NCBI GenBank assembly: GCA_019638025.1 | Contig: JAHBUO010000001.1 | Location: 124,001 to 188,000, forward strand | Origin: Ignavibacteriaceae bacterium | GTDB taxonomy: Bacteria; Bacteroidota; Ignavibacteria; Ignavibacteriales; Ignavibacteriaceae | Direction of reading: 5' to 3' | DNA: 64,000 nucleotides | Shown here: positions 1-64,000 of the stretch, one piece after another | Numbering within the stretch: position 1 is the first letter of the stretch | Layout of the letters: each line of letters starts with the position of its first letter | The notes under the pieces: model-generated | Seen by the model: only the letters and a program-made list of their open reading frames with translations | Told to the model about the DNA's origin: nothing | The model's database searches: none | Made by a program: the position numbers and the translations under genes

Positions 1-475
1 AATATTTTCTTACTGATTGATACATTTTATGTCGAAGTATCAAATTTTTCTGAACTGAAGGGCGACGCAAATCGAGATAACGATATTTCAGGCGTAAATC
101 TTCATGAGCATCAGTATCATCTTTAATTTGGAAAGGAGGCGTTTTTGCTTCGTTCAAGATTACAAGTTTGTTGACCATAACATCAACTAAACCTGTTTGA
201 AGATTTAGATTTTCAGTTCCTTCGGGGCGTTTTCTAACAACACCTTCAATTGAAATTACAAATTCAGAACGAAGGTCTTTTGCTGTGTGGTGCGCATCAG
301 AATTAAAACCCGGCTCGAACACAATTTGTGTTAATCCGTATCTGTCACGTAATTCAATAAAAATTAATCCGCCTAAATCACGGCGTGTATCAACCCAACC
401 GTTCAGAACAACCAATTCACCGACATTACTTTCTCTCAGCTCTCCGCAATTATGTGTACGTGTCTTAAAAACCAT
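1..475 (-). CDS. aspS: Aspartyl-tRNA synthetase, N-terminal part (runs off the window)
   Basis: Class II aminoacyl-tRNA synthetase that charges tRNA-Asp in the cytoplasm. Only the first 158 codons lie in the window. They hold the OB-fold anticodon-binding domain with GWVDTRRDLGGLIFIELRDR, followed by the typical junction LKYRYLDLRRP that opens the catalytic domain. The ATG at 475 is preceded by a GGAG-like ribosome site. The gene is divergent from the pyruvate oxidoreductase. The catalytic motifs 2 and 3 are outside the window. The bacterial versus archaeal-type (AsnRS-lacking, non-discriminating) status cannot be judged from this part. Confidence 0.93.
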   Translation of the reverse strand, partial: MVFKTRTHNCGELRESNVGELVVLNGWVDTRRDLGGLIFIELRDRYGLTQIVFEPGFNSDAHHTAKDLRSEFVISIEGVVRKRPEGTENLNLQTGLVDVMVNKLVILNEAKTPPFQIKDDTDAHEDLRLKYRYLDLRRPSVQKNLILRHKMYQSVRKY

Positions 476-825
476 GATATTAAAACGCTCTCCGAAATTG
501 TTAATAATTAAACGCTTAAAATAGCATTTTTGAAAGCCTTAACAAACTTAAAAAATGTTCAAATCATCAAAAATCAATAAAAAACAAACTTTCCGTTTGC
601 TTGATTAAAACTCCCGATACACGGGGTGGAATCGTTTATTTTGATTGATTCTTAAAATCAAGAAAAGAGGGAGTTGAAAAGAGAATCTAAAAGAAAAAAT
701 CCCCTTTTTTTACTGAAAAATGAGAAAATCAATAGGGAACTTTTTTGGTATAATTTTTGGCATAGTTGAGCAGTTTAAGATGAGATTATGCAATTTTATT
801 ATTTATTCAATAACTGGTAGATAAA
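476..825. other. Divergent intergenic region, aspS / PFOR
   Basis: About 350 bases of AT-rich DNA between two divergent genes, so it must hold both promoters. A TATAAT-like box in TTTTTTGGTATAATTTTTGG (about 745-764) lies about 65 bases ahead of the oxidoreductase start and is the best promoter candidate. No convincing RNA gene or conserved repeat was seen. Confidence 0.3.
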
Positions 826-3800
826 ATGGAAAGAAAAAAAGTAACTATAGACGGAAATGAAGCGGCGGCGCACGTTGCATTTCGTACGAACGAGGTTTGC
901 GCAATTTATCCAATCACCCCTTCCTCGAACATGGGGGAATGGTGTGATGCCTGGGCTGCTGAAGACAAAAAAAATATCTGGGGAGATACACCTGTCGTTA
1001 GCGAATTGCAAAGTGAAGGAGGAGCTTCCGGCTCTGTTCACGGTGCTCTTCAAACAGGTGCTTTAACAACTACATTCACTGCATCTCAAGGATTATTATT
1101 AATGATCCCGAATATGTATCGTATTGCAGGTGAATTAACATCAACAGTATTTCATGTTTCTGCTCGGTCGATTGCTGCTCAAGCACTTTCGATTTTCGGT
1201 GATCACAGTGACGTAATGTCTACTCGTATGACCGGATTTGCAATGTTAGCATCAGCATCTGTTCAGGAAGTAATGGATTTTGCATTAATTGCTCAAGCTG
1301 CAACATTAGAAGCACGAGTTCCTTTTTTACATTTCTTTGATGGTTTTAGAACTTCACACGAAGTTATGAAAATTGAACAGCTTACAAACGAAGATATGCG
1401 TGCAATGATTGATGATGAACTCGTTTTTGCTCACAGAAAACGTGCTCTAAATCCTGAAAATCCGATTATGCGCGGAACAGCTGCAAATCCTGATGTTTAT
1501 TTCCAAACTCGCGAAACCGTTAATCCTTTCTACACATTATGTCCGGATATCGTTCAAAAGCAAATGGATAAATTTGCTTCGATAGTTGGAAGAAAATATA
1601 ACTTGTTTGACTATTACGGTGCCCCCGATGCCGAAAGAATTATTGTTCTTATGGGCTCAGGTGTGGGAGCCGTTGAAGAAGCTGTTGAATATTTAACTTC
1701 AAAAGAAGAAAAGGTCGGCGTTGTAATAGTACGTTTATACCGTCCTTTCTCGATTAAGAATTTTGTTGCTGCTTTACCAAAAACCACAAAATCAATCGCA
1801 GTTTTAGATAGAACAAAAGAACCGGGTTCCTCAGGTGAACCCCTCTATTTGGATATCGTAAATGCATTGACAGAATCATATCAAGAAGGAACCTTAGGAT
1901 TTGATTTACCAAAAATCATCGGCGGAAGATATGGTCTTTCATCAAAAGAATTTACACCCGCAATGGTTAAGGCGATTTACGATGAATTGAAAAAAGATAA
2001 ACCCAAAAATCATTTTACAATCGGTATTAACGATGATGTTGCAAATACAAGTCTTGAATATGATGCAACCTTCTCGGTAGAACCGATTGAAACTTTCCGC
2101 GGAAAATTTTATGGTTTAGGTGCTGATGGAACTGTCGGTGCTAACAAAAACTCAATTAAGATTATCGGTGAAGGAACTGATTTTTACGCTCAAGGTTATT
2201 TTGTTTATGACTCAAAAAAATCAGGTTCAACAACTGTATCTCACTTGAGATTTGGACCTAAAGAGATTAAATCAACTTACCTAATTAACAAAGCAAATTT
2301 CATTGCTTGCCATCAACAAGTATTTCTTGAAAAAATGGATATGCTTGGCGATGCTATTGAAGGAGCTACATTCTTATTAAACACCAAAGTTCCGAAAGAA
2401 CAAGTGTGGGAATCGCTTCCGGAAAAAGTTCAAAAAGATTTAATCGAAAAGAAAATGAAGTTTTACGCAATTGATGCTTATAAGGTTGGTGAAGAAACCG
2501 GAATGGGCACACGCGTTAATACAATCATGCAAACTTGCTTTTTCGCTATTTCAAAAATATTAGAAAAAGATGCCGCTATTAATATGATTAAAGATACAAT
2601 CAAAAAAACCTACGGTGCAAAAGGTGAAAAGATTGTAGCAATGAATAATAACGCTGTTGATCAAACTCTTGCAAACTTATTTGAAATCGAAGTTCCTACA
2701 GAAGTTACCAGCAAATTGCAATTACAACCATTCGTTAGCGGTAAAGCTCCGGAATTTATTCATAATGTTACCGAAGAAATTATTGCCGGTCGTGGTGATG
2801 CAATTCCAGTTAGCAAAATGCCGGTTGATGGAACTTATCCCGTTGGAACAACTAAATGGGAAAAAAGAAATATCGCTTTAGACGTTCCCGCTTGGGATGC
2901 CGAAGTTTGTATTCAATGTAATAAATGTGTGTTGGCTTGTCCTCATGCAACTATCAGAGCTAAAATTTATGATGAAGCTCTTCTTGCAAATGCACCGGAA
3001 ACCTTTAAGTCAGTTAAATTTAAATCAAAAGAATTTGGTGATAACATGGCTTATACAATCCAGGTAGCTGTTGAAGATTGTACCGGTTGTGCGCTTTGCG
3101 TTGATGTTTGTCCTGCAAAAAATAAAAAAGAGACAAGATTCAAAGCCATTAATATGGTTGAACAAATTCCGATTCGTGAAGCTGAACGTGCTAATTGGGA
3201 TTTCTTCTTATCTATTCCTGAAATCGATAGAACAAAACTAAAACTTGATTCAGTAAAAGATTCTCAGTTCCTCGAACCATTGTTTGAGTTCTCCGGTGCT
3301 TGCGCCGGTTGCGGTGAAACACCTTATGTTAAACTTGTTTCGCAACTTTTTGGTGATAGAGCAGTAGTTGCAAATGCTACCGGATGTTCTTCTATATACG
3401 GTGGTAACTTACCAACAACTCCTTGGACAAAGAACAAAGATGGTCGCGGGCCTGCTTGGTCAAATTCTTTATTTGAAGATAATGCTGAATTCGGTTTCGG
3501 TTTCCGTTTAGCTATAGATAAACATAATCTTCAGGCTAAAAATCTCTTAACAAAATTAGCACCTGAAATTGGTGAAACTTTAGTTGAAGAATTAATTAAT
3601 GCCGATCAAAAAGATGAAGTCGGTATTTATGAACAAAGAGAAAGAGTAAAAGTCCTTGTTCAGAAAGTAAATGACCTCATATCTACAAGTTCACTAAACG
3701 GTAAAACTAGTGATGCTAAACATCTTTTAACTTTAGCTGATTATCTTGTTAAAAAATCAGTATGGATTATCGGCGGTGACGGTTGGGCTTATGATATTGG

Positions 3801-4413
3801 TTATGGTGGATTAGACCACGTGATTGCTTCAGGTAAAAATGTAAACATTTTAGTTCTGGATACTGAAGTTTATTCAAATACCGGTGGACAAGCATCAAAA
3901 TCAACTCCACGTGCAGCTGTAGCAAAATTTGCCGCTGCCGGAAAACCTGCCGCTAAAAAAGACCTTGGCTTAATGGCAATGTCTTACGGTAATGTTTATG
4001 TAGCTAAAGTTGCAATGGGAGCTAACGATGCACAAACCGTTAGAGCATTCCTTGAAGCCGAAGCTTATGATGGTCCTTCAATTATTATTGCTTATAGCCA
4101 TTGTATTGCACATGGAATAAACATGGCAACCGGTATGAAGAATCAAAAAGCTGCCGTCGATTCAGGTCACTGGCAATTATTCCGTTATCATCCTGATTGG
4201 CAAACAGAAGGAAAGAATCCATTTAAGCTTGAATCAAAAGGATTAAAGATTCCATTAAAAGAATACGCTTATATGGAAACTCGTTACAAAATGTTAACTA
4301 AATCTCATCCTCATCTTTCGGAAGAATTGATGAAGCAAGCTCAAGAAGATGTTACCAAACGTTGGAAATATTATGAAGAACTTGCTGCTCTGAAGTTTGG
4401 CAAAGAAGAATAA
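826..4413 (+). CDS. nifJ: Pyruvate:ferredoxin (flavodoxin) oxidoreductase, homodimeric type
   Basis: Oxidative decarboxylation of pyruvate and CoA to acetyl-CoA and CO2, with reduction of ferredoxin or flavodoxin; cytoplasmic and oxygen sensitive. The 1195 residues match the single-chain family length. Order of domains: N-terminal pyrimidine/substrate domain (YPITPSSNMGEW near residue 30), CoA and EKR-type region, two 4Fe-4S clusters (CIQCNKCVLACP from Cys695 and CTGCALCVDVCP from Cys752), a CAGCGETPY cluster ligand segment near 830, and the thiamine diphosphate motif GGDGWAYDIG near 984 with SNTGGQ after it. It stands alone as a monocistronic gene closed by a strong terminator. A pyruvate dehydrogenase complex lies elsewhere in the window, so the two pyruvate routes coexist. 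Confidence 0.96.
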   Translation: MERKKVTIDGNEAAAHVAFRTNEVCAIYPITPSSNMGEWCDAWAAEDKKNIWGDTPVVSELQSEGGASGSVHGALQTGALTTTFTASQGLLLMIPNMYRIAGELTSTVFHVSARSIAAQALSIFGDHSDVMSTRMTGFAMLASASVQEVMDFALIAQAATLEARVPFLHFFDGFRTSHEVMKIEQLTNEDMRAMIDDELVFAHRKRALNPENPIMRGTAANPDVYFQTRETVNPFYTLCPDIVQKQMDKFASIVGRKYNLFDYYGAPDAERIIVLMGSGVGAVEEAVEYLTSKEEKVGVVIVRLYRPFSIKNFVAALPKTTKSIAVLDRTKEPGSSGEPLYLDIVNALTESYQEGTLGFDLPKIIGGRYGLSSKEFTPAMVKAIYDELKKDKPKNHFTIGINDDVANTSLEYDATFSVEPIETFRGKFYGLGADGTVGANKNSIKIIGEGTDFYAQGYFVYDSKKSGSTTVSHLRFGPKEIKSTYLINKANFIACHQQVFLEKMDMLGDAIEGATFLLNTKVPKEQVWESLPEKVQKDLIEKKMKFYAIDAYKVGEETGMGTRVNTIMQTCFFAISKILEKDAAINMIKDTIKKTYGAKGEKIVAMNNNAVDQTLANLFEIEVPTEVTSKLQLQPFVSGKAPEFIHNVTEEIIAGRGDAIPVSKMPVDGTYPVGTTKWEKRNIALDVPAWDAEVCIQCNKCVLACPHATIRAKIYDEALLANAPETFKSVKFKSKEFGDNMAYTIQVAVEDCTGCALCVDVCPAKNKKETRFKAINMVEQIPIREAERANWDFFLSIPEIDRTKLKLDSVKDSQFLEPLFEFSGACAGCGETPYVKLVSQLFGDRAVVANATGCSSIYGGNLPTTPWTKNKDGRGPAWSNSLFEDNAEFGFGFRLAIDKHNLQAKNLLTKLAPEIGETLVEELINADQKDEVGIYEQRERVKVLVQKVNDLISTSSLNGKTSDAKHLLTLADYLVKKSVWIIGGDGWAYDIGYGGLDHVIASGKNVNILVLDTEVYSNTGGQASKSTPRAAVAKFAAAGKPAAKKDLGLMAMSYGNVYVAKVAMGANDAQTVRAFLEAEAYDGPSIIIAYSHCIAHGINMATGMKNQKAAVDSGHWQLFRYHPDWQTEGKNPFKLESKGLKIPLKEYAYMETRYKMLTKSHPHLSEELMKQAQEDVTKRWKYYEELAALKFGKEE

Positions 4414-4438
4414 ATTAGTTATCATTTCTATTATTATT

Positions 4439-4467
4439 AAAGACGCAGTTCGCTGCGTCTTTTTTTT
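4439..4467 (+). terminator. Rho-independent terminator after PFOR
   Basis: A perfect 8-base stem AGACGCAG / CTGCGTCT closes a UUCG tetraloop (4441-4460) and is followed by a run of seven T. It lies 25 bases after the PFOR stop. Confidence 0.9.
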
Positions 4468-4557
4468 ATCCCCTCACCTTATTATTATCATTCTACAACC
4501 AAAACAATTTTTGTATATTTTCGTATTATTTTAACAAATACTAATCGGGAAAACATT

Positions 4558-6744
4558 ATGCAACATCAACTTTTTTCAAGGTTCATCGTTTTACTTTTTC
4601 TCCTTTCATCGCTTGTCAGCGGACAAAAGAAACATTTCACAATAGATGATATTTTTACCAACAGGAATTTCTCTCCCAAAAGTATTATGGGGCTTCAATG
4701 GTTTGATAGCGGAAATTCATATTCTTTTTTGAAAATGAATACCGAAACTAAATCGATGGAAATGTGGAGTCATAACCTAAAAACCGGTGAAGAGAAAATA
4801 ATAGTCTCTGCTTCAGAACTCAAGTTAAAAGAAGATGATGCCCCTTTTATAATCCGCAATTACGAATGGTCTCCCAATGGAAGATACATCTTGTTTACCG
4901 GAATGCTCCCCGCAAGAAGCTTAAAAAGTGGCGGAACTTTTTATCTATTTGATTTTATCCAAAAGAAATTTTTTCTTCTTGCTGAATCAGAACAAGAACA
5001 AATTAACGCTCAATTTTCTCCCGATGGAAATAAGCTTGGATTTGTCAGAGGAAATAATCTATTTATAATTGATATAAGTTCACAAAAAGAAACTCAACTT
5101 ACTTTTGATGGAAATGATAATATTCTGAACGGTCACTTCGATTGGGTATATGAAGAAGAGTTCAGTATCATCAAGGGATTTGAGTGGTCTGATGATAGCA
5201 AAACAATTGCTTATTGGCGATTAGACCAAACAGAGGTTCCGGATATTAAAATTCAAAAGTGGGATTCTCTCTATCTTAATTCCATTGATATGAAATACCC
5301 GAAAGCGGGGGCAAAGAATAGTGATGTTAAAATCGGTATTGTTTCAATTGAAACCGGAAAAAATGTTTTTGCTGATTTAGGTGATGAAAAAGATATTTAT
5401 GTCCCTCGAATAAAATTCACTAAAGACGGGAAATCTTTATCAATTCAGAAACTTAATCGTCTTCAAAATAAACTTGAGTTTCTTTTTGCTGATTTATCAA
5501 ACGGTAAAACCAAAACGGTTTTTATTGAAACCGATTCTTGCTGGATTGACATCAACGACAACCTCTACTTTTTAGGTGACGACAAAACTTTCATATGGCA
5601 ATCGGAACGTGACGGTTATAATCATTTCTATTTAATGGATTATTCCGGAAAAGTACTCAACCAAATCACCAAAGGAAATTGGGAAACCGCCAACATTCAT
5701 TATGTAGATGAAAAAAATAAACTCCTTTATTATTCCTCCAACGAACGAGGTGCTATTTACACCGATTTATATGTAATTAAATTTGACGGAAGCGGTAAAA
5801 AAAGATTAACTGAATCTGCAGGTTCGCACGGAATTAACTTTTCGAAATCAGGGAGTTATTTTATAGATAGATATTCAAATTCATCAACACTCCCTTCGAC
5901 TTTCTTATATGACAATAACGGAAAAAAAGTTAGAGACCTTGCTGTTTCAACAATGGATGGATTTAAAGATTTTGATTTAGGAACCTCAGAATTTATCTCC
6001 TTTACAACTTCTGATGGTGTTGAGTTAAATGGCATGTTAATTAAACCATCAGACTTTGACCCTTCAAAAAAATATCCGGTTTTAGTCTATAATTACAGTG
6101 GTCCGGGTTCACAAATTGTTAAAGATTCATGGCAGGGGGCTAATCTCTTGTGGCACATGATGATTGCTCAAAAAGGCTATCTCGTTTTTATGTTAGATAA
6201 TAGAGGAACAGGTGGACGCGGAAGTTCTTTCAAAAAGATTGTTTATAAAAATTTAGGCTACTGGGAAGTTAATGATCAAATTGAAGGAGCAAAATATCTT
6301 GCTTCACTCCCTTTTGTTGATGCTGAACGAATCGGTATTTGGGGTTGGAGTTATGGCGGATATATGTCGGCACTCACTTTAATGCAAGGAGCAGATTATT
6401 TTAAATCAGCTGTCTCTGTCGCTCCTGTTACTCATTGGAAATTTTATGACACAATTTACACTGAACGATATATGTCGTTACCCTCATTAAATCCCGAGGG
6501 CTATGAGGTAAGTGCAGTTCTCTCACATACCGATAAGCTTAAAGGAAAACTGTTACTAGTTCATGGTACTGCCGATGATAATGTACATTTTCAAAATGCG
6601 GTAGCACTTGTGGAAAAATTGATTTCTGAAAATCGTCAATTTGAAACAATGTTTTATCCCGAAAAAGATCACGGTATATATGGTGGCAAAACCCGTATTC
6701 ATTTATATAATATGATGACTAATTTTATTCTAAATAATTTATAG
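4558..6744 (+). CDS. Dipeptidyl-peptidase IV family serine peptidase (S9)
   Basis: Exported exopeptidase expected to remove Xaa-Pro or similar dipeptides from peptides in the periplasm. Residues 1-22 form a signal peptide ending in LVSG. The middle is an eight-bladed propeller domain containing the DPP IV hallmark DWVYEEEF near residue 200, whose two Glu bind the substrate amino terminus. The C-terminal alpha/beta hydrolase domain holds the triad Ser598 (GWSYGGY), Asp673 (GTADDNVH) and His705 (KDHGIYGG). Its 728 residues match S9B enzymes. It is a single gene between a terminator and a membrane protein gene. Substrate choice between DPP IV and prolyl tripeptidyl types is not decided. Confidence 0.93.
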   Translation: MQHQLFSRFIVLLFLLSSLVSGQKKHFTIDDIFTNRNFSPKSIMGLQWFDSGNSYSFLKMNTETKSMEMWSHNLKTGEEKIIVSASELKLKEDDAPFIIRNYEWSPNGRYILFTGMLPARSLKSGGTFYLFDFIQKKFFLLAESEQEQINAQFSPDGNKLGFVRGNNLFIIDISSQKETQLTFDGNDNILNGHFDWVYEEEFSIIKGFEWSDDSKTIAYWRLDQTEVPDIKIQKWDSLYLNSIDMKYPKAGAKNSDVKIGIVSIETGKNVFADLGDEKDIYVPRIKFTKDGKSLSIQKLNRLQNKLEFLFADLSNGKTKTVFIETDSCWIDINDNLYFLGDDKTFIWQSERDGYNHFYLMDYSGKVLNQITKGNWETANIHYVDEKNKLLYYSSNERGAIYTDLYVIKFDGSGKKRLTESAGSHGINFSKSGSYFIDRYSNSSTLPSTFLYDNNGKKVRDLAVSTMDGFKDFDLGTSEFISFTTSDGVELNGMLIKPSDFDPSKKYPVLVYNYSGPGSQIVKDSWQGANLLWHMMIAQKGYLVFMLDNRGTGGRGSSFKKIVYKNLGYWEVNDQIEGAKYLASLPFVDAERIGIWGWSYGGYMSALTLMQGADYFKSAVSVAPVTHWKFYDTIYTERYMSLPSLNPEGYEVSAVLSHTDKLKGKLLLVHGTADDNVHFQNAVALVEKLISENRQFETMFYPEKDHGIYGGKTRIHLYNMMTNFILNNL

Positions 6745-6815
6745 TAAATATATCTGGCAATTGCCTTTGGCTTAAATCATAGATATGTTTAATATCATTT
6801 ATTGAAAGGACTTTT

Positions 6816-7619
6816 ATGGAGGATTATACAAATTTCAATCAGAATGAAGAAGAAGCTGAGCTTAGTTTTTCCGACAAAATAGCTGGGATTTTCACAGAGC
6901 CGACTTCAACTTTTGAACAAATAGCAAAATTCCCACCTAAGGGGATTGATTGGTTTCTCCCTTTCTTTATATTATTGCTTTTAGTGATAGGCTCCCAATG
7001 GTTAATAATGTCAAATCCGATTATAAAATCTGATGCGATACGCCAACAGAGAGCCGCACAAGAAGAATATTTACAAAAGGAAGTCGAAAGCGGAAATCTT
7101 TCTCAAGCTCAAGCTGATGAGAGGATGGAAATGATAGACCGACAAATGGAACAAATGTCGGGTAATATAGGAATGATAATTCAGTCGATTTCAATTTTTG
7201 TAATGGGCTTTATTATCTTTTTTGTAGTTGTACTTGTTTACTATTTAATAGTAAAATTTGCTCTGAAAGGAGAGGGAACATACTCCTCTGCTCTTGTTGC
7301 AAATGGGCTTGTAAGCTTTATCGGAATGATTCAAGTTATAGTTACGACAATATTGTCTTTAAGTTTTGATAGATTAATGAGAGATACATCTGTTGCATCT
7401 CTTATGAATATCGAAAAAACTGAATTAGCCGGTTTCTTACTATCTAAAGTTGACCCATTTTCAATATGGTCTTATGTTATTCTTGGCATTGGATTAGCAA
7501 AAATGTTTAAGTCTGAAGATGTTAAGAAATATATAATTGTTATTCTAAGCGTTTGGGTTGGATGGAGCATAATTGTCTATATCTTGTCTAAGTTCGTCCC
7601 ATTCATGCAAAATTTCTAA
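6816..7619 (+). CDS. Yip1-domain-like integral membrane protein
   Basis: A 267-residue protein with a soluble N-terminal segment holding FTEPTSTFEQIAKFPPKGIDWFLPF, a layout seen in bacterial YIP1-family proteins, then about five hydrophobic segments (near residues 48-66, 120-147, 160-182, 212-230 and 238-258). A charged glutamine-rich stretch at 72-105 separates the first two helices. The start has an AAAGGA ribosome site. Function unknown; it lies 71 bases after the peptidase gene and could share its transcript. Confidence 0.6.
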   Translation: MEDYTNFNQNEEEAELSFSDKIAGIFTEPTSTFEQIAKFPPKGIDWFLPFFILLLLVIGSQWLIMSNPIIKSDAIRQQRAAQEEYLQKEVESGNLSQAQADERMEMIDRQMEQMSGNIGMIIQSISIFVMGFIIFFVVVLVYYLIVKFALKGEGTYSSALVANGLVSFIGMIQVIVTTILSLSFDRLMRDTSVASLMNIEKTELAGFLLSKVDPFSIWSYVILGIGLAKMFKSEDVKKYIIVILSVWVGWSIIVYILSKFVPFMQNF

Positions 7620-7664
7620 AATTCATTATAAAGGGACGTGACTTGCTGCGTCTCTCTAATACTT

Positions 7665-7698
7665 AAAACAAAAGAGGCTGCCCCGAAGACAGCCTCTC
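7665..7698 (-). terminator. Terminator after glnA (minus strand)
   Basis: Stem AGAGGCTG / CAGCCTCT (7673-7680 and 7690-7697) followed on the minus strand by TTTGTTTT. It lies 25 bases past the glnA stop codon and also lies just after the convergent Yip1-like gene, so it may serve both. Confidence 0.8.
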
Positions 7699-7722
7699 TC
7701 TTATTTCTTCGTATAGCCAAGC

Positions 7723-9150
7723 CTAAACATCGTAATACAAATTAAACTCATATGGATGAGGTTGAAGCGCCATCGGTTTAACTTCTTTTTCATATTTATA
7801 ACGAATCCAAGTATCTATTACATCTTGAGTAAAGACATCACCGCGAAGTAAATATTCATGATCATCTGCTAAAGCTTTCAATGCTTCTTGCAAACTACCC
7901 GGAGTAGAAGGAACGTTTTGGAGTTCTTCGGGTTCCATATCGTATATATCTTTGTCAAGTGGGTCTCCCGGCTCTATTCGATTTAGCACACCATCGATTC
8001 CGGCTAACATAATTGCAGAAAATGCAAGATAAGGATTTGCAGATGGGTCAGGGCATCTGAATTCGACTCGCTTAGCTTTTGGACTAGCTGAGTACATCGG
8101 AATTCTTATTGATGCACTTCGGTTTCTTTGTGAATATGCTAAGTTTACAGGGGCTTCATATCCCGGAACAAGACGTTTATAAGAATTTGTTGTTGGATTG
8201 CTAAATGCTAAAATTGAAGGGGCATGTTTGAGTATTCCGCCAATAAAATAAAGAGCCATTTCACTTAAACCGGCGTAACCGTTTCCGGCAAAAAGAGGTT
8301 TCCCTTTTTTCCAAAGACTAACGTGTACGTGCATACCACTTCCGTTATCACCAAAAATTGGCTTGGGCATATATGTAACGGTTTTGTTATTTCGTTTTGC
8401 AGTATTCTTCACTATATACTTAAACATCAATAGTTGGTCAGCAGCTTTAATCAATGGTTGAAAGCGAAGATCGATTTCACACTGTCCGCCGCTTGCAACT
8501 TCATGATGCTGTGCTTCAACATCAATTCCGGCATTAATTAAATTTAGTACCATTTCATTTCTCAAATCCATAAGAGAATCGGTTGGCGGTACAGGAAAAT
8601 AACCTTCTTTGTAACGTGGCTTATAACCAAGATTAGGGCTTTCCTCTCTGCCGCTATTCCATCTTCCTTCTATTGAATCGACAAAATAAAAACTGCTATT
8701 CGGTTGAGAATCAAATCTTACATCATCAAAAACGAAAAACTCTGCTTCGGGACCGAAGTAGACTGTATCTGCAAGCCCCGACGATTTGAGAAAGGCTTCG
8801 GCTTTTTGTGCTATATTTCTTGGGCATCTTGAATATTTTTCTTTTGTTGCAGGTTCATAAACATCACAAATTAAACTTAAAGTGGGTGCTTCAATAAAAG
8901 GATCCATAAACATTGTTTCGGGGTCGGGAATAATTAACATATCGCTTTCATTAATAGCTTTCCATCCTCTCATGGAAGAACCATCGAATCCAAAGCCATC
9001 TTCAAAAGATGAAGCTGAAAATTGACTTACAGGAACGGTGAAGTGCTGCCACTGTCCGGGGAAGTCCATAAACTTCATATCAATAAACTGAATCTTATTC
9101 TCTTTAATAAACCTTAACACTTTGTCAATTGACGAGGGAGCCTTTGCCAT
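7723..9150 (-). CDS. glnA: Glutamine synthetase, type I
   Basis: ATP-dependent condensation of glutamate and ammonium to glutamine; dodecameric and cytoplasmic. The 475 residues carry [10 protein letters not shown] near the N terminus, the metal-ligand segment [27 protein letters not shown] and the [10 protein letters not shown] loop. Tyr403 lies in IYDMEPEE, at the position of the adenylylated Tyr of GSI-beta enzymes, so control by adenylylation is possible, though no GlnE is seen here. The gene starts 29 bases after an Lrp-family regulator on the same strand. Confidence 0.95.
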
Positions 9151-9179
9151 AAAAAATGATTCCTATTTTGTTAATAAAA

Positions 9180-9629
9180 TTATTCTAATTCGATTTTTGT
9201 TTGCTCTTTAATAGTTGATAGAACAAAGAAAGATTTTGTCCCTTGAACTCCGGACCATGCTTGAATTTCACCTAAAAGTTTTTCGAGTGCTTCTGTATTT
9301 TTTACAACGGCTTTAAGGATGTGAGAGCCATCTCCCAGAATTGAATGACACTCTAAGATTTGAGGATTTTTTTCCACATTAGCAATGAGATTTTTGTAAT
9401 GTTTAGAAGAATCCATCACAACAAGGATAAAAGCCATAATATCATAGCCAAAAACTTTTCGGTCTATTTTTGCGTAGTACCCTTTTATTATTCCGCGTTC
9501 CTCTAATTTATTCAAGCGCTCACTTACTGATGGAATTGACATTCCGATTTCATCGGCGAGCTGACTTCTTTTTGTGCGTCCTTCAGTCTGAAGAGTATTT
9601 AATATCTTAATATCTAAGTTGTCGAGCAT
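9180..9629 (-). CDS. Lrp/AsnC-family transcriptional regulator
   Basis: A 149-residue feast/famine regulator: an N-terminal helix-turn-helix (LDIKILNTLQ to SIPSVSERLNKLEERGIIKGY, residues 4-50) and a C-terminal RAM/AsnC effector domain (IMAFILVVMD onward, with the GDGSH turn). It sits directly upstream of glnA with 29 bases between, so it probably controls its own operon and senses an amino acid, plausibly glutamine or another amino acid; the ligand is inference. Confidence 0.88.
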   Translation of the reverse strand: MLDNLDIKILNTLQTEGRTKRSQLADEIGMSIPSVSERLNKLEERGIIKGYYAKIDRKVFGYDIMAFILVVMDSSKHYKNLIANVEKNPQILECHSILGDGSHILKAVVKNTEALEKLLGEIQAWSGVQGTKSFFVLSTIKEQTKIELE

Positions 9630-9722
9630 ATATAAACTAAATTATTTAGGTGAAAGTTAAAAGATGGCTGTAAATATAAGGTAATTGAAACCGAATATGC
9701 AAGAAATTTTTATTTTTAAAAT

Positions 9723-9756
9723 AAAAAATCTCACTCAATTAAGTGAGAGTGAGATT
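9723..9756 (-). terminator. Terminator after the RlpA-like gene (minus strand)
   Basis: A perfect 10-base stem AATCTCACTC / GAGTGAGATT (9727-9736 and 9747-9756) is followed on the minus strand by TTTTATTTTA. It lies 24 bases past the stop of the gene at 9780-10274. Confidence 0.82.
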
Positions 9757-9779
9757 CTTATCAGAAAAGAGCTTTGGGA

Positions 9780-10274
9780 TTAGTTAAAAGTTATAACCGG
9801 AAAGTTTACACCTTTAAGACTAACTTGTTCAACCTCCAGCTTTACAACGCCGGGGTTAATCATTCCGAGTTGCTCAGCAGCTGCTCGAGAAATATCAAGA
9901 TGTCGTCCCGGAATATAAGGTCCGCGATCGTTTATTCTTACTATTACAGATTTATTGTTTCTTGGATTTGTCAATCTTAGCAAAGTCCCAAATCTATAAT
10001 TTTTATGTGCAGCAGTTAATGCCTCTTGATCAAATATTTCTCCGTTAGCAGTTAATCTGCCGTGAAAACCGGGACCATACCATGATGTTCTCATCGTCCC
10101 TTTGTCAATGTAATTAATGATAGTCGTATTTTCAGACATAACTTCATTAATAGCTGTTGTCACCTCTTCGAGTTTTGGCTCTTCTGCTTCAGAAGCCATT
10201 TCGCTTACTGCCGTAAAACCTGCCAAAACCAGGAGCAATGAGAACAACAATAATTTTGTTATCGAACTCAACAT
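9780..10274 (-). CDS. RlpA-like septal-ring lytic transglycosylase (double-psi beta barrel)
   Basis: A 164-residue exported protein. Residues 1-25 are a signal peptide without a lipobox Cys. The rest is the RlpA double-psi beta barrel: TSWYGPGFHGRLTANGEIFD, LTAAHKNYRFGTLLRLTN, and VRINDRGPYIPGRHLDISRAAAEQLG. The domain cleaves denuded glycan strands in the proteins where this was tested; the C-terminal SPOR domain of enterobacterial RlpA is absent. A GAGG motif lies only 3-4 bases from the ATG, so the next codon (TTG) could be the true start. Confidence 0.85.
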   Translation of the reverse strand: MLSSITKLLLFSLLLVLAGFTAVSEMASEAEEPKLEEVTTAINEVMSENTTIINYIDKGTMRTSWYGPGFHGRLTANGEIFDQEALTAAHKNYRFGTLLRLTNPRNNKSVIVRINDRGPYIPGRHLDISRAAAEQLGMINPGVVKLEVEQVSLKGVNFPVITFN

Positions 10275-10309
10275 TACCTCATTGTTGTTAATAAATTTAG
10301 CGACACAAA

Positions 10310-10333
10310 ATTATCGGTGATCTACCCGATAAT
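10310..10333. promoter_or_regulatory. Inverted repeat, possible operator between rlpA-like and macroglobulin genes
   Basis: ATTATCGG (10310-10317), 8-base spacer, CCGATAAT (10326-10333): a perfect 8-8-8 inverted repeat 36 bases upstream of the minus-strand RlpA-like start. No T-run follows, so an operator is more likely than a terminator. The regulator is unknown. Confidence 0.4.
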
Positions 10334-10540
10334 CAACGAATTGGACGAGCTATTTTCCCATCGGTTTCGTTTTAGAATTATCGACTATTTTCGTATAATC
10401 GTCGGCAATTAGAGTTTTTGACTCTCTATTCCGTGTGAAGAAAAATATTTGAACTAATTCAACCTCGAATTAATTTAGTGTGTCGGCACTTTTCCTTACA
10501 CAAATAGTATAAGTATAAGTTAATCTATCAAGGTTTTATA

Positions 10541-13500
10541 ATGAATACAATCAAGGTTAAAATATTCAATTTGTTTTTGTTCCTCAGTCTTCCATTCTTA
10601 TTGGGGAGTTCAAATCAGTTAAGCTCCGGCTCTCAATTCCGACTTTCGAATTATACTCTATTCACTGTTGGCGATAAGTTATTTGTTGATTTATTCTTCG
10701 AACAGAATAATGAAACTTTCCAATTTATGTTATTAAAGATTAGTGACCCTATCGGACTCTTAAAAGAAATGGTGGGAAATAACCGAAACTATGATTTTGA
10801 TATCTGGAGTAGAAACGGAGGACATCTCTTAAAGTTCACAAAGGAAATAAAATCGTGGAGCGAAACTTTTTCTAAAACCACTCGATGGAATTCGCAAAGA
10901 ATTGAGCTGGGTGAAGCAGTAGAAACGGGGATTTTTGTATTACAAGCAATAAGAGGAGAAGAAGTTGCATATTGTCCTGTTGTTGTTTCTAACTCTGTTC
11001 TTGTTTTCAAATCAGCAGAAAAAGAAATTTTAGCTTTTGTCTCAAATATGAAGTCGGGTCTATTTGAAACGGAAAGTAAAATCACTGTTTATCAAGATGG
11101 GATTGTTATTAATAAATCAACTGTGGGAAAAGATGGCATTCATCAAATTCATCTCGATACATCTAAAGTTAAAAATGAAAATCTAAATATTATTGCCGAA
11201 TTAAAAGATGAAGTTATCCTTAGTAATCCCTACATCTTTTTTAATGATTATAATCCCCACAAATATTTAGGCTACGTTTATACAAACCAGCCCGTTTATC
11301 GACCGGGTGGAAAAGTTGAATTTAAGGCAATAATACGAAAGGTAGTAGGTGGGGCACTTCTCCCCTCAGAGAATCAAAAATATAATGTTGTGATTAGGTC
11401 TCCTCGAAATAAAGAAATTCTAAAAAGAGAATTTACGACAAATGAATTTGGGAGTTTGTGGGCAAGTGTAATTCTTGATTCGGAAGCGGACATCGGAAAT
11501 TATACAATAAATATATCTCGGGAATCTGAATATTATAATGGTACGTTTTGGGTTGAGGAGTATAAAAAACCCGAGTTCAAAGTAGAGATTTCTACCATTA
11601 AGAAAAACTTTACTCAAAAAGATATTTTATCGGGAAAGGTAAATGCCGATTATTACTTCGGTTCACCGGTTGCAAACGGAAATGTTTCGGTAAAAATTTA
11701 TAAGTCAAGATTTTGGATGCCCTGGTGGTATTGGTCTGAGTATAGTTGGTTCTATAAATCTTTTGCATCCGATAGATATTACCAATCTATTCAAAGAGAA
11801 TTTGTAAATGAACTTAACGGAAAACTTGATGAGAAAGGTATTTTTAATTTTGAATATTCGCTAAATGAATCAGAAGAATTTGACTTCAACTATTTCATTG
11901 TTGCTGAAGTTACGGATGAGTCACGGCGACTAATTTCAGGCTCAACTGAAGTCTTAATAACGCGAGGTGAATTTGCATTGAGTGCTTTTTCGGATAAGTA
12001 TTATGTAAAAAATGGGGAGACGATTAATCTCAATTTGAAGGCATACGACTTTAGTAATTCCCCCGTTGTAACCGATTTTGAATTATTAATTAACAAAACT
12101 GAATATGTAAATAATCGCTACATCGAAAAAACCGTTAAATCAATTAAAGGTAAAACCGATACCCTTGGCAGAAGTTCATTCTCATATAATCCAAATGAAT
12201 CCGGCTCCTATAACTATACATATATCACTTACGATAAACAAGAAAATAAAATTACCGCATCAAATAGTTTTTTTGTGACTGAAAAAGATAAACCCTTTTA
12301 TTTCCCTTATCAAAGCGGCGAAGAGATTATCTTAAATAAAGAAGCATATGAATATGGAGACACAGTTTCGGCGATAATTAATTTATCACACGAAAATGTT
12401 GACCTTCTTTTGACGTATGAAGCAAACTCAAAAATTATTTCGTATGAAAAGCTTAATCCCCTACAAAAGGGAATTGAGATTAAAAAAATTATTAATGAAA
12501 AGATGAACTCGACTTTTACAATCTCCATCGTTTATGTAAAGGATAAAAATGTTTTCTCTACAGAAAAGGTGGTACCCATTATTCCCAAACGGCAATTGCT
12601 TAATGTAGAAATTTTTCCGAACAAAGAAACTTTCAAACCAAACGAAGAAGCTGAATATTTAGTAAAGGTTAAAGATTTTCGTGGAAAACCGGTAAAAAAT
12701 GTTGAGCTTTCTCTTGGCGTAGTAGATGAAAGTATTTATGCCATTCGCAACGAAAGCGTAAGTTCGATTTCCGATTTTATGTTTTCTCCAAAGCATAATT
12801 ATGTCCCATATCATTCTTCTTTATTGAACAACAATTTTAGTTCGACTAGTAGAAAGTCGACTTTGCTTGATAAAAACTATTTTCAGAAGAAAAGCGTTAA
12901 GAGAGATAAAAGTGAACTCTCGGGAAAAATTGTTGATAGTAAAACGAATAAAGAAATTCGTAGAAAATTAAGCTTAATTATTTCTAATGAGTCGGATGTT
13001 TTAGTTATCGAAACAGACAGTCTGGGAAATTTTTATAAAAAAGAGATTAGCTCGGGCGGCTATGATTTTCTACTCTATAATGAAAACGGGAGTGTGAATT
13101 ATTTAGAGCGAATCGTTCTCAAAAAAGATAAGAATTATATCGAGTTGAAAATTGATGAATCAGAAATTATTCAAAATGATTTTGCTTTCAGAAGAGAACC
13201 GGCAATGTTTTTAGGTCGTGGAGCAGTGCAAGAATTATCGGTTGCTTCTGATGTTAAGAGCAAAACTGAATCAACTTCAAATGAATTTGCGAAGCCGGAT
13301 ATTCGCTCAAATTTTATTGATGCCCCGTTCTGGCAACCAAATTTAGTTACAGATGAAAGCGGTGAAGCCGTCGCAAAATTCCGTTTCCCCGATAATCTAA
13401 CTACATGGCGTACTACCGTTAGAGGTGTCTCGGAAGTCACAAGTGCAGGAGAAGGCATTAACAAGGTTATTGCTCGTAAAAATTTATTGGTGAGAATGGA

Positions 13501-15487
13501 GACGCCACGATTTTTACGTGAGGGGGATAATCACTTTATCACCACAACCGTGCATAATTATTTAGATGAACAAAAATTAGTCAGATTAAAATTTAACCCC
13601 GGTGAGTTGAAGTTGACTTCATCATCGCAATCAGAAAATGTCACAAAGATTGATGAGAATACTATAGAGTTTCAGCTTCAATCAAAACAGAGTAAAAAAA
13701 TTGATTGGCAAATTGAAGTAACAAAGCCAATCGGCGAGGTTGAACTGTATGCTGAGGCACTAACAGATGAAGAGTCTGATGCAGTTAAAATTACTCTACC
13801 CGTTTATCCGGATGGAATAAGAAATTTAATTTCTCTTAACAAAATTATTGAGTCTAATCAGAAAACCGAGATTGAATTCGATATCCCGGAGGGTATCGAT
13901 TTACGGACAGTCAGTTTATCATTTTTAACTCAACCTACTGTTGCCGGTCCAATTTTGAAATCTTTAGATGACTTAATTCAATACCCTTATGGTTGTGTAG
14001 AGCAAACAATGAGCAGATTTCTACCGGCAATTATTGTTTCTAAAACTTTTTCTGAATTAAAAATTCCGATTCCCTCACAAAAGGTTAATGAACTTCCCAA
14101 AATCGTGGATGCGGGATTGAAACGTCTTTATTCATTTTCTCACTCCGACGGAGGATGGGGCTGGTGGAAAAACGACAAGAGTGATTTATATATGACGGCT
14201 TATGTGTTAAACGGGTTGTTAGAGGCAAAATCCGCAGGGTACCAAATTGAGCCAATATATATAAATAACTCAACAGAATTTTTGTGGAATCAATTAAAAG
14301 ATTTGTCATCTGTTGATAAAACTACATTTTCGTTTATTGTTTATGCTATTTCCAAAAACGAAGAGTTTGTCAGAGCAAACAAAAACGAATTATTAAAAAT
14401 GCTTAATCAACTTTCAATAAATAGGCTTGATGCATATTCACTCTCTCTTTTAGGTTTAACATATTCCTCTTTATCAGAAAAGAATAAGAGTGAGGAAATA
14501 TTAAATCAGCTTTTAAAGAAGATTATTGAAACCGAGCGAACAGCTTATTGGAAGGAATATTCAAATAGATACGGTTGGCAATACGATGAAGTTCAAACAA
14601 CAGCATACGCTCTAAAGTTATTGATTCATGTTAAGCCTCAGAGTAGTCTGATTCAGAAAATTGTTACTAAGCTGATTGAACAACAAAAAGGTTTTTCTTG
14701 GAATTCAACTCAACAAACTTCGAAAGTCCTTTTTGCTTTAATTGATTATCTGAAAATATCAAATGAACTTCAAGCTGATTATAAAGGTAACATTTGGTTA
14801 AATGGAATTGAAATTGAGAAATTCAACTTCAGTAAAGAGAATCTTTTTGATGAAAAATCAAAAACGGTAATCGACAATAAACTCAGAGTGAATTTGACTC
14901 ATGGAAAAAATAAAATTGTAATTCAAAAAACGGGGAATGGAAAAATTTATTTTTCCGGATTAACAGAGTACTATCAAAAAGAAAAGAAAAACAAATTTCA
15001 TAATCACTTTGGAATAACAAAGGAAGTCCACAAACTTGAACCCGATGCAGTGCGGAATAAAATAATTTATAGAAAAAAGAAATTCGACAAGATGAACTCA
15101 GGCGAAATCCTTTTTGTAAAAGTAAAAGTAAGATTTCTTGATGAAGATGATAGATATATCATGATAGAAGATTTTCTGCCGGCAGGATTTGAGGTAATAA
15201 AAGATGAAAATCTTTATTCAATTGAGAATGAGAATTACTATAATCAAGAAAAAGAGTATGGTATTATTGGAAGACGTCCCTGGATTTGGCGATATTCTGA
15301 TAAAGAGATTAGAGATGAAAAAATTTCCTTTTTTGTGACTCAACCGGAAAAAGAAATGGAATTTACATATTTAATCAGAGCACAAATTCCTGGAGACTAT
15401 AAACTTCCCGCTACAGAAGTTTCTTTGATGTATTATCCCGAAATAATGGAGACAGGTTCAACTTCCAAACTGATTATTGAGGAGTAA
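10541..15487 (+). CDS. Bacterial alpha-2-macroglobulin with thioester motif
   Basis: A 1648-residue exported protease trap. A signal peptide covers residues 1-25, with no lipobox Cys, so it may be soluble in the periplasm. MG-type domains follow, including the MG2 hallmark YTNQPVYRPGGKVEFKAIIR near 250. The APFWQPNLVTDESGEAVAKF segment (about 930) marks the active macroglobulin core. The thioester motif CVEQ is intact at Cys1152-Gln1155, followed by the alpha-toroid with GWGWWKNDKSDLYMTAYVLNGL. In characterised relatives the thioester covalently captures proteases after bait cleavage. The usual partner penicillin-binding protein 1C gene is not adjacent. Confidence 0.9.
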   Translation: MNTIKVKIFNLFLFLSLPFLLGSSNQLSSGSQFRLSNYTLFTVGDKLFVDLFFEQNNETFQFMLLKISDPIGLLKEMVGNNRNYDFDIWSRNGGHLLKFTKEIKSWSETFSKTTRWNSQRIELGEAVETGIFVLQAIRGEEVAYCPVVVSNSVLVFKSAEKEILAFVSNMKSGLFETESKITVYQDGIVINKSTVGKDGIHQIHLDTSKVKNENLNIIAELKDEVILSNPYIFFNDYNPHKYLGYVYTNQPVYRPGGKVEFKAIIRKVVGGALLPSENQKYNVVIRSPRNKEILKREFTTNEFGSLWASVILDSEADIGNYTINISRESEYYNGTFWVEEYKKPEFKVEISTIKKNFTQKDILSGKVNADYYFGSPVANGNVSVKIYKSRFWMPWWYWSEYSWFYKSFASDRYYQSIQREFVNELNGKLDEKGIFNFEYSLNESEEFDFNYFIVAEVTDESRRLISGSTEVLITRGEFALSAFSDKYYVKNGETINLNLKAYDFSNSPVVTDFELLINKTEYVNNRYIEKTVKSIKGKTDTLGRSSFSYNPNESGSYNYTYITYDKQENKITASNSFFVTEKDKPFYFPYQSGEEIILNKEAYEYGDTVSAIINLSHENVDLLLTYEANSKIISYEKLNPLQKGIEIKKIINEKMNSTFTISIVYVKDKNVFSTEKVVPIIPKRQLLNVEIFPNKETFKPNEEAEYLVKVKDFRGKPVKNVELSLGVVDESIYAIRNESVSSISDFMFSPKHNYVPYHSSLLNNNFSSTSRKSTLLDKNYFQKKSVKRDKSELSGKIVDSKTNKEIRRKLSLIISNESDVLVIETDSLGNFYKKEISSGGYDFLLYNENGSVNYLERIVLKKDKNYIELKIDESEIIQNDFAFRREPAMFLGRGAVQELSVASDVKSKTESTSNEFAKPDIRSNFIDAPFWQPNLVTDESGEAVAKFRFPDNLTTWRTTVRGVSEVTSAGEGINKVIARKNLLVRMETPRFLREGDNHFITTTVHNYLDEQKLVRLKFNPGELKLTSSSQSENVTKIDENTIEFQLQSKQSKKIDWQIEVTKPIGEVELYAEALTDEESDAVKITLPVYPDGIRNLISLNKIIESNQKTEIEFDIPEGIDLRTVSLSFLTQPTVAGPILKSLDDLIQYPYGCVEQTMSRFLPAIIVSKTFSELKIPIPSQKVNELPKIVDAGLKRLYSFSHSDGGWGWWKNDKSDLYMTAYVLNGLLEAKSAGYQIEPIYINNSTEFLWNQLKDLSSVDKTTFSFIVYAISKNEEFVRANKNELLKMLNQLSINRLDAYSLSLLGLTYSSLSEKNKSEEILNQLLKKIIETERTAYWKEYSNRYGWQYDEVQTTAYALKLLIHVKPQSSLIQKIVTKLIEQQKGFSWNSTQQTSKVLFALIDYLKISNELQADYKGNIWLNGIEIEKFNFSKENLFDEKSKTVIDNKLRVNLTHGKNKIVIQKTGNGKIYFSGLTEYYQKEKKNKFHNHFGITKEVHKLEPDAVRNKIIYRKKKFDKMNSGEILFVKVKVRFLDEDDRYIMIEDFLPAGFEVIKDENLYSIENENYYNQEKEYGIIGRRPWIWRYSDKEIRDEKISFFVTQPEKEMEFTYLIRAQIPGDYKLPATEVSLMYYPEIMETGSTSKLIIEE

Positions 15488-15497
15488 ACTGATTATA

Positions 15498-15532
15498 CTG
15501 CGGTGAAATTCAAATATCGGATTTTACCGCAG
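15498..15532 (+). terminator. Probable terminator after the macroglobulin gene
   Basis: A 12-base stem with one G-U pair, CTGCGGTGAAAT / ATTTTACCGCAG, with an 11-base loop, starts 10 bases after the stop. The T-run after it is weak (CATATTTTC). Confidence 0.6.
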
Positions 15533-15801
15533 CATATTTTCAAAATTCTTGAGGAATTCAAGAACGACACATCTAATTACTATTGATGGTTGGCAAATAT
15601 TAACTAACGGTTCATAGTTGTTATACACAACTAATTATCTCTTCCCAAAATTAAGAAACAAAACTCCGAATATCTCTCCGTAAATGAAAAATCAACTGAA
15701 AATTTAATTATTTTCAATGTTTAAAGAGAAAAAACAAATCATCATTCTTTGGTGGCTATAACTTGCAAAAATGAGTTATTAATAATATTAGAGAGATTGT
15801 A
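15533..15801. other. Intergenic region upstream of the 2-oxoacid oxidoreductase operon
   Basis: AT-rich sequence that must hold the promoter of the four-gene operon. A partial -24/-12-like string (TGGCTATAACTTGCA, about 15753-15767) has a spacing one base short of the sigma-54 rule. Nothing else recognised. Confidence 0.3.
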
Positions 15802-16032
15802 ATGATAAAAGGAACAGTTTTAATAGCAACAGACATCTGTAAAGGATGTGAGTTGTGTGTTGCAGCTTGTCCTCAACATTGTTTAACGTTATCGAAGCAG
15901 ATTAATACCAAAGGGTATCGTTTTGCTGAATTAAAAAATGAAGAATGCACAGGTTGCGTAAATTGCGCTTTGGTTTGTCCGGATGCCGCTATCACAGTAT
16001 ATCGTCAAGCAAAAATTAAAAAAGCGGTATAG
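15802..16032 (+). CDS. 2-oxoacid:ferredoxin oxidoreductase, delta (2[4Fe-4S] ferredoxin) subunit
   Basis: A 76-residue bacterial ferredoxin with two cluster motifs, CKGCELCVAACP near residue 14 and CTGCVNCALVCP near 50. It passes electrons from the thiamine subunit to free ferredoxin. It is the first of four tightly spaced genes (9, 7 and 9 bases apart) whose order delta-alpha-beta-gamma is that of KOR/VOR-type complexes. Confidence 0.9.
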   Translation: MIKGTVLIATDICKGCELCVAACPQHCLTLSKQINTKGYRFAELKNEECTGCVNCALVCPDAAITVYRQAKIKKAV

Positions 16033-16041
16033 GGGGAAATA

Positions 16042-17127
16042 ATGGAAAATTCAAATAAAAAAGAAGTTCGCTTGATGAAGGGGAACGAAGCTTTAGCCGA
16101 AGCCGCTATCAGAGCCGGTATCAAAGCTTATTTTGGTTACCCTATAACTCCCCAATCAGAGATTTTAGAGTACTTCACTGAACAAGCACCTAAAAGAAAT
16201 TTTACGGTTCTTCAAGCAGAAAGTGAAGTTGCATCTATAAATATGATTTATGGTGCTGCAGGTGCAGGCGCAAGAGTGATGACATCATCATCAAGTCCTG
16301 GTGTTAGCTTAATGCAAGAAGGTATTTCATACATTGCAACCGCTGAACTTCCTTGCTTAATTGTTAATATCACACGTGGTGGTCCAGGGTTAGGGACAAT
16401 TCAACCATCTCAAGGAGATTATTTCCAATCAGTTAAGGGTGGCGGACACGGAGATTACAAACTTATTGTTTTAGCTCCTTCATCAGTTCAAGAAATGGCT
16501 GATTTTGTTTTTGAAGGTTTCAAACTTGCAGAAAAATATAGAAATCCAGCTTTAATTTTAGCTGATGGTGCTCTTGGACAAATGATGGAAAAGTTAGTTC
16601 TTCCTGAAGAAGGCTCCTTGCCACATGTAACTCCGGATTGGGCAACAATTGGAAAAACAAAAGATAGAGAACGTAATGTTATAACTTCTCTTCATATTCA
16701 ACCCGAAAAAATGGAAGCTGTTAATCATCATCTTCAAGAAAAGTATAAAGCAATGGAACAAGAAGTCCGTTTTGAAGAATATTTTATGGATGATGCGGAA
16801 ATAGTTTTTGTTGCATTCGGTTTGTCAGCGAGAATTTGTCAAAAAGCTGTTGATATAGTTCGCGAAAAAGGAATTAAAGCCGGATTAATCAGACCGATTA
16901 CCCTTTTCCCTTTCCCCAAACAACGAATAGCTGATGCAGCTCAAAATGCAGCCGGATTTATGGTTGTGGAAATGAATGCCGGACAAATGGTTGAAGATGT
17001 TCAGCTTGCAGTTAACGGAAAATGCCCGGTTTATTTCAAAGGAAGAATGGGAGGAATGATTCCCACTCCTGAAGAAATTGCCGTTGAATTAGAAGCAAAA
17101 TTCATTCATCACGAAGAAGAAGTTTGA
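16042..17127 (+). CDS. 2-oxoacid:ferredoxin oxidoreductase, alpha subunit (VorB/KorA-like)
   Basis: 361 residues. The start RLMKGNEALAEAAIRAGIKAYFGYPITPQSEILEY is typical of VorB (branched 2-oxoacid) and KorA (2-oxoglutarate) subunits, as is the SSSPGVSLMQEGISYIATAELPC segment near 85. A C-terminal transketolase-like domain follows (FVAFGLSARICQKAVD). The substrate, branched-chain 2-oxoacid or 2-oxoglutarate, cannot be settled by eye; the overall match to VorB is slightly better. It sits between the ferredoxin and beta subunit genes. Confidence 0.9.
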   Translation: MENSNKKEVRLMKGNEALAEAAIRAGIKAYFGYPITPQSEILEYFTEQAPKRNFTVLQAESEVASINMIYGAAGAGARVMTSSSSPGVSLMQEGISYIATAELPCLIVNITRGGPGLGTIQPSQGDYFQSVKGGGHGDYKLIVLAPSSVQEMADFVFEGFKLAEKYRNPALILADGALGQMMEKLVLPEEGSLPHVTPDWATIGKTKDRERNVITSLHIQPEKMEAVNHHLQEKYKAMEQEVRFEEYFMDDAEIVFVAFGLSARICQKAVDIVREKGIKAGLIRPITLFPFPKQRIADAAQNAAGFMVVEMNAGQMVEDVQLAVNGKCPVYFKGRMGGMIPTPEEIAVELEAKFIHHEEEV

Positions 17128-17134
17128 GGTTGAA

Positions 17135-17926
17135 ATGGAAGCGAATATTTTAGATAATTTAGAAGTAGTATATCAAAAACCTGAAACTTTAACCGATACT
17201 CCATTTCACTATTGCCCCGGTTGCGGACACGGTGTAGCGCATCGAGTAATAATGGAAGTTGTTGAAGAATTAGGAATTCAAGATCAAACAATCGGTGTTG
17301 CCCCGGTAGGATGTTCCGTTTTTGCATATCATTATATGAACGTTGATATGCAAGAAGCAGCACACGGCAGAGCTAGTGCCGCTGCAACCGGAATAAAAAG
17401 AGTTCTCCCCGATAAGTATGTTTTTTCATATCAAGGTGATGGTGATTTAGCCGCTATCGGAACAGCAGAAACAATCCACACTGTTAATCGGGGTGAAAAT
17501 ATTTTAATGGTGTTTGTTAATAACGCTATTTATGGAATGACCGGCGGACAAATGGCGCCAACTTCTCTTTGTGGTCAAGTAACTTCTACTTCTCCATATG
17601 GAAGAGAAGCTACTCAAATCGGTTTTCCGTTAAAGATTACTGAATTGATTGCGCAATTACCCGGTGCTTACTTTGTAGCTCGTCATGCGGTTCATACTCC
17701 AAATGCAGTTAGAAAATTGAAGAAAGCTTTGAAAAGTGCTTTTGAATATCAAAAGTTAAATAAAGGAACATGCTTCATCGAAATAGTTTCAAACTGCCCT
17801 TCGGGATGGAAGATGAATCCTCTCGATTCTCAAAAATGGATTGAAGAAAATATGTTCCCGATGTATCCGTTGGGAGATATTAAAGTTCCCGGCAAATCAA
17901 CAACTCCTTCAACAGAAAATAATTAG
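17135..17926 (+). CDS. 2-oxoacid:ferredoxin oxidoreductase, beta (thiamine diphosphate) subunit
   Basis: 263 residues. YCPGCGHGVAHRVI near residue 27 gives part of the cluster or structural Cys set, GDGDLAAIGTAETIH near 107 is the thiamine diphosphate/Mg motif, and NNAIYGMTGGQMAPTS completes it. It forms the catalytic centre with the alpha subunit. Seven bases separate it from the alpha gene. Confidence 0.92.
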   Translation: MEANILDNLEVVYQKPETLTDTPFHYCPGCGHGVAHRVIMEVVEELGIQDQTIGVAPVGCSVFAYHYMNVDMQEAAHGRASAAATGIKRVLPDKYVFSYQGDGDLAAIGTAETIHTVNRGENILMVFVNNAIYGMTGGQMAPTSLCGQVTSTSPYGREATQIGFPLKITELIAQLPGAYFVARHAVHTPNAVRKLKKALKSAFEYQKLNKGTCFIEIVSNCPSGWKMNPLDSQKWIEENMFPMYPLGDIKVPGKSTTPSTENN

Positions 17927-17935
17927 GTGACAAAC

Positions 17936-18499
17936 ATGATACAAACTGAAGAAATTATTGTTGCGGGTTTTGGTGGACAAGGTGTTTTATCATTGGGACA
18001 AGTTCTCTCTTACTCAGCAATAATGGAAGATAAAGAAACAAGCTGGATGCCATCTTATGGTCCTGAAATGAGAGGCGGAACGGCAAATTGTGTGGTAATT
18101 ATTAGTGACGGAAGAATAAGTTCTCCGTTAGTTTCAGTATATGATTCAGCAATTATTTTGAATCAGCCTTCGTTAGATAAATTTGAATCTTGTGTAAAAC
18201 CGGGTGGTTATCTATTTTATGAAGAATCAACAATAGTTAATCCGCCGACTCGAGAAGATATTCACATATTCAAAATATCTGCAGCTGAAGAGGCTAATAA
18301 GTTGAATAAAAAGCAAGTTGCCAACATGATTATGCTAGGTTCATTTTTAGAGGTTCGTCAAATTGTCAAATTAGAAAGTGTTTTAAAAGCATTACAAAAA
18401 GTTTTGCCTGAAAGACATCATCATCTGATTCCTCTAAATGAACAAGCTATTTTAATCGGAAAAGACTTGGTACAAAAACAATTGCAAGAAACGAATTAG
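17936..18499 (+). CDS. 2-oxoacid:ferredoxin oxidoreductase, gamma subunit
   Basis: 187 residues: EEIIVAGFGGQGVLSLGQVLSYSA is the Rossmann-like signature of the gamma domain, with WMPSYGPEMRGGTANC typical of the family near 40. The start at ATG 17936 is preferred over the in-frame GTG at 17927, because AGGTG (17925-17929) then serves as the ribosome site. Last subunit gene of the operon. Confidence 0.9.
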   Translation: MIQTEEIIVAGFGGQGVLSLGQVLSYSAIMEDKETSWMPSYGPEMRGGTANCVVIISDGRISSPLVSVYDSAIILNQPSLDKFESCVKPGGYLFYEESTIVNPPTREDIHIFKISAAEEANKLNKKQVANMIMLGSFLEVRQIVKLESVLKALQKVLPERHHHLIPLNEQAILIGKDLVQKQLQETN

Positions 18500-18533
18500 T
18501 AAAACATTATGGATTATTATCCGGGGGGATATT

Positions 18534-18797
18534 ATGACCGATAGCGAAAACACAAAATGTGGACATGCATGCAAAAACTCTTGTGCAATGCTGAATGAAG
18601 CTTTGCGAAAAGAAACTGCATCAGTGCGGTTTTATGAAGGAGTTTTTGATCAATGCCATTCACCTGAGATAAGAAACTTTCTTGGCGATTTAATTGATGA
18701 GCGAAGGGGAAATATTCTTCGTATCATCCAAAAGTTAAACGAAATCCACGCCCGCTCTCAATCAATAGATGGAATGATAGCAAGTTTTACTTCGTAA
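18534..18797 (+). CDS. Small Cys-rich ferritin-like (half-rubrerythrin) protein
   Basis: 87 residues. After CGHACKNSC comes a two-helix hairpin resembling half a rubrerythrin/ferritin fold (LRKETASVRFYEGVFDQC, then IRNFLGDLIDERRGNILRII). The usual iron-ligand ExxH pair in the second helix reads DERRGN, so the diiron site is probably lost. A strong GGGGGG ribosome site precedes the ATG. It lies 34 bases after the gamma subunit and is probably in the same transcript. It may protect or tune the oxygen-sensitive complex; this is inference. Confidence 0.6.
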   Translation: MTDSENTKCGHACKNSCAMLNEALRKETASVRFYEGVFDQCHSPEIRNFLGDLIDERRGNILRIIQKLNEIHARSQSIDGMIASFTS

Positions 18798-18807
18798 GAA
18801 TTATTTA

Positions 18808-18836
18808 AGGGTTGTAACTAATTGTTACAGCCCTGT
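18808..18836 (+). terminator. Terminator of the 2-oxoacid oxidoreductase operon
   Basis: An 11-base stem AGGGTTGTAAC / GTTACAGCCCT with one G-U pair and loop TAATT (18808-18834) lies just after the ferritin-like gene. The T-rich tail is short. Confidence 0.7.
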
Positions 18837-19062
18837 TTCTCATCTCAAAATTATAAATCATCGCAAAGTTTCGCTCACACTAAAACTTCTCATTTGTTAA
18901 TTATTTGCTAATACAATATGTAGTTAGGCCCTCCCTTTTTGTAGTGTCCATCAAATGAATTTTCACTACTTTGAGAATCAAATTTTAATTTCAATAATGG
19001 GTGAATAATTGCAAATATTGAGAATAATTCAACAATTTTATTGAAATACGCTTGTTTATCAT
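18837..19062. other. Intergenic region upstream of the 3-hydroxyacyl-CoA dehydrogenase gene
   Basis: AT-rich leader of about 225 bases ahead of a candidate sigma-54 promoter. The size would allow enhancer-binding sites. TTGAG-N5-TTCAA near 19019 is a weak dyad. No gene was seen. Confidence 0.3.
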
Positions 19063-19078
19063 TGGAACAATTTTTGCA
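19063..19078 (+). promoter_or_regulatory. Candidate sigma-54 (-24/-12) promoter
   Basis: TGGAACAATTTTTGCA matches the RpoN consensus TGGCAC-N5-TTGCA with one change (C to A), with GG and GC exactly ten bases apart. It would start transcription about 36 bases before the dehydrogenase ATG. Confidence 0.5.
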
Positions 19079-19125
19079 TTAATTACTAACTGTTCACACT
19101 TTTTACACTTAACAATGGATATAAT

Positions 19126-20061
19126 ATGGATGAAGATCGTTTAAATATTGAAGAATATATAAGACAATCAAAAATTAACAACCAAAGCGAATTGATTAAT
19201 CACGTTTCGATAATTGGTGCCGGAGTGATGGGTCAAGGAATCGCCCAAACAATTTCTTCTGCCGGCATCGATGTATTAATCATCGAAAAAGATGAAACCC
19301 AACTTGCTAAAGCAAAAGAGGAATTATCTGAAACAATCGACAGAGAAATAAAACGCTGGGCAATGACTGCATCAGAGAAGAAAGCAATTATGAGCCGCAT
19401 TCAATGGTCAACTGTTATTGCCGATATTAAAGAAAGCGATTTAATTATCGAAGCAATTGATGAAAGTCTGGAATCAAAAAAGGCAATCTTTAAAGCCGTG
19501 GATGAAATAGCAAAGCACGAGGCTATTTTGGTTTCAAATACATCAACCCTCAGCTTAACCAAAATTGCAGAAGTTACTAAAAGAGCCGACAGAATTATCG
19601 GAATGCACTTCCTAAATCCTGTTCCAAAAGTTCCGCTTGTAGAATTAGTTAAAGCACTGGAAACCTCAAACTTAACTGTTCAAACAGTAAGAGAATTTGC
19701 AACACGAATCGGAAAAACCGCAGTTGAGGTTTATGAGTATCCCGGTTTTGTAACTACAAGAGCTATTGTTCCGCTATTAAACGAAGCAATGTACATTTTA
19801 CTCGAAGGCGTTGCTACTGCTAAAGATATCGATACTGCAATGAAACTTGGTTACAACTTCCAATACGGACCCCTTGAAATGGCTGACATGATGGGATTAG
19901 ATGAAGTTCTGGCTTGGATGGAAACTCTTTGGAAAACTTTAGGCGAACCACGTTATCGCCCAAATCCTATAATCAGAAAATTGGTCCGGGAAAAGAAACT
20001 CGGAAGAAAAACCGGCGAAGGTTTTTATAAGTATGATTCTAACGGAAAAATAATTTCGTAA
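19126..20061 (+). CDS. hbd: 3-hydroxybutyryl-CoA (3-hydroxyacyl-CoA) dehydrogenase
   Basis: NAD(P)-dependent interconversion of acetoacetyl-CoA and 3-hydroxybutyryl-CoA; cytoplasmic. 311 residues, of which the first 25 or so extend beyond the usual start (MDEDRLNIEEYIRQ). Rossmann motif IIGAGVMGQGIA at about 29-40, catalytic SNTSTLSLTKIAE near 140, MHFLNPVPKVPLVELV near 160 and the C-terminal dimer domain with GRKTGEGFYKYD. Acetate kinase follows 51 bases later, so the pair may serve acyl-CoA fermentation or storage-polymer turnover; that is inference. Confidence 0.88.
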   Translation: MDEDRLNIEEYIRQSKINNQSELINHVSIIGAGVMGQGIAQTISSAGIDVLIIEKDETQLAKAKEELSETIDREIKRWAMTASEKKAIMSRIQWSTVIADIKESDLIIEAIDESLESKKAIFKAVDEIAKHEAILVSNTSTLSLTKIAEVTKRADRIIGMHFLNPVPKVPLVELVKALETSNLTVQTVREFATRIGKTAVEVYEYPGFVTTRAIVPLLNEAMYILLEGVATAKDIDTAMKLGYNFQYGPLEMADMMGLDEVLAWMETLWKTLGEPRYRPNPIIRKLVREKKLGRKTGEGFYKYDSNGKIIS

Positions 20062-20112
20062 GTAGTTAGAGTCTATTAAAAATTTGAAAATTTATTCTCA
20101 AAAGGAAATTTT

Positions 20113-21315
20113 ATGAAAGTGTTAGTATTGAACTGCGGAAGTTCATCTATAAAATATCAGTTTATTGATACCGTTCAAGAATTGGCGTTAGCTAAGGGAA
20201 TGGTTGAAAGAATCGGAATGTCGGGAGCTGTATTATCTCACTCAAGATATGATGGAGATTCAATTAGAATTGTAGCCGAAATTCTTGACCACACAATGGC
20301 AATCGAGTATGTACTTGCTGTAATGTTAAGTAAAAATCATGGTGTAATTGAAAGTAAAGATGATATCGATGCGATTGGTCATCGAGTTGTTCACGGTGGC
20401 GAAACATTCTCCGGCTCGGTTTTTATCACAGACGAAGTAATTAAAACTCTTCAAGATAATGTTGAATTGGCTCCGTTGCACAATCCCCCAAACATAAAAG
20501 GAATTCAAGCTGTTACAAGATTATTACCCGAAACACCACAGTGCGGTGTTTTCGATACATCATTCCACCTTACAATGCCTGCGCAATCTTATTTGTACGG
20601 CATTCCATACGAACTTTATAAAAGATACAAAATAAGAAAATATGGTTTTCACGGAACAAGTCATAGATTTGTTTCTCAAAAGGCTGCTGAAGCAATCGGC
20701 AAACCACTTTCAGAATTAAAAATAGTTACCGCACACCTCGGGAATGGCTGCTCGATGGCTGCTGTTGATAGAGGTAATTCAATCGATACAACTATGGGCT
20801 TTACTCCTCTGGAAGGTTTGCTAATGGGAACAAGAAGCGGTGATGTTGACCCATCTGTCATTCTATATATTATGGGGAAAGAAGGTTTGTCGTTATCAGA
20901 AGCAAGTACCCTACTAAATAAGCATAGCGGTCTAATTGGCTTGAGTGGTGAAAGTAGTGATATGCGCGAAATTATTGCGGCAGTTAACGATGGAAATAAA
21001 AAAGCCAAAAATGCATTTGATATTTTTAACTATAGAATTAGAAAATATGTCGGAGCTTATGCAGCTGCAATGGGTGGTTTAGATGCATTAGTCTTTACCG
21101 GTGGTATCGGCGAAAATTCACCTGAAGTTCGTGGTGAAGTTTGTAAGGACTTAGAATTTTTAGGAATTGAAATCGACCAACAAAGAAACGCCAATAAAGA
21201 AAATTTAATTTCAACTGATGGCTCTCGTGTAAGAGTTTTCAGAATTCCGACAAATGAAGAGCTGGTTATCGCTTTGGATACCTACGAAATCGTTAAGTCT
21301 AAACAAACAGCATAA
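20113..21315 (+). CDS. ackA: Acetate kinase
   Basis: Makes ATP from acetyl phosphate and ADP, releasing acetate. 400 residues, the normal family length, with the N-terminal MKVLVLNCGSSSIKYQF signature, GHRVVHGGE near 92, FDTSFHLTMP near 150, HLGNGCSMAAVDRG near 210, and FTGGIGENSPEVR near 330. The partner phosphotransacetylase is not in the window. It follows the dehydrogenase gene by 51 bases with an AAAAGGAA ribosome site. Confidence 0.95.
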   Translation: MKVLVLNCGSSSIKYQFIDTVQELALAKGMVERIGMSGAVLSHSRYDGDSIRIVAEILDHTMAIEYVLAVMLSKNHGVIESKDDIDAIGHRVVHGGETFSGSVFITDEVIKTLQDNVELAPLHNPPNIKGIQAVTRLLPETPQCGVFDTSFHLTMPAQSYLYGIPYELYKRYKIRKYGFHGTSHRFVSQKAAEAIGKPLSELKIVTAHLGNGCSMAAVDRGNSIDTTMGFTPLEGLLMGTRSGDVDPSVILYIMGKEGLSLSEASTLLNKHSGLIGLSGESSDMREIIAAVNDGNKKAKNAFDIFNYRIRKYVGAYAAAMGGLDALVFTGGIGENSPEVRGEVCKDLEFLGIEIDQQRNANKENLISTDGSRVRVFRIPTNEELVIALDTYEIVKSKQTA

Positions 21316-21403
21316 ATATAGGACAATCTATTCTATTGAATTTAGAATAATGCTGGTTAACTTTGCGGTATAAAAATTTTTATTATCGGAAAAAGAGGAA
21401 CCT

Positions 21404-22273
21404 ATGTTATTTTTAGTATCATTGCTTGCTGCAGGCATAGCATTGTTTGTTTTTTTTAATGCAAAAAAACGATTTAATAAATCGGAATCTACCTTTGCAT
21501 TGGGTGGATTTGTAGTTGCCCTACTAATTGCAATCTCTCAGTTTTTTACTGTGATTCCGGCGGGAAATGTTGGAGTAATTGATTTCTTTGGTTTAGTGAG
21601 TGAAAACACTTTAAAAGCAGGTGTGAATGTTGTTAACCCGATGGCAAATGTTATCAAGTTTACAATCAAGACTCAAGAAATTAAAGAGACAATGAATGTT
21701 CCTTCTAAAGAAGGGCTCAGCGTTCAACTTGAAATAAGTTTGCTCTATCACTTAAATCCGGAAAATACATACGAGATATACCGTACTGTTGGCGAAAATT
21801 ATTCTGATATTATTCTAGCTCCACAATTTAGATCTGTTGTACGAGGTGTAACATCAAAATATGAAGCTAAAGCACTTTATACATCTGAAAGAGAAGCTCT
21901 CGGAAAGCAAATTGAATCAGAGTTATCTTCCTTAGTTAAAAAGAGAGGTATAACTATTGAATCAGCCCCATTACGACAAATTATACTTCCGGCGGGATTA
22001 ACTTCGGCAATCGAAGAAAAACTGAAAGCAGAACAAGAAAGTCAAAGAATGCAATTTGTTTTGCTTAAAGAACAACAAGAGGCTGATAGAAAAAGAATTG
22101 AAGCAAAAGGTATTGCAGATTTTCAGGATATAGTATCGAAGGGAATAAGCGACCAGTTATTGAAATGGAAAGGAATTGAGGCTACTGAAAAATTAGCTAA
22201 TTCAAGTAATTCAAAAATTGTTGTTATCGGTTCGGGTAAAGATGGTCTTCCTCTCATCCTTGGCGGAAATTAA
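21404..22273 (+). CDS. SPFH/band 7 (prohibitin-family) membrane protein
   Basis: 289 residues: two short N-terminal hydrophobic stretches (2-18 and 30-52), then the SPFH domain (VIPAGNVGVIDFFGLVSENTLKAGVNVVNP onward), and a coiled-coil EKLKAEQESQRMQFVLLKEQQEADRKR-type helix near 210-235. Such proteins form membrane-bound oligomeric cages or scaffolds that often attend membrane proteases. A single gene closed by a strong terminator. Confidence 0.88.
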   Translation: MLFLVSLLAAGIALFVFFNAKKRFNKSESTFALGGFVVALLIAISQFFTVIPAGNVGVIDFFGLVSENTLKAGVNVVNPMANVIKFTIKTQEIKETMNVPSKEGLSVQLEISLLYHLNPENTYEIYRTVGENYSDIILAPQFRSVVRGVTSKYEAKALYTSEREALGKQIESELSSLVKKRGITIESAPLRQIILPAGLTSAIEEKLKAEQESQRMQFVLLKEQQEADRKRIEAKGIADFQDIVSKGISDQLLKWKGIEATEKLANSSNSKIVVIGSGKDGLPLILGGN

Positions 22274-22291
22274 TCTATCCTAAATTTTATT

Positions 22292-22330
22292 AAATCCGTC
22301 GATTAACAAAAATCGACGGATTTTTATTTT
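22292..22330 (+). terminator. Strong terminator after the SPFH gene
   Basis: A perfect 13-base stem AAATCCGTCGATT / AATCGACGGATTT (22292-22304 and 22311-22323) with loop AACAAA and a T-rich tail. Confidence 0.93.
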
Positions 22331-22429
22331 AAGCTCCCCTCTACTTCAATTATTGCCTTTCAAGTTATCTTTATTATTTTGTCATTCATCAATTTGTGTG
22401 TTATAGCAAATCAAAACTAAAGAGGTGTT

Positions 22430-23527
22430 ATGAAGAATATTATTATAACTACGGTAATAATAATTTTAATCGCTTTTGAAGGATATGGGCTTCCTCGCTT
22501 CAGTTTACTAACCGGTAGTAGTTGTGCTGATTGCCATGTGAGTCCAACCGGAGGTGGAATGCGAACCCAAAGTGGTTGGAACTACGGGAAAAACCAACTA
22601 CAAATGTTTAAATCAGAAAGTGAAAAAGAAATTAGTCCTTATATCGGACAAAATATCAGTCTCGGTATCGATTTCAGAACTCAATACTTAGCAAAGTTTG
22701 ATTCCGCTTCAAAAAAATCTGATTTTCAAAATATGACCGGTGCTGTTTATTTCAATATTGAATCGAGTGACTATCTTCAGTTTTACGGGCACTATGATTT
22801 TTCGAAATCAATATGGAGTGGTTATGCAATTGCAAATATTTTGCCGTTCAACGGTTATGTAAAAGCCGGAGTTTTTAGCCCAAATTTTGGAATTCGTGTA
22901 GATGATCATACCGCTTATACTCGGGGTGGTGATGCAGGGATTTTAACTGCTACACAGGGTTTTATTTATAGTCCCTACTATGTTGAATCGGGAGTTGAAC
23001 TTGGATTTAATTTTACTGATTATCTAAATTTTACTGCAAGCGTCGGAAATCCGACTCAAAGTTTATTTACCAAAGACCCTACATATACAAGCCGAATACA
23101 ACTCTCCCCTTCAATGGGTGAAGTTAATCTTTTAGCCGGTGCTTCATATGCTATGCATCGAAAAGGTTTTCCAGGAAATGTAACTCATGTAAATATGTAT
23201 GGTGGATTTTTAGGATTTAATCTCGCCGATTTTACTTTATTAGCAGAATATGATTTTGGGAAAAATCTTGTAAAAAAAGATTCTCTCTCATCCGCACTTA
23301 TGATTGAAGCATCTTACAAAATTACAAAAGGACTTGATGCGGTTATTCGTTTTGATAGATTCGACTCAAACACATCAGCACAAAAAGATGAAGTTTCACG
23401 TATAATAATTGGTGCTGAATTCTATCCGTATAGTTTTATTGAAGTTCGTCCACAGTATAGAATTAATCTGGAAGAACCGAAAATAGAGAATAATGCATTT
23501 CTTGTTCAGTTTCATTTTTGGTATTAA
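22430..23527 (+). CDS. Single-haem cytochrome fused to a probable outer-membrane barrel (Cyc2-like layout)
   Basis: 365 residues. A signal peptide (1-20) is followed by GLPRFSLLTGSSCADCHVSP with a c-type haem motif C32-A-D-C35-H36, then a Gly/aromatic segment (GWNYGKNQ). From about residue 65 to the end the chain alternates short beta strands and turns and ends in an aromatic residue (FLVQFHFWY), as outer-membrane barrels do. This order, haem just behind the signal peptide then a barrel, is that of fused cytochrome-porins such as Cyc2. The next gene is a TauE/SafE permease. No other haem motif is present. A role in moving electrons across the outer membrane is inference. Confidence 0.65.
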   Translation: MKNIIITTVIIILIAFEGYGLPRFSLLTGSSCADCHVSPTGGGMRTQSGWNYGKNQLQMFKSESEKEISPYIGQNISLGIDFRTQYLAKFDSASKKSDFQNMTGAVYFNIESSDYLQFYGHYDFSKSIWSGYAIANILPFNGYVKAGVFSPNFGIRVDDHTAYTRGGDAGILTATQGFIYSPYYVESGVELGFNFTDYLNFTASVGNPTQSLFTKDPTYTSRIQLSPSMGEVNLLAGASYAMHRKGFPGNVTHVNMYGGFLGFNLADFTLLAEYDFGKNLVKKDSLSSALMIEASYKITKGLDAVIRFDRFDSNTSAQKDEVSRIIIGAEFYPYSFIEVRPQYRINLEEPKIENNAFLVQFHFWY

Positions 23528-23545
23528 TAGTTTTTAGAGAGGGTT

Positions 23546-24319
23546 ATGGATTTAGTAACAATTGCAATTGTATCCTTTTTAGCAGCAGGACTTACACTTT
23601 TTTCCGGTTTTGGATTAGGAACTATTTTGCTTCCTGCTTTCGCTATCTTTTTTTCAGTGGAGATAGCAATTGCTCTAACTGCAATAGTTCATCTATTGAA
23701 TAATTTATTCAAACTCCAGCTGTTTTGGAAAAATATTGATTCAAAGGTTTTAATGAAGTTTGGTGTTCCGGCAATTATTGCTTCATACTTTGGGGCGGTT
23801 TTAATGGTAAATCTATCAGGACTCAAACCAATTTATGCTTATTCAATCGGAGGAAATAATTTCGAAATATTACCGATAAAAGTAGTGATTGGAATTTTGC
23901 TAAATCTTTTTGCCTTGGCAGAAATTTTACCATCAATAAAAGCCCTCTCTTTTAACAAAAAGTATCTACCATTGGGTGGGATATTAAGTGGATTTTTCGG
24001 GGGACTCTCAGGACATCAAGGAGCACTCAGAGCTGCATTTTTATTACGTGCCGGAATGACTAAAGAAGGGTTCATTGCTACCGGTGTTGCTGTTGCTTGT
24101 CTTATTGATACGATTAGACTCTTTAAATATGGGACTGCATCTCTGGCAGATTCAATTAGCAGTAATTATATAATTTTAGTTACAGCAATTATGGCGGCAT
24201 TTGCGGGGTCATTCTTTGGTGCAAGACTTGTAAAGAAAGTTACGATAAACTCGTTTCAAATAACTGTGGCAATAATGTTATTTATTTTTGCAAATTTGAT
24301 GATAGCCGGAATTCTTTAA
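23546..24319 (+). CDS. TauE/SafE (DUF81) family permease
   Basis: 257 residues with about seven to eight hydrophobic helices and the family repeats FLAAGLTLFSGFGLGTILLP near the start and GGILSGFFGGLSGHQGALR in the second half. The family exports or imports sulfite, sulfonates and other small anions. It begins 19 bases after the haem-barrel gene with a GAGAGGG ribosome site, so the two are probably co-transcribed. Substrate unknown. Confidence 0.85.
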   Translation: MDLVTIAIVSFLAAGLTLFSGFGLGTILLPAFAIFFSVEIAIALTAIVHLLNNLFKLQLFWKNIDSKVLMKFGVPAIIASYFGAVLMVNLSGLKPIYAYSIGGNNFEILPIKVVIGILLNLFALAEILPSIKALSFNKKYLPLGGILSGFFGGLSGHQGALRAAFLLRAGMTKEGFIATGVAVACLIDTIRLFKYGTASLADSISSNYIILVTAIMAAFAGSFFGARLVKKVTINSFQITVAIMLFIFANLMIAGIL

Positions 24320-24321
24320 TC

Positions 24322-27300
24322 TTATTTGTCCAACGGCAATTTTTTCATTGACTTTTCAACTGCATCTTTAAAAGCAGCAAGATTAACAGGCTTGCTGAAT
24401 ATGTATTCAATTCCTGCATCTGAGTAGGCGAGTTCTTCGCTTTTACCTAAGTCACCGCTTAAAACTATTACCGGCGGTTTCCCTTTTATGTTTGATGCTT
24501 TTAAACGATTAACCAATTCCAAGCCGTTTACTTTTGGCATTGTGTGGTCAGTAATTACAAGAGCCGGAGCCGCAGATTCAATTTTTTCAAGAGCTTCTTC
24601 ACCGTTTGTTGCAGTTATTACATTATACTCTGATGTAATAGAACGGATTAGTTTTGAGTAGAGAATTCTATCTGTATTACTATCGTCAACAAGTAAAATA
24701 CTTGCAGAAGCTTTTGGAAGTGTAAATTTAAATTCGGTTCCTTTTCTAAATTCACTTTCGACCCAGATTTTACCGCCGTGTTTTTCGATGATTTCTTTTA
24801 CAAGAGAAAGTCCCAGCCCGGTACCTTTTTCGCCGGCAGTTCCTTCGGAAGTAAATTTTGAGTCAACACTGAAAATCTTACTAATATTATCTTTTGCAAT
24901 TCCGACACCATTATCTTTCACTGAAATCTGAATAAATCTCGCTTCTTCAGATTGTACTGCATGAATAGAAATTGTTCCGCCCCTCTCAGTAAATTTTAAC
25001 GCATTCGAAACAAGATTGTTAAAAACTTGAATCAATAAATTTTGGTCAACAAAAAGATAAAGTTCTGAAGTTATTGTATCGATAAGTGAAATATTTTTTT
25101 GAATAGCAAAACCTGATAAAGACGAAAATGATTTTTGAATAACCCCTTTTATATCAGTTTTTTCAGGCTCAAACTTAATTCTTCCGGTTTGGAGGCGTGT
25201 CCAATCCAATAGAGAATTTACAAGCGAAAGCATAGTTTTACTTGAGTCTTGAATAAATGTAATATATTGTCGTCGCTCATCATTAGTTAAATCATCATCT
25301 TGAAGAAGTAAATCAGTAAAACCTAAAATTGAACTGAACGGAGTGCGTAAATCGTGAGAAATAATCGAGATAAATCGATCTTTTGTTTCATTTAACTTTT
25401 GAAGATTCTCTGTTGAGACTTTTAATTCTTCCTCAGCCTTTTTTTGAAGCGATATATCACTTACAAGTCCGAAAATTTTAGTTACTTTACCTGTATGATC
25501 TCGCACTAAGTTTAACTTATTTCGAACCCATACAATATTGCCATGCTTATTTACTATTCTGAAGGCAATTTCATCAGCTTGTTTGTAGTAGTTTTCGAAA
25601 AGCTTTTTTAATGCCGATTTTACTTTGCTGTAATCATCGGGATAAATTATTTTGAAGAATAACCTGTTATCGCTTAGAAAATCGGCTTGAGAATAACCTG
25701 TGATTTTTTCAACAGAGGCAGTATAAAACATTGGACGGAGGCTTCCGTTTAATCTTTCGGCAGTCCAGAAAAAATCATCAATGTTTTCAGTTATGCTTCG
25801 ATATCTTGCCTCTGATTCTTTTATGGCTTGTTGAACCCTTTTCCGTTCGGTAATATCACGCGCAATAATTACGAAGAAGACTTTTTCGTTAAAAAGAAAA
25901 TAAGTTACTGAGACTTCAATATGAAAATGACTACCATCTTTTCGTGTTCCTAAAAACTCGTAACGATTTGGGGCATCTTCACCCATTATTCTTGCTTCTG
26001 AATATTTACTAATTCTTTCGCGGTCTTCTTCGGCAACAACTTCTAATGAACTTTTCCCGATGAGTTCGGTTCCACTGTCGTAACCAAAAATGTTTGCAAA
26101 AGAATTATTTGCGAGTATAAATTCCCCCTCAAGCTCCATTGCAATTCCATCGTTTGAGGCATCAAAGATAGAGCGCATTAACAGTAGTTCTTGTTCGGTA
26201 TTTTTCCTTAATGTTATATCCTTAAAAATTCCGTTGAAAAACTTTATGTTATTATCGGCATCATAAACGATTGAAAAATTAGCGTTGAGATATAACTTTT
26301 CCCCTTGAGTTGTAAAAACCGGCAGTTCGAAAGTAAGAGATTTCGCTTCAATTAAATTTCGGATACTGAATTGCCGTTGCTCTAAAAATTCCGGGTCAAA
26401 AAAATCGGTTATCTTTACTCGTTTAATTTCACTTTTTGAAATTTTTAAAGTATCGACAAAAGCCGGATTGGTGTAAAGTAATTTTCCGTTTGAATCAAAA
26501 TTACAAATCAAATCGGAAGCACTATGAACAATAGCTCTAAACCTCTCTTCAGAAAATTTAAGTTCTTGTTCAATTTTTTCGCTTTCTGTAATGTCATTAA
26601 CAAGAATTACATAGGCTTCGTTGTTATCGTCAAATGTAACTTTGGAAAAATGGAAATCGCCTACACGCTTCTCATCCTTTTTATTGAAGAAGGAAATTTT
26701 TCTTCTTATTGATTTAGTCTTCTGTAAACGATTAAAAACATCTTCTAAATCAGTAAGTTCAGTAATTCTTAAAACCTTAAATAAATCTTTTGAGAAAACT
26801 TGACTACGTGTATAACCGCAGAGTTTATCGGCAGACTTATTCCAAAAAATAATCTTCCCCGATTTATCAACCGTAATTATGGCATCGGTAGAAGCTTCTG
26901 TAATTACTTGATAATGAGAAAGCTCGGTGATTCCCCGTTTTAAATTTTCGATTTCTGAAATTTGAGATGTAACATTTCGAAAAGTAGTAACAATAATTGC
27001 GATTTTCTTTTTATCTGAAAATATTGGAAAAGAAGATACTTCGAAATGTGCGGCGGTATCGTTAGTAGAAATAACAATGTTACAAATAGACTCTTTTCGT
27101 GTTTTTACACAATTCAGAAAATTAGATTTTATTAACTCGGAATTATTTTCATCAAAAATGGTTTGGAGATTTCCATCTTGTTTATTGCCTGACAAAATAA
27201 TTGATGACTTACTTTTCCCCGAGTTGAAAATAACATTCCCTTTTAAATCCAATATCAATAGTAAATCAAAAGCCTCATAGAGAATGGCTTCGTAATTATT

Positions 27301-27726
27301 TCTAATTTCGGAAATGTCAACACCGCTAACGCCTGAGCCTATTCTTACATCTTCCAAAATTATTATTCCCCCCTCAAAAACATCGTCTTTAAATATTGGA
27401 GAGACTTTAATTATCGAATTAATAAATCCGCCATCAATAGTTTTTCGGCTTCGAACTTCAGACTCTAGACTCTCCCCTTCACTTAAAGATTTAATATTTT
27501 CCGAAAGATTAAAACTTTCGATAACATTATTGGAGAGAAGATTTGTACCGATGAGCGATTTCTCACCATTAGTTGAGATAAGTCCAAATTGATTAGTGTT
27601 TCCGTTAGCGAATGTAACAATTCCATTTTTGTCGAAGGTCAATAGACCTATCGGAAGTAAATCGAGGATTTCGACTTTTTGTTCGGAAGACCAAAGCATC
27701 GGTGCAATATCTTGATCAGAGGGCAT
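24322..27726 (-). CDS. Multi-PAS hybrid sensor histidine kinase
   Basis: 1134 residues with no membrane segment, so probably cytoplasmic. About six PAS domains in a row (near 20-130, 145-265, 270-385, 390-510, 515-630, 640-765); several are closed by DITE/DIT-type PAC ends. Then come HisKA with phospho-acceptor His791 (IISHDLRTPFSSI), HATPase_c with NNLVSNALKF, KDNGVGI and GEKGTGLGLSL, and a C-terminal receiver domain with Asp1060 (VITDHTMPKVNG) and the FSKP Lys loop. It is a single gene convergent with the permease (3 bases apart) and divergent from phoH. The signal sensed is not evident. Confidence 0.93.
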   Translation of the reverse strand: MPSDQDIAPMLWSSEQKVEILDLLPIGLLTFDKNGIVTFANGNTNQFGLISTNGEKSLIGTNLLSNNVIESFNLSENIKSLSEGESLESEVRSRKTIDGGFINSIIKVSPIFKDDVFEGGIIILEDVRIGSGVSGVDISEIRNNYEAILYEAFDLLLILDLKGNVIFNSGKSKSSIILSGNKQDGNLQTIFDENNSELIKSNFLNCVKTRKESICNIVISTNDTAAHFEVSSFPIFSDKKKIAIIVTTFRNVTSQISEIENLKRGITELSHYQVITEASTDAIITVDKSGKIIFWNKSADKLCGYTRSQVFSKDLFKVLRITELTDLEDVFNRLQKTKSIRRKISFFNKKDEKRVGDFHFSKVTFDDNNEAYVILVNDITESEKIEQELKFSEERFRAIVHSASDLICNFDSNGKLLYTNPAFVDTLKISKSEIKRVKITDFFDPEFLEQRQFSIRNLIEAKSLTFELPVFTTQGEKLYLNANFSIVYDADNNIKFFNGIFKDITLRKNTEQELLLMRSIFDASNDGIAMELEGEFILANNSFANIFGYDSGTELIGKSSLEVVAEEDRERISKYSEARIMGEDAPNRYEFLGTRKDGSHFHIEVSVTYFLFNEKVFFVIIARDITERKRVQQAIKESEARYRSITENIDDFFWTAERLNGSLRPMFYTASVEKITGYSQADFLSDNRLFFKIIYPDDYSKVKSALKKLFENYYKQADEIAFRIVNKHGNIVWVRNKLNLVRDHTGKVTKIFGLVSDISLQKKAEEELKVSTENLQKLNETKDRFISIISHDLRTPFSSILGFTDLLLQDDDLTNDERRQYITFIQDSSKTMLSLVNSLLDWTRLQTGRIKFEPEKTDIKGVIQKSFSSLSGFAIQKNISLIDTITSELYLFVDQNLLIQVFNNLVSNALKFTERGGTISIHAVQSEEARFIQISVKDNGVGIAKDNISKIFSVDSKFTSEGTAGEKGTGLGLSLVKEIIEKHGGKIWVESEFRKGTEFKFTLPKASASILLVDDSNTDRILYSKLIRSITSEYNVITATNGEEALEKIESAAPALVITDHTMPKVNGLELVNRLKASNIKGKPPVIVLSGDLGKSEELAYSDAGIEYIFSKPVNLAAFKDAVEKSMKKLPLDK

Positions 27727-27906
27727 ATTAGTTTTTTTGCTGTTTTAATTAGGCAATTATAAGGGTAACTTTTGAAATAATCAATTTACGAAAGCTTAAT
27801 AAAATCTTTGTTTGACTTAATAAATTTATTATCACATATTTCAATCAAATTATAGAAAACTTAATTATTCTAAAGTCGCTTCTTCTAACATAAACCGAAA
27901 GTTTGT

Positions 27907-29250
27907 ATGGCACTTAAGAAATCCCCCAAAACATTTATCCTTGATACCAACGTAATACTTCACGATTCAACGTGCATCCGTCAATTTGAAGAGAATGATA
28001 TTGTTATTCCACTTGCAGTAATTGAGGAGATTGATCACTTTAAACGAGGCAGTAATGTAATTAATTTGAATGCACGCGAGTTTGCAAGAACATTAGATTC
28101 GATAACAGGAAAAGCACTTTTCAACGGCGGAATTTCACTTGGAAAAGGAAAGGGAAAAGTTAGAATCGTAATTACAAAAGGATTGAGTAATGCAATCAGA
28201 GATGCTTTTAGAGAAGATAATCCCGACCATCGAATATTAAGTGCAGCTTACGAAATTCATTCGAAATCGAAAAATAAAAACTCGGTTATTTTGGTTACAA
28301 AAGATGTTAATCTAAGAATGAAAGCTAAAGCCCTCGGAATTCCGGCTGAAGATTATACAACAGATCGTGTAACAAGTATTGAAGAGTTATATAGCGGTAA
28401 AGAAGTTATAGAAGATTTTGATGATAAAATATTAAGTAAATTTTATCAAGTCCCATTTGAAGTTAACGCCGATGAAATGTTCAAAAAATTAAAATCGGAA
28501 ATTGTTCCGAACAAATATTATATCCTCAGAAATCAGAACAGATCTGTTCTTGCGAATTATGACCATGCAAATCACGTATTTAAAAAGATTGATAAATCTT
28601 TAGTGTATGGGATTAAGCCAAGAAATGCCGAACAAACTTTCGCGGTTGATGCACTCAGTAATGTTGACATTCCTCTTGTTTCATTAACCGGAAAAGCCGG
28701 AACCGGAAAAACTCTTTTAGCTTTGGCAAGTGCTCTACAGGTTAGAAAATATTATAGACAAATCTATATAGCTCGTCCGGTTATTCCACTGAGCAATAAA
28801 GATATCGGTTATCTTCCGGGGGATGTTGAAAGTAAACTTGCTCCTTACATGCAACCATTATGGGATAATCTTAAAGTAATTCAGGATCAATTCCCCGAAA
28901 CAGACAAACAGCATCAAACAATAAATCAACTTATAAAAGATGAAAAACTTGTAATCGAACCACTAAGTTATATAAGGGGAAGAAGTTTACAACGAATATT
29001 TTTTATTGTTGATGAAGCTCAAAATCTTACTCCACACGAAATTAAAACAATTATTACACGAGCAGGAGATGGAACAAAAGTAGTATTTACAGGGGATATC
29101 TATCAAATTGACCACCCTTATCTCGATGGGGAATCAAACGGATTGTCATATTTGATAGAACACTTTAAGGGACAAAAATTATACTCGCATGTAAATCTCG
29201 AAAAAGGTGAGCGCTCTGAACTTGCAGAGTTAGCTAGTAATTTGCTGTAA
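27907..29250 (+). CDS. PIN-domain PhoH-family ATPase (PhoH2 type)
   Basis: 447 residues joining an N-terminal PIN RNase domain (ILDTNVILHD with Asp13, EEIDHFK, DHRILSAA, VTKDVNLRMKA) to a C-terminal PhoH helicase-like ATPase (Walker A GKAGTGKT at 262-269, then the Walker B-like FFIVDEAQNLTPHEIK and VVFTGDIYQID). Studied PhoH2 proteins unwind and cut RNA. Single gene, divergent from the histidine kinase. Confidence 0.93.
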   Translation: MALKKSPKTFILDTNVILHDSTCIRQFEENDIVIPLAVIEEIDHFKRGSNVINLNAREFARTLDSITGKALFNGGISLGKGKGKVRIVITKGLSNAIRDAFREDNPDHRILSAAYEIHSKSKNKNSVILVTKDVNLRMKAKALGIPAEDYTTDRVTSIEELYSGKEVIEDFDDKILSKFYQVPFEVNADEMFKKLKSEIVPNKYYILRNQNRSVLANYDHANHVFKKIDKSLVYGIKPRNAEQTFAVDALSNVDIPLVSLTGKAGTGKTLLALASALQVRKYYRQIYIARPVIPLSNKDIGYLPGDVESKLAPYMQPLWDNLKVIQDQFPETDKQHQTINQLIKDEKLVIEPLSYIRGRSLQRIFFIVDEAQNLTPHEIKTIITRAGDGTKVVFTGDIYQIDHPYLDGESNGLSYLIEHFKGQKLYSHVNLEKGERSELAELASNLL

Positions 29251-29386
29251 GGGTGATTGGTAAGGGACGAAGATTAAGGGTTTTCAGTTCTGCGTAGTGG
29301 GGAAATTTGAAGCCCTTCACTTTCAACTCTTGATTAAATTCATTAGTTGTACTGCGCTTCAATTTACCACTTTCCACACGTTGATT

Positions 29387-30328
29387 TTAGTCTTTGTCAG
29401 CGGTTTGTGGCTCTTCTTCTAATATTGTCAGGTTAAATGCTATCTTTGTTTGTTTTAATAACGGTTCAATTCTTTTCTTTGCAAGGTCAATATATTCTTT
29501 ACTTATGTCATATCCTACAAACTTTCTGTCCGTTTTCAAAGCAGAAACAGCGGTTGTTCCACTACCCATAAATGGATCTAAAATAATATCGCCTTTAAAA
29601 GAATAAAGTTGAATTAATCTATTTGGTAATTCTTCGGGAAATGGTGCAGGATGCCCAATTCGTCTTGCACTTTCTGCATTCATTGTCCAAATTGATTTTG
29701 TCCATTCCATAAACTGCTCTTTTGAAATCGTATTTTCTTTTTTACCTTTTTCTCTTTTATAATCACCTTTAGAAAAAATCAAAATATATTCGTGAATGTC
29801 TCTCAATATCGGATTGGCTGCACTTTGCCAACTACCCCAAGCTGTTGAAGGACTAGCGCTTGCTGCTTTATTCCAAATGATTTCGCCACGCATATTAAAA
29901 CCAATTTCTATCATTATTTTAGAAATGTAGTCTGATAATGGTATGTAGGGTTTTCTTCCAAGATTAGCTACATTTATACAAGCACGACCACCATTAACAA
30001 GAACTCTGTAAGTTTCTTTAAATGAATTTTCAAGAAGCTGTAAATATTCTTTTAACGATAAATCTTTGTCATATTCTTTTGATACATTGTAGGGTGGCGA
30101 AGTTATCATCAAATGCAAAGAATTGTCAGGTAATTCTTTCATATTCTCCGCAGAGCCAAGAATAAATGTATTCTCTAATTTGTCTGGAAAATCATTTTCG
30201 TTTTTATCAAGTACTTTATTGCCCCCAAGCTCAGCATATAGTTTAGAGTTGTAAAATTTTGAACTATCGTGATTGATTCTACCGTTAGTTCCGAAAGCAC
30301 TTGTCTCTGTTCCATATTGTCTTTTCAT
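29387..30328 (-). CDS. Type II DNA methyltransferase, beta-class (N4-cytosine or N6-adenine)
   Basis: 313 residues. Motif IV TSPPYN (Thr76-Tyr80) comes before motif I DPFMGSGTT (from Asp251), the order of beta-class amino-methyltransferases. GEIIWNKAASASPSTAWGSW near 160 belongs to the family target region. It transfers a methyl group from S-adenosylmethionine to DNA and should shield the site cut by the enzyme encoded just upstream. Its ATG lies 1 base after the endonuclease stop (TAAAATG), so the two are coupled. The sequence recognised is not known. Confidence 0.9.
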   Translation of the reverse strand: MKRQYGTETSAFGTNGRINHDSSKFYNSKLYAELGGNKVLDKNENDFPDKLENTFILGSAENMKELPDNSLHLMITSPPYNVSKEYDKDLSLKEYLQLLENSFKETYRVLVNGGRACINVANLGRKPYIPLSDYISKIMIEIGFNMRGEIIWNKAASASPSTAWGSWQSAANPILRDIHEYILIFSKGDYKREKGKKENTISKEQFMEWTKSIWTMNAESARRIGHPAPFPEELPNRLIQLYSFKGDIILDPFMGSGTTAVSALKTDRKFVGYDISKEYIDLAKKRIEPLLKQTKIAFNLTILEEEPQTADKD

Positions 30329-30329
30329 T

Positions 30330-31190
30330 TTAGCTTCGGATTAAGGTTAAAAATTTTTGTGCCTTAGCAATATCAGTTTCTTCTTGGCTAGCAATTCGGA
30401 TTATTTCTCCCAATTTCAATTTTGAAATCATCGAAGAAAAATAATTCATATCGTTGTATACAAGCTCTTTACAATTATTAAGTAGCTGATCACTGTCTAA
30501 TATTGTCTGAAAACCAAGTTTCGGAGTGTTTTTTACAAAATCTGTATCGGTCGGTTTTGGATTTAATGACCAAAAACCTTGTATAACGCCCGAGGTTTTT
30601 AGAAAGTCCACCTTTTTAATGTAGGTGTCAGTTATTGGACTGTTACCCAAAACAACAACCGGTATTTTTGTTGAAGCAATTCCAGAAACACGAATGTTTA
30701 TAGATTTTCCTATTGCTTTTAACATTGAATCAGAACGCAGTAAAGCAGGATTTCCTTTATGTTGCTTGTAATCTCCAATTAATTCAACTTTATTCGGTTG
30801 TGTAAACTTGTAGTTCGACACAACACTCATTTTAATTTCAAAAAGCAGTTTAATGTTTTCAGGTCTTTGGTTTGTCTGATTTGTGGTACACAAAGCAAGG
30901 TCTGCACTTGATTGTCTTGATAAGCCAAGTTCATCACATACTACACTATTAACCGCAAATAACCCCAATTTATTAGCAATTGGTTCAAAAAGAGTTTTAC
31001 TCCATTTTTCTGTAAATCGTCCAATTAAAGAGTTTCTGCCTTGTAAAGTTTGTCCTTCGGCATCTGAACCTTTTGGTACATAAGCAAAGTATCCGTTTTG
31101 AAGATTATAAAATAGTTGTTCTGGTGAAGCAAAGTTTTTTAGTGCTTCTGTAAAGAATTGAATTTCAGTATCGTTATTCCAAAGTATCAT
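30330..31190 (-). CDS. Probable type II restriction endonuclease (PD-(D/E)xK)
   Basis: No clear family match by eye, but the position directly before a type II methyltransferase and the PD-(D/E)xK-like centre, Asp97 in SSADLALC and Glu118-x-Lys120 in LLFEIKMS, support a restriction enzyme. 286 residues from the ATG at 31190; a TTG six codons upstream (31208) is possible but has no ribosome site. A perfect palindrome 84 bases upstream may be its operator. The pair sits between housekeeping genes, as transferred modules often do. Confidence 0.72.
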   Translation of the reverse strand: MILWNNDTEIQFFTEALKNFASPEQLFYNLQNGYFAYVPKGSDAEGQTLQGRNSLIGRFTEKWSKTLFEPIANKLGLFAVNSVVCDELGLSRQSSADLALCTTNQTNQRPENIKLLFEIKMSVVSNYKFTQPNKVELIGDYKQHKGNPALLRSDSMLKAIGKSINIRVSGIASTKIPVVVLGNSPITDTYIKKVDFLKTSGVIQGFWSLNPKPTDTDFVKNTPKLGFQTILDSDQLLNNCKELVYNDMNYFSSMISKLKLGEIIRIASQEETDIAKAQKFLTLIRS

Positions 31191-31273
31191 AATATTTTTA
31201 TTTTGCAAAGATAGTCATTTTATTCGGTTTTTTCTTTATGTGTCTTTCTTGCCATAACAGCGAACATTATTAC

Positions 31274-31291
31274 ATACGCAACCTTGCGTAT
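31274..31291. promoter_or_regulatory. Palindrome upstream of the restriction-modification operon
   Basis: ATACGCAACCTTGCGTAT, two 8-base arms around a CC centre, lies 84 bases before the endonuclease start. No T-run follows on either strand, so an operator is more likely than a terminator. Confidence 0.4.
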
Positions 31292-31370
31292 ATCTTATTT
31301 TTAAATGTTTTTTGAGGGAATTTATTTAATAATTAAAAATTATGCAATCAAACTCAAACACTTATTCCCT

Positions 31371-32267
31371 TTACTCATTAACCTTATGTTGATAGCAGTA
31401 ACCATCGAATACACCTTTCCGTTTGCATTGGGTTCCGGATTTAGTTATAGCTTTGCATTGTTCGAACTCAACTTTTTCTCTCTTTTCAGTCTGTTTAATT
31501 TCTGATGACTCCTTTGTACTTTTCTTTATTTCTTCGAATGACCAGTTAGAAAGATTGAGAGTGCTTTCCAGATAATTTTCAAGGCTATCATCAAGAAAAG
31601 GAAAAAAATCGAGGCCGGTAAATGATTCAACAGAATCAACTGTAACGGCAAACTGTTCAATCTTTCCGTTCAATGATTTATTTTCAAATAAAAAAGCAAT
31701 TGCTTTTTCTTCTTTCGACTTTGTTGATAGAATTATCTTATAAAAATATTCGGGGACAGAGATAGTTGAATTTGGTCCAATCTTTTTTAGCGAATCTTTC
31801 AGTACCCCACCCACACATATAAATAGGGAATCATTTTCAATCCCCCATTGACGAACTCTATCTTCCAATCTTCTCCACATACTTCTATTGAAAGAAGGAA
31901 TCTGTGGACTAATATTGCTCATAAAAAAAGATTCTTGCATTGCTGTTTCGGAATGTTTCATGTCACCGGCGGGGCATAGATGACCTCTATCATAACCTGA
32001 ATATTTATAATCATCCGGATGTGCAGAGCCGGTTGAGATTGATTTATCAACCCTAAATCGATTTGTGCGACTAACATAACCGCTATCAATCATTGTTTTT
32101 GTTAGTTTGTAGGCAACCCACTCAGATTGTTCGTGTTCTTCAATATAAGATAAGCTGAATTCAGAATGATGCACAATTTCACCCTTACTATTTGTGGGTA
32201 AGAAGTATTTCTCTTGCGCAGATATGCAGACAGTTATGAATAAAATGTAGAAAATAAAAAATTTCAT
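31371..32267 (-). CDS. Secreted DNA/RNA non-specific endonuclease (DRGH type) with Cys-rich tail
   Basis: 298 residues from ATG 32267, four bases after the kinase stop; a longer frame to 32318 overlaps the kinase and is not needed. Residues 1-18 are a signal peptide. The nuclease motif YDRGHLCPAGDMK holds catalytic His96, followed by FFMSNISPQIPSFNRSMW, the Mg-binding Asn region. The last 30 residues (CKAITKSGTQCKRK to GYCYQH) form a CCCH-type probable zinc-binding tail of the DUF5763 kind, which is unusual behind this nuclease. It may degrade environmental nucleic acids. Confidence 0.88.
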   Translation of the reverse strand: MKFFIFYILFITVCISAQEKYFLPTNSKGEIVHHSEFSLSYIEEHEQSEWVAYKLTKTMIDSGYVSRTNRFRVDKSISTGSAHPDDYKYSGYDRGHLCPAGDMKHSETAMQESFFMSNISPQIPSFNRSMWRRLEDRVRQWGIENDSLFICVGGVLKDSLKKIGPNSTISVPEYFYKIILSTKSKEEKAIAFLFENKSLNGKIEQFAVTVDSVESFTGLDFFPFLDDSLENYLESTLNLSNWSFEEIKKSTKESSEIKQTEKREKVEFEQCKAITKSGTQCKRKGVFDGYCYQHKVNE

Positions 32268-32271
32268 TAAG

Positions 32272-34446
32272 CTAAATCTTTGTAGAAAGTGAAAATGTAA
32301 ATGTTGTCCCTTTTTCAAGGGCTGATTCCACTTTTATAAATCCACCATTAAGTTCAACCATTTCTTGGCATATAGTCAATCCGAGTCCGGTTCCCTTTTC
32401 TTCTTCTGTTCCGTAAGTTGAATGCTTTGCGGAAATGTCAAAAATTTTCTTCATCTCATCCTCTGTCATTCCTACCCCATTATCCGCAACAGAAATATAA
32501 GCTAAATCACCTTCGGATTTAGCTGATAATGTAACCACCCCTCCCTTATTTGTAAATTTAATTCCGTTTGAAATAAGATTATTCAAAATTGAATTAACCA
32601 TGTTTTCATCAGCATAAACATTTATTTCGGAAGGGATATTGTTTACTATTTTTATCTGCTTGTTTGATGCAACATATTCATGCAAACTAATTGATGTATC
32701 AGCGATTTTATGTAAATTAATTATATCCGGATGAAATGGAATTGTCCCTTTTTGAATTTGCGCCCACGTCAGCAAGTTTTGAATTAATGTAAAGATATTA
32801 TGAACATTTTTACCTATTAATTGAAGTTGTTCTTTTTTCAATTCGTCGGGAATATTGTCATAATCATTATTAATGAAATCAATTAATCCCCGCAAACCTA
32901 AAAATGGACTACGTAAATCATGGGCAATAATTGAGAAGAATTTATCTTTAGTTGAGTTAGCTTCTTCAAGTTTAGAAGCAGTATAAGAAATTTCATTATT
33001 TTTTTCTTGAACTGATTTTTTAAGGTTGCGCTCAACTCTTAATCTGTAATACAAAAAGATTAATGAACTAATGAGTATTGCTAAGGCTCCCAACAATACC
33101 CAATTACTTCTTTCCTGTGTTTCTAAAGCAAACTCTTGAAGTTCCCTTTCTTTTTTGAGAAGGTCGATTTCCTTTTGCTTATTTTCAGATTCATATATTA
33201 TTTGAAGCTCTGATATTTTCTCTCGATTCTTTTGACTTAAAATAGAATCTTTAATTTCAGAATACTTCTTGAAATATTTTAAAGCTTCACCCGATATCCC
33301 TTCGGCTTGATAATAATTGGATAGCTGTAAATAACCACGTCTCATAAGCTCACGTAAATTTTGCTTTTCCGAAATCTTTATGCTCTGATTTAACAGAAGA
33401 TAAGCTGAATCCTTTTTGTTATTCACTTTATACACTTCAGAAAGATTTAACAGAGTTTCAGAGATACCGAAATAATCGGCAAGTTGCGAGCGTATCTCAA
33501 GTGCTTTTTTGTAATTTGCAACCGCATCTTTGGATAAACCTTGCTTAAGATAAATACTTCCAAGATCATTGTACGAATAACCAAGACCGGTTAAATCACT
33601 TGCCTCATGTTTGATTTCTATTGATTTATATTGGTAATCAGCGGCTTCTTTCAAATTGCCTATTAAGTAATATGCATTTCCGAGATTATTATATGACCGC
33701 CCAAGGACGTACTTATCTTGAATTTTTTCTGAGATATTATTTGCACGTTTAGAATACCTGAGAGCTTCTTTGCTATCACCAAGTTCAAAATAGATTCTTG
33801 CAATATTGTTCAACGTGATTGCTATTTCACTTTTATCATTATAGTTTTCTTTAATACCAAGAGATTTAATAAAATACTCGAGGGCATCTGCATATTCTCC
33901 ACGCTTCCAATAAATTAACCCTATGTAGTTATAAGTTTTAGCGAGGAGTTGTTCATCGTGCAGTTTTTGTAAGATATTTTGAGCTGAAAAATAGTGTTTA
34001 AAAGCCTCGTTGTAATTGCCAAGTCGCCAAAATATTAGTCCCAAGTTCGTTAAAGCATTTACAGTAAGATTACTATCCTTTAGAGACTCACTTATCTCTA
34101 AACTTTTCATATAATATGCTTTTGCGGAATCGATTGTATTTGTCAAATAGTAACAGAAGCCCCTATTTACAAGGGCTTCCGCATATTCTTTTGAGAAAAT
34201 GTCTTTCGAAGCTTCGGAAACACTAAGGTTGGCAAAATCAATTGCCTTCTGAATAGAATTTTTTTGATAATACTCAGAGAGAGTAATTAGTCCTTTAATT
34301 CTTTCTTTACCCGAAAGGTCTTTTAGTTTTGATTCAAGCTCTGATATGTTCGTTTGTGCAAAAAGATTTACTTGCCCGAAAAACAGAACCGAGAATAAAA
34401 GAACAAATAATTTATAAGATTGCTTATTCAAAGAAAGTAGTTTCAA
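32272..34446 (-). CDS. TPR-containing sensor histidine kinase
   Basis: 724 residues: signal peptide (about 1-31), roughly eight to nine tetratricopeptide repeats at 50-400 (repeats of LGLIFWRLGNYNEAF type), coiled coil, one membrane helix near 440-460, HisKA with His509 (SIIAHDLRSPF) and HATPase_c with NNLISNGIKF, ADNGVGM and KGTGLGLTI. The start is a TTG that overlaps the stop of the DUF1015 gene (TTGA), so translation is coupled. No receiver domain and no response regulator gene beside it. Confidence 0.88.
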   Translation of the reverse strand: MKLLSLNKQSYKLFVLLFSVLFFGQVNLFAQTNISELESKLKDLSGKERIKGLITLSEYYQKNSIQKAIDFANLSVSEASKDIFSKEYAEALVNRGFCYYLTNTIDSAKAYYMKSLEISESLKDSNLTVNALTNLGLIFWRLGNYNEAFKHYFSAQNILQKLHDEQLLAKTYNYIGLIYWKRGEYADALEYFIKSLGIKENYNDKSEIAITLNNIARIYFELGDSKEALRYSKRANNISEKIQDKYVLGRSYNNLGNAYYLIGNLKEAADYQYKSIEIKHEASDLTGLGYSYNDLGSIYLKQGLSKDAVANYKKALEIRSQLADYFGISETLLNLSEVYKVNNKKDSAYLLLNQSIKISEKQNLRELMRRGYLQLSNYYQAEGISGEALKYFKKYSEIKDSILSQKNREKISELQIIYESENKQKEIDLLKKERELQEFALETQERSNWVLLGALAILISSLIFLYYRLRVERNLKKSVQEKNNEISYTASKLEEANSTKDKFFSIIAHDLRSPFLGLRGLIDFINNDYDNIPDELKKEQLQLIGKNVHNIFTLIQNLLTWAQIQKGTIPFHPDIINLHKIADTSISLHEYVASNKQIKIVNNIPSEINVYADENMVNSILNNLISNGIKFTNKGGVVTLSAKSEGDLAYISVADNGVGMTEDEMKKIFDISAKHSTYGTEEEKGTGLGLTICQEMVELNGGFIKVESALEKGTTFTFSLSTKI

Positions 34447-35690
34447 ATTAAATGTGTCAATAAGCCGTCACGCAACTTGGGTTCAAACCAAGTTGATTTG
34501 GGTGGCATTATTTCACCTGCATCAGAAATATTCATTAAATCATCCACAGAAACCGGATAGAGTGAAAAAGCAACTTCAAATTTTTTAGAATCCACAAGCT
34601 TTTCTAATTCAGCTGTACCTCTGATTCCGCCGACAAAATCAATTCTTTTATTTGTACGCGGATCATCAATTCCCAAGATGGGATTTAATAAAAAGTTTTG
34701 CAAAATACTTACATCAAGTTTATCTGAAACTGATGAAGACAAGCTGTTACTTGCAAGAACTGAATCCCGAGCTTTTAATTGATACCACTCTCCGTCTAAA
34801 TACATTCCATAAATATTTTTTACGGAAGGCTCTTTAATTGAAGTAACTTCAATACTAAATTTTTCAGAAACTTCATTAAGAAAATCTTCTTTTGATTTTC
34901 CGTTTAAATCTTTTACTACTCTGTAATATGGAAGAATTTTTAATTGTTCAGCCGGAAAAAGAACTGCAATAAAATAATTATATTCTTCTGTTCCATTGTG
35001 TAAAGAGTTTGCATCCCTTTTAACTTTTCGAGCGCGTGAGGCACTTGCGGCACGATGATGTCCGTCCGCTATGTAAAGATTTTTAGAGGTTGCAATGTTA
35101 CTAATTACGTCATCGTTAAAATTCGCCGGTAAAACCCATACAGTATGTTGAATTCCATCAGGTGCAGTGAAATCATAAATGGGGCTTTCACTATTCAAAA
35201 CCGAATTGACGATACTATTAACCGCATCAATTCCCTTATAAGTTAAAAAGACAACTCCGGTTTGAGCTTCAGTAGTGATAATATGATTGGTTCTATCGTC
35301 TTCTTTTTCTTTACGTGTTTTTTCGTGTTTTAGAATTACATTATTATCGTAATCATCAACAGAAAATGTTGCCGTAATTCCGACTTGCGCTCTCCCGTCC
35401 ATTATTAAACGATAAAGGTAAAATGACGGAGTCTCTTCTTCAATTAACGGCGCTTCGGTTTTAATTTTTATTAGATTTTCTTTTGCATGTTTATAAATTT
35501 TTTCATCGTATGGATTTTGTGAATCTTCGAAATCAATTTCGGATCTTGTTATTCTTAAAAAACTATAAGGGAAATCTTTTGCATATTCGCGGGCTTCGGA
35601 AGTGTTAACTACATCATAAGGAACACTTGCAACAGATGAAGCAATTTGTGGATGAGGACGTAAAGCTTTAAATGGTCTTATAACTGCCAT
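34443..35690 (-). CDS. DUF1015 family protein
   Basis: 415 residues from ATG 35690, chosen over an upstream start at 35753 because AAAGGA lies at the right distance. The start MAVIRPFKALRPHPQIASSVASVPYDVVN and the inner DGHHRAASASRARK are hallmarks of DUF1015, a family seen with amino-acid and serine metabolism genes but without a firm function. It leads a coupled set with the TPR kinase and the nuclease, an unexplained association. Confidence 0.88.
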   Translation of the reverse strand: MAVIRPFKALRPHPQIASSVASVPYDVVNTSEAREYAKDFPYSFLRITRSEIDFEDSQNPYDEKIYKHAKENLIKIKTEAPLIEEETPSFYLYRLIMDGRAQVGITATFSVDDYDNNVILKHEKTRKEKEDDRTNHIITTEAQTGVVFLTYKGIDAVNSIVNSVLNSESPIYDFTAPDGIQHTVWVLPANFNDDVISNIATSKNLYIADGHHRAASASRARKVKRDANSLHNGTEEYNYFIAVLFPAEQLKILPYYRVVKDLNGKSKEDFLNEVSEKFSIEVTSIKEPSVKNIYGMYLDGEWYQLKARDSVLASNSLSSSVSDKLDVSILQNFLLNPILGIDDPRTNKRIDFVGGIRGTAELEKLVDSKKFEVAFSLYPVSVDDLMNISDAGEIMPPKSTWFEPKLRDGLLTHLI

Positions 35691-35885
35691 GTTGTATCCT
35701 TTTTCAAATAAATTAATAGCGCTAAATTCGTAAAAATGAGAGCAAAAGTCCATCTAAATTCAATAGAACTTTTCTCTCTAATTTTTGGTTTAGATTTACA
35801 AATTGACTTGCGTAATAAACTTTCAATCTTTAAAATGTTTCGGGCAAATTATTAATTATCAAATTACTATATAAAAGGAGCTAAT

Positions 35886-36470
35886 ATGTTCAAAAAAACT
35901 GCTTTATTATTGTTGCTTATGTTAGTAACAAATATTTCTTTTGCTAATCTTCCTAAATCTGAAGATGTAAAAAAAGGGGCTGAATTTACTCTTCCCGATT
36001 ATAACGGCAAAACTCATTCTCTTTCCGATTACAAAAAGTCAAAAGCGATTGTTGTGATGTTTATTGCTACTCAATGTCCTATTTCAAATGATTATAACAC
36101 CCGAATGGCAAAAATTTATCAAGATTATAAATCTAAGGATATCGCATTTATCGGAATAAATTCAAACAAACAAGAAAGTGTTGAAGAAATTAAAAAACAT
36201 TCGGCTGATAACAATTTTGGCTTTCCGGTATTAAAGGATAATGAAAACATTATTGCCGATAAATATGCCGCAAAAGTAACTCCCGAAATTTTTGTGCTTA
36301 ACGGAAAGTATGAAATTTTATATCATGGCAGAATTGACGACAGCCGTAAAGAAGCCGAAGTTGAAGTTAATGATTTAAGAAATACTTTAGATGAAATCTT
36401 AGCAGGTAAAAAAGTAAGTAATCCTACAACAAAAGCTTTCGGTTGTACGATTAAAAGAGTGTCCAAATGA
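35886..36470 (+). CDS. Exported thioredoxin-fold (redoxin/AhpC-TSA-like) protein
   Basis: 194 residues with a signal peptide (1-20). The redoxin domain has VVMFIATQCPISNDYNTRM, in which one Cys is followed by PISN instead of a CxxC pair, and ends TPEIFVLNGKYEILYHGRIDD. The motif CPISNDY is common in redoxins encoded near cytochrome or Cu-handling genes. The stop overlaps the start of the next gene by four bases (ATGA). Confidence 0.85.
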   Translation: MFKKTALLLLLMLVTNISFANLPKSEDVKKGAEFTLPDYNGKTHSLSDYKKSKAIVVMFIATQCPISNDYNTRMAKIYQDYKSKDIAFIGINSNKQESVEEIKKHSADNNFGFPVLKDNENIIADKYAAKVTPEIFVLNGKYEILYHGRIDDSRKEAEVEVNDLRNTLDEILAGKKVSNPTTKAFGCTIKRVSK

Positions 36471-36976
36471 AAATTGGATTTCTTCTTCTCTTCTTTTCAT
36501 TTTTGCTGATTATCGGATGTAAGAATGAGGGTTCAAATCAAGAGAATGTAAAAATTGAGGTAATAACTGCGGGAGAAAAAGAACTCTCGGAACTTATTAA
36601 TAATCGCAACGGGAAATATTTATTCTTAAACATTTGGGCAACTTGGTGCATCCCTTGTGTAGAAGAGTTTCCCGATATCGTTAAGTTATCCGAAAAGTAT
36701 TCTGAAAAATTAGATTTCGCATCTCTTAGCATTGATTATCTTGAAGAGAAAGATAAGAAGGTAATCCCGTTCTTAACTAAAATGAACGCCAAATTTTCTC
36801 ACTATATTAACGGCTTCAAAAAAGATGAAATGCTGATTAACTTCATTAGTGAAGATTGGAGCGGTGCAGTTCCTCTAACTTTGATTTACGATTCTTCCGG
36901 AAAACAAATTGCTTTGCTTGAGGGAGCGCACACATACGACGAATTTGTTGAGAAGATTGAATCATCAACAAAATAA
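36467..36976 (+). CDS. TlpA-like thioredoxin lipoprotein
   Basis: 169 residues. A lipoprotein signal ends LLIIGC, with Cys18 as the likely lipidated residue. The thioredoxin motif is WATWCIPC near residue 60. It probably acts as a periplasmic disulfide reductant together with the redoxin encoded just upstream, with which it is translationally coupled. A strong terminator closes the pair. Confidence 0.86.
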   Translation: MKIGFLLLFFSFLLIIGCKNEGSNQENVKIEVITAGEKELSELINNRNGKYLFLNIWATWCIPCVEEFPDIVKLSEKYSEKLDFASLSIDYLEEKDKKVIPFLTKMNAKFSHYINGFKKDEMLINFISEDWSGAVPLTLIYDSSGKQIALLEGAHTYDEFVEKIESSTK

Positions 36977-36983
36977 ACTTTTA

Positions 36984-37020
36984 GCCTCATTGCAAAATGA
37001 AAGCAATGAGGCAATTTTTT
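36984..37020 (+). terminator. Terminator after the thioredoxin pair
   Basis: A perfect 10-base stem GCCTCATTGC / GCAATGAGGC with a 9-base loop, followed by AATTTTTT. Confidence 0.92.
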
Positions 37021-37096
37021 CATACTTCCGTATCCACCATATCTTTTGTACTCTTCCCTAAAATCAATATATTTAACACTATTTAAATTGAGATTT

Positions 37097-37855
37097 ATGA
37101 AAATATACAACCATTTAGAATCCCGAATAGATAAATTTGGGGCGGCATATCTCGTTTTAATCGACCCCGATAACTTACCGCAAGAAAAGATTCCCGAATT
37201 TTTAGCTAAATGTGATGAAGCAGAAGTTGACGGTTTACTTTTAGGTGGCAGTTTAATTTTACACGAAGAGTTTTCAAAGTATGTTAAAAGCATAAAAATG
37301 CAAACAACGTTGCCGATAATTCTATTTCCGGGGAGTATTAATCAAATCAGCCGAGATGCTGACGCACTTCTTTACATCTCTTTAATCAGCGGAAGAAATC
37401 CGGAACATTTAATTGGTCAGCATGTAATCGCCGCACCGATGATTAAAAAATATAATATAGAAACAATATCAACCGGTTATATGTTGATTGAATCGGGAAC
37501 ACAAACAACCGCACAATACATTAGCGGGAGTTTTCCGATACCCTCAGACAAACCAAGTATTGCGGTTGCAACTGCACTTGCTGCTCAGTATATGGGGATG
37601 AAATTAGTTTATCTTGAAGCCGGATCGGGGGCAAAGAATCATGTTCCGTTTGAAATGGTTAAAGCTGTTTCATAAATGGTAGATATTCCGATTGTAGTCG
37701 GTGGTGGAATTCGGAATCCCCAAACCGCCTCCAAGTTGGTTGCAAGCGGGGCAAAGCTAATTGTTACCGGAAATCACTTCGAAAATGAAAATCACTGGGA
37801 ACATTTAAAGTTATTTGCCGATGCCGTTCATGTAAAAAAATCAATTCTAATCTAA
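37097..37855 (+). pseudogene. Geranylgeranylglyceryl phosphate synthase-like gene split by an in-frame TAA
   Basis: Residues 1-192 (ATG 37097) match the N-terminal three quarters of GGGP/heptaprenylglyceryl phosphate synthases (AAYLVLIDPDNLPQ, VDGLLLGGSL, LPIILFPGSINQ, STGYMLIESG, YLEAGSGA). A TAA at 37673 is followed directly, in the same frame, by ATG and 58 more codons that supply the family C terminus, IPIVVGGGIRNPQTA, which binds the substrate phosphate. The joined protein would be 252 residues, normal for the family. Either a nonsense mutation (AAA to TAA would suffice), a sequencing error, or a split barrel made by re-initiation. The enzyme makes ether-linked prenyl-glycerol phosphate. 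Confidence 0.8.
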
Positions 37856-37879
37856 ACTGAAAATCAAAAGGATAGTAAT

Positions 37880-38467
37880 TTGAATATAAAAGAATTTATT
37901 GTAGAGTCTTTTACCGAAAGTGCAGAAACAAAAATTAAAATGATAGATGCCTGTTCGGAGAGTATTATTGAATCAATCAATCTTTTGGTTGCAGCATACA
38001 AGAACAACAAAAAACTGTTACTTTGCGGAAATGGCGGCAGTGCGGCTGATTGTCAGCACATCGCAACCGAATTTATGATTCGATTGAGTCATCATATAGA
38101 TAGACCCGCACTTCCTGCAATCGCATTAACAACAGATTCGTCCAATCTTACTGCGGGGGGAAATGATATCGGTTACGAAAATGTTTTTGCACGCAATATT
38201 CAAGGATTAGGAAATGAGGGAGATGTACTTCTTGCAATATCGACCAGCGGAAATTCGCCTAATATTGTAAAAGCTGTCGATATGGCACATCAAAAAGGAA
38301 TTAAGGTAATCGGTTTACTCGGTGGAAACGGCGGAAAACTAAAACCTTTGGTTGACATCCCGATTGTTGTTCCTTCATCAAACACACAAAGAATTCAAGA
38401 AGGGCATATTACTATCGCCCATGTAATCTGTGAGTCTGTTGAAGAGGAATTATATGGTAACAACTAA
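37880..38467 (+). CDS. gmhA: Phosphoheptose isomerase
   Basis: Converts sedoheptulose 7-phosphate to heptose phosphate for lipopolysaccharide core. 195 residues from a TTG with an AAAAGGA ribosome site. The SIS-domain motifs CGNGGSAADCQHIATEF near 54, ALTTDSSNLTA near 90 and AISTSGNSPNIVKA near 120, plus the C-terminal QEGHITIAHVICESVE with metal-binding His, are all present. It overlaps the next gene by 14 bases. Confidence 0.93.
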   Translation: MNIKEFIVESFTESAETKIKMIDACSESIIESINLLVAAYKNNKKLLLCGNGGSAADCQHIATEFMIRLSHHIDRPALPAIALTTDSSNLTAGGNDIGYENVFARNIQGLGNEGDVLLAISTSGNSPNIVKAVDMAHQKGIKVIGLLGGNGGKLKPLVDIPIVVPSSNTQRIQEGHITIAHVICESVEEELYGNN

Positions 38468-40103
38468 ATTTGATGTTGTAATAATCGGTGGTGGATGCGG
38501 TGGAGTTGCGGCAGGGATTCAATCTGCGCGACTCGGAATTAAAACTTTGATTGTCGAAGAAACTCCGTGGCTGGGAGGAATGATTACTTCCGCAGGGGTT
38601 TCTGCTTTCGACGGTAATAAGTATGCACTTGGTGGCGGGATTTTTGGCGAACTCCGTAAAAAGATTGAAGATTATTACGGCGGTACAGATAAAACTTTTA
38701 CCGGATGGATCAGCCTTACCTGTTTCGAACCGAAAATCGGAAAGAAATTTCTACACGAACTTGCAGAGCAAGAAAGTAATTTAACAATTTGGTTTGAAAC
38801 CTCTTTACACGAAGTACTTCGGGAAAACGATGCGGTTTATGGTGTCCGGCTCAATATGAAAGACGGGCACATGGATGAAGTTCACACTAAAATTGTAATT
38901 GAAGCAACTGAATATGGGGATGTTCTTAAAGAAGGAAATATACCTTATCGATTGGGTAGAGATTCCAAATCCGACACCGGTGAGATAGATGCTCCTTACG
39001 AACACGATTTTGAAGTTCAGGATATAACATTCTGCGCTATTCTAAAAAAATATTCGGGAGAAGCACCTAAAGTAACTCCTTCGGAAAATTATAAATATAG
39101 AAAATTTAAAAATTCTACTGCCGAAGACTCAAACTCTAACGACGAAAATTATCTCAACCATAAATTACACAATTGGGAAAGTTTTATCAGTTACGCCGCT
39201 TTGCCAAATAAAAAATATCTTCTTAACTGGCCCTTCAGAGCAAATGATTATCCCACAACAGAAGATATTTATGAAAATAAGAAATCGAGAAAGCTGCATT
39301 ACAAGAAAGCCAAAGAATTAACTCTCGATTATGTTCATTATATTCAAACAAAATTAGGGCACCCGGAATGGGGGCTCGCAACAGATGAATTCCCGACAGA
39401 TGATTCCCTTCCATTTATTCCGTATGTAAGAGAAAGCCGCAGAGTAAAAGGGAAAGTTTTATTAAAAGAAGAAGATGTAATTCCTACAAAAAAATCTTTT
39501 CGACCAAAACTTCAAAAAGAAAGTATAGCAGTCGGTGATTATTTCTTAGATCATCATCACAGTAAATTTTTTGTTGAGCCGGATGAAAGATTGGTAGAAC
39601 CACTACCTGCGAATGCTCCTTTTCAAATTCCGCTTGGATGCTTAATACCACAAAACGTAAAAGGATTGATTGTTGCCGAAAAAAGCATTTCAGTAACTCA
39701 TATTGTTAATGGCTGTTCTCGTTTGCAACCTGTTGTGATGCTTACGGGACAAGCTGCAGGTGCATTGGCAGCACTTGCTGTTAAAAATAAATGTAATCCC
39801 GAGGATGTTAAACATGGAGAAGTTCAATCTGTTTTACTTGATGCCGGATGTCAATTATTCCCATATAAAGATGTATGGAATACCGATTCGCTTTTTATTC
39901 CAACACAAAAATTAGCACTCATGGGAATTTATGTTGATGATGAAGATTTTGCTTTTAATGCAGATAAAACAGTCTCTTCAGATGAACTGAATAAATATTT
40001 ATCACATCTTGATGATGAAAAAACAAAAAACAAATTAATCTCCCTCACTGGTAAAACCAGAAGGGAAGTCTTTAACGAATTATATGCAGTTTTATTTCAC
40101 TAG
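38454..40103 (+). CDS. FAD-dependent oxidoreductase (PF12831 type)
   Basis: 549 residues from ATG 38454, which has GAGGAA at the right distance; a longer frame starting at 38430 lies wholly inside gmhA. The N terminus DVVIIGGGCGGVAAGIQSARLG is a dinucleotide-binding fold and ETPWLGGMITSAGVSAFDG with PLGCLIPQNVKGLIVAEKSI belongs to the FAD-dependent oxidoreductases often annotated in sugar or xanthan degradation loci. No signal peptide. Substrate unknown. Confidence 0.85.
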   Translation: MVTTKFDVVIIGGGCGGVAAGIQSARLGIKTLIVEETPWLGGMITSAGVSAFDGNKYALGGGIFGELRKKIEDYYGGTDKTFTGWISLTCFEPKIGKKFLHELAEQESNLTIWFETSLHEVLRENDAVYGVRLNMKDGHMDEVHTKIVIEATEYGDVLKEGNIPYRLGRDSKSDTGEIDAPYEHDFEVQDITFCAILKKYSGEAPKVTPSENYKYRKFKNSTAEDSNSNDENYLNHKLHNWESFISYAALPNKKYLLNWPFRANDYPTTEDIYENKKSRKLHYKKAKELTLDYVHYIQTKLGHPEWGLATDEFPTDDSLPFIPYVRESRRVKGKVLLKEEDVIPTKKSFRPKLQKESIAVGDYFLDHHHSKFFVEPDERLVEPLPANAPFQIPLGCLIPQNVKGLIVAEKSISVTHIVNGCSRLQPVVMLTGQAAGALAALAVKNKCNPEDVKHGEVQSVLLDAGCQLFPYKDVWNTDSLFIPTQKLALMGIYVDDEDFAFNADKTVSSDELNKYLSHLDDEKTKNKLISLTGKTRREVFNELYAVLFH

Positions 40104-40121
40104 TATTTTTCCGGAATATCC

Positions 40122-42101
40122 ATGAAAAAATTATTTCTATTCTTTTTGATTTCACTAATTACGCTGACCACCAACGGACAACAATTAAATTCTGAATTTT
40201 TCCAAAAGAACGGAGAAGTCTATTTTAGATTCTTCAGAAGCCCCGAATTAGTCCTTAATAATCTTTCAAAAATAATTTCATTAGATAATGTAAAGAATGA
40301 CTCTGTTTATGCTTATGCTAATGAAGAGGAATTCAATCTCTTTTCTAAATTCGATATTCCAATTGAAGTTCTTAAACATCCGGGTGATGTTGAAAATGTT
40401 AAAATGAGTTCTACCGTTGAAGGAATCATGGATTGGGACTCCTATCCAACGTACGATGCTTATGTTGCAATGATGTACCAATTCCAAACTAATTATCCTA
40501 CACTCTGCCGCATAGTTGATGCCGGAACTACAGTTCAAGGAAGAAAAATTTTGTTTGCGGTGATTAGCGATAATGTGAATCAAAGAGAGCAAGAACCGCG
40601 CACACAATATTCATCTACAATGCATGGCGATGAAACTACCGGCTATGTTTTGATGTTGAGATTAATCGATTATCTTCTTTCGAATTATGGAACAGATACG
40701 AAAGTTACAAATCTTGTAAACAATTTAGAGATTTGGATTAATCCAAATGCGAATCCTGACGGCACTTACAGAAGCGGTAATTCTACAGTTTCGGGAGCTA
40801 GGAGAGGAAACGCAAATAATGTTGATATTAATCGTAACTTCCCCGACCCTAAAGGTGGATTACATCCCGATGGTTATGCTTGGCAACCAGAAACCATTGC
40901 AATGATGAATCTTGCCCAATCTTATAATTTTGTAATCTCCGCTAATTTTCATGGTGGTACCGAAGTAATAAATTATCCGTGGGACACATGGCAAGCCCGT
41001 CATCCCGATGATAATTGGTATCAATTCATTAGTCATCTCTATGCAGATACAGCACAAGAAAATAGCCCCGGAACTTCTTATATGAGAGGTTACAATGATG
41101 GTATCACAAACGGATACGATTGGTATACCGTTGAAGGAGGAAGGCAAGACTACATGAATTACTTTGCCGGATGTAAAGAGGTTTGTATCGAAATATCAAA
41201 TACCAAACTTGTCGCCGCATCATCATTGCCGACTTACTGGAACTACAACAAGCAATCTCTCTTGAATTATCTTGAAAATGCTCTTCACGGATTTAGAGGA
41301 GTAGTAACAGATATAAACGGTAATCCTATAAAAGCTAAAGTTACAGTGCTAAATCATGACGCAAATAACTCGCATATTTACTCGGATTCTGTTTCCGGAA
41401 ATTATCACAGAATGATTTATGCGGGAAATTATACTCTTTCTTTTTCGGCGGATAGTTTTGTTACTAAAACATTCAGCAATGTATCAACATCGTATTTAAC
41501 GACAACCGTATTGAATGTACAGCTGCAATCAACAAATCCTGTCCCTGTCGAATTAATTTCTTTTAGCGGAACCGTTGTTGATAATAGCATTGAACTTAAC
41601 TGGTCAACTGCTACCGAAACCAACAATAAAGGATTTGAGATTGAACGTTCCAACTCAGCATCAAATTGGGAAAATATCGGATTTGTTAATGGTATTGGGA
41701 CTTCATTATCAACAAAAACATATTCTTTTTCTGACAACTCTCCTTTATTCGGTACATCAAAGTACAGACTAAAGCAGATAGATTTCGATGGAACCTTCAG
41801 TTATTCATCCGAGATTGAAGTTAATTTTGGCGAAGCATTTAATTTTCAACTTTCGCAAAACTATCCAAACCCTTTTAATCCGGAGACAGTTATCAAGTTC
41901 TCTATCCCTCAAGAAAGTAACGTTAAGCTGAATGTATTCAATTCACTTGGGGAAGAAGTTGCTCTGCTTCTCGATGAAGTTAAAGGTGGCGGATTTCACG
42001 AAATCAAATTTAACGGAAGTACTTTACCCAGCGGATTATATTTCTATCGAATTGAAACTGATAAGTTTTCATCCATTAAAAAGATGATGTTGGTTAAGTA
42101 A
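40122..42101 (+). CDS. Secreted M14 zinc carboxypeptidase with T9SS sorting domain
   Basis: 659 residues. Signal peptide 1-19, propeptide, then an M14 peptidase domain: zinc ligands His168 and Glu171 (MHGDETTGY) and His277 (ANFHGGTE), substrate-binding INRNFPDPKGG and catalytic Glu357 (CIEISN). A carboxypeptidase regulatory-like beta domain follows (FRGVVTDINGNPIKAKVTVLNH). The C-terminal module starts at PVPVELISF and ends in the type IX sorting domain QNYPNPFNPETVIKFSIP to KMMLVK. The enzyme should be exported to the cell surface or medium and trim peptides. Confidence 0.93.
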   Translation: MKKLFLFFLISLITLTTNGQQLNSEFFQKNGEVYFRFFRSPELVLNNLSKIISLDNVKNDSVYAYANEEEFNLFSKFDIPIEVLKHPGDVENVKMSSTVEGIMDWDSYPTYDAYVAMMYQFQTNYPTLCRIVDAGTTVQGRKILFAVISDNVNQREQEPRTQYSSTMHGDETTGYVLMLRLIDYLLSNYGTDTKVTNLVNNLEIWINPNANPDGTYRSGNSTVSGARRGNANNVDINRNFPDPKGGLHPDGYAWQPETIAMMNLAQSYNFVISANFHGGTEVINYPWDTWQARHPDDNWYQFISHLYADTAQENSPGTSYMRGYNDGITNGYDWYTVEGGRQDYMNYFAGCKEVCIEISNTKLVAASSLPTYWNYNKQSLLNYLENALHGFRGVVTDINGNPIKAKVTVLNHDANNSHIYSDSVSGNYHRMIYAGNYTLSFSADSFVTKTFSNVSTSYLTTTVLNVQLQSTNPVPVELISFSGTVVDNSIELNWSTATETNNKGFEIERSNSASNWENIGFVNGIGTSLSTKTYSFSDNSPLFGTSKYRLKQIDFDGTFSYSSEIEVNFGEAFNFQLSQNYPNPFNPETVIKFSIPQESNVKLNVFNSLGEEVALLLDEVKGGGFHEIKFNGSTLPSGLYFYRIETDKFSSIKKMMLVK

Positions 42102-42106
42102 TTATT

Positions 42107-42149
42107 AAAAAATCCCGTGAGAAATTACTCTCACGGGATTTTTTCTTTT
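42107..42149. terminator. Bidirectional terminator between the M14 and chemotaxis genes
   Basis: A perfect 12-base stem AATCCCGTGAGA / TCTCACGGGATT (42111-42122 and 42129-42140), loop AATTAC, with A-run before and T-run after, so it can stop both convergent genes. Confidence 0.93.
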
Positions 42150-42162
42150 GGGGGTATTTTTT

Positions 42163-44244
42163 TTAACTAAGTTGTTTTCTGCGATTGTAAGTTAAAGAAC
42201 TCTCATGTCCGTCTATCTTAAATCTACTTACTAAATCTTGAAGAGTAACTGTTAAGCGATTCAAGTCCTCTGCTGCTCTGGCTATTTGATGGATACCCGT
42301 TGTGGTTTCATTCGTTACACTACTTATCGATTCTATATTCTTGCTTATCTCCTCCGATGTCGTGGATTGCTGTTCACTTGCCGCCGCTACCTGATCTATT
42401 TCAAATGCAACTTTCTGTACACTTTCATCAATATTTATCAAAGCTGCTTCTACTTTATTATTCATCTCTATTCCGCTTGTTACCACTCTCCCAGCGGCTT
42501 CCATCGAGGAATCTGCTTCTTTTGCTTCTCTTTGAATTGCTTTTATTGTTTCTGCTATTTCCTTAGTTGCTTTAGTTGTTCTTTCAGCTAATTTTCTCAC
42601 CTCGTCAGCTACTACTGCAAATCCTCTTCCTTGTTCTCCGGCTCTCGCTGCTTCTATTGCAGCATTAAGTGCAAGTAGATTTGTCTGATCTGCTATATCA
42701 TCAATTACTTGTGCTATCTCTCCTATTTGGTCGGTCTTATTCGCTAGTGAATTTATTATCTGTCCGGTAGCTTGGGTTGAAGCTATTATATTATCCATTC
42801 CCTTTTTAGCTTCCTTTATTTGTATTACACCAACTTTGGTCTGTTGACTTGCATTGCGTGAATTTTCTGCTGCTGTATTTGCATTTTTGGTAGTTTGAAG
42901 TATAGTTGATGTCATCTCTTCAACGGCTGTGGCTACTTCTGAGGTTTGGGAGGAAAGTTCTTGACTCCCCGCAGCCATTTCTTCTGTACTTGATGATATT
43001 TGACTTGCTGCACTTGCCGTTGCTTGAACAGATTCTGAAACTTGTAATAAAGCAGAATTTAGTGATTCAGCTACAGTGTTAATGCTATTTTTTATTATTT
43101 GATGATCTCCCTTATAATCTCCACTAACTCTTTTTGTAAAGTCTCCCTTTGCCATTATTTCTAAAACTTTGGAGCCTTCTTGAATCGGTAAGATTACTGC
43201 ATCTAGTGTATTATTAACGCCCGCTATTATCTCTTTATAAGCACCTTCAAACTTATTCAGATTTCCTCTAAAATTTAAATTCCCCTCAACAGAGTTTTTT
43301 ATTAGTAAATTTGTTTCATTTTGTAGGTCTCGTAAAGTATACACAATTTTATTCAAAGCCGGGGATAATTCGTCATCTGTATCGAGAAGCCTTGCTTCAG
43401 AAGATAAATCACCATTTGAGACAGAATACATTGTCGAAGTAAAACCTTCCAATGTGTTAGCAAACGAATTCATAGATTCAGCAAGATTACCAAGCTCATC
43501 ACCACTTTTATAATCGATTCTAGCCTTAATGTGCCCTTTTTTTAAATCGTCCATCATTTCCTCTGCTTGAGCGAGTGGTGAAGTGATTAATTTCGATATC
43601 CGATTACCGGCAAATACAGAAATTAATATGATTATTAACATTCCAAAAGAAAGTAATTTTATTGATGCAGAATATGAGGCTTTACTATCTTCAAGATTTT
43701 GATTTGCATTGTTTTCGGATATTTCCGTTAGTTGGTCAAGATATTCACGAGCATCAGTAAAAACTGTATTCCCCTCACCCAAAGAAAGTTCGTTTGCCCT
43801 CAACTTATCTTCCAGAGTATCTAAACGCCTAAGATTTACAATTTGATTAGAAATCTGAATCCATTGAGTACGTTTTTCTTCATAGGTTTTAATCATAGTG
43901 GGATCTATTTTGATTCCCTCGATAGCTTTATATTTATCCCATCGTTCCACTGCCTGTTTAATGTTATTTTCATTCTCTTTAACATATTCCTCAAACTTGG
44001 GGTCTGCCAAATCGGTAAACATTAATGTTCGTTGTGCCAGAACCGCTTGATTCATATCTCTATCAACTTGCAAGAGTAAGTCGATTCCGGGCAAATCCAC
44101 CTCTCCAATACTGACTGTATTAGAACTTATTTTCGACATTTCATTTAATGAAAGCAAACCGATAATCAGTAAAAAGAAAATCAATAAAGCATAACTAAAA
44201 GTTAATTTAAATCGAACCTTTAAATTTAATAACCAACTAAACAT
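42163..44244 (-). CDS. Methyl-accepting chemotaxis protein
   Basis: 693 residues: membrane helix 12-32, periplasmic four-helix-bundle sensor (about 35-190), second helix near 193-212, HAMP at about 213-265, a second HAMP-like region near 300-400, and the cytoplasmic signalling hairpin with [23 protein letters not shown] (tip at about 525) and [15 protein letters not shown]. Transmits ligand binding to CheA. Single gene; no other che genes are near. Confidence 0.93.
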
Positions 44245-44636
44245 TTTTTCTCCGTTTTCAAGTTTGTGCTATTGAGATATACAATTAGTCTCCCAACAGC
44301 TATTTGACTTACTTAAACTCAACTAATTGAATTATTCAAAACAATTAACTTTGTACCTACATTATCGGAAAATTTAGGAGAAAGTTTACATAATCAGAAC
44401 TCTGTTGTGGACTTTTATTTTTTTCGAAAAGCTTCAGTCACATAATGAAATATGTGAGGTTCAAGGCGACATCTCTTAAATTGTTTTTTAGGGCTATTTT
44501 ATTTATGTTTTGCAGTCAGTTTTTAACCGATGAAGCATCGGCAATATTGATTTTTGCTTAAGAGGGAGCTTTAATCATCCAAATATGCCAGCGGTGCTTA
44601 ATTACTTTTTTCGAATAAATGAATAAGGATAGAATA
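44245..44636. other. Intergenic region upstream of the PDH operon
   Basis: Divergent region of about 390 bases holding the promoters of the receptor gene and of the pyruvate dehydrogenase operon. A short dyad CCGATG-AAG-CATCGG lies at 44527-44541, about 95 bases before the E1 start, and could be an operator for a PDH regulator or a small attenuator hairpin. Nothing else recognised. Confidence 0.4.
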
Positions 44637-47306
44637 ATGTCAGATGATAAACTGAAACCAATCTCTCAAGAAGAGGTTGAAAATCAAGAATGGATGTATT
44701 CGTTAGATTATGTGTTGCAAAACGGCGGGCCAAAACGTGTTATCGAAATACTTCAACAATTACAAATCAGAGCTCATAAATCGGGAGTAGAAGTCCCTTT
44801 TACGGCTAACACTCCATATATAAATACTATCCCAAGGGAAAAACAACCACCTTTCCCGGGTGATAGAGAAATTGAAAGACGTATTAAGAGCTTAATCCGT
44901 TGGAATGCTATGGCTATGGTTGTTCGTGCAAATAAAGGTGATTCCGGTGTGGGTGGACATATTTCAACTTACGCCTCCGCAGCAACAATCTACGAAATTG
45001 CTTTTAATCATTTCTTCAAAGGTAAAGGGGATGATTACGAAGGAGATCAAATTTTCTTTCAAGGGCATGCTTCTCCGGGTGTTTATGCTCGCGCTTTTCT
45101 TGAAGGAAGATTAAATATCGAACAACTCGAGAATTTCAGAAGAGAACTTAAACCGGGAGGCGGATTATCTTCTTATCCTCACCCATGGCTTATGCCGAAT
45201 TTCTGGGAATTCCCTACAGTTTCTATGGGATTAGGTCCAATTAATGCTATTTATCAAGCTCGTTTTAACAGATATTTAGAAGATAGAGGATTAAAGAAAA
45301 ATACCGGAAAAGTTTGGGCTTTTCTCGGTGACGGTGAGACAGATGAGCCGGAGGCATTAGGTGCTATAAATCTTGCTTCACGCGAAAAACTTGATAACTT
45401 GATTTTCGTAATTAACTGTAATCTTCAGAGACTTGACGGACCTGTGCGCGGAAACGGAAAAATAGTTCAAGAACTTGAAGCAGCTTTCAGAGGTGCAGGT
45501 TGGAATGTTATTAAAGTTCTTTGGGGTAGCGATTGGGACCCCATTTTAGCTAAAGATGTTAAAGGTAAACTTGTTAAAAGAATGGGTGAAATTGTTGACG
45601 GGCAATATCAAAAGTATTCAGTTGAATCGGGGGCTTATTTCCGTCAAGATTTTTTTGGTCATGACCCCGAACTTCTTGAAATGGTTAGTCATCTTTCCGA
45701 TGAACAATTGAGAAAGATGAAAAGAGGAGGTCACGACCCGGAAAAAGTTTATTCAGCATTCAAAGCCGCAGTTGAACATAAAGGTCAACCGACCGTAATT
45801 CTTGCCAAAACCATTAAAGGTTACGGACTCGGCGAAGCCGGTGAAGGGAAAAACATTACTCATCAGCAAAAGAAATTAAACGAGGAAGAATTAAAAGAAT
45901 TCAGAACTCGCTTTGGCATTCCGATTTCAGATGAAGATGTTTCTAAAGCTCCGTTCTACAAACCTTCAGATGATAGTCCGGAGATGAAATATTTAAGAGG
46001 CCACAGAGAGAAACTCGGTGGACCAGTTCCTTATCGCAAAACAGATGTTCGTCCTATCAAAACTCCTCCCGAAGAAATTTTCCAGGAGTTTTACAAAGGG
46101 ACCGACGGAAGAGATGTCTCTTCAACAATGGTATTTGTCAGAATTTTAGCAAAGTTGTTAAGAGATAAAGAAATCGGTAAACTTATCGTTCCTATTGTTC
46201 CCGATGAAGCGAGAACATTCGGTATGGAAGCATTGTTTAGACAAGTCGGTATTTATTCACACGTCGGTCAACTTTACGAACCGGTTGATAAAGATAGTCT
46301 TCTTTACTACAAAGAAGCACAAAACGGTCAGATATTTGAAGAAGGTATTACCGAAGCCGGTTCAATAGCATCATTTACAGCTGCCGGAACCGCTTATGCA
46401 ACTCACGGAATTAATACCATTCCATTTTTCATCTATTACTCGATGTTCGGTTTACAAAGAATAGGTGATTTCATTTGGGCTGCGGCAGATATGCGGGTAA
46501 AAGGATTTTTAGTCGGCGGAACCGCAGGACGTACAACTCTTAACGGCGAAGGCTTACAACATCAAGACGGACACAGCCACTTACTTGCTTATCCCGTTCC
46601 TAACTTAGTTGCCTATGACCCGGCTTATGCTTATGAACTTGCAGTTATTATACGAGACGGTATAAGAAGAATGTATGAAGAGCAAGAGAGCGTCTTCTAC
46701 TATTTAACCGTTATGAATGAAAATTACCCGATGCCCGAAATGCCGGAAGGTGCTAAAGAAGGCATCCTAAAAGGAATGTACAAACTTAAACCATCTTCCA
46801 AACAACATAAATTAAAAGCTAATTTGCTCGGAAGCGGTACCATCCTTAACGAAGTACTTAAAGCTCAGCAAATTCTCGAAGACAAATATAAAGTATCTGC
46901 TGATGTGTGGAGCGTAACGAGTTATAAAGAATTACGACGAGATGCTCTTGAAGTTGAACGATATAATTTCTTAAATCCATCGGCAAAACCTAAAGTCCCT
47001 TATGTAACAGAATGTTTTAACGATAACGATGGCGTTATTGTTGCTTCTTCTGATTATGTTAAAGCTTTGCCTGATTCAATTTCTAAATGGCTACCGAAAA
47101 GAATTGTTTCTCTCGGTACTGATGGATTCGGAAGAAGTGAAGCAAGACCCGAATTACGTGACTTCTTTGAAGTTGATGCACGTTATGTTGTTTTGGGTGC
47201 TTTATATGCGTTGGCTCAAGAAGGAAGCATCAAAATGTCGCAAGTTGAAAAGGCGATGAAAGAGTTAGATATCGATTCGGCAAAACTAAATCCAATGATA
47301 TCATAA
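44637..47306 (+). CDS. aceE: Pyruvate dehydrogenase E1 component, homodimeric
   Basis: Thiamine-dependent decarboxylation of pyruvate and acetylation of the E2 lipoyl group. 889 residues from ATG 44637, preferred over ATG 44619 because AAGGA lies 9 bases before it. GHISTYASAATIYE near 105, the thiamine motif FLGDGETDEPEALGAI to NCNLQRLDGPVRGN near 235-265, and the EGLQHQDGHSH loop near 640 are those of AceE. Head of the operon E1-E2-E3. Confidence 0.95.
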   Translation: MSDDKLKPISQEEVENQEWMYSLDYVLQNGGPKRVIEILQQLQIRAHKSGVEVPFTANTPYINTIPREKQPPFPGDREIERRIKSLIRWNAMAMVVRANKGDSGVGGHISTYASAATIYEIAFNHFFKGKGDDYEGDQIFFQGHASPGVYARAFLEGRLNIEQLENFRRELKPGGGLSSYPHPWLMPNFWEFPTVSMGLGPINAIYQARFNRYLEDRGLKKNTGKVWAFLGDGETDEPEALGAINLASREKLDNLIFVINCNLQRLDGPVRGNGKIVQELEAAFRGAGWNVIKVLWGSDWDPILAKDVKGKLVKRMGEIVDGQYQKYSVESGAYFRQDFFGHDPELLEMVSHLSDEQLRKMKRGGHDPEKVYSAFKAAVEHKGQPTVILAKTIKGYGLGEAGEGKNITHQQKKLNEEELKEFRTRFGIPISDEDVSKAPFYKPSDDSPEMKYLRGHREKLGGPVPYRKTDVRPIKTPPEEIFQEFYKGTDGRDVSSTMVFVRILAKLLRDKEIGKLIVPIVPDEARTFGMEALFRQVGIYSHVGQLYEPVDKDSLLYYKEAQNGQIFEEGITEAGSIASFTAAGTAYATHGINTIPFFIYYSMFGLQRIGDFIWAAADMRVKGFLVGGTAGRTTLNGEGLQHQDGHSHLLAYPVPNLVAYDPAYAYELAVIIRDGIRRMYEEQESVFYYLTVMNENYPMPEMPEGAKEGILKGMYKLKPSSKQHKLKANLLGSGTILNEVLKAQQILEDKYKVSADVWSVTSYKELRRDALEVERYNFLNPSAKPKVPYVTECFNDNDGVIVASSDYVKALPDSISKWLPKRIVSLGTDGFGRSEARPELRDFFEVDARYVVLGALYALAQEGSIKMSQVEKAMKELDIDSAKLNPMIS

Positions 47307-47352
47307 AAATGTTAAGATAACGATTAATGAGTAATGAATTTTAGGAATTAAA

Positions 47353-49011
47353 ATGAAAGAATTTATTCTTCCCGAATTGGGAGAAAATATCCAGGCAGCA
47401 TCTGTTCTTTCTGTTTTTGTGAAACAAGGTGATTACCTTAAGTTGGAACAACCTGTACTGGAAATAGAAACCGATAAAGCAACCATCGAAGTCCCCTCTA
47501 ATGTTGAAGGGATAATAAAAGATATTTTTATTAAAGATGGCGATAAAGTAAAAGTAGGTCAAGTGGTGCTTCGTGTTGAAGCGGGTGAAGAATCTATTCA
47601 ACAGGTGAATGCCGTTGTTGTAGAGACTAAATCTATCGAGACAAATAGTGTTTCCGAACAACCTTCCCCATCTGCAAAAAAAGAGGAAGTTGTTTCAGGA
47701 GGTATGATTGAATTTGTAATTCCTGACCTTGGCGAAAACATTCACTCTGCCGATGTTCTTAAAGTACTTGTAAGTGTCGGCGATATGATAAATAAAGAAG
47801 ATGGCGTACTTGAAATAGAAACCGATAAAGCAACAATTGAAGTCCCTTCAACCGTAAGCGGAAAAGTGATTGAAGTTTTTATTAAAGAAGGGGATAAAGC
47901 TAAAGTCGGACAAGTAGTGATGCGTGTCGAAACCGTTATTACTTCGGAGTCAAATCTTCAAACAAAAGAAGTTAAAAAAGAAGAACCGAAAGTTGAAGCT
48001 GTTCAAGAAACCAAAACGGAAGCTCCGGCTAAAGTAGAAGAAGGAAAAGTAAATCCGAATCTTCAGAGAGCCGGATTTGTTGATACTCAACCTGATATAT
48101 TAAAACATGCTGCCCCTGCCGCTCCTTCTGTAAGAAGATTAGCGCGTGAACTTGGAGTTGATATTAATAATGTCCCCGGTAAAGGAATTAACGGAAGAAT
48201 TTCTTTAGACGATGTTAAAGCTTATGTAAAAAGTCTGAATGAAAATCGTTCTTCGGCATCGTTCGGAAGCGGTTTGGGAATTAAAGCTGAAACCCTCCCC
48301 GATTTCTCGAAGTTTGGCGCTATCGAAAGAAAACCGATGTCGAACATCCGCTCAAAAACCGCTGACCATTTAAGCTACGCTTGGGCAACTATTCCACACG
48401 TAACTCAATTTGATAAAGCTGATATTACAGACTTAGAGAAAGTCCGCAAAGGGCTTGCTTCAGCTGCCGAAAAGGAAGGGACTAAACTAACCGTAACCTC
48501 CTTCTTACTGAAAATTATTTCCGAAGCTTTAACTGAATTTCCTCAGTTTAATAGTAGCATCGATATGGAACGTAAAGAGGTTATTTACAAAGATTACGTT
48601 AATATCGGAGTAGCCGTTGATACCGAAAACGGATTGATTGTTCCTGTTGTAAAAAGTGTTAAAGGAAAGAATATTTTCCAACTATCCAAAGATATGAATG
48701 AACTTGCTGATAAAGCACGGAGAAGAAAAATCGGTCTTGATGATTTGCAAGGTGGATGTTTTACAATTTCAAATCTTGGCGGTATTGGCGGAACTTATTT
48801 CACACCGATTGTTAACTCACCCGAAGTTGCAATTTTAGGTGTTTCTAAAGCATCGTTTGAGCCGATTTATAAAAACGGGTCATTCGAACCAAGATTAATG
48901 ATGCCTTTATCTCTTTCATACGATCATAGAATTATCGATGGTGCTGACGGTATCCGCTTTTTACGTTGGATTATTGATGCCCTCGAAAATCCTTACAGAT
49001 TCTTGTTATAG
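47353..49011 (+). CDS. aceF: Dihydrolipoamide acetyltransferase (PDH E2)
   Basis: 552 residues: two lipoyl domains with lipoylated Lys42 and Lys159, each in ETDKATIEVPS; a Lys/Glu/Ala linker; the E1/E3-binding domain SVRRLARELGVDINNVPGKG near 260; and the catalytic domain with His525 (SYDHRIIDGADG). Transfers acetyl to CoA and forms the complex core. AGGA precedes the start; 46 bases after aceE. Confidence 0.95.
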   Translation: MKEFILPELGENIQAASVLSVFVKQGDYLKLEQPVLEIETDKATIEVPSNVEGIIKDIFIKDGDKVKVGQVVLRVEAGEESIQQVNAVVVETKSIETNSVSEQPSPSAKKEEVVSGGMIEFVIPDLGENIHSADVLKVLVSVGDMINKEDGVLEIETDKATIEVPSTVSGKVIEVFIKEGDKAKVGQVVMRVETVITSESNLQTKEVKKEEPKVEAVQETKTEAPAKVEEGKVNPNLQRAGFVDTQPDILKHAAPAAPSVRRLARELGVDINNVPGKGINGRISLDDVKAYVKSLNENRSSASFGSGLGIKAETLPDFSKFGAIERKPMSNIRSKTADHLSYAWATIPHVTQFDKADITDLEKVRKGLASAAEKEGTKLTVTSFLLKIISEALTEFPQFNSSIDMERKEVIYKDYVNIGVAVDTENGLIVPVVKSVKGKNIFQLSKDMNELADKARRRKIGLDDLQGGCFTISNLGGIGGTYFTPIVNSPEVAILGVSKASFEPIYKNGSFEPRLMMPLSLSYDHRIIDGADGIRFLRWIIDALENPYRFLL

Positions 49012-49041
49012 TTTTTTATAAATATTGAATTAGAAATTATT

Positions 49042-50457
49042 ATGGATAATAAAATAAACTTAGTAGTAATTGGCGGTGGACCCGGTGGTTATGCCGCCGC
49101 ATTTATCGCCGCTGATATGGGAATGAATGTAACACTGATTGATGCAGATAAAAATCTCGGCGGTGTGTGTCTTAATAGAGGATGCATCCCCTCAAAAGCG
49201 TTATTGCACATTGCAAAACTTATCAATGAAGCAAAAGAAGCCTCTCATTGGGGAATCGAATTTGGTGAGCCTAAAATTGATGTCGAGAAAATCCGTGCCT
49301 TCAAAAATAAAGTTATCACCAAACAAGCAACCGGATTAAATACTCTCGTTAAACAGCGTAAAGTAAATTACATTTCGGGTAGAGCAAGTTTTATAAACTC
49401 AACTACTCTAAAAGTTGATAAGAATGATGGAACAGTTGAAAATGTTTCTTTCGATAAAGCGATTATTGCAATAGGTTCAATTATAACCTCTATCCCGTCA
49501 CTTGAAATTAACAGCAAAAGAATGTTAAACTCAACAAGTGCTTTGGAACTTCCCGAAATCCCGAAATCCCTTTTGGTTGTAGGTGGAGGATATATCGGAC
49601 TCGAGCTTGGTTCTGTTTATTCAGCACTCGGGACTAAAGTCTCAGTAGTTGAAATGACAGCCGGATTATTACCCGGTGCCGACCGCGATATGGTTATGTA
49701 CTTATCAAAAAGATTAACAGCTTCTTTCGATAAAATTATGCTCAACTCAAAAGTAACTTCTATAAAAGAAGTTGAATCAGGGTTGGCTGTTACTATCGAA
49801 GGGAAAGAGGGTAAATCTGAAATAATAGAATACGATTATGTACTAATGTCAATCGGCAGAAGACCTGAAACAAAAGGTCTTGGACTTGAAAATACAAAAG
49901 TTGAAGTGAATCAGAGAGGATGGATTGTTGTTAATCAACAGCTTGAAACTACCGATTCAAATATTTATGCAATAGGTGATATTGCGGGTGAACCGATGCT
50001 TGCACATAAAGCTTCGCACGAAGCTCGTGTTGCAGTTGAACATATTGCAGGGCATAAAGTCGCATTTGAACCGAAAGCAATTCCCGCCGTTGTTTTTACT
50101 GACCCCGAAATTGCATGGGCAGGTTTAACAGAAACTCAAGCTAAAGAAAAAGGAATTAAGCATGAAGTAGCTAAGTTTCCATGGATTGTTTCCGGACGTG
50201 CGACAACTTTAGACCGTTCCGACGGTGTGACAAAATTAATTGTTGACCCGGATACTCAACAGATTCTCGGTGTAGGTATTTGTGGACCCGGTGCAGGTGA
50301 GTTAATTGCCGAAGGTGTTCTTGCAATTGAAATGGGGGCTAATGTTACCGATGTTTCATTAACTATTCATCCGCATCCGACATTATCAGAAACAATAATG
50401 GAAGCGGCAGAAGTTTTCCTTGGGCATAGTCCGCATATCTATCGCCCTAAAAAATAA
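49042..50457 (+). CDS. lpdA: Dihydrolipoyl dehydrogenase (E3)
   Basis: 471 residues. FAD-binding VVIGGGPGGYAAAFIAADMG, redox-active disulfide Cys43-Cys48 (GGVCLNRGCIPSKALL), NAD-binding VVGGGYIGLELGSVYSALG near 180, and the C-terminal catalytic HPHPTLSE. Reoxidises the E2 lipoyl group with NAD+. Last gene of the PDH operon, 30 bases after E2. Confidence 0.95.
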   Translation: MDNKINLVVIGGGPGGYAAAFIAADMGMNVTLIDADKNLGGVCLNRGCIPSKALLHIAKLINEAKEASHWGIEFGEPKIDVEKIRAFKNKVITKQATGLNTLVKQRKVNYISGRASFINSTTLKVDKNDGTVENVSFDKAIIAIGSIITSIPSLEINSKRMLNSTSALELPEIPKSLLVVGGGYIGLELGSVYSALGTKVSVVEMTAGLLPGADRDMVMYLSKRLTASFDKIMLNSKVTSIKEVESGLAVTIEGKEGKSEIIEYDYVLMSIGRRPETKGLGLENTKVEVNQRGWIVVNQQLETTDSNIYAIGDIAGEPMLAHKASHEARVAVEHIAGHKVAFEPKAIPAVVFTDPEIAWAGLTETQAKEKGIKHEVAKFPWIVSGRATTLDRSDGVTKLIVDPDTQQILGVGICGPGAGELIAEGVLAIEMGANVTDVSLTIHPHPTLSETIMEAAEVFLGHSPHIYRPKK

Positions 50458-50495
50458 TCAGCTAACTGAATAACTCCCCTAAGTTGTTCTAGCGC

Positions 50496-50530
50496 AAAGC
50501 CTTGTTGGATTTATCCTGCAAGGCTTTTGT
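50496..50530 (+). terminator. Terminator of the PDH operon
   Basis: Stem AAAGCCTTG / CAAGGCTTT with a 14-base loop (50496-50527) and TTGTATT behind it, 38 bases past the lpdA stop. Confidence 0.75.
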
Positions 50531-50594
50531 ATTATTTGCCTCTCTTTAAAAACTTGGGGATTAAGAAGAATAAACCGCAAAAGTTAGCATTTGA

Positions 50595-51015
50595 TTTGGC
50601 TAAAGCCAATTATCGGTGTAGGCTTTTTTAATTCCACGACTTGAAAGTCGTGGCAAATTAAAGTCGCGACAATTGAAATTCATCGCCATTATTCGGGAGA
50701 TGCAACCTCGTTTTGTTTTACAATAGCCCCCATCTTCAGATGGGGTTTATAAAAAGAAAAAAATATTTGGGCTTTAGCCCAATGAGTCTGCGTTTTGTTT
50801 GGCTAAAGCCAATTATTGGTGTAGGCTTTTTTAACCCCACGACTTGAAAGTCGTGGCTAATTAAAGTCATGGCTATTGAAATTCATCGCCATTATTTGGA
50901 GATGCAACCTCATTTTGTTTTGCATTAGCCCCCATCTTCAGATGGGGTTTATAAAAAGAAAAAAAATATTTGGGCTTTAGCCCAATTTACTCGCATTACA
51001 TTTGGCACAAGCCAA
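50595..51015. repeat. REP-like nested repeat array A (two units plus a partial third)
   Basis: Unit starts, marked by GGCTAAAGCC, at 50598, 50801 and (changed to GGCACAAGCC) 51004: period 203. Each unit runs GGCTAAAGCC, CCACGACTTGAAAGTCGTGG, three 16-base AAGTCGTGGC-type subrepeats, a GAGATGCAACCTC-type weak dyad, CCCCCATCTTCAGATGGGG, an A-rich run and GGGCTTTAGCCC. The same unit recurs at 58.8-63.2 kb. It lies between the PDH operon and a secreted-protein gene and codes for nothing. Confidence 0.92.
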
Positions 51016-51034
51016 TTATTGTGTAGAAGATTCT

Positions 51035-51170
51035 AACTCCCCCCCAAAAATCCCCAACTATTATTTAACATAAAACCTTTGGAATCACAGAGATATTTAC
51101 TTACTTTTTGATGTTGATAATCAGATCTACTTACCCACTTGCAAATTCTAATTTGATTATTACGCTTTTT
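51035..51170. repeat. Array-end flank, copy 1
   Basis: Non-coding sequence just after array A that recurs just after array D (63250-63385). The best-matched core is TTTAACATAAAACCTTTGG, then AATCACAGAGATAT and, after a gap, GTTGATAATCAGAT. Similarity fades into a TTTGATTATT...TTTTTGTT tract. Confidence 0.75.
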
Positions 51171-51328
51171 GTTAGTTCTTTTTGAACTTCGGCACCCCCC
51201 TCTTTTGCTGAGGTAGAAATTAACAAAGCAATTTTTCTTTGAACCCCCTCTTGGGTTAGAAATTGTGTTACTATAATTAACTACATACTATATAACTTAT
51301 AATTTAATTAATAAAGGGCTATGCTTTT
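51171..51328. other. Leader of the phase-variable T9SS protein gene
   Basis: AT-rich, with no gene seen. It includes TACTATAATTAACTACATAC, a possible promoter around 51270-51290, and the AAAGGG ribosome site at 51313-51318. Confidence 0.35.
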
Positions 51329-52745
51329 ATGAAAGAATTCTTTTTACTCTTTTTTACTCTTTTTTACACTTCTTTTCTTCGGTGGATTTGTTGGAGAGGT
51401 TTGGGGACAACCCTGGGCTTATAATTTTGGGACCGAGACAGGAACATACAACACAAACAACAGTGCAAGCACAACGTTTTTGCCTACGCCTGAATCAAAT
51501 GGTGGTACAGCCAGAGTAAAAATTAGTAATAGCCAGGGAGGTGCATTTATACTTTCTAATCCGGGAGTTAATATTGGAGGATCAGGCTCGCAATTACAAA
51601 TATCTGCTCCAACTAGTACTTCTGTGAATAAATTTTCAATTTATGATTACTCAGCCGGAAAATCTTTTACACTAAGATTCAGATTGAGATTGGGTGCTAG
51701 TGACGGTTCTTCAACCGGTGCTACAAATGGAACCTGGCATTGCTTTATTGGCGATGGAGCAACATACTCTGATAATAACGCATTTGCAGGCACACAAGTT
51801 TTTACAGGTTTACAATGGGTTTTTAGGGCATCAGACACAATTACGACGAACTACCGAAATGGAGGAAGTTGGAGTGCAGTTTCCGAAACTCCGTTTTCTC
51901 AGGGGGTCTCGTACTTGGTTGAGATTTACGGCAATAACACAACAAGTTCAATAAATTATAATTATGGAGTAGCTCAATCAGTTGCTTCTAATAAATTTGA
52001 TTTATGGGTTAACGGAAGTTTGGTTGGTGATGATTTATCAAAAGCACAACTCGCAAATGATGCGAATATCGATTCATGGATGTTTTATGGAGTATCCAGT
52101 GCAAGTAATGTTGCTAATATTTTCTTGGATGATTTTATTTATACCAATTCTATTGCTAACAATCCTCTCCCCGTAGAACTCGCCTCATTTAACGCAGTGC
52201 CTGTTAACGGTGTGGTTAAGTTAATTTGGCAGACTTCTACCGAGATTAATAATCATGGTTTTGATGTTGAGAGAGCTATCTCTTCTAATTCTTCGGATGA
52301 TTTAACATGGGAAACTCTAGCTTTTGTTAAAGGGAACGGGAACAGTAACTCGGTTAAAGAGTATTCTTATACCGACAACAATATTTCTGCTTCCGGTAAG
52401 TATGCTTACAGATTAAAACAACTCGATACAGACGGGGCTTATAAATACTCTCCTATTGTCGAGACTGACATTACCGTAGTTCTGGATTATGCACTTGAGC
52501 AGAATTATCCTAATCCGTTTAATCCCTCTACTACAATTAACTACTCAATTCCTAATGTGGAATATGTAACTATAAAAGTCTTCAATACACTCGGAGAAGA
52601 AGTAGCTACATTAGTAAACGAACAAAAAACAGCGGGCAATTTCGAGGTAAAGTTTGAAAGAACAAGTTTAACATCGGGAATATATTTTTACCGAATTCAA
52701 AGCGGAAATTATAATGAAACCAAGAAGATGATTTTGTTGAAGTGA
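51329..52745 (+). CDS. Secreted T9SS protein, out of frame through a 10-bp tandem repeat
   Basis: The open frame from about 51372 to 52745 encodes GQPWAYNFGTETG..., a lectin/LamG-like beta-rich domain and, from PLPVELASF, the same C-terminal module as its neighbours, with QNYPNPFNPSTTINYSIP to KMILLK. It has no start codon of its own. The ribosome site AAAGGG (51313-51318) points to ATG 51329, whose signal peptide MKEFFLLFFTLF runs into the repeat and shifts to a frame that stops after 31 codons. Deleting one 10-base copy would join MKEFFLLFFTLLFFGGFVGE to the mature part. It is thus either a phase-OFF gene, a fresh mutation or an assembly error. Binding target unknown. Confidence 0.75.
51341..51368 (+). 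repeat. 10-bp tandem repeat within a signal-peptide sequence
   Basis: TTTTTACTCT, TTTTTACTCT, TTTTTACA(CT): about 2.8 copies with a period of 10, not divisible by three. Each gain or loss of a copy changes the reading frame of the gene at 51329-52745. Confidence 0.9.
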
Positions 52746-52751
52746 TGAAAT

Positions 52752-52870
52752 AACCCTTTGTGTTCTTTGTGTTTAAGTGCGTTTGTTTTTAAGAAAGAAC
52801 TCCAACACTAAGTTCACTAAGGAAAAACAGAAGGCAATTTCTCGCAGAGACACGAAGAACGCAAAGGAAA
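52752..52870. repeat. Divergent TTTGTGTTCTTTGTG / CGAAGAACGCAAAGG inverted repeat
   Basis: CCTTTGTGTTCTTTGTGTTT near 52753-52772 faces GAGACACGAAGAACGCAAAGG-like sequence near 52847-52867 in opposite orientation. Imperfect inverted arms of about 20 bases around some 75 bases. Non-coding, 3' of the T9SS gene. Confidence 0.5.
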
Positions 52871-53010
52871 AACTGATTCATAAATCTCGGCAGTAGTTGG
52901 CGAGAAGCCGTAAACTTCATGGTGAAAAATTAATTCATTTTTCCTCTCCCATTTTCCCCCTCACCTCTTACCCTTTGAATTTAGTTCAAATTCGTGGGAT
53001 TACTCCTTAA

Positions 53011-53185
53011 AAGTCTTTTTTAAGCCTTAAAAGTCTTTTTTAAAGCTTATAACTCTTTTTTAAACGCTAAAAAACTCTTTTAAGCCTTATAACTCTTTTT
53101 TAAGCACTAAAACTCTTTTTTACGGCTTAAATTTCTTTTTTAAGCTTTACAACTCATTTTTATGGCTTATAATACTCTTTTAAAC
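53011..53185. repeat. 20-bp minisatellite with phased T-tracts
   Basis: About nine imperfect copies of a 20-base unit like GCTTATAACTCTTTTTTAAG. T-tracts begin at 53016, 53036, 53056, about 53076, 53096, 53116, 53136, 53156 and about 53176, a constant 20-base register (close to two helical turns). It lies between two convergent genes. Predicted to bend. Confidence 0.85.
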
Positions 53186-53212
53186 GTTAAACAATCACAG
53201 CTAAGTGAAAAA

Positions 53213-53242
53213 CAAAAAAGGCTGCCAAAATTTGACAGCCTT
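53213..53242 (-). terminator. Terminator after the GHL10 gene (minus strand)
   Basis: Stem AAGGCTG / CAGCCTT (53218-53224 and 53236-53242), followed on the minus strand by TTTTGTTTTTC. 20 bases past the stop. Confidence 0.85.
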
Positions 53243-53261
53243 CCTTTTCAACTCTAGTTTT

Positions 53262-55895
53262 TTACTTCATCAGTATCATTTTTTTAACTGAAACATATTC
53301 TCCGGTGCGGATTTTATAAAAATAAATTCCTGAGGATAAACTAGTACCGTCAAATTGCAATTCGTAATTCCCCGGTTGTTTAATTTCGTTCACAGGTGAA
53401 GCAATTAATTCTCCCAATAAATTATAAATCTCGAAATTAACCAATCCCTCATTTTTTACCGAGTAGCGGATAGTTGTAACCGGATTAAAAGGATTCGGGT
53501 AATTTTGTGACAGTTCGTAAGCATAAATTCCGTTCACATCTATTTCAACTTCATTTGAATATTTAAAGGAGCCGTCGGTGTCAATTTGTTTTAGTCTATA
53601 TTTTAGAATAGCTCCTCTGTTGCTCAAAGCATAAACATCATCAGTAAAAGAATAATCTTTTATCGAGTTACTGTTCCCGCTACCTGTTACAAAACCGATT
53701 GTTTGCCATAAAGCATCATCGCTATTAACATTAGATTTTTCACTTCTTTCAACTTCAAAGCCGTAATTATTAAGCTCTGATGCAGTACTCCATCGCAAAT
53801 GAACTTTATTCTTTTCAATAGAAGAAGCAAAAGTTATAATCTCAACGGGTAACGGATTAATGAAATCTTTTGTTACATAATCAATGTAGAGTGTCCAATC
53901 GGGGGAATCGTTTGGGGCATAAAAGAGAATGGCATCAAGTGTAAAATTATTTTCATCAATATTACCGTTTCCGGTAAAAGGATCCCAATCATTATTGTTA
54001 TCTAAATTCCATTGATATAAATGCCAATTACCGTCATTTATTACACTTTGTTTAACCCCCATTTCCAGAGGTGCGCCGCTTACTCCTCCTTCTCTGATAT
54101 TAATGCTAACCTCTGCTCCGCTCGGTGCCGAAGAAGTTTTCAGCCAATAACCGATATAACCATCACTTGAAAGAAGCGTATTATTAGCCGGAACTCCGCT
54201 CCCCGAAACCAAACGAACAGACCAGTTTGAAGATGAACTTGTACTATCTTTCAAAATAACTTTTAACGAAGCGTTTCCTTGGTACGCAGTTTCATTTGTC
54301 TGTACAGAAGTAGAAAATTTTGATATTCCGGTTGTACTTCCGCTGAAAGTAGGTGAAGTATTAAACAAACCAACACCGCTTTCAAAATTTTCTAATACAG
54401 TTAATGTTTGAATAGAAGCTTCATTTGATTTTACGCTTTCGTTACGGTATGGGTCGAGTGCAGTAACTACGTAATAATAATTTACTTGAGAAATATTTGC
54501 ATCGAAAAAAGAAGTTTCGTTGTTAAACAATATTGCAATAATATTTGCCGGATTAGTAATAGAAACATTAGATGCAATTCCTCTATAAACTACATAATAT
54601 CGGGCAAGATTTCCGTCACTTGCGGCAGTCGGTGCATTCCATTGTAGCTGAACTCCGTTTGTTACCGCAGAAGCCGTTAGTCCGGTAGGAGGATTTGGAG
54701 CAATATTATTTTTCCATGTTAAAGGGGGAACAACCGATTTATATTTATTATAGTTATTCTTTAACGAATCCTTAAAACCAAGATTATTAGTAATAAACTG
54801 AGATGCTCTGAATAGTGAATTCCCCAATACTTTATTGTTAGCTCTGTTTAATTGTGTTTGCGCCGGAAGTTCGTTGTTTGTGTATGAATCTCTAAATTGT
54901 TGCCCCGGGTAAAATAATCGTTGATTTGCAAAAGTACTGTCAGCCCACCATTTCATCAACTTATCATAATCTTGAGCCCCTCCAATTTGCCAATATAATT
55001 GTGGCATAATATAATCGACGCTTCTATCCTGAAGCCATTTAATTGCGTCACAATAAATTGAACTGTATGCACTTGTTCCGGTTATACCGGTTGGTGTTCC
55101 CGATTTCCAAATACCAAACGGACTAATCCCGAATTTTATATACGGTTTACTGCTTCCGTTAATAGCATTATTAATAGCCGAAATCAGAATGTTAATATTA
55201 TCTCGTCTCCAATCTCCCAAATTAGTAAACCCGCGAGGGAAAGCGGCAAATGTAGCGGCATCTTCAGTTGTAATTTCATTAGGGGCATAAGGATAAAAGT
55301 AATCATCAAAGTGAATTCCGTCTATATCGTAGTTGTTAACTATATCGAGAACAATATTCACAAGATAGTTTCTCACATCAGCTAAACCCGGATTTAATAT
55401 TTTTTTTTGATCGGTTCCCACGCTTAAAACCCACGAAGGATTTTGATTTATAACATGTGAAGAATGTACTGCAGTATTTGCTCCCTCTTTTACTCGATAA
55501 GGATTTAACCATGCATGAAGCTCCATTCCACGCTTGTGTGCTTCTTCTATTGCATAAGTAAGCGGGTCCCAGAGTGGATTTGGCGCAGTCCCTTCCGCCC
55601 CCGTTAACCAATATGACCATGGTTCATAAGCCGATTGATATAATGCATCGCAGTTTGGTCTTACCTGAAGAAGCAAACTATTTATCCCTGCCGATTTAAG
55701 TGTATCGAGCAATCGTTTCAACGAATCTTTTTGAACCGTTTGTGCAGTTAAATTTGTCCCTCTTGTTCTAGGCCAATCAAGATTATAAACCGATGAAACC
55801 CATGTTCCTCGAAACTCAGTTTTGGGATATGTCTGTCCAACTGAATTAATATTGTATAGTAAAGTGAGAGCAATAATCAGAATAATATTTTTCAT
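53262..55895 (-). CDS. Secreted glycoside hydrolase-like (GHL10/YngK) protein with T9SS domain
   Basis: 877 residues. Signal peptide 1-20, then a GHL10 (DUF187) TIM-barrel: EFRGTWVSSVYNLDWP, SLLLQVRPNCDALYQSAYEPWSYW, MELHAWLNPYRV, DGIHFDDYFYPY and DYIMPQLYWQIGG near 300. A fibronectin type III domain follows at about 405-495, a beta-sandwich carbohydrate-binding-like domain at about 500-680, and the T9SS module from PLPVEIITF with QNYPNPFNPVTTIRYSV. Expected to act on a surface or environmental glycan; substrate unknown. Confidence 0.9.
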   Translation of the reverse strand: MKNIILIIALTLLYNINSVGQTYPKTEFRGTWVSSVYNLDWPRTRGTNLTAQTVQKDSLKRLLDTLKSAGINSLLLQVRPNCDALYQSAYEPWSYWLTGAEGTAPNPLWDPLTYAIEEAHKRGMELHAWLNPYRVKEGANTAVHSSHVINQNPSWVLSVGTDQKKILNPGLADVRNYLVNIVLDIVNNYDIDGIHFDDYFYPYAPNEITTEDAATFAAFPRGFTNLGDWRRDNINILISAINNAINGSSKPYIKFGISPFGIWKSGTPTGITGTSAYSSIYCDAIKWLQDRSVDYIMPQLYWQIGGAQDYDKLMKWWADSTFANQRLFYPGQQFRDSYTNNELPAQTQLNRANNKVLGNSLFRASQFITNNLGFKDSLKNNYNKYKSVVPPLTWKNNIAPNPPTGLTASAVTNGVQLQWNAPTAASDGNLARYYVVYRGIASNVSITNPANIIAILFNNETSFFDANISQVNYYYVVTALDPYRNESVKSNEASIQTLTVLENFESGVGLFNTSPTFSGSTTGISKFSTSVQTNETAYQGNASLKVILKDSTSSSSNWSVRLVSGSGVPANNTLLSSDGYIGYWLKTSSAPSGAEVSINIREGGVSGAPLEMGVKQSVINDGNWHLYQWNLDNNNDWDPFTGNGNIDENNFTLDAILFYAPNDSPDWTLYIDYVTKDFINPLPVEIITFASSIEKNKVHLRWSTASELNNYGFEVERSEKSNVNSDDALWQTIGFVTGSGNSNSIKDYSFTDDVYALSNRGAILKYRLKQIDTDGSFKYSNEVEIDVNGIYAYELSQNYPNPFNPVTTIRYSVKNEGLVNFEIYNLLGELIASPVNEIKQPGNYELQFDGTSLSSGIYFYKIRTGEYVSVKKMILMK

Positions 55896-55924
55896 ACTCT
55901 ATTGGTAAACCATAATTTCTATTG

Positions 55925-55957
55925 ATTAAAAAAAATCCTGCCCAACCGGGCAGGATT
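55925..55957 (-). terminator. Terminator after the DUF4623-like gene (minus strand)
   Basis: Perfect 10-base stem AATCCTGCCC / GGGCAGGATT (55934-55943 and 55948-55957) with a 4-base loop, followed on the minus strand by TTTTTTTAATC. Confidence 0.92.
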
Positions 55958-55981
55958 CATAAGTTCTCTTTAACTTTTTGC

Positions 55982-58276
55982 TTATTTGATTAACAACATC
56001 TTCTTTGTCTGTACAAAGTCATTTGCTATTAAACGATAGACATAAGTACCGCTTGCAAGATTTAATGCATTAAACGGAATGGAATAACTTCCTGCCGATT
56101 GTGTTTCATTTATAAGCTCCGCAACTTTTTCTCCGCTGATTGAATATATTACAAGCATTACTTTGCTGTCAACCGGAATGGTATAGTTAATGTTTGTAAC
56201 GGGATTAAACGGATTCGGATAATTTTGCATTAATGCAAATTCTTTAGGAACATCAATATCAACTTCAACGGTTTGGCTGTATTCATAACTTCCATCGTTG
56301 TCAATCATTTTTAATCTATATTGATATTTCCCTTGTTGTAAGTTATTATCGGTAAAAGAGTATTGTTTAGGTGAATTACTGTTACCCGATGCATTAACAG
56401 TCCCGACAACATTCCATACTTCATTATCGCTTCTTTCAACAACAAATTGATAACTGTTAACTTCGGTAGCGGTTGACCAAGTTAAAATAATATTAGGCCC
56501 ATGTAATCTTGCTGATAAACTTTGTAGCTCAACGGGTAGCGGGAAGTTTTTTCCTGTATTGGTACTGTAGTTAATTGTTCGAATATCATAATATTCACTA
56601 CTCTGATTATCTATTAAAGAAAATGTGGTGGTTAATACATAATAAGAATTATTTGTAGTGCCATTAACATCAGCACCCGGAACAGTTGCAGTATATGGAT
56701 TACTTCCAGTAGATGCCTCCACAACTTTTGAAGTTGTCCAATTATCAGTAGTATATCTAACAAATACTTTTTCCGAAGCTGCTTTTGCACCTGATAAAGT
56801 TACGGTTACAGTAACATCATTTCCTGCTGACGTAAAATTATCTGTCACAGAATTTATTGTTTTCGGGGCTGATTCAAGAGTCATTACGCCAACTGTAACA
56901 CTACTTGAATTAACAGGTTCTTTTACAGTAAAATGTGTGTACGCTTTTAAATCCCCTATATTATCGCCATTTACAACAAGATTCCCCCCATTTTGAGGAA
57001 TTGTCCATACATAATTTGCAGAATTGCTTCCAGGAATCCAGTAGCCACCTGACCACTGGTAATCATAGCTAGCCCCCTTTGTTATTTTAAATTCATTATT
57101 TTGAACAATCTGACTTGTAAAACCGTAATAGTAAGTTCCTCCACCCAATCCCTCTTTAAGATAAGCCTTAGTTGTATTATCGTGTACCCAACCATTTGTT
57201 CCCGGGAAATAAACGGGTGTTAGTGGATACGTGTTTGTGGTGTATGCACCTAGCCCATTATTTGTTGCTAAGACAAACAATGTAAAACTTCCATCACTGT
57301 TCTGCTTAAATGCAACATCACCTGTTTTGTTACCATTTGTATTTGTTCCCAATGAGGCAGTCGCTCCATATGTGGATGATACTGTAGGATCGGTAACATT
57401 TACCCCAGTAATTCTTAAGTTGTTTAGCGTTGTACTTTCAATTTCTCCAACTAAAATATAGTGTTGATTATTGAAAATTTTATTTAAATATTTTATTGAT
57501 TGCGCATTATTTTGATTTATTCTATTAAAACTAGGAATTGCACCGCCCTGTTGAACCCCATCTTTATTAAACTTCAACGCCTGTCTACCTACTTGTTTGT
57601 AATAAAAATCTGATTCTACACCTGCTGAAATCGGAGTAATGGCTGCGATTACATTTGAAGGAGCTACATAATCGGTACCAGACAAAGTGATTACTGAAGG
57701 AGAAAAAGTATTTCCATAATCTGATGTTGTGAATCTATATACTCTCGCAGAATTTGAAGAAGCTACATATATGGTTAAAGTATTATTATCCGCTCTACCA
57801 ACAATTGTGAACCTATCTCCTAATCTATCTGCTACACCTGAAACATAATTTATAACTGCCGTTGGACTTGCTGCTTCATGGTCCCATCGGTAAACTTTCC
57901 ATGAATTACTTGTGTTGTCATCTCTTCTATTACAAGCAAAAATAACTCCATCATCAGAAATCTCAACATCATTTATGGCCACATTACCACCAGAAATACC
58001 TGTCTCGTTCAAAGTTCCGATATCAGCTCCTGTTTCTGCGTTCAAAATATGTAAATAATTAGATAAAGCGCGTGCAACAACCAATCTATGATTTTTCACA
58101 CCACCATTAGATTCTGCAAGATAACCGTAAGCGAGAGACCTTGTTTCGTTACCATTTGTTGTCATCCAGCTTGGAAATGACGATGTACTTTTCCTTTCCC
58201 ACAAAGTCGTAAACTGTCCAAAGAGATTCTGTGAACTGAGCACAAGCAAAAAAAGAATTGTAATTAATTTTTTCAT
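55982..58276 (-). CDS. Secreted beta-propeller-like protein (DUF4623-like) with T9SS domain
   Basis: 764 residues: signal peptide 1-20; a repetitive beta-rich region with WERKSTSSFPSWMTTNGNETRSLAYGY and NDVEISDDGVIFACNRR, resembling DUF4623 proteins; a beta-sandwich domain near 470-600; and the C-terminal LPVELQSL module with QNYPNPFNPVTNINYTIP. Surface or secreted, function unknown. Same strand as the GHL10 gene but separated by a terminator. Confidence 0.8.
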   Translation of the reverse strand: MKKLITILFLLVLSSQNLFGQFTTLWERKSTSSFPSWMTTNGNETRSLAYGYLAESNGGVKNHRLVVARALSNYLHILNAETGADIGTLNETGISGGNVAINDVEISDDGVIFACNRRDDNTSNSWKVYRWDHEAASPTAVINYVSGVADRLGDRFTIVGRADNNTLTIYVASSNSARVYRFTTSDYGNTFSPSVITLSGTDYVAPSNVIAAITPISAGVESDFYYKQVGRQALKFNKDGVQQGGAIPSFNRINQNNAQSIKYLNKIFNNQHYILVGEIESTTLNNLRITGVNVTDPTVSSTYGATASLGTNTNGNKTGDVAFKQNSDGSFTLFVLATNNGLGAYTTNTYPLTPVYFPGTNGWVHDNTTKAYLKEGLGGGTYYYGFTSQIVQNNEFKITKGASYDYQWSGGYWIPGSNSANYVWTIPQNGGNLVVNGDNIGDLKAYTHFTVKEPVNSSSVTVGVMTLESAPKTINSVTDNFTSAGNDVTVTVTLSGAKAASEKVFVRYTTDNWTTSKVVEASTGSNPYTATVPGADVNGTTNNSYYVLTTTFSLIDNQSSEYYDIRTINYSTNTGKNFPLPVELQSLSARLHGPNIILTWSTATEVNSYQFVVERSDNEVWNVVGTVNASGNSNSPKQYSFTDNNLQQGKYQYRLKMIDNDGSYEYSQTVEVDIDVPKEFALMQNYPNPFNPVTNINYTIPVDSKVMLVIYSISGEKVAELINETQSAGSYSIPFNALNLASGTYVYRLIANDFVQTKKMLLIK

Positions 58277-58312
58277 ATCTCACCTATTGTATTATGAATG
58301 TTGTTAATTTAT

Positions 58313-58699
58313 TTACTTACCCAAAGCAACATTTGATACTAATGCTGCTACAATCCACATTATAGCCAGTGCCAATGCAAAGGCGGCAATAAACATTTTG
58401 TATTTGAATTGTTTTTTATCTTTCTTAAAATCTCTTTCCGGTTCATCAACTTTAACTCGGTAATCGCCGTTTTTTACATCCCATCCTTTAACTTTAGGGA
58501 GAGCGGCATCTATTACTGAAATTATTTTTGGTGATTTAATTATTCTAAGTCCCGGTTTGGGTTTGTTAAGAAGATGGTCATAACTGTTTTGAGAAGACCA
58601 CCAATCGGAAGGAATATTAATTTGGTGTTTTTGTGAAACTTTCTTTTGCGTTTCAGTTTTGTGTGCGGGAATTTTCTCCGCCCCATTTTTTTCTTGCAT
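58313..58699 (-). CDS. Hypothetical membrane-anchored protein
   Basis: 128 residues, not recognised. A charged N-terminal region rich in Lys and Gln, a middle segment with DWWSSQNSYDHLLNKPKPG and a single C-terminal membrane helix (about 103-123, MFIAAFALALAIMWIVAALV), as in tail-anchored proteins. It precedes the DUF4623-like gene on the same strand by 36 bases and may be co-transcribed. Confidence 0.6.
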   Translation of the reverse strand: MQEKNGAEKIPAHKTETQKKVSQKHQINIPSDWWSSQNSYDHLLNKPKPGLRIIKSPKIISVIDAALPKVKGWDVKNGDYRVKVDEPERDFKKDKKQFKYKMFIAAFALALAIMWIVAALVSNVALGK

Positions 58700-58839
58700 C
58701 CTGTGTCTCCCTGAGTATAGGTTTAGACTGTTAGTCTGTAATTAAATAATTACGCAATATAAAATAACACAAAAGTTTTGTAATTGACAAGAAAAACTCT
58801 TTGCAAAATTCTTGGCAGCTTTAGCGGTTAGAAAAACAA

Positions 58840-58956
58840 ACCGCTTGAAAGTCGTTGCGATTATTGGAAATGCAATCTCGATTTGTTATTCAATAGCCCC
58901 CATCTTCAGACGGGGGATTATAAAAAATAGAAAAAGGAAAATGGGCTTTAGCCCAA
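58840..58956. repeat. REP-like unit B, degenerate, abutting the transposase gene
   Basis: Part of one unit: CCGCTTGAAAGTCGTTGCG (decayed hairpin), TTGGAAATGCAATCTC, CCCCCATCTTCAGACGGGGG, A-rich run and GGGCTTTAGCCC. It ends two bases before the transposase stop codon. Confidence 0.85.
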
Positions 58957-58958
58957 AC

Positions 58959-59390
58959 TCAAACCAATTCATTAAATCCATATTTTTTCCTGAAATCATC
59001 AACCTCTTCTGAATAAGATTTTATATGATGATGTACTTCTTGGCTAGCGATATACTTTCTTACTTTATCTACAATTGATTTGCTTACGGATAAAGCTATA
59101 TACTCATCCTGCCACTCGAATTTACCCGGAATAAGTTTATTTTCGTTAATCCAATGTGAAGATTCTCCTTTGATTAATTGGATAATCTTCGAAACAGATT
59201 GATTACTTCCCAAAGAAATTAATAAATGAATATGATCGGATACACAATTAATTGAATCAATATAAATCTCTTTTTGTTTTGCATTTTGTTTAATGTGTTC
59301 GATTAACAATGGTTTTAGGTCTCTACTAATTATTTTGTTTCTATTTTTTGTTGACCAAATTAGATGAAGGTAGATATTAATAAATGGCAT
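58959..59390 (-). CDS. IS200-like REP-associated tyrosine transposase (RAYT)
   Basis: 143 residues of the Y1 transposase fold. The HUH motif His53-Ile-His55 lies in SDHIHLLISLG and the nucleophile Tyr113 in RKYIASQEVHHH, the Y-x3-QxxHH form typical of RAYTs. PFINIYLHLIWSTKNR opens the protein. AGGAG precedes the start. It lies inside the REP-like arrays and its 3' end touches one unit, so these are probably its cognate hairpins. It should nick single-stranded hairpin DNA. Confidence 0.88.
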   Translation of the reverse strand: MPFINIYLHLIWSTKNRNKIISRDLKPLLIEHIKQNAKQKEIYIDSINCVSDHIHLLISLGSNQSVSKIIQLIKGESSHWINENKLIPGKFEWQDEYIALSVSKSIVDKVRKYIASQEVHHHIKSYSEEVDDFRKKYGFNELV

Positions 59391-59499
59391 TTTAACTCCT
59401 AAATTTTTGTGCTAAAAAATAGAGATTTTTCTATTATTAGAAAATTTGACTGATGAGATTATTTGTGGTAGGAATGTTTTAGTAGAATAATAATTTTTA

Positions 59500-59990
59500 A
59501 AATAGCCCCCATCTTCAGATGGGGGATAAATAAAAAGGAAAATACAATCGGGGCTTTAGCCCAATGAGACTACGTTAAGTTTGGCTAAAGCCAATTATTA
59601 TGCGGGATTTTTTATAATTCCACGACTTGAAAGTCGTGGCTAATAAAGTCGTGGCAATTAAAAGTCTTGGCTATTGAAGGTCTTCACAATTATTTGGGAA
59701 ATGAAATCTCAACTTGCTTTTAAATAGCCCCCATCTTTAGATGGGGGACAAAAAAAAAAGAAAACACAGAATGGGCTTTAGCCCAATGAGACTACGTTAA
59801 GTTTGGCTAAAGCCAATTATTGGGTAGGCTTTTTTAATTCCACGACTTGAAAGTCGTGGCAAATTAAAGTCGTGGCTAATTAAAGTCTTCGCAATTATAA
59901 GTCTTGGCTATTGAAGGTCTTCGCAATTATTTGGGAGATACAATCTCAATCTCTTATTCAATAGCCCCCATCTTCAGATGGGGGATAAAA
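59500..59990. repeat. REP-like nested repeat array C
   Basis: GGCTAAAGCC at 59583 and 59804 (period 221). The first unit carries four 16-base subrepeats, the second five. The array opens with CCCCCATCTTCAGATGGGGG (59506-59525) and ends with another copy at about 59966-59985, next to the hip operators. Same palindromes as array A. Confidence 0.92.
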
Positions 59991-60026
59991 AAGAGAATAA
60001 AACAAATACATTTTAACTTAAACAAC

Positions 60027-60046
60027 TTATACCTGAAAAGGTATAA
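60027..60046. promoter_or_regulatory. HipB-like operator O1
   Basis: TATACC-TGAAAA-GGTATA (60028-60045), perfect 6-6-6 dyad, extended by T and A. Centre 40 bases upstream of O2. Resembles the known HipB operator TATCC-N8-GGATA. Confidence 0.8.
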
Positions 60047-60065
60047 AAAGCCGCATTTAATAAAT

Positions 60066-60087
60066 AATATACCCGATATGGTATATT
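60066..60087. promoter_or_regulatory. HipB-like operator O2
   Basis: TATACC-CGATAT-GGTATA (60068-60085), perfect dyad extended to AATATACC / GGTATATT. Centre 40 bases after O1 and 41 before O3. Confidence 0.82.
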
Positions 60088-60101
60088 ATAGGCAAAATAT
60101 G

Positions 60102-60128
60102 TTGACATTATACCCGTAATGATATAAA
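60102..60128 (+). promoter_or_regulatory. Possible hip promoter
   Basis: TTGACA at 60102-60107 with TATAAA at 60123-60128, a short 15-base spacer, overlaps operator O3. The assignment of sigma-factor type is uncertain for this phylum. Confidence 0.4.
60109..60126. promoter_or_regulatory. HipB-like operator O3
   Basis: TATACC-CGTAAT-GATATA, one mismatch in the right arm, 11 bases before hipB. It covers the presumed promoter spacer, so bound HipB would block transcription. Confidence 0.7.
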
Positions 60129-60136
60129 TTTCTAAT

Positions 60137-60355
60137 ATGAAAACAAAATTAATTGAGTTTGTAAAAATCAGGAGAAAACTCCTTGGATTATCGCAAGAAG
60201 CACTTGCCGAAAAAGCAGGAGTAGGATTAAGATTTATCCGCGACCTTGAACAGGGAAAAGAATCATTAAGACTTGATAAAGTTAATCAAGTATTACAGTT
60301 GTTCGGTCATGAGATGGTCCCCGGTGAAATTGAGCGTGTAAATAACGATGAATAG
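60137..60355 (+). CDS. hipB: HipB-type antitoxin/repressor (XRE helix-turn-helix)
   Basis: 72 residues with a helix-turn-helix at about 8-60 (RRKLLGLSQEALAEKAGVGLRFIRDLEQGK) of the Y4mF/HipB kind. Expected to bind the three operators in front of it and repress the operon. Its last 8 bases ATGAATAG overlap the start of hipS. Confidence 0.9.
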   Translation: MKTKLIEFVKIRRKLLGLSQEALAEKAGVGLRFIRDLEQGKESLRLDKVNQVLQLFGHEMVPGEIERVNNDE

Positions 60356-60680
60356 AAAAGGGAAGGTTTTCTTTCATGACAAATTTGCCGGAATCATTTC
60401 AGAAAATGAGAATGGTTATTTGTTTGAATATGATGACGAATATATTTCACAAAACTTACCATCAATAAGTTTAACTCTCCCCATAACCAGAAAGAGTTTT
60501 TCAAGTAAAACAATGCTCCCCTTTTTTGATGGATTAATTCCGGAAGGATGGCTTCTTAAAATAACCGAAGATAGCTGGAAAATTAATCCGAAAGATAGAA
60601 TGGGATTGCTTTTAGCGGTTTGTAAAGACTCTATTGGTGCCGTCAGCATTGTAAATGTTGAGGAAAACGAGAATGAATAG
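60348..60680 (+). CDS. hipS: HipS-like protein (HipA N-terminal subdomain)
   Basis: 110 residues matching the N-terminal 'couple_hipA' domain of HipA on its own: GKVFFHDKFAGIISENENGYLFEYDDEY, LTLPITRKSFSSKTMLPFFDGLIPEGWLL and MGLLLAVCKDSIGAVSIV. In E. coli HipBST systems the separate HipS, not HipB, neutralises the kinase. Overlaps the genes on both sides by the same 8 bases, ATGAATAG. Confidence 0.87.
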   Translation: MNRKGKVFFHDKFAGIISENENGYLFEYDDEYISQNLPSISLTLPITRKSFSSKTMLPFFDGLIPEGWLLKITEDSWKINPKDRMGLLLAVCKDSIGAVSIVNVEENENE

Positions 60681-61614
60681 ATGTCTTTACTGTTACGGTC
60701 AATTGTACGAGGGAGATTTTCACTCTGCATGTAGTAAAAAATTTTTCGGAAATGAAATTGCTCCGATTATACCTTACGAATTAAACGATATCTATAAACT
60801 TGGAAAAATTGAAATTGAAAATAGAATTACTATCCCTGGAGTGCAGTCAAAATTATCTGTTGACTTAGATAACACAATTAAATCAGTGCCCAAAATAACT
60901 ATTGTAGGATTCTGGGGAAATTATATTCTCAAACCACCTTCTGCACATTACAATTCTCTTCCCGAAAATGAAGACCTGACAATGAAGCTTGCGAGAATAT
61001 TCGGAATTAAAACGGTTCAACATTCCTTAATAAAATTCAAGAGTGGGGAAATTGCTTATCTTACTAAACGTATCGATAGAGAAAAAAACAAAAAACTTCA
61101 TATGGAGGATTTTTGCCAATTATCGGAAAGACTAACTGAAGATAAGTATAAAGGATCAATGGAATCGGTTGCTAAGATAATCGATAAATACTCGTCTAAT
61201 CCGGGATTGGATAAACTAACTTTATTCGAAATAACTCTTTTTTCATTTCTAACCGGAAATGCCGATATGCATCTGAAAAACTTTTCCGTAATTTATAAAA
61301 ACAATATGATTTATTTATCCCCGGCTTATGATCTATTATCAACAAGATTAGTCATTTCCGAAAAAGATGATCCTGATGAATCAGCTCTAACTATAAACGG
61401 AAAGAAGAGAAATTTTAAGTTGAATGATTTTTTGTCTTTTGCAAAATCATCAGGATTAGATGATAAGCAGATTGAGAACACTTTTAGGTTGTTTGGAAAA
61501 AACTTTGGGGCAGCAAATAAATTAATAAACCAATCTTTTCTGAAGGAAGCCCTTAAGAAATTGTACAGAAATCTGCTTAATGAAAGAGCCGAAATATTGA
61601 ATTTGATAAATTGA
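60673..61614 (+). CDS. hipT: HipT-like Ser/Thr kinase toxin
   Basis: 313 residues from ATG 60673 (GAGG in front). It begins with a C-x2-C...H-x3-C finger (CLYCYGQLYEGDFHSACSKKF), then the Gly-rich-loop region GVQSKLSV with Ser59 and Ser62, near the autophosphorylated Ser pair of known HipT, catalytic Asp198 and Asn203 (NADMHLKNF) and Mg-binding Asp220 (PAYDLLST). HipA/HipT kinases phosphorylate aminoacyl-tRNA synthetases, HipT TrpS in E. coli. Shorter than HipA because its N-terminal domain is the separate hipS. Confidence 0.88.
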   Translation: MNRCLYCYGQLYEGDFHSACSKKFFGNEIAPIIPYELNDIYKLGKIEIENRITIPGVQSKLSVDLDNTIKSVPKITIVGFWGNYILKPPSAHYNSLPENEDLTMKLARIFGIKTVQHSLIKFKSGEIAYLTKRIDREKNKKLHMEDFCQLSERLTEDKYKGSMESVAKIIDKYSSNPGLDKLTLFEITLFSFLTGNADMHLKNFSVIYKNNMIYLSPAYDLLSTRLVISEKDDPDESALTINGKKRNFKLNDFLSFAKSSGLDDKQIENTFRLFGKNFGAANKLINQSFLKEALKKLYRNLLNERAEILNLIN

Positions 61615-61663
61615 TGTTGCTTTTTTTATAAGCACTCTATTTCATTGCAATTTTAGCTGAAAA

Positions 61664-61714
61664 TAATTTCTCGAATTAACCCAAGAAATTCTTGTCGAAA
61701 AAGCCGGAGTTAAG
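61664..61714 (+). pseudogene. Relic of a hipB-like helix-turn-helix gene
   Basis: After a stop the frame reads FLELTQEILVEKAGVKFG and ends in the first repeat palindrome. It aligns with HipB LLGLSQEALAEKAGVGLRF. It is cut off by the start of array D, TTTGGCTAAAGCC. Confidence 0.55.
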
Positions 61715-63195
61715 TTTGGCTAAAGCCAATTATCGGACAGGATATTTTTAACCCCACGACTTAAAAGTCGTGGCTAATTAAAGTCATGGCAAATTAGAGC
61801 CTTCGCAATTATTTGGGAGATGAAATCTCAACTTGCTTTTAAATAGCCCCCATCTTTAGATGGGGGACAAAAAAAAGAAAACACAGAATGGGCTTTAGCC
61901 CAATCAAACATTGTTGAGTTTGGCTAAAGCCAATTATCGGTGTAAGCATTTTTAATTCCACGACTTGAAAGTCGTAGCAAATTAAAGTCATGGCAAATTA
62001 GAGCCTTCGCAATTATTTGGGAAATGAAATCTCAATTTCTTATTCAATAGCCCCCATCTTCAGATGGGGGACAAAAAAAAGAAAACACAGAATGGGCTTT
62101 AGCCCAATAAAACATTGTTGAGTTTGGCTAAAGCCAATTATCGGTGTAGGCTTTTTTAATTCCACGACTTGAATGTCGTGGCTATTGAAGGTCTTGAAAA
62201 TTATTTGGGAGATGAAATCTCAACTTGCTTTTGAATAGCCCCCATCTTCAGATGGGGGACAAAAAAATGAAAAAAACATTTGGGCTTTAGCCCAATAAAA
62301 CGACGCTTGGTTTGGCTAAAGCCAATTATCGAGTAGGATATTCTTAACCCCACGACTTGAAAGTCGTGGCTATTAAAAGTCGTTGCTATTAAAAGACGTG
62401 GCAATTATAAGTCGTGGCGATTGAAGGTCATTTCAATTATTTGGGAAATGAAATCTCAATTTCTTATTCAATAGCCCCCATCTTTAGATGGGGGATTATA
62501 AAAAATAGAAAAAGGAAAATGGGCTTTAGCCCTATGAGACTACGTTGAGTTTGGCTAAAGCCAATTATTGGGTAGGCTTTTTTAACCCCACGACTTAAAA
62601 GTCGTGGCTAATAAAAGACGTGGCTATTGAAGTCGTAACAATTATTAGTAGATGAAATCCAAATTGCATTTTTATAATAGCCCCCATCTTTAGATGGGGG
62701 ACAAAAAAAAAGAAAAAAGCAAATGGGCTTTAGCCCTATGAGTCTGCGTTTTGTTTGGCTAAAGCCAATTATTATGCGGGATTTTTTATAAATCCACGAC
62801 TTGAAAGTCGTGGCTAATAAAAGACGTGGCTATTAAAAGTCTTCGCAATTATAAGTCTTAGATATTTAAGGACTTGAAAATCATTTGGGAGATGCAATCT
62901 CAATTTGTTATTCAATATCCCCCATCTTCAGATGGGGGATATAAAAAATAGAAAAAGGAAAATGGGCTTTAGCCCTATGAGTCTGCGTTTTGTTTGGCTA
63001 AAGCCAATTATTATGCGGGAATTTTTATAAATCCACGACTTGAAAGTCGTGGCAATTAAAAGTCTTCGCAATTATAAGTCGTGGCTATTAAAGTCGCAAC
63101 AATTATTAGTAGATGAAATCCAAATTGCATTTTTATAATAGCTCCCATCTTCAGATGGGGGATAAAAAAAAGAAAAGACAAAATGGGCTTTAGCC
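61715..63195. repeat. REP-like nested repeat array D (seven units)
   Basis: GGCTAAAGCC at 61718, 61922, 62125, 62314, 62553, 62757 and 62996; periods 204, 203, 189, 239, 204 and 239. Each unit holds the hairpins CCACGACTTGAAAGTCGTGG, GAGATGAAATCTC (or decayed), CCCCCATCTTCAGATGGGGG and GGGCTTTAGCCC, with 2, 3 or 5 subrepeats of 16 bases after the first hairpin. Apparent reading frames on the minus strand at 62201 and 63056 are by-products of the repeat. Confidence 0.94.
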
Positions 63196-63229
63196 ATCCG
63201 GCTTGAGTGACCTCCCCAAAAACCAACCC

Positions 63230-63247
63230 AAACGGTTTTAACCGTTT
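63230..63247. other. Hairpin at the end of array D
   Basis: AAACGGTT-TT-AACCGTTT, a perfect dyad of 8-base arms between the last unit and the shared flank. It is not part of the standard unit. Confidence 0.6.
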
Positions 63248-63249
63248 AC

Positions 63250-63385
63250 CCACCCCAAAAAATCCTTAACTATTTTTTAACATAAAACCTTTGGAATCAC
63301 AGAGATATATACTTATTTTTTGTAAGTTGATAATCAGATGTATTACTCCTCTCCCCTAATAATTGGTTTGATTATTTTTATTTTG
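63250..63385. repeat. Array-end flank, copy 2
   Basis: Same sequence as at 51035-51170: CCCCAAAAAATCC, TTTAACATAAAACCTTTGG, AATCACAGAGATAT, GTTGATAATCAGAT, then TTTGATTATTTTTATTTTGT. Lies between array D and the VapBC pair. Confidence 0.75.
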
Positions 63386-63516
63386 TTTATATTTTTTGCT
63401 GACGGTTATTATCACTCCGAAGTTTTGAAAAAATAATCTGTTTAAAGTTGAGGCTACTCATGTGGCAAAATAAATGTAAGCAAAGAAGAATTACGTTGTT
63501 AACCAGGATGCAAAAA

Positions 63517-63726
63517 ATGGAAAAGTATATTTTAACGATCACCGATGGTTCTAAAAAAGAACTGTTGTTGAGGTTTCTTAAAGAAATTAATTTCGTACAT
63601 ATTGAAAAGAAAGCAGAAGATGTGTTACCCCAATCCGAATCTAACTTCAAAGAACTTTTTGGAATTTGGAGAAATAGAGACATTTCGCTAAATGAGATTA
63701 GAAACAAAGCTTGGAATAGAAACTGA
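63517..63726 (+). CDS. VapB-like antitoxin
   Basis: 69 residues from ATG 63517 (AGGA 8 bases before). MEKYILTITDGSKKELLLRFLKEINF and a C-terminal NFKELFGIWRNRDISLNEIRNKAWNR tail of the kind that threads into a PIN toxin. Two bases separate its stop from the PIN gene. Matches the general layout of VapB-type antitoxins; no clear DNA-binding fold is obvious. Confidence 0.75.
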   Translation: MEKYILTITDGSKKELLLRFLKEINFVHIEKKAEDVLPQSESNFKELFGIWRNRDISLNEIRNKAWNRN

Positions 63727-63728
63727 TC

Positions 63729-64000
63729 ATGGTTTTATGCGATACCAATATCATTATTGAGCTTCTAAAGGGAAATGTCAAGGTTATTAATGTTATTGAG
63801 AAAATTGGGCTGGATAACATCGGTATAAGTGCTATCACAGAAATGGAACTTTACTTTGGAGCTTTTAATAAATCAGAACTTAAATTTATAACGAAACACC
63901 TACATGGAATACCTTCATATCATATCCATAATGATATTTCAATAATGGCGGTTACACTGACTGAACAATATTCGAAAAGTCATAAATTAAGTATTCCCGA
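63729..64000 (+). CDS. vapC: VapC-type PIN-domain RNase toxin, truncated by the window end
   Basis: First 90 residues: MVLCDTNIIIELLKG with catalytic Asp5, SAITEMELYFGA with the conserved acidic residue (Glu) near 42, HNDISIMAVTL, and HKLSIP just before the expected third acidic PDA motif at the edge. Site-specific RNase toxin inhibited by the protein encoded just upstream. Confidence 0.88.
   Translation, partial: MVLCDTNIIIELLKGNVKVINVIEKIGLDNIGISAITEMELYFGAFNKSELKFITKHLHGIPSYHIHNDISIMAVTLTEQYSKSHKLSIP

Follow-up and report, generated by a model that had tools for sequence, protein, structure and literature searches.

Cyc2 is a 16-strand barrel like that of OprO/OprP with a cytochrome plugging its periplasmic opening; most Cyc2 proteins have at least 400 residues, and 365 are still accepted (Keffer et al. 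2021, PMC8406198). PMC8478452 reports cluster 3 Cyc2 as well as iron genes that FeGenie detects in Ignavibacteriales. The MtrAB, PioAB and MtoAB systems also combine a porin with a cytochrome into an electron conduit but use a 26-strand barrel and a separate decahaem cytochrome, whereas the phosphate porins OprO and OprP have the 16-strand barrel without a haem module. Here, we compare with these systems a gene pair from an Ignavibacteriaceae bacterium, found in a stretch of 64,000 nucleotides, positions 124001 to 188000 of contig C1, that was analysed as a whole (the window). A sequence-only reading had likened the first protein of the pair to Cyc2 in layout while suggesting that it might belong to a separate family of electron conduits. 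That interpretation is partly supported: the Cyc2 comparison is right on architecture and wrong on membership.

Organization of the Locus

Positions 22430 to 24319 of the window hold two codirectional open reading frames, 22430–23527 (365 aa) and 23546–24319 (257 aa). The features discussed below are as follows.

22292..22323, + strand: terminator-like hairpin (13 pairs, T-rich tail), 3' of an SPFH gene
22430..23527, + strand: cytochrome-porin gene, 365 aa, single CxxCH, predicted 16-strand outer-membrane barrel
22430..22489, + strand: signal peptide, residues 1–20, ending just before 22490 (by inspection; homologues all begin likewise)
22490..22654, + strand: N-terminal haem module, residues 21–75 (LPRFSLLTGSSCADCHVSPTGGGMR...), model helices at 22–28, 32–35 and 47–55
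22523..22537, + strand: haem-binding motif CADCH (C32, C35, H36), residues 32–36, invariant among the family
22655..23524, + strand: barrel, residues 76–365, 16 strands (AlphaFold2 model and PDB matches)
22877..22984, + strand: long loop, residues 150–185, between strands 5 and 6 (model), carrying DDHTAYTRGGD with H160 (71 of 74 homologues)
23513..23515, + strand: H362, last strand, near the periplasmic end, lumen-facing in the model, 73 of 74 homologues, candidate distal haem ligand
23546..24319, + strand: TauE/SafE-type permease gene, starting 18 bp after the cytochrome-porin gene, an adjacency seen in the host genus only

The 365-aa protein begins with MKNIIITTVIIILIAFEGYG, continues with LPRFSLLTGSSCADCHVSPTGGGMR... 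and a barrel-like remainder, and ends in QFHFWY. CADCH, its sole CxxCH, had been placed directly after a signal peptide, and it does follow, at residues 32–36, an N terminus that is signal-peptide-like by inspection. Pfam gave porin matches below threshold only and no match to Temptin_C (PF24784) at E values up to 1, and searches with the protein against NCBIfam and, as a single sequence, against the PDB gave no match. The second frame scored 66.1 bits with the TauE/SafE family (PF01925), for which the cut-off is 32.6. The permease proposed as the neighbor is thus real, but the adjacency was seen only in the host genus (G000 and G001), homologues elsewhere being placed differently. As the hairpin at 22292–22323 lies between the SPFH gene upstream and the pair, the two paired genes are probably one transcription unit; terminator-like hairpin sites in the region numbered 2, with 1.6 expected by chance.

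Beside the cytochrome-porin gene we found no multihaem outer-membrane cytochrome and no known iron gene. The host genome (3.7 Mb in 169 contigs, 86% complete) contains cytochrome c assembly genes of CcmF/CcmC type. Two further genes of the window were recorded: a PAS-rich hybrid histidine kinase (1134 aa, 24322–27726), convergent with the permease gene and also beside the pair in G001, and, after pyruvate ferredoxin oxidoreductase-type genes, a small Cys/His-containing protein of 87 aa (18534–18797) with a weak match to DUF2383.

Predicted Structure and Candidate Haem Ligand

We modeled the mature protein using AlphaFold2 and an alignment of 74 homologues. The model (pLDDT 92.6, pTM 0.89), which superseded one built from 30 close homologues that was poor at the N terminus, has three short N-terminal helices, one of them over CxxCH, and then exactly 16 barrel strands, in agreement with the roughly 300 barrel residues expected from the sequence. 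The highest TM-scores on the query among the PDB matches listed were those of OprO (4rjw, 0.68) and OprP (2o4v, 0.66), with which the protein shares 11% identity. The model and these matches rule out a fold other than a barrel, and the loop between strands 5 and 6 (36 residues) takes the position of the porin constriction loop. The PioB/MtrB family, put forward as a further comparison, does not fit, with 16 strands found instead of 26 and no decahaem cytochrome gene at the locus.

The facing of barrel residues was assigned by strand alternation, with heights counted from the periplasmic end. Inward residues were far better conserved than outward ones, the entropies being 1.1–1.2 and 2.0–2.1 bits, respectively, at heights 3–9 (P value of 7e-6 over heights 0–9), and the lumen holds a conserved belt of charged residues. 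Judged from the alignment, such inward-facing conservation in the lower half of the barrel is as would be expected if something docks there. H362, three residues from the C terminus and facing the lumen, was kept in 73 of the 74 homologues and is likely to be the second haem ligand. The conserved lumen and this near-invariant histidine near the periplasmic end point away from a haem placed outside the pore. M102 and H160 were each kept in 71 of 74; in three Gammaproteobacteria, both are replaced by acidic residues, probably in one event.

Signature and Breadth of the Family

The homologues span Ignavibacteria, Nitrospirae, Gammaproteobacteria and Myxococcales, and C32, C35, H36, P39, G41, G42 and G49 are among the residues invariant in all 74. 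Because the first six of these are invariant across several phyla, CADCH is not a chance occurrence. The family signature is CxxCHxNP[TS]GGxxR, and the HVSPTGGGMR stretch singled out earlier as a distinct flank of CADCH is the region of this signature.

Matches were found in 54 of the 97 related genomes searched, with a mean column identity of 57% among 30 homologues. A scan of named genomes gave 77 loci, mostly in Ignavibacteria, which also contributed the nearest named relatives (MAGs), and further in Nitrospirae, Gammaproteobacteria, Myxococcales and 'delta' MAGs, with short matches to the N-terminal part in Oligoflexales and Bdellovibrio; as every locus comes from a MAG, isolated outliers could reflect mis-binning. 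An entry titled Candidatus Hodarchaeum mangrovi (L083) has an Ignavibacteria-type copy among Ignavibacteria-type neighbors and is probably a mis-binned contig. A profile made from the 74 rows matched 158 of the 197 genomes sampled from the class, weak and partial matches included. We fetched 20 of the profile-found stretches, 19 of them in the right frame: all 19 had the N-terminal CxxCH and, after it, some version of the flank, and in nearly all of them the histidine three residues from the C terminus was kept. One match (G164:C15:176002-176805) was reported within a reading frame of 24,413 aa, which may be masked sequence. Members from Myxococcales and 'delta' genomes (L129, L131–L133, L135, L136 and L138) have a second CxxCH upstream of the shared one, an arrangement that suits electron transfer better than a structural role of the haem.

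Relation to Cyc2

In architecture, the family resembles Cyc2 closely. Both have a signal peptide (in the window protein, by inspection), a single N-terminal CxxCH and then a 16-strand barrel, predicted in our case, with OprO/OprP as relatives, and in both P-x-F-[AS] precedes CxxCH at the same spacing. The length is borderline, exactly 365 aa in the window protein and less in some homologues. The claim that the protein is shorter than known Cyc2 proteins therefore holds for most of them but not for the accepted lower limit, nor by much for the Cyc2-motif barrels of Ignavibacteria, which have 381–403 aa. The two sequence motifs that we tested are missing. Upstream of CxxCH, AxPxFAR[QK][TY] is absent, the window protein reading GLPRFSLLT and no aligned family row containing FAR; downstream, PxL is absent from every aligned row, with NP[TS]GG there instead. 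We rejected Cyc2 membership on the absence of both motifs, which together with the signature bears out the proposal of a separate family. Further differences are the C-terminal histidine, near-invariant in the window family and absent in the 10 Cyc2 proteins compared, small monohaem cytochrome partners in some lineages, and the di-haem forms.

Profiles were compared with two reference sets, one of Cyc2 proteins obtained by motif search (10 genomes) and one of Cyc2-motif barrels from the same order as the host (L160–L189). The latter barrels (IPAFARKYN...CKTCHSPFPKL) share with the window family the bacterial order, the size class and the succession of haem motif and barrel, but differ in these motifs and in their profile match to Cyc2; they were matched in 57 of 94 relatives and were absent from G000 and G001. 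A barrel of this type (L048:6151-7362) adjoins a four-haem cytochrome gene near the window family's homologue. With full profiles, hhalign gave the window family and Cyc2 a probability of 87.5% (E value 3.5e-6), the window family and the Ignavibacteria set only 27%, and Cyc2 and the Ignavibacteria set 98.3%.

We then judged scores for the N-terminal module against column-permuted controls. The window family scored 32.4 with pooled Cyc2 (80 controls, at most 29.4), 30.9 with the Cyc2-only set, where one permuted control reached 46.4, and 27.6 with the Ignavibacteria set, whose controls reached 30.8. As a positive control, Cyc2 with the Ignavibacteria set scored 69.8 (controls at most 27.9). Profile similarity to Cyc2 is thus present with full profiles but weak against permuted controls. 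On these scores, common descent of the two haem modules is no more than possible.

These results bear on the possibility that the protein is a genuine but strongly diverged Cyc2 and, specifically, an oxidase of Fe(II). The shared order of parts, the OprO/OprP-like barrel, the spacing of P-x-F-[AS], the full-profile match and the pooled module score would all fit such an origin. The motifs are nevertheless absent from every row, a permuted control outscores the real comparison once only Cyc2 is used, and barrels from the same order that do carry the Cyc2 motif match Cyc2 far better than the window family does, and match the window family poorly. We therefore regard a divergent Cyc2 as unlikely. 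The family is separate from Cyc2, widespread and apparently undescribed, a literature search with few subscription papers within its reach having found no description of it. The support for haem-plugged barrels that form a family of their own is good, and we hold this with high confidence.

Neighboring Genes and Partner Cytochromes

Proteins with CxxCH were enriched among close codirectional neighbors of the family (18 of 84 vs. 15 of 546 others, P value of 6e-9, which overstates independence as the species are related). In Melioribacteraceae, the gene directly upstream encodes a T9SS-tailed, temptin-like (PF24784) monohaem protein, and the cultured Melioribacter roseus P3M-2 has both the barrel gene and the exported monohaem gene directly upstream of it. 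PSCyt1-type proteins lie beside the distant members L111, L126 and L127 (distant Ignavibacteria and Gammaproteobacteria), and a related one lies beside L113. In Myxococcales, the neighbors include a multihaem protein (L135) and one with a haem motif that matches no family confidently (L133). In most Ignavibacteriaceae, the cytochrome-porin gene stands alone in variable contexts.

The temptin-like secreted proteins share with the window family the loop CxxCHxNPxGGGxRNxFG but lack a barrel and have DSDGDG repeats and a sorting tail. The resemblance of the window protein to them is limited to the CxxCHxNPxGGxxRN loop, and the N-terminal module scored 58.1 with the exported monohaem proteins (controls at most 28.9). 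All ten T9SS-tailed loci checked (L046:11184-11912, L150–L159) had CxxCH. We rejected the secreted cytochrome as an obligate partner: PF24784 matches occur in 31 of 94 related genomes, many of them without the barrel, and several genomes with the barrel have none. In the host genome, a strict pattern found no motif-type partner.

Proposed Function

We lean toward reading the family as single-haem electron conduits with a Cyc2-like architecture, the electron transfer being inferred from this architecture, the partner cytochromes and the di-haem relatives. The product would be an outer-membrane cytochrome-porin built on an OprO/OprP-type 16-strand barrel, with its N-terminal c-type haem module lodged in the periplasmic half or docked against it. 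C32, C35 and H36 would hold the haem, with H362 in the last strand as a probable further ligand, and this one haem would bridge the periplasm and the lumen of the barrel. Through the pore, it may trade electrons with a soluble donor or acceptor or, where the lineage has one, with a small cytochrome on the cell surface, and periplasmic carriers would join it to the respiratory chain. Several substrates are possible, iron being one of them. Points against a conduit are that no multihaem outer-membrane cytochrome or known iron gene was found beside the gene, that the strict pattern found no partner in the host genome, that the gene is solitary in most Ignavibacteriaceae, that the secreted cytochrome occurs in genomes without the barrel, and that a single haem is too little to cross the outer membrane by itself.

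The solitary gene, the single haem and the charged belt of the lumen would also suit a sensor or catalyst, for oxygen, NO, sulfide or peroxide, that gates the porin or works inside it with no electron flow across the membrane; in the host genus, the convergent hybrid kinase could be added to these. That kinase link is, however, confined to the host genus, and the recurrent cytochrome neighbors and di-haem versions fit electron transfer better, and we consider a sensor or catalyst improbable, ranking it after a divergent Cyc2. The permease would call for an ordinary solute porin serving that permease (for sulfite or sulfonates), with an incidental haem motif, as the pair is kept in G001, lies on the same strand with an 18 bp gap and probably forms its own unit after the hairpin. 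With TauE adjacency in two genomes of one genus and a haem motif invariant across phyla where the neighbor is a different gene, such a porin is very improbable; the permease is weak evidence on function, and we rejected it as a functional partner. Least probable of all is a CxxCH that binds metal or forms a disulfide, as the likeness of the haem loop to part of the PF24784 domain might suggest (its namesake temptin is not known to be a cytochrome), since both cysteines and the histidine are invariant, the host has Ccm genes and the temptin-like loci themselves carry CxxCH.

Beyond the single-haem conduit that we favor, the family might represent a second, independently recognizable class of haem-plugged conduit in several phyla, with a ligand histidine in the last strand, exported or lipid-anchored monohaem cytochromes receiving the electrons, and a two-haem version in Myxococcales. 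We offer this fuller picture tentatively and think it rather doubtful in its entirety. The presence of the barrel gene and its exported partner in cultured M. roseus P3M-2 makes the question open to experiment. Cyc2 serves as the marker for Fe(II) oxidation by way of a small fused conduit. With a sister architecture in 158 of the 197 genomes sampled from the class, matches of every strength counted, single-haem barrels would be more common than the Cyc2 motif shows, and genome surveys would be missing such barrels or misfiling them as iron oxidases.
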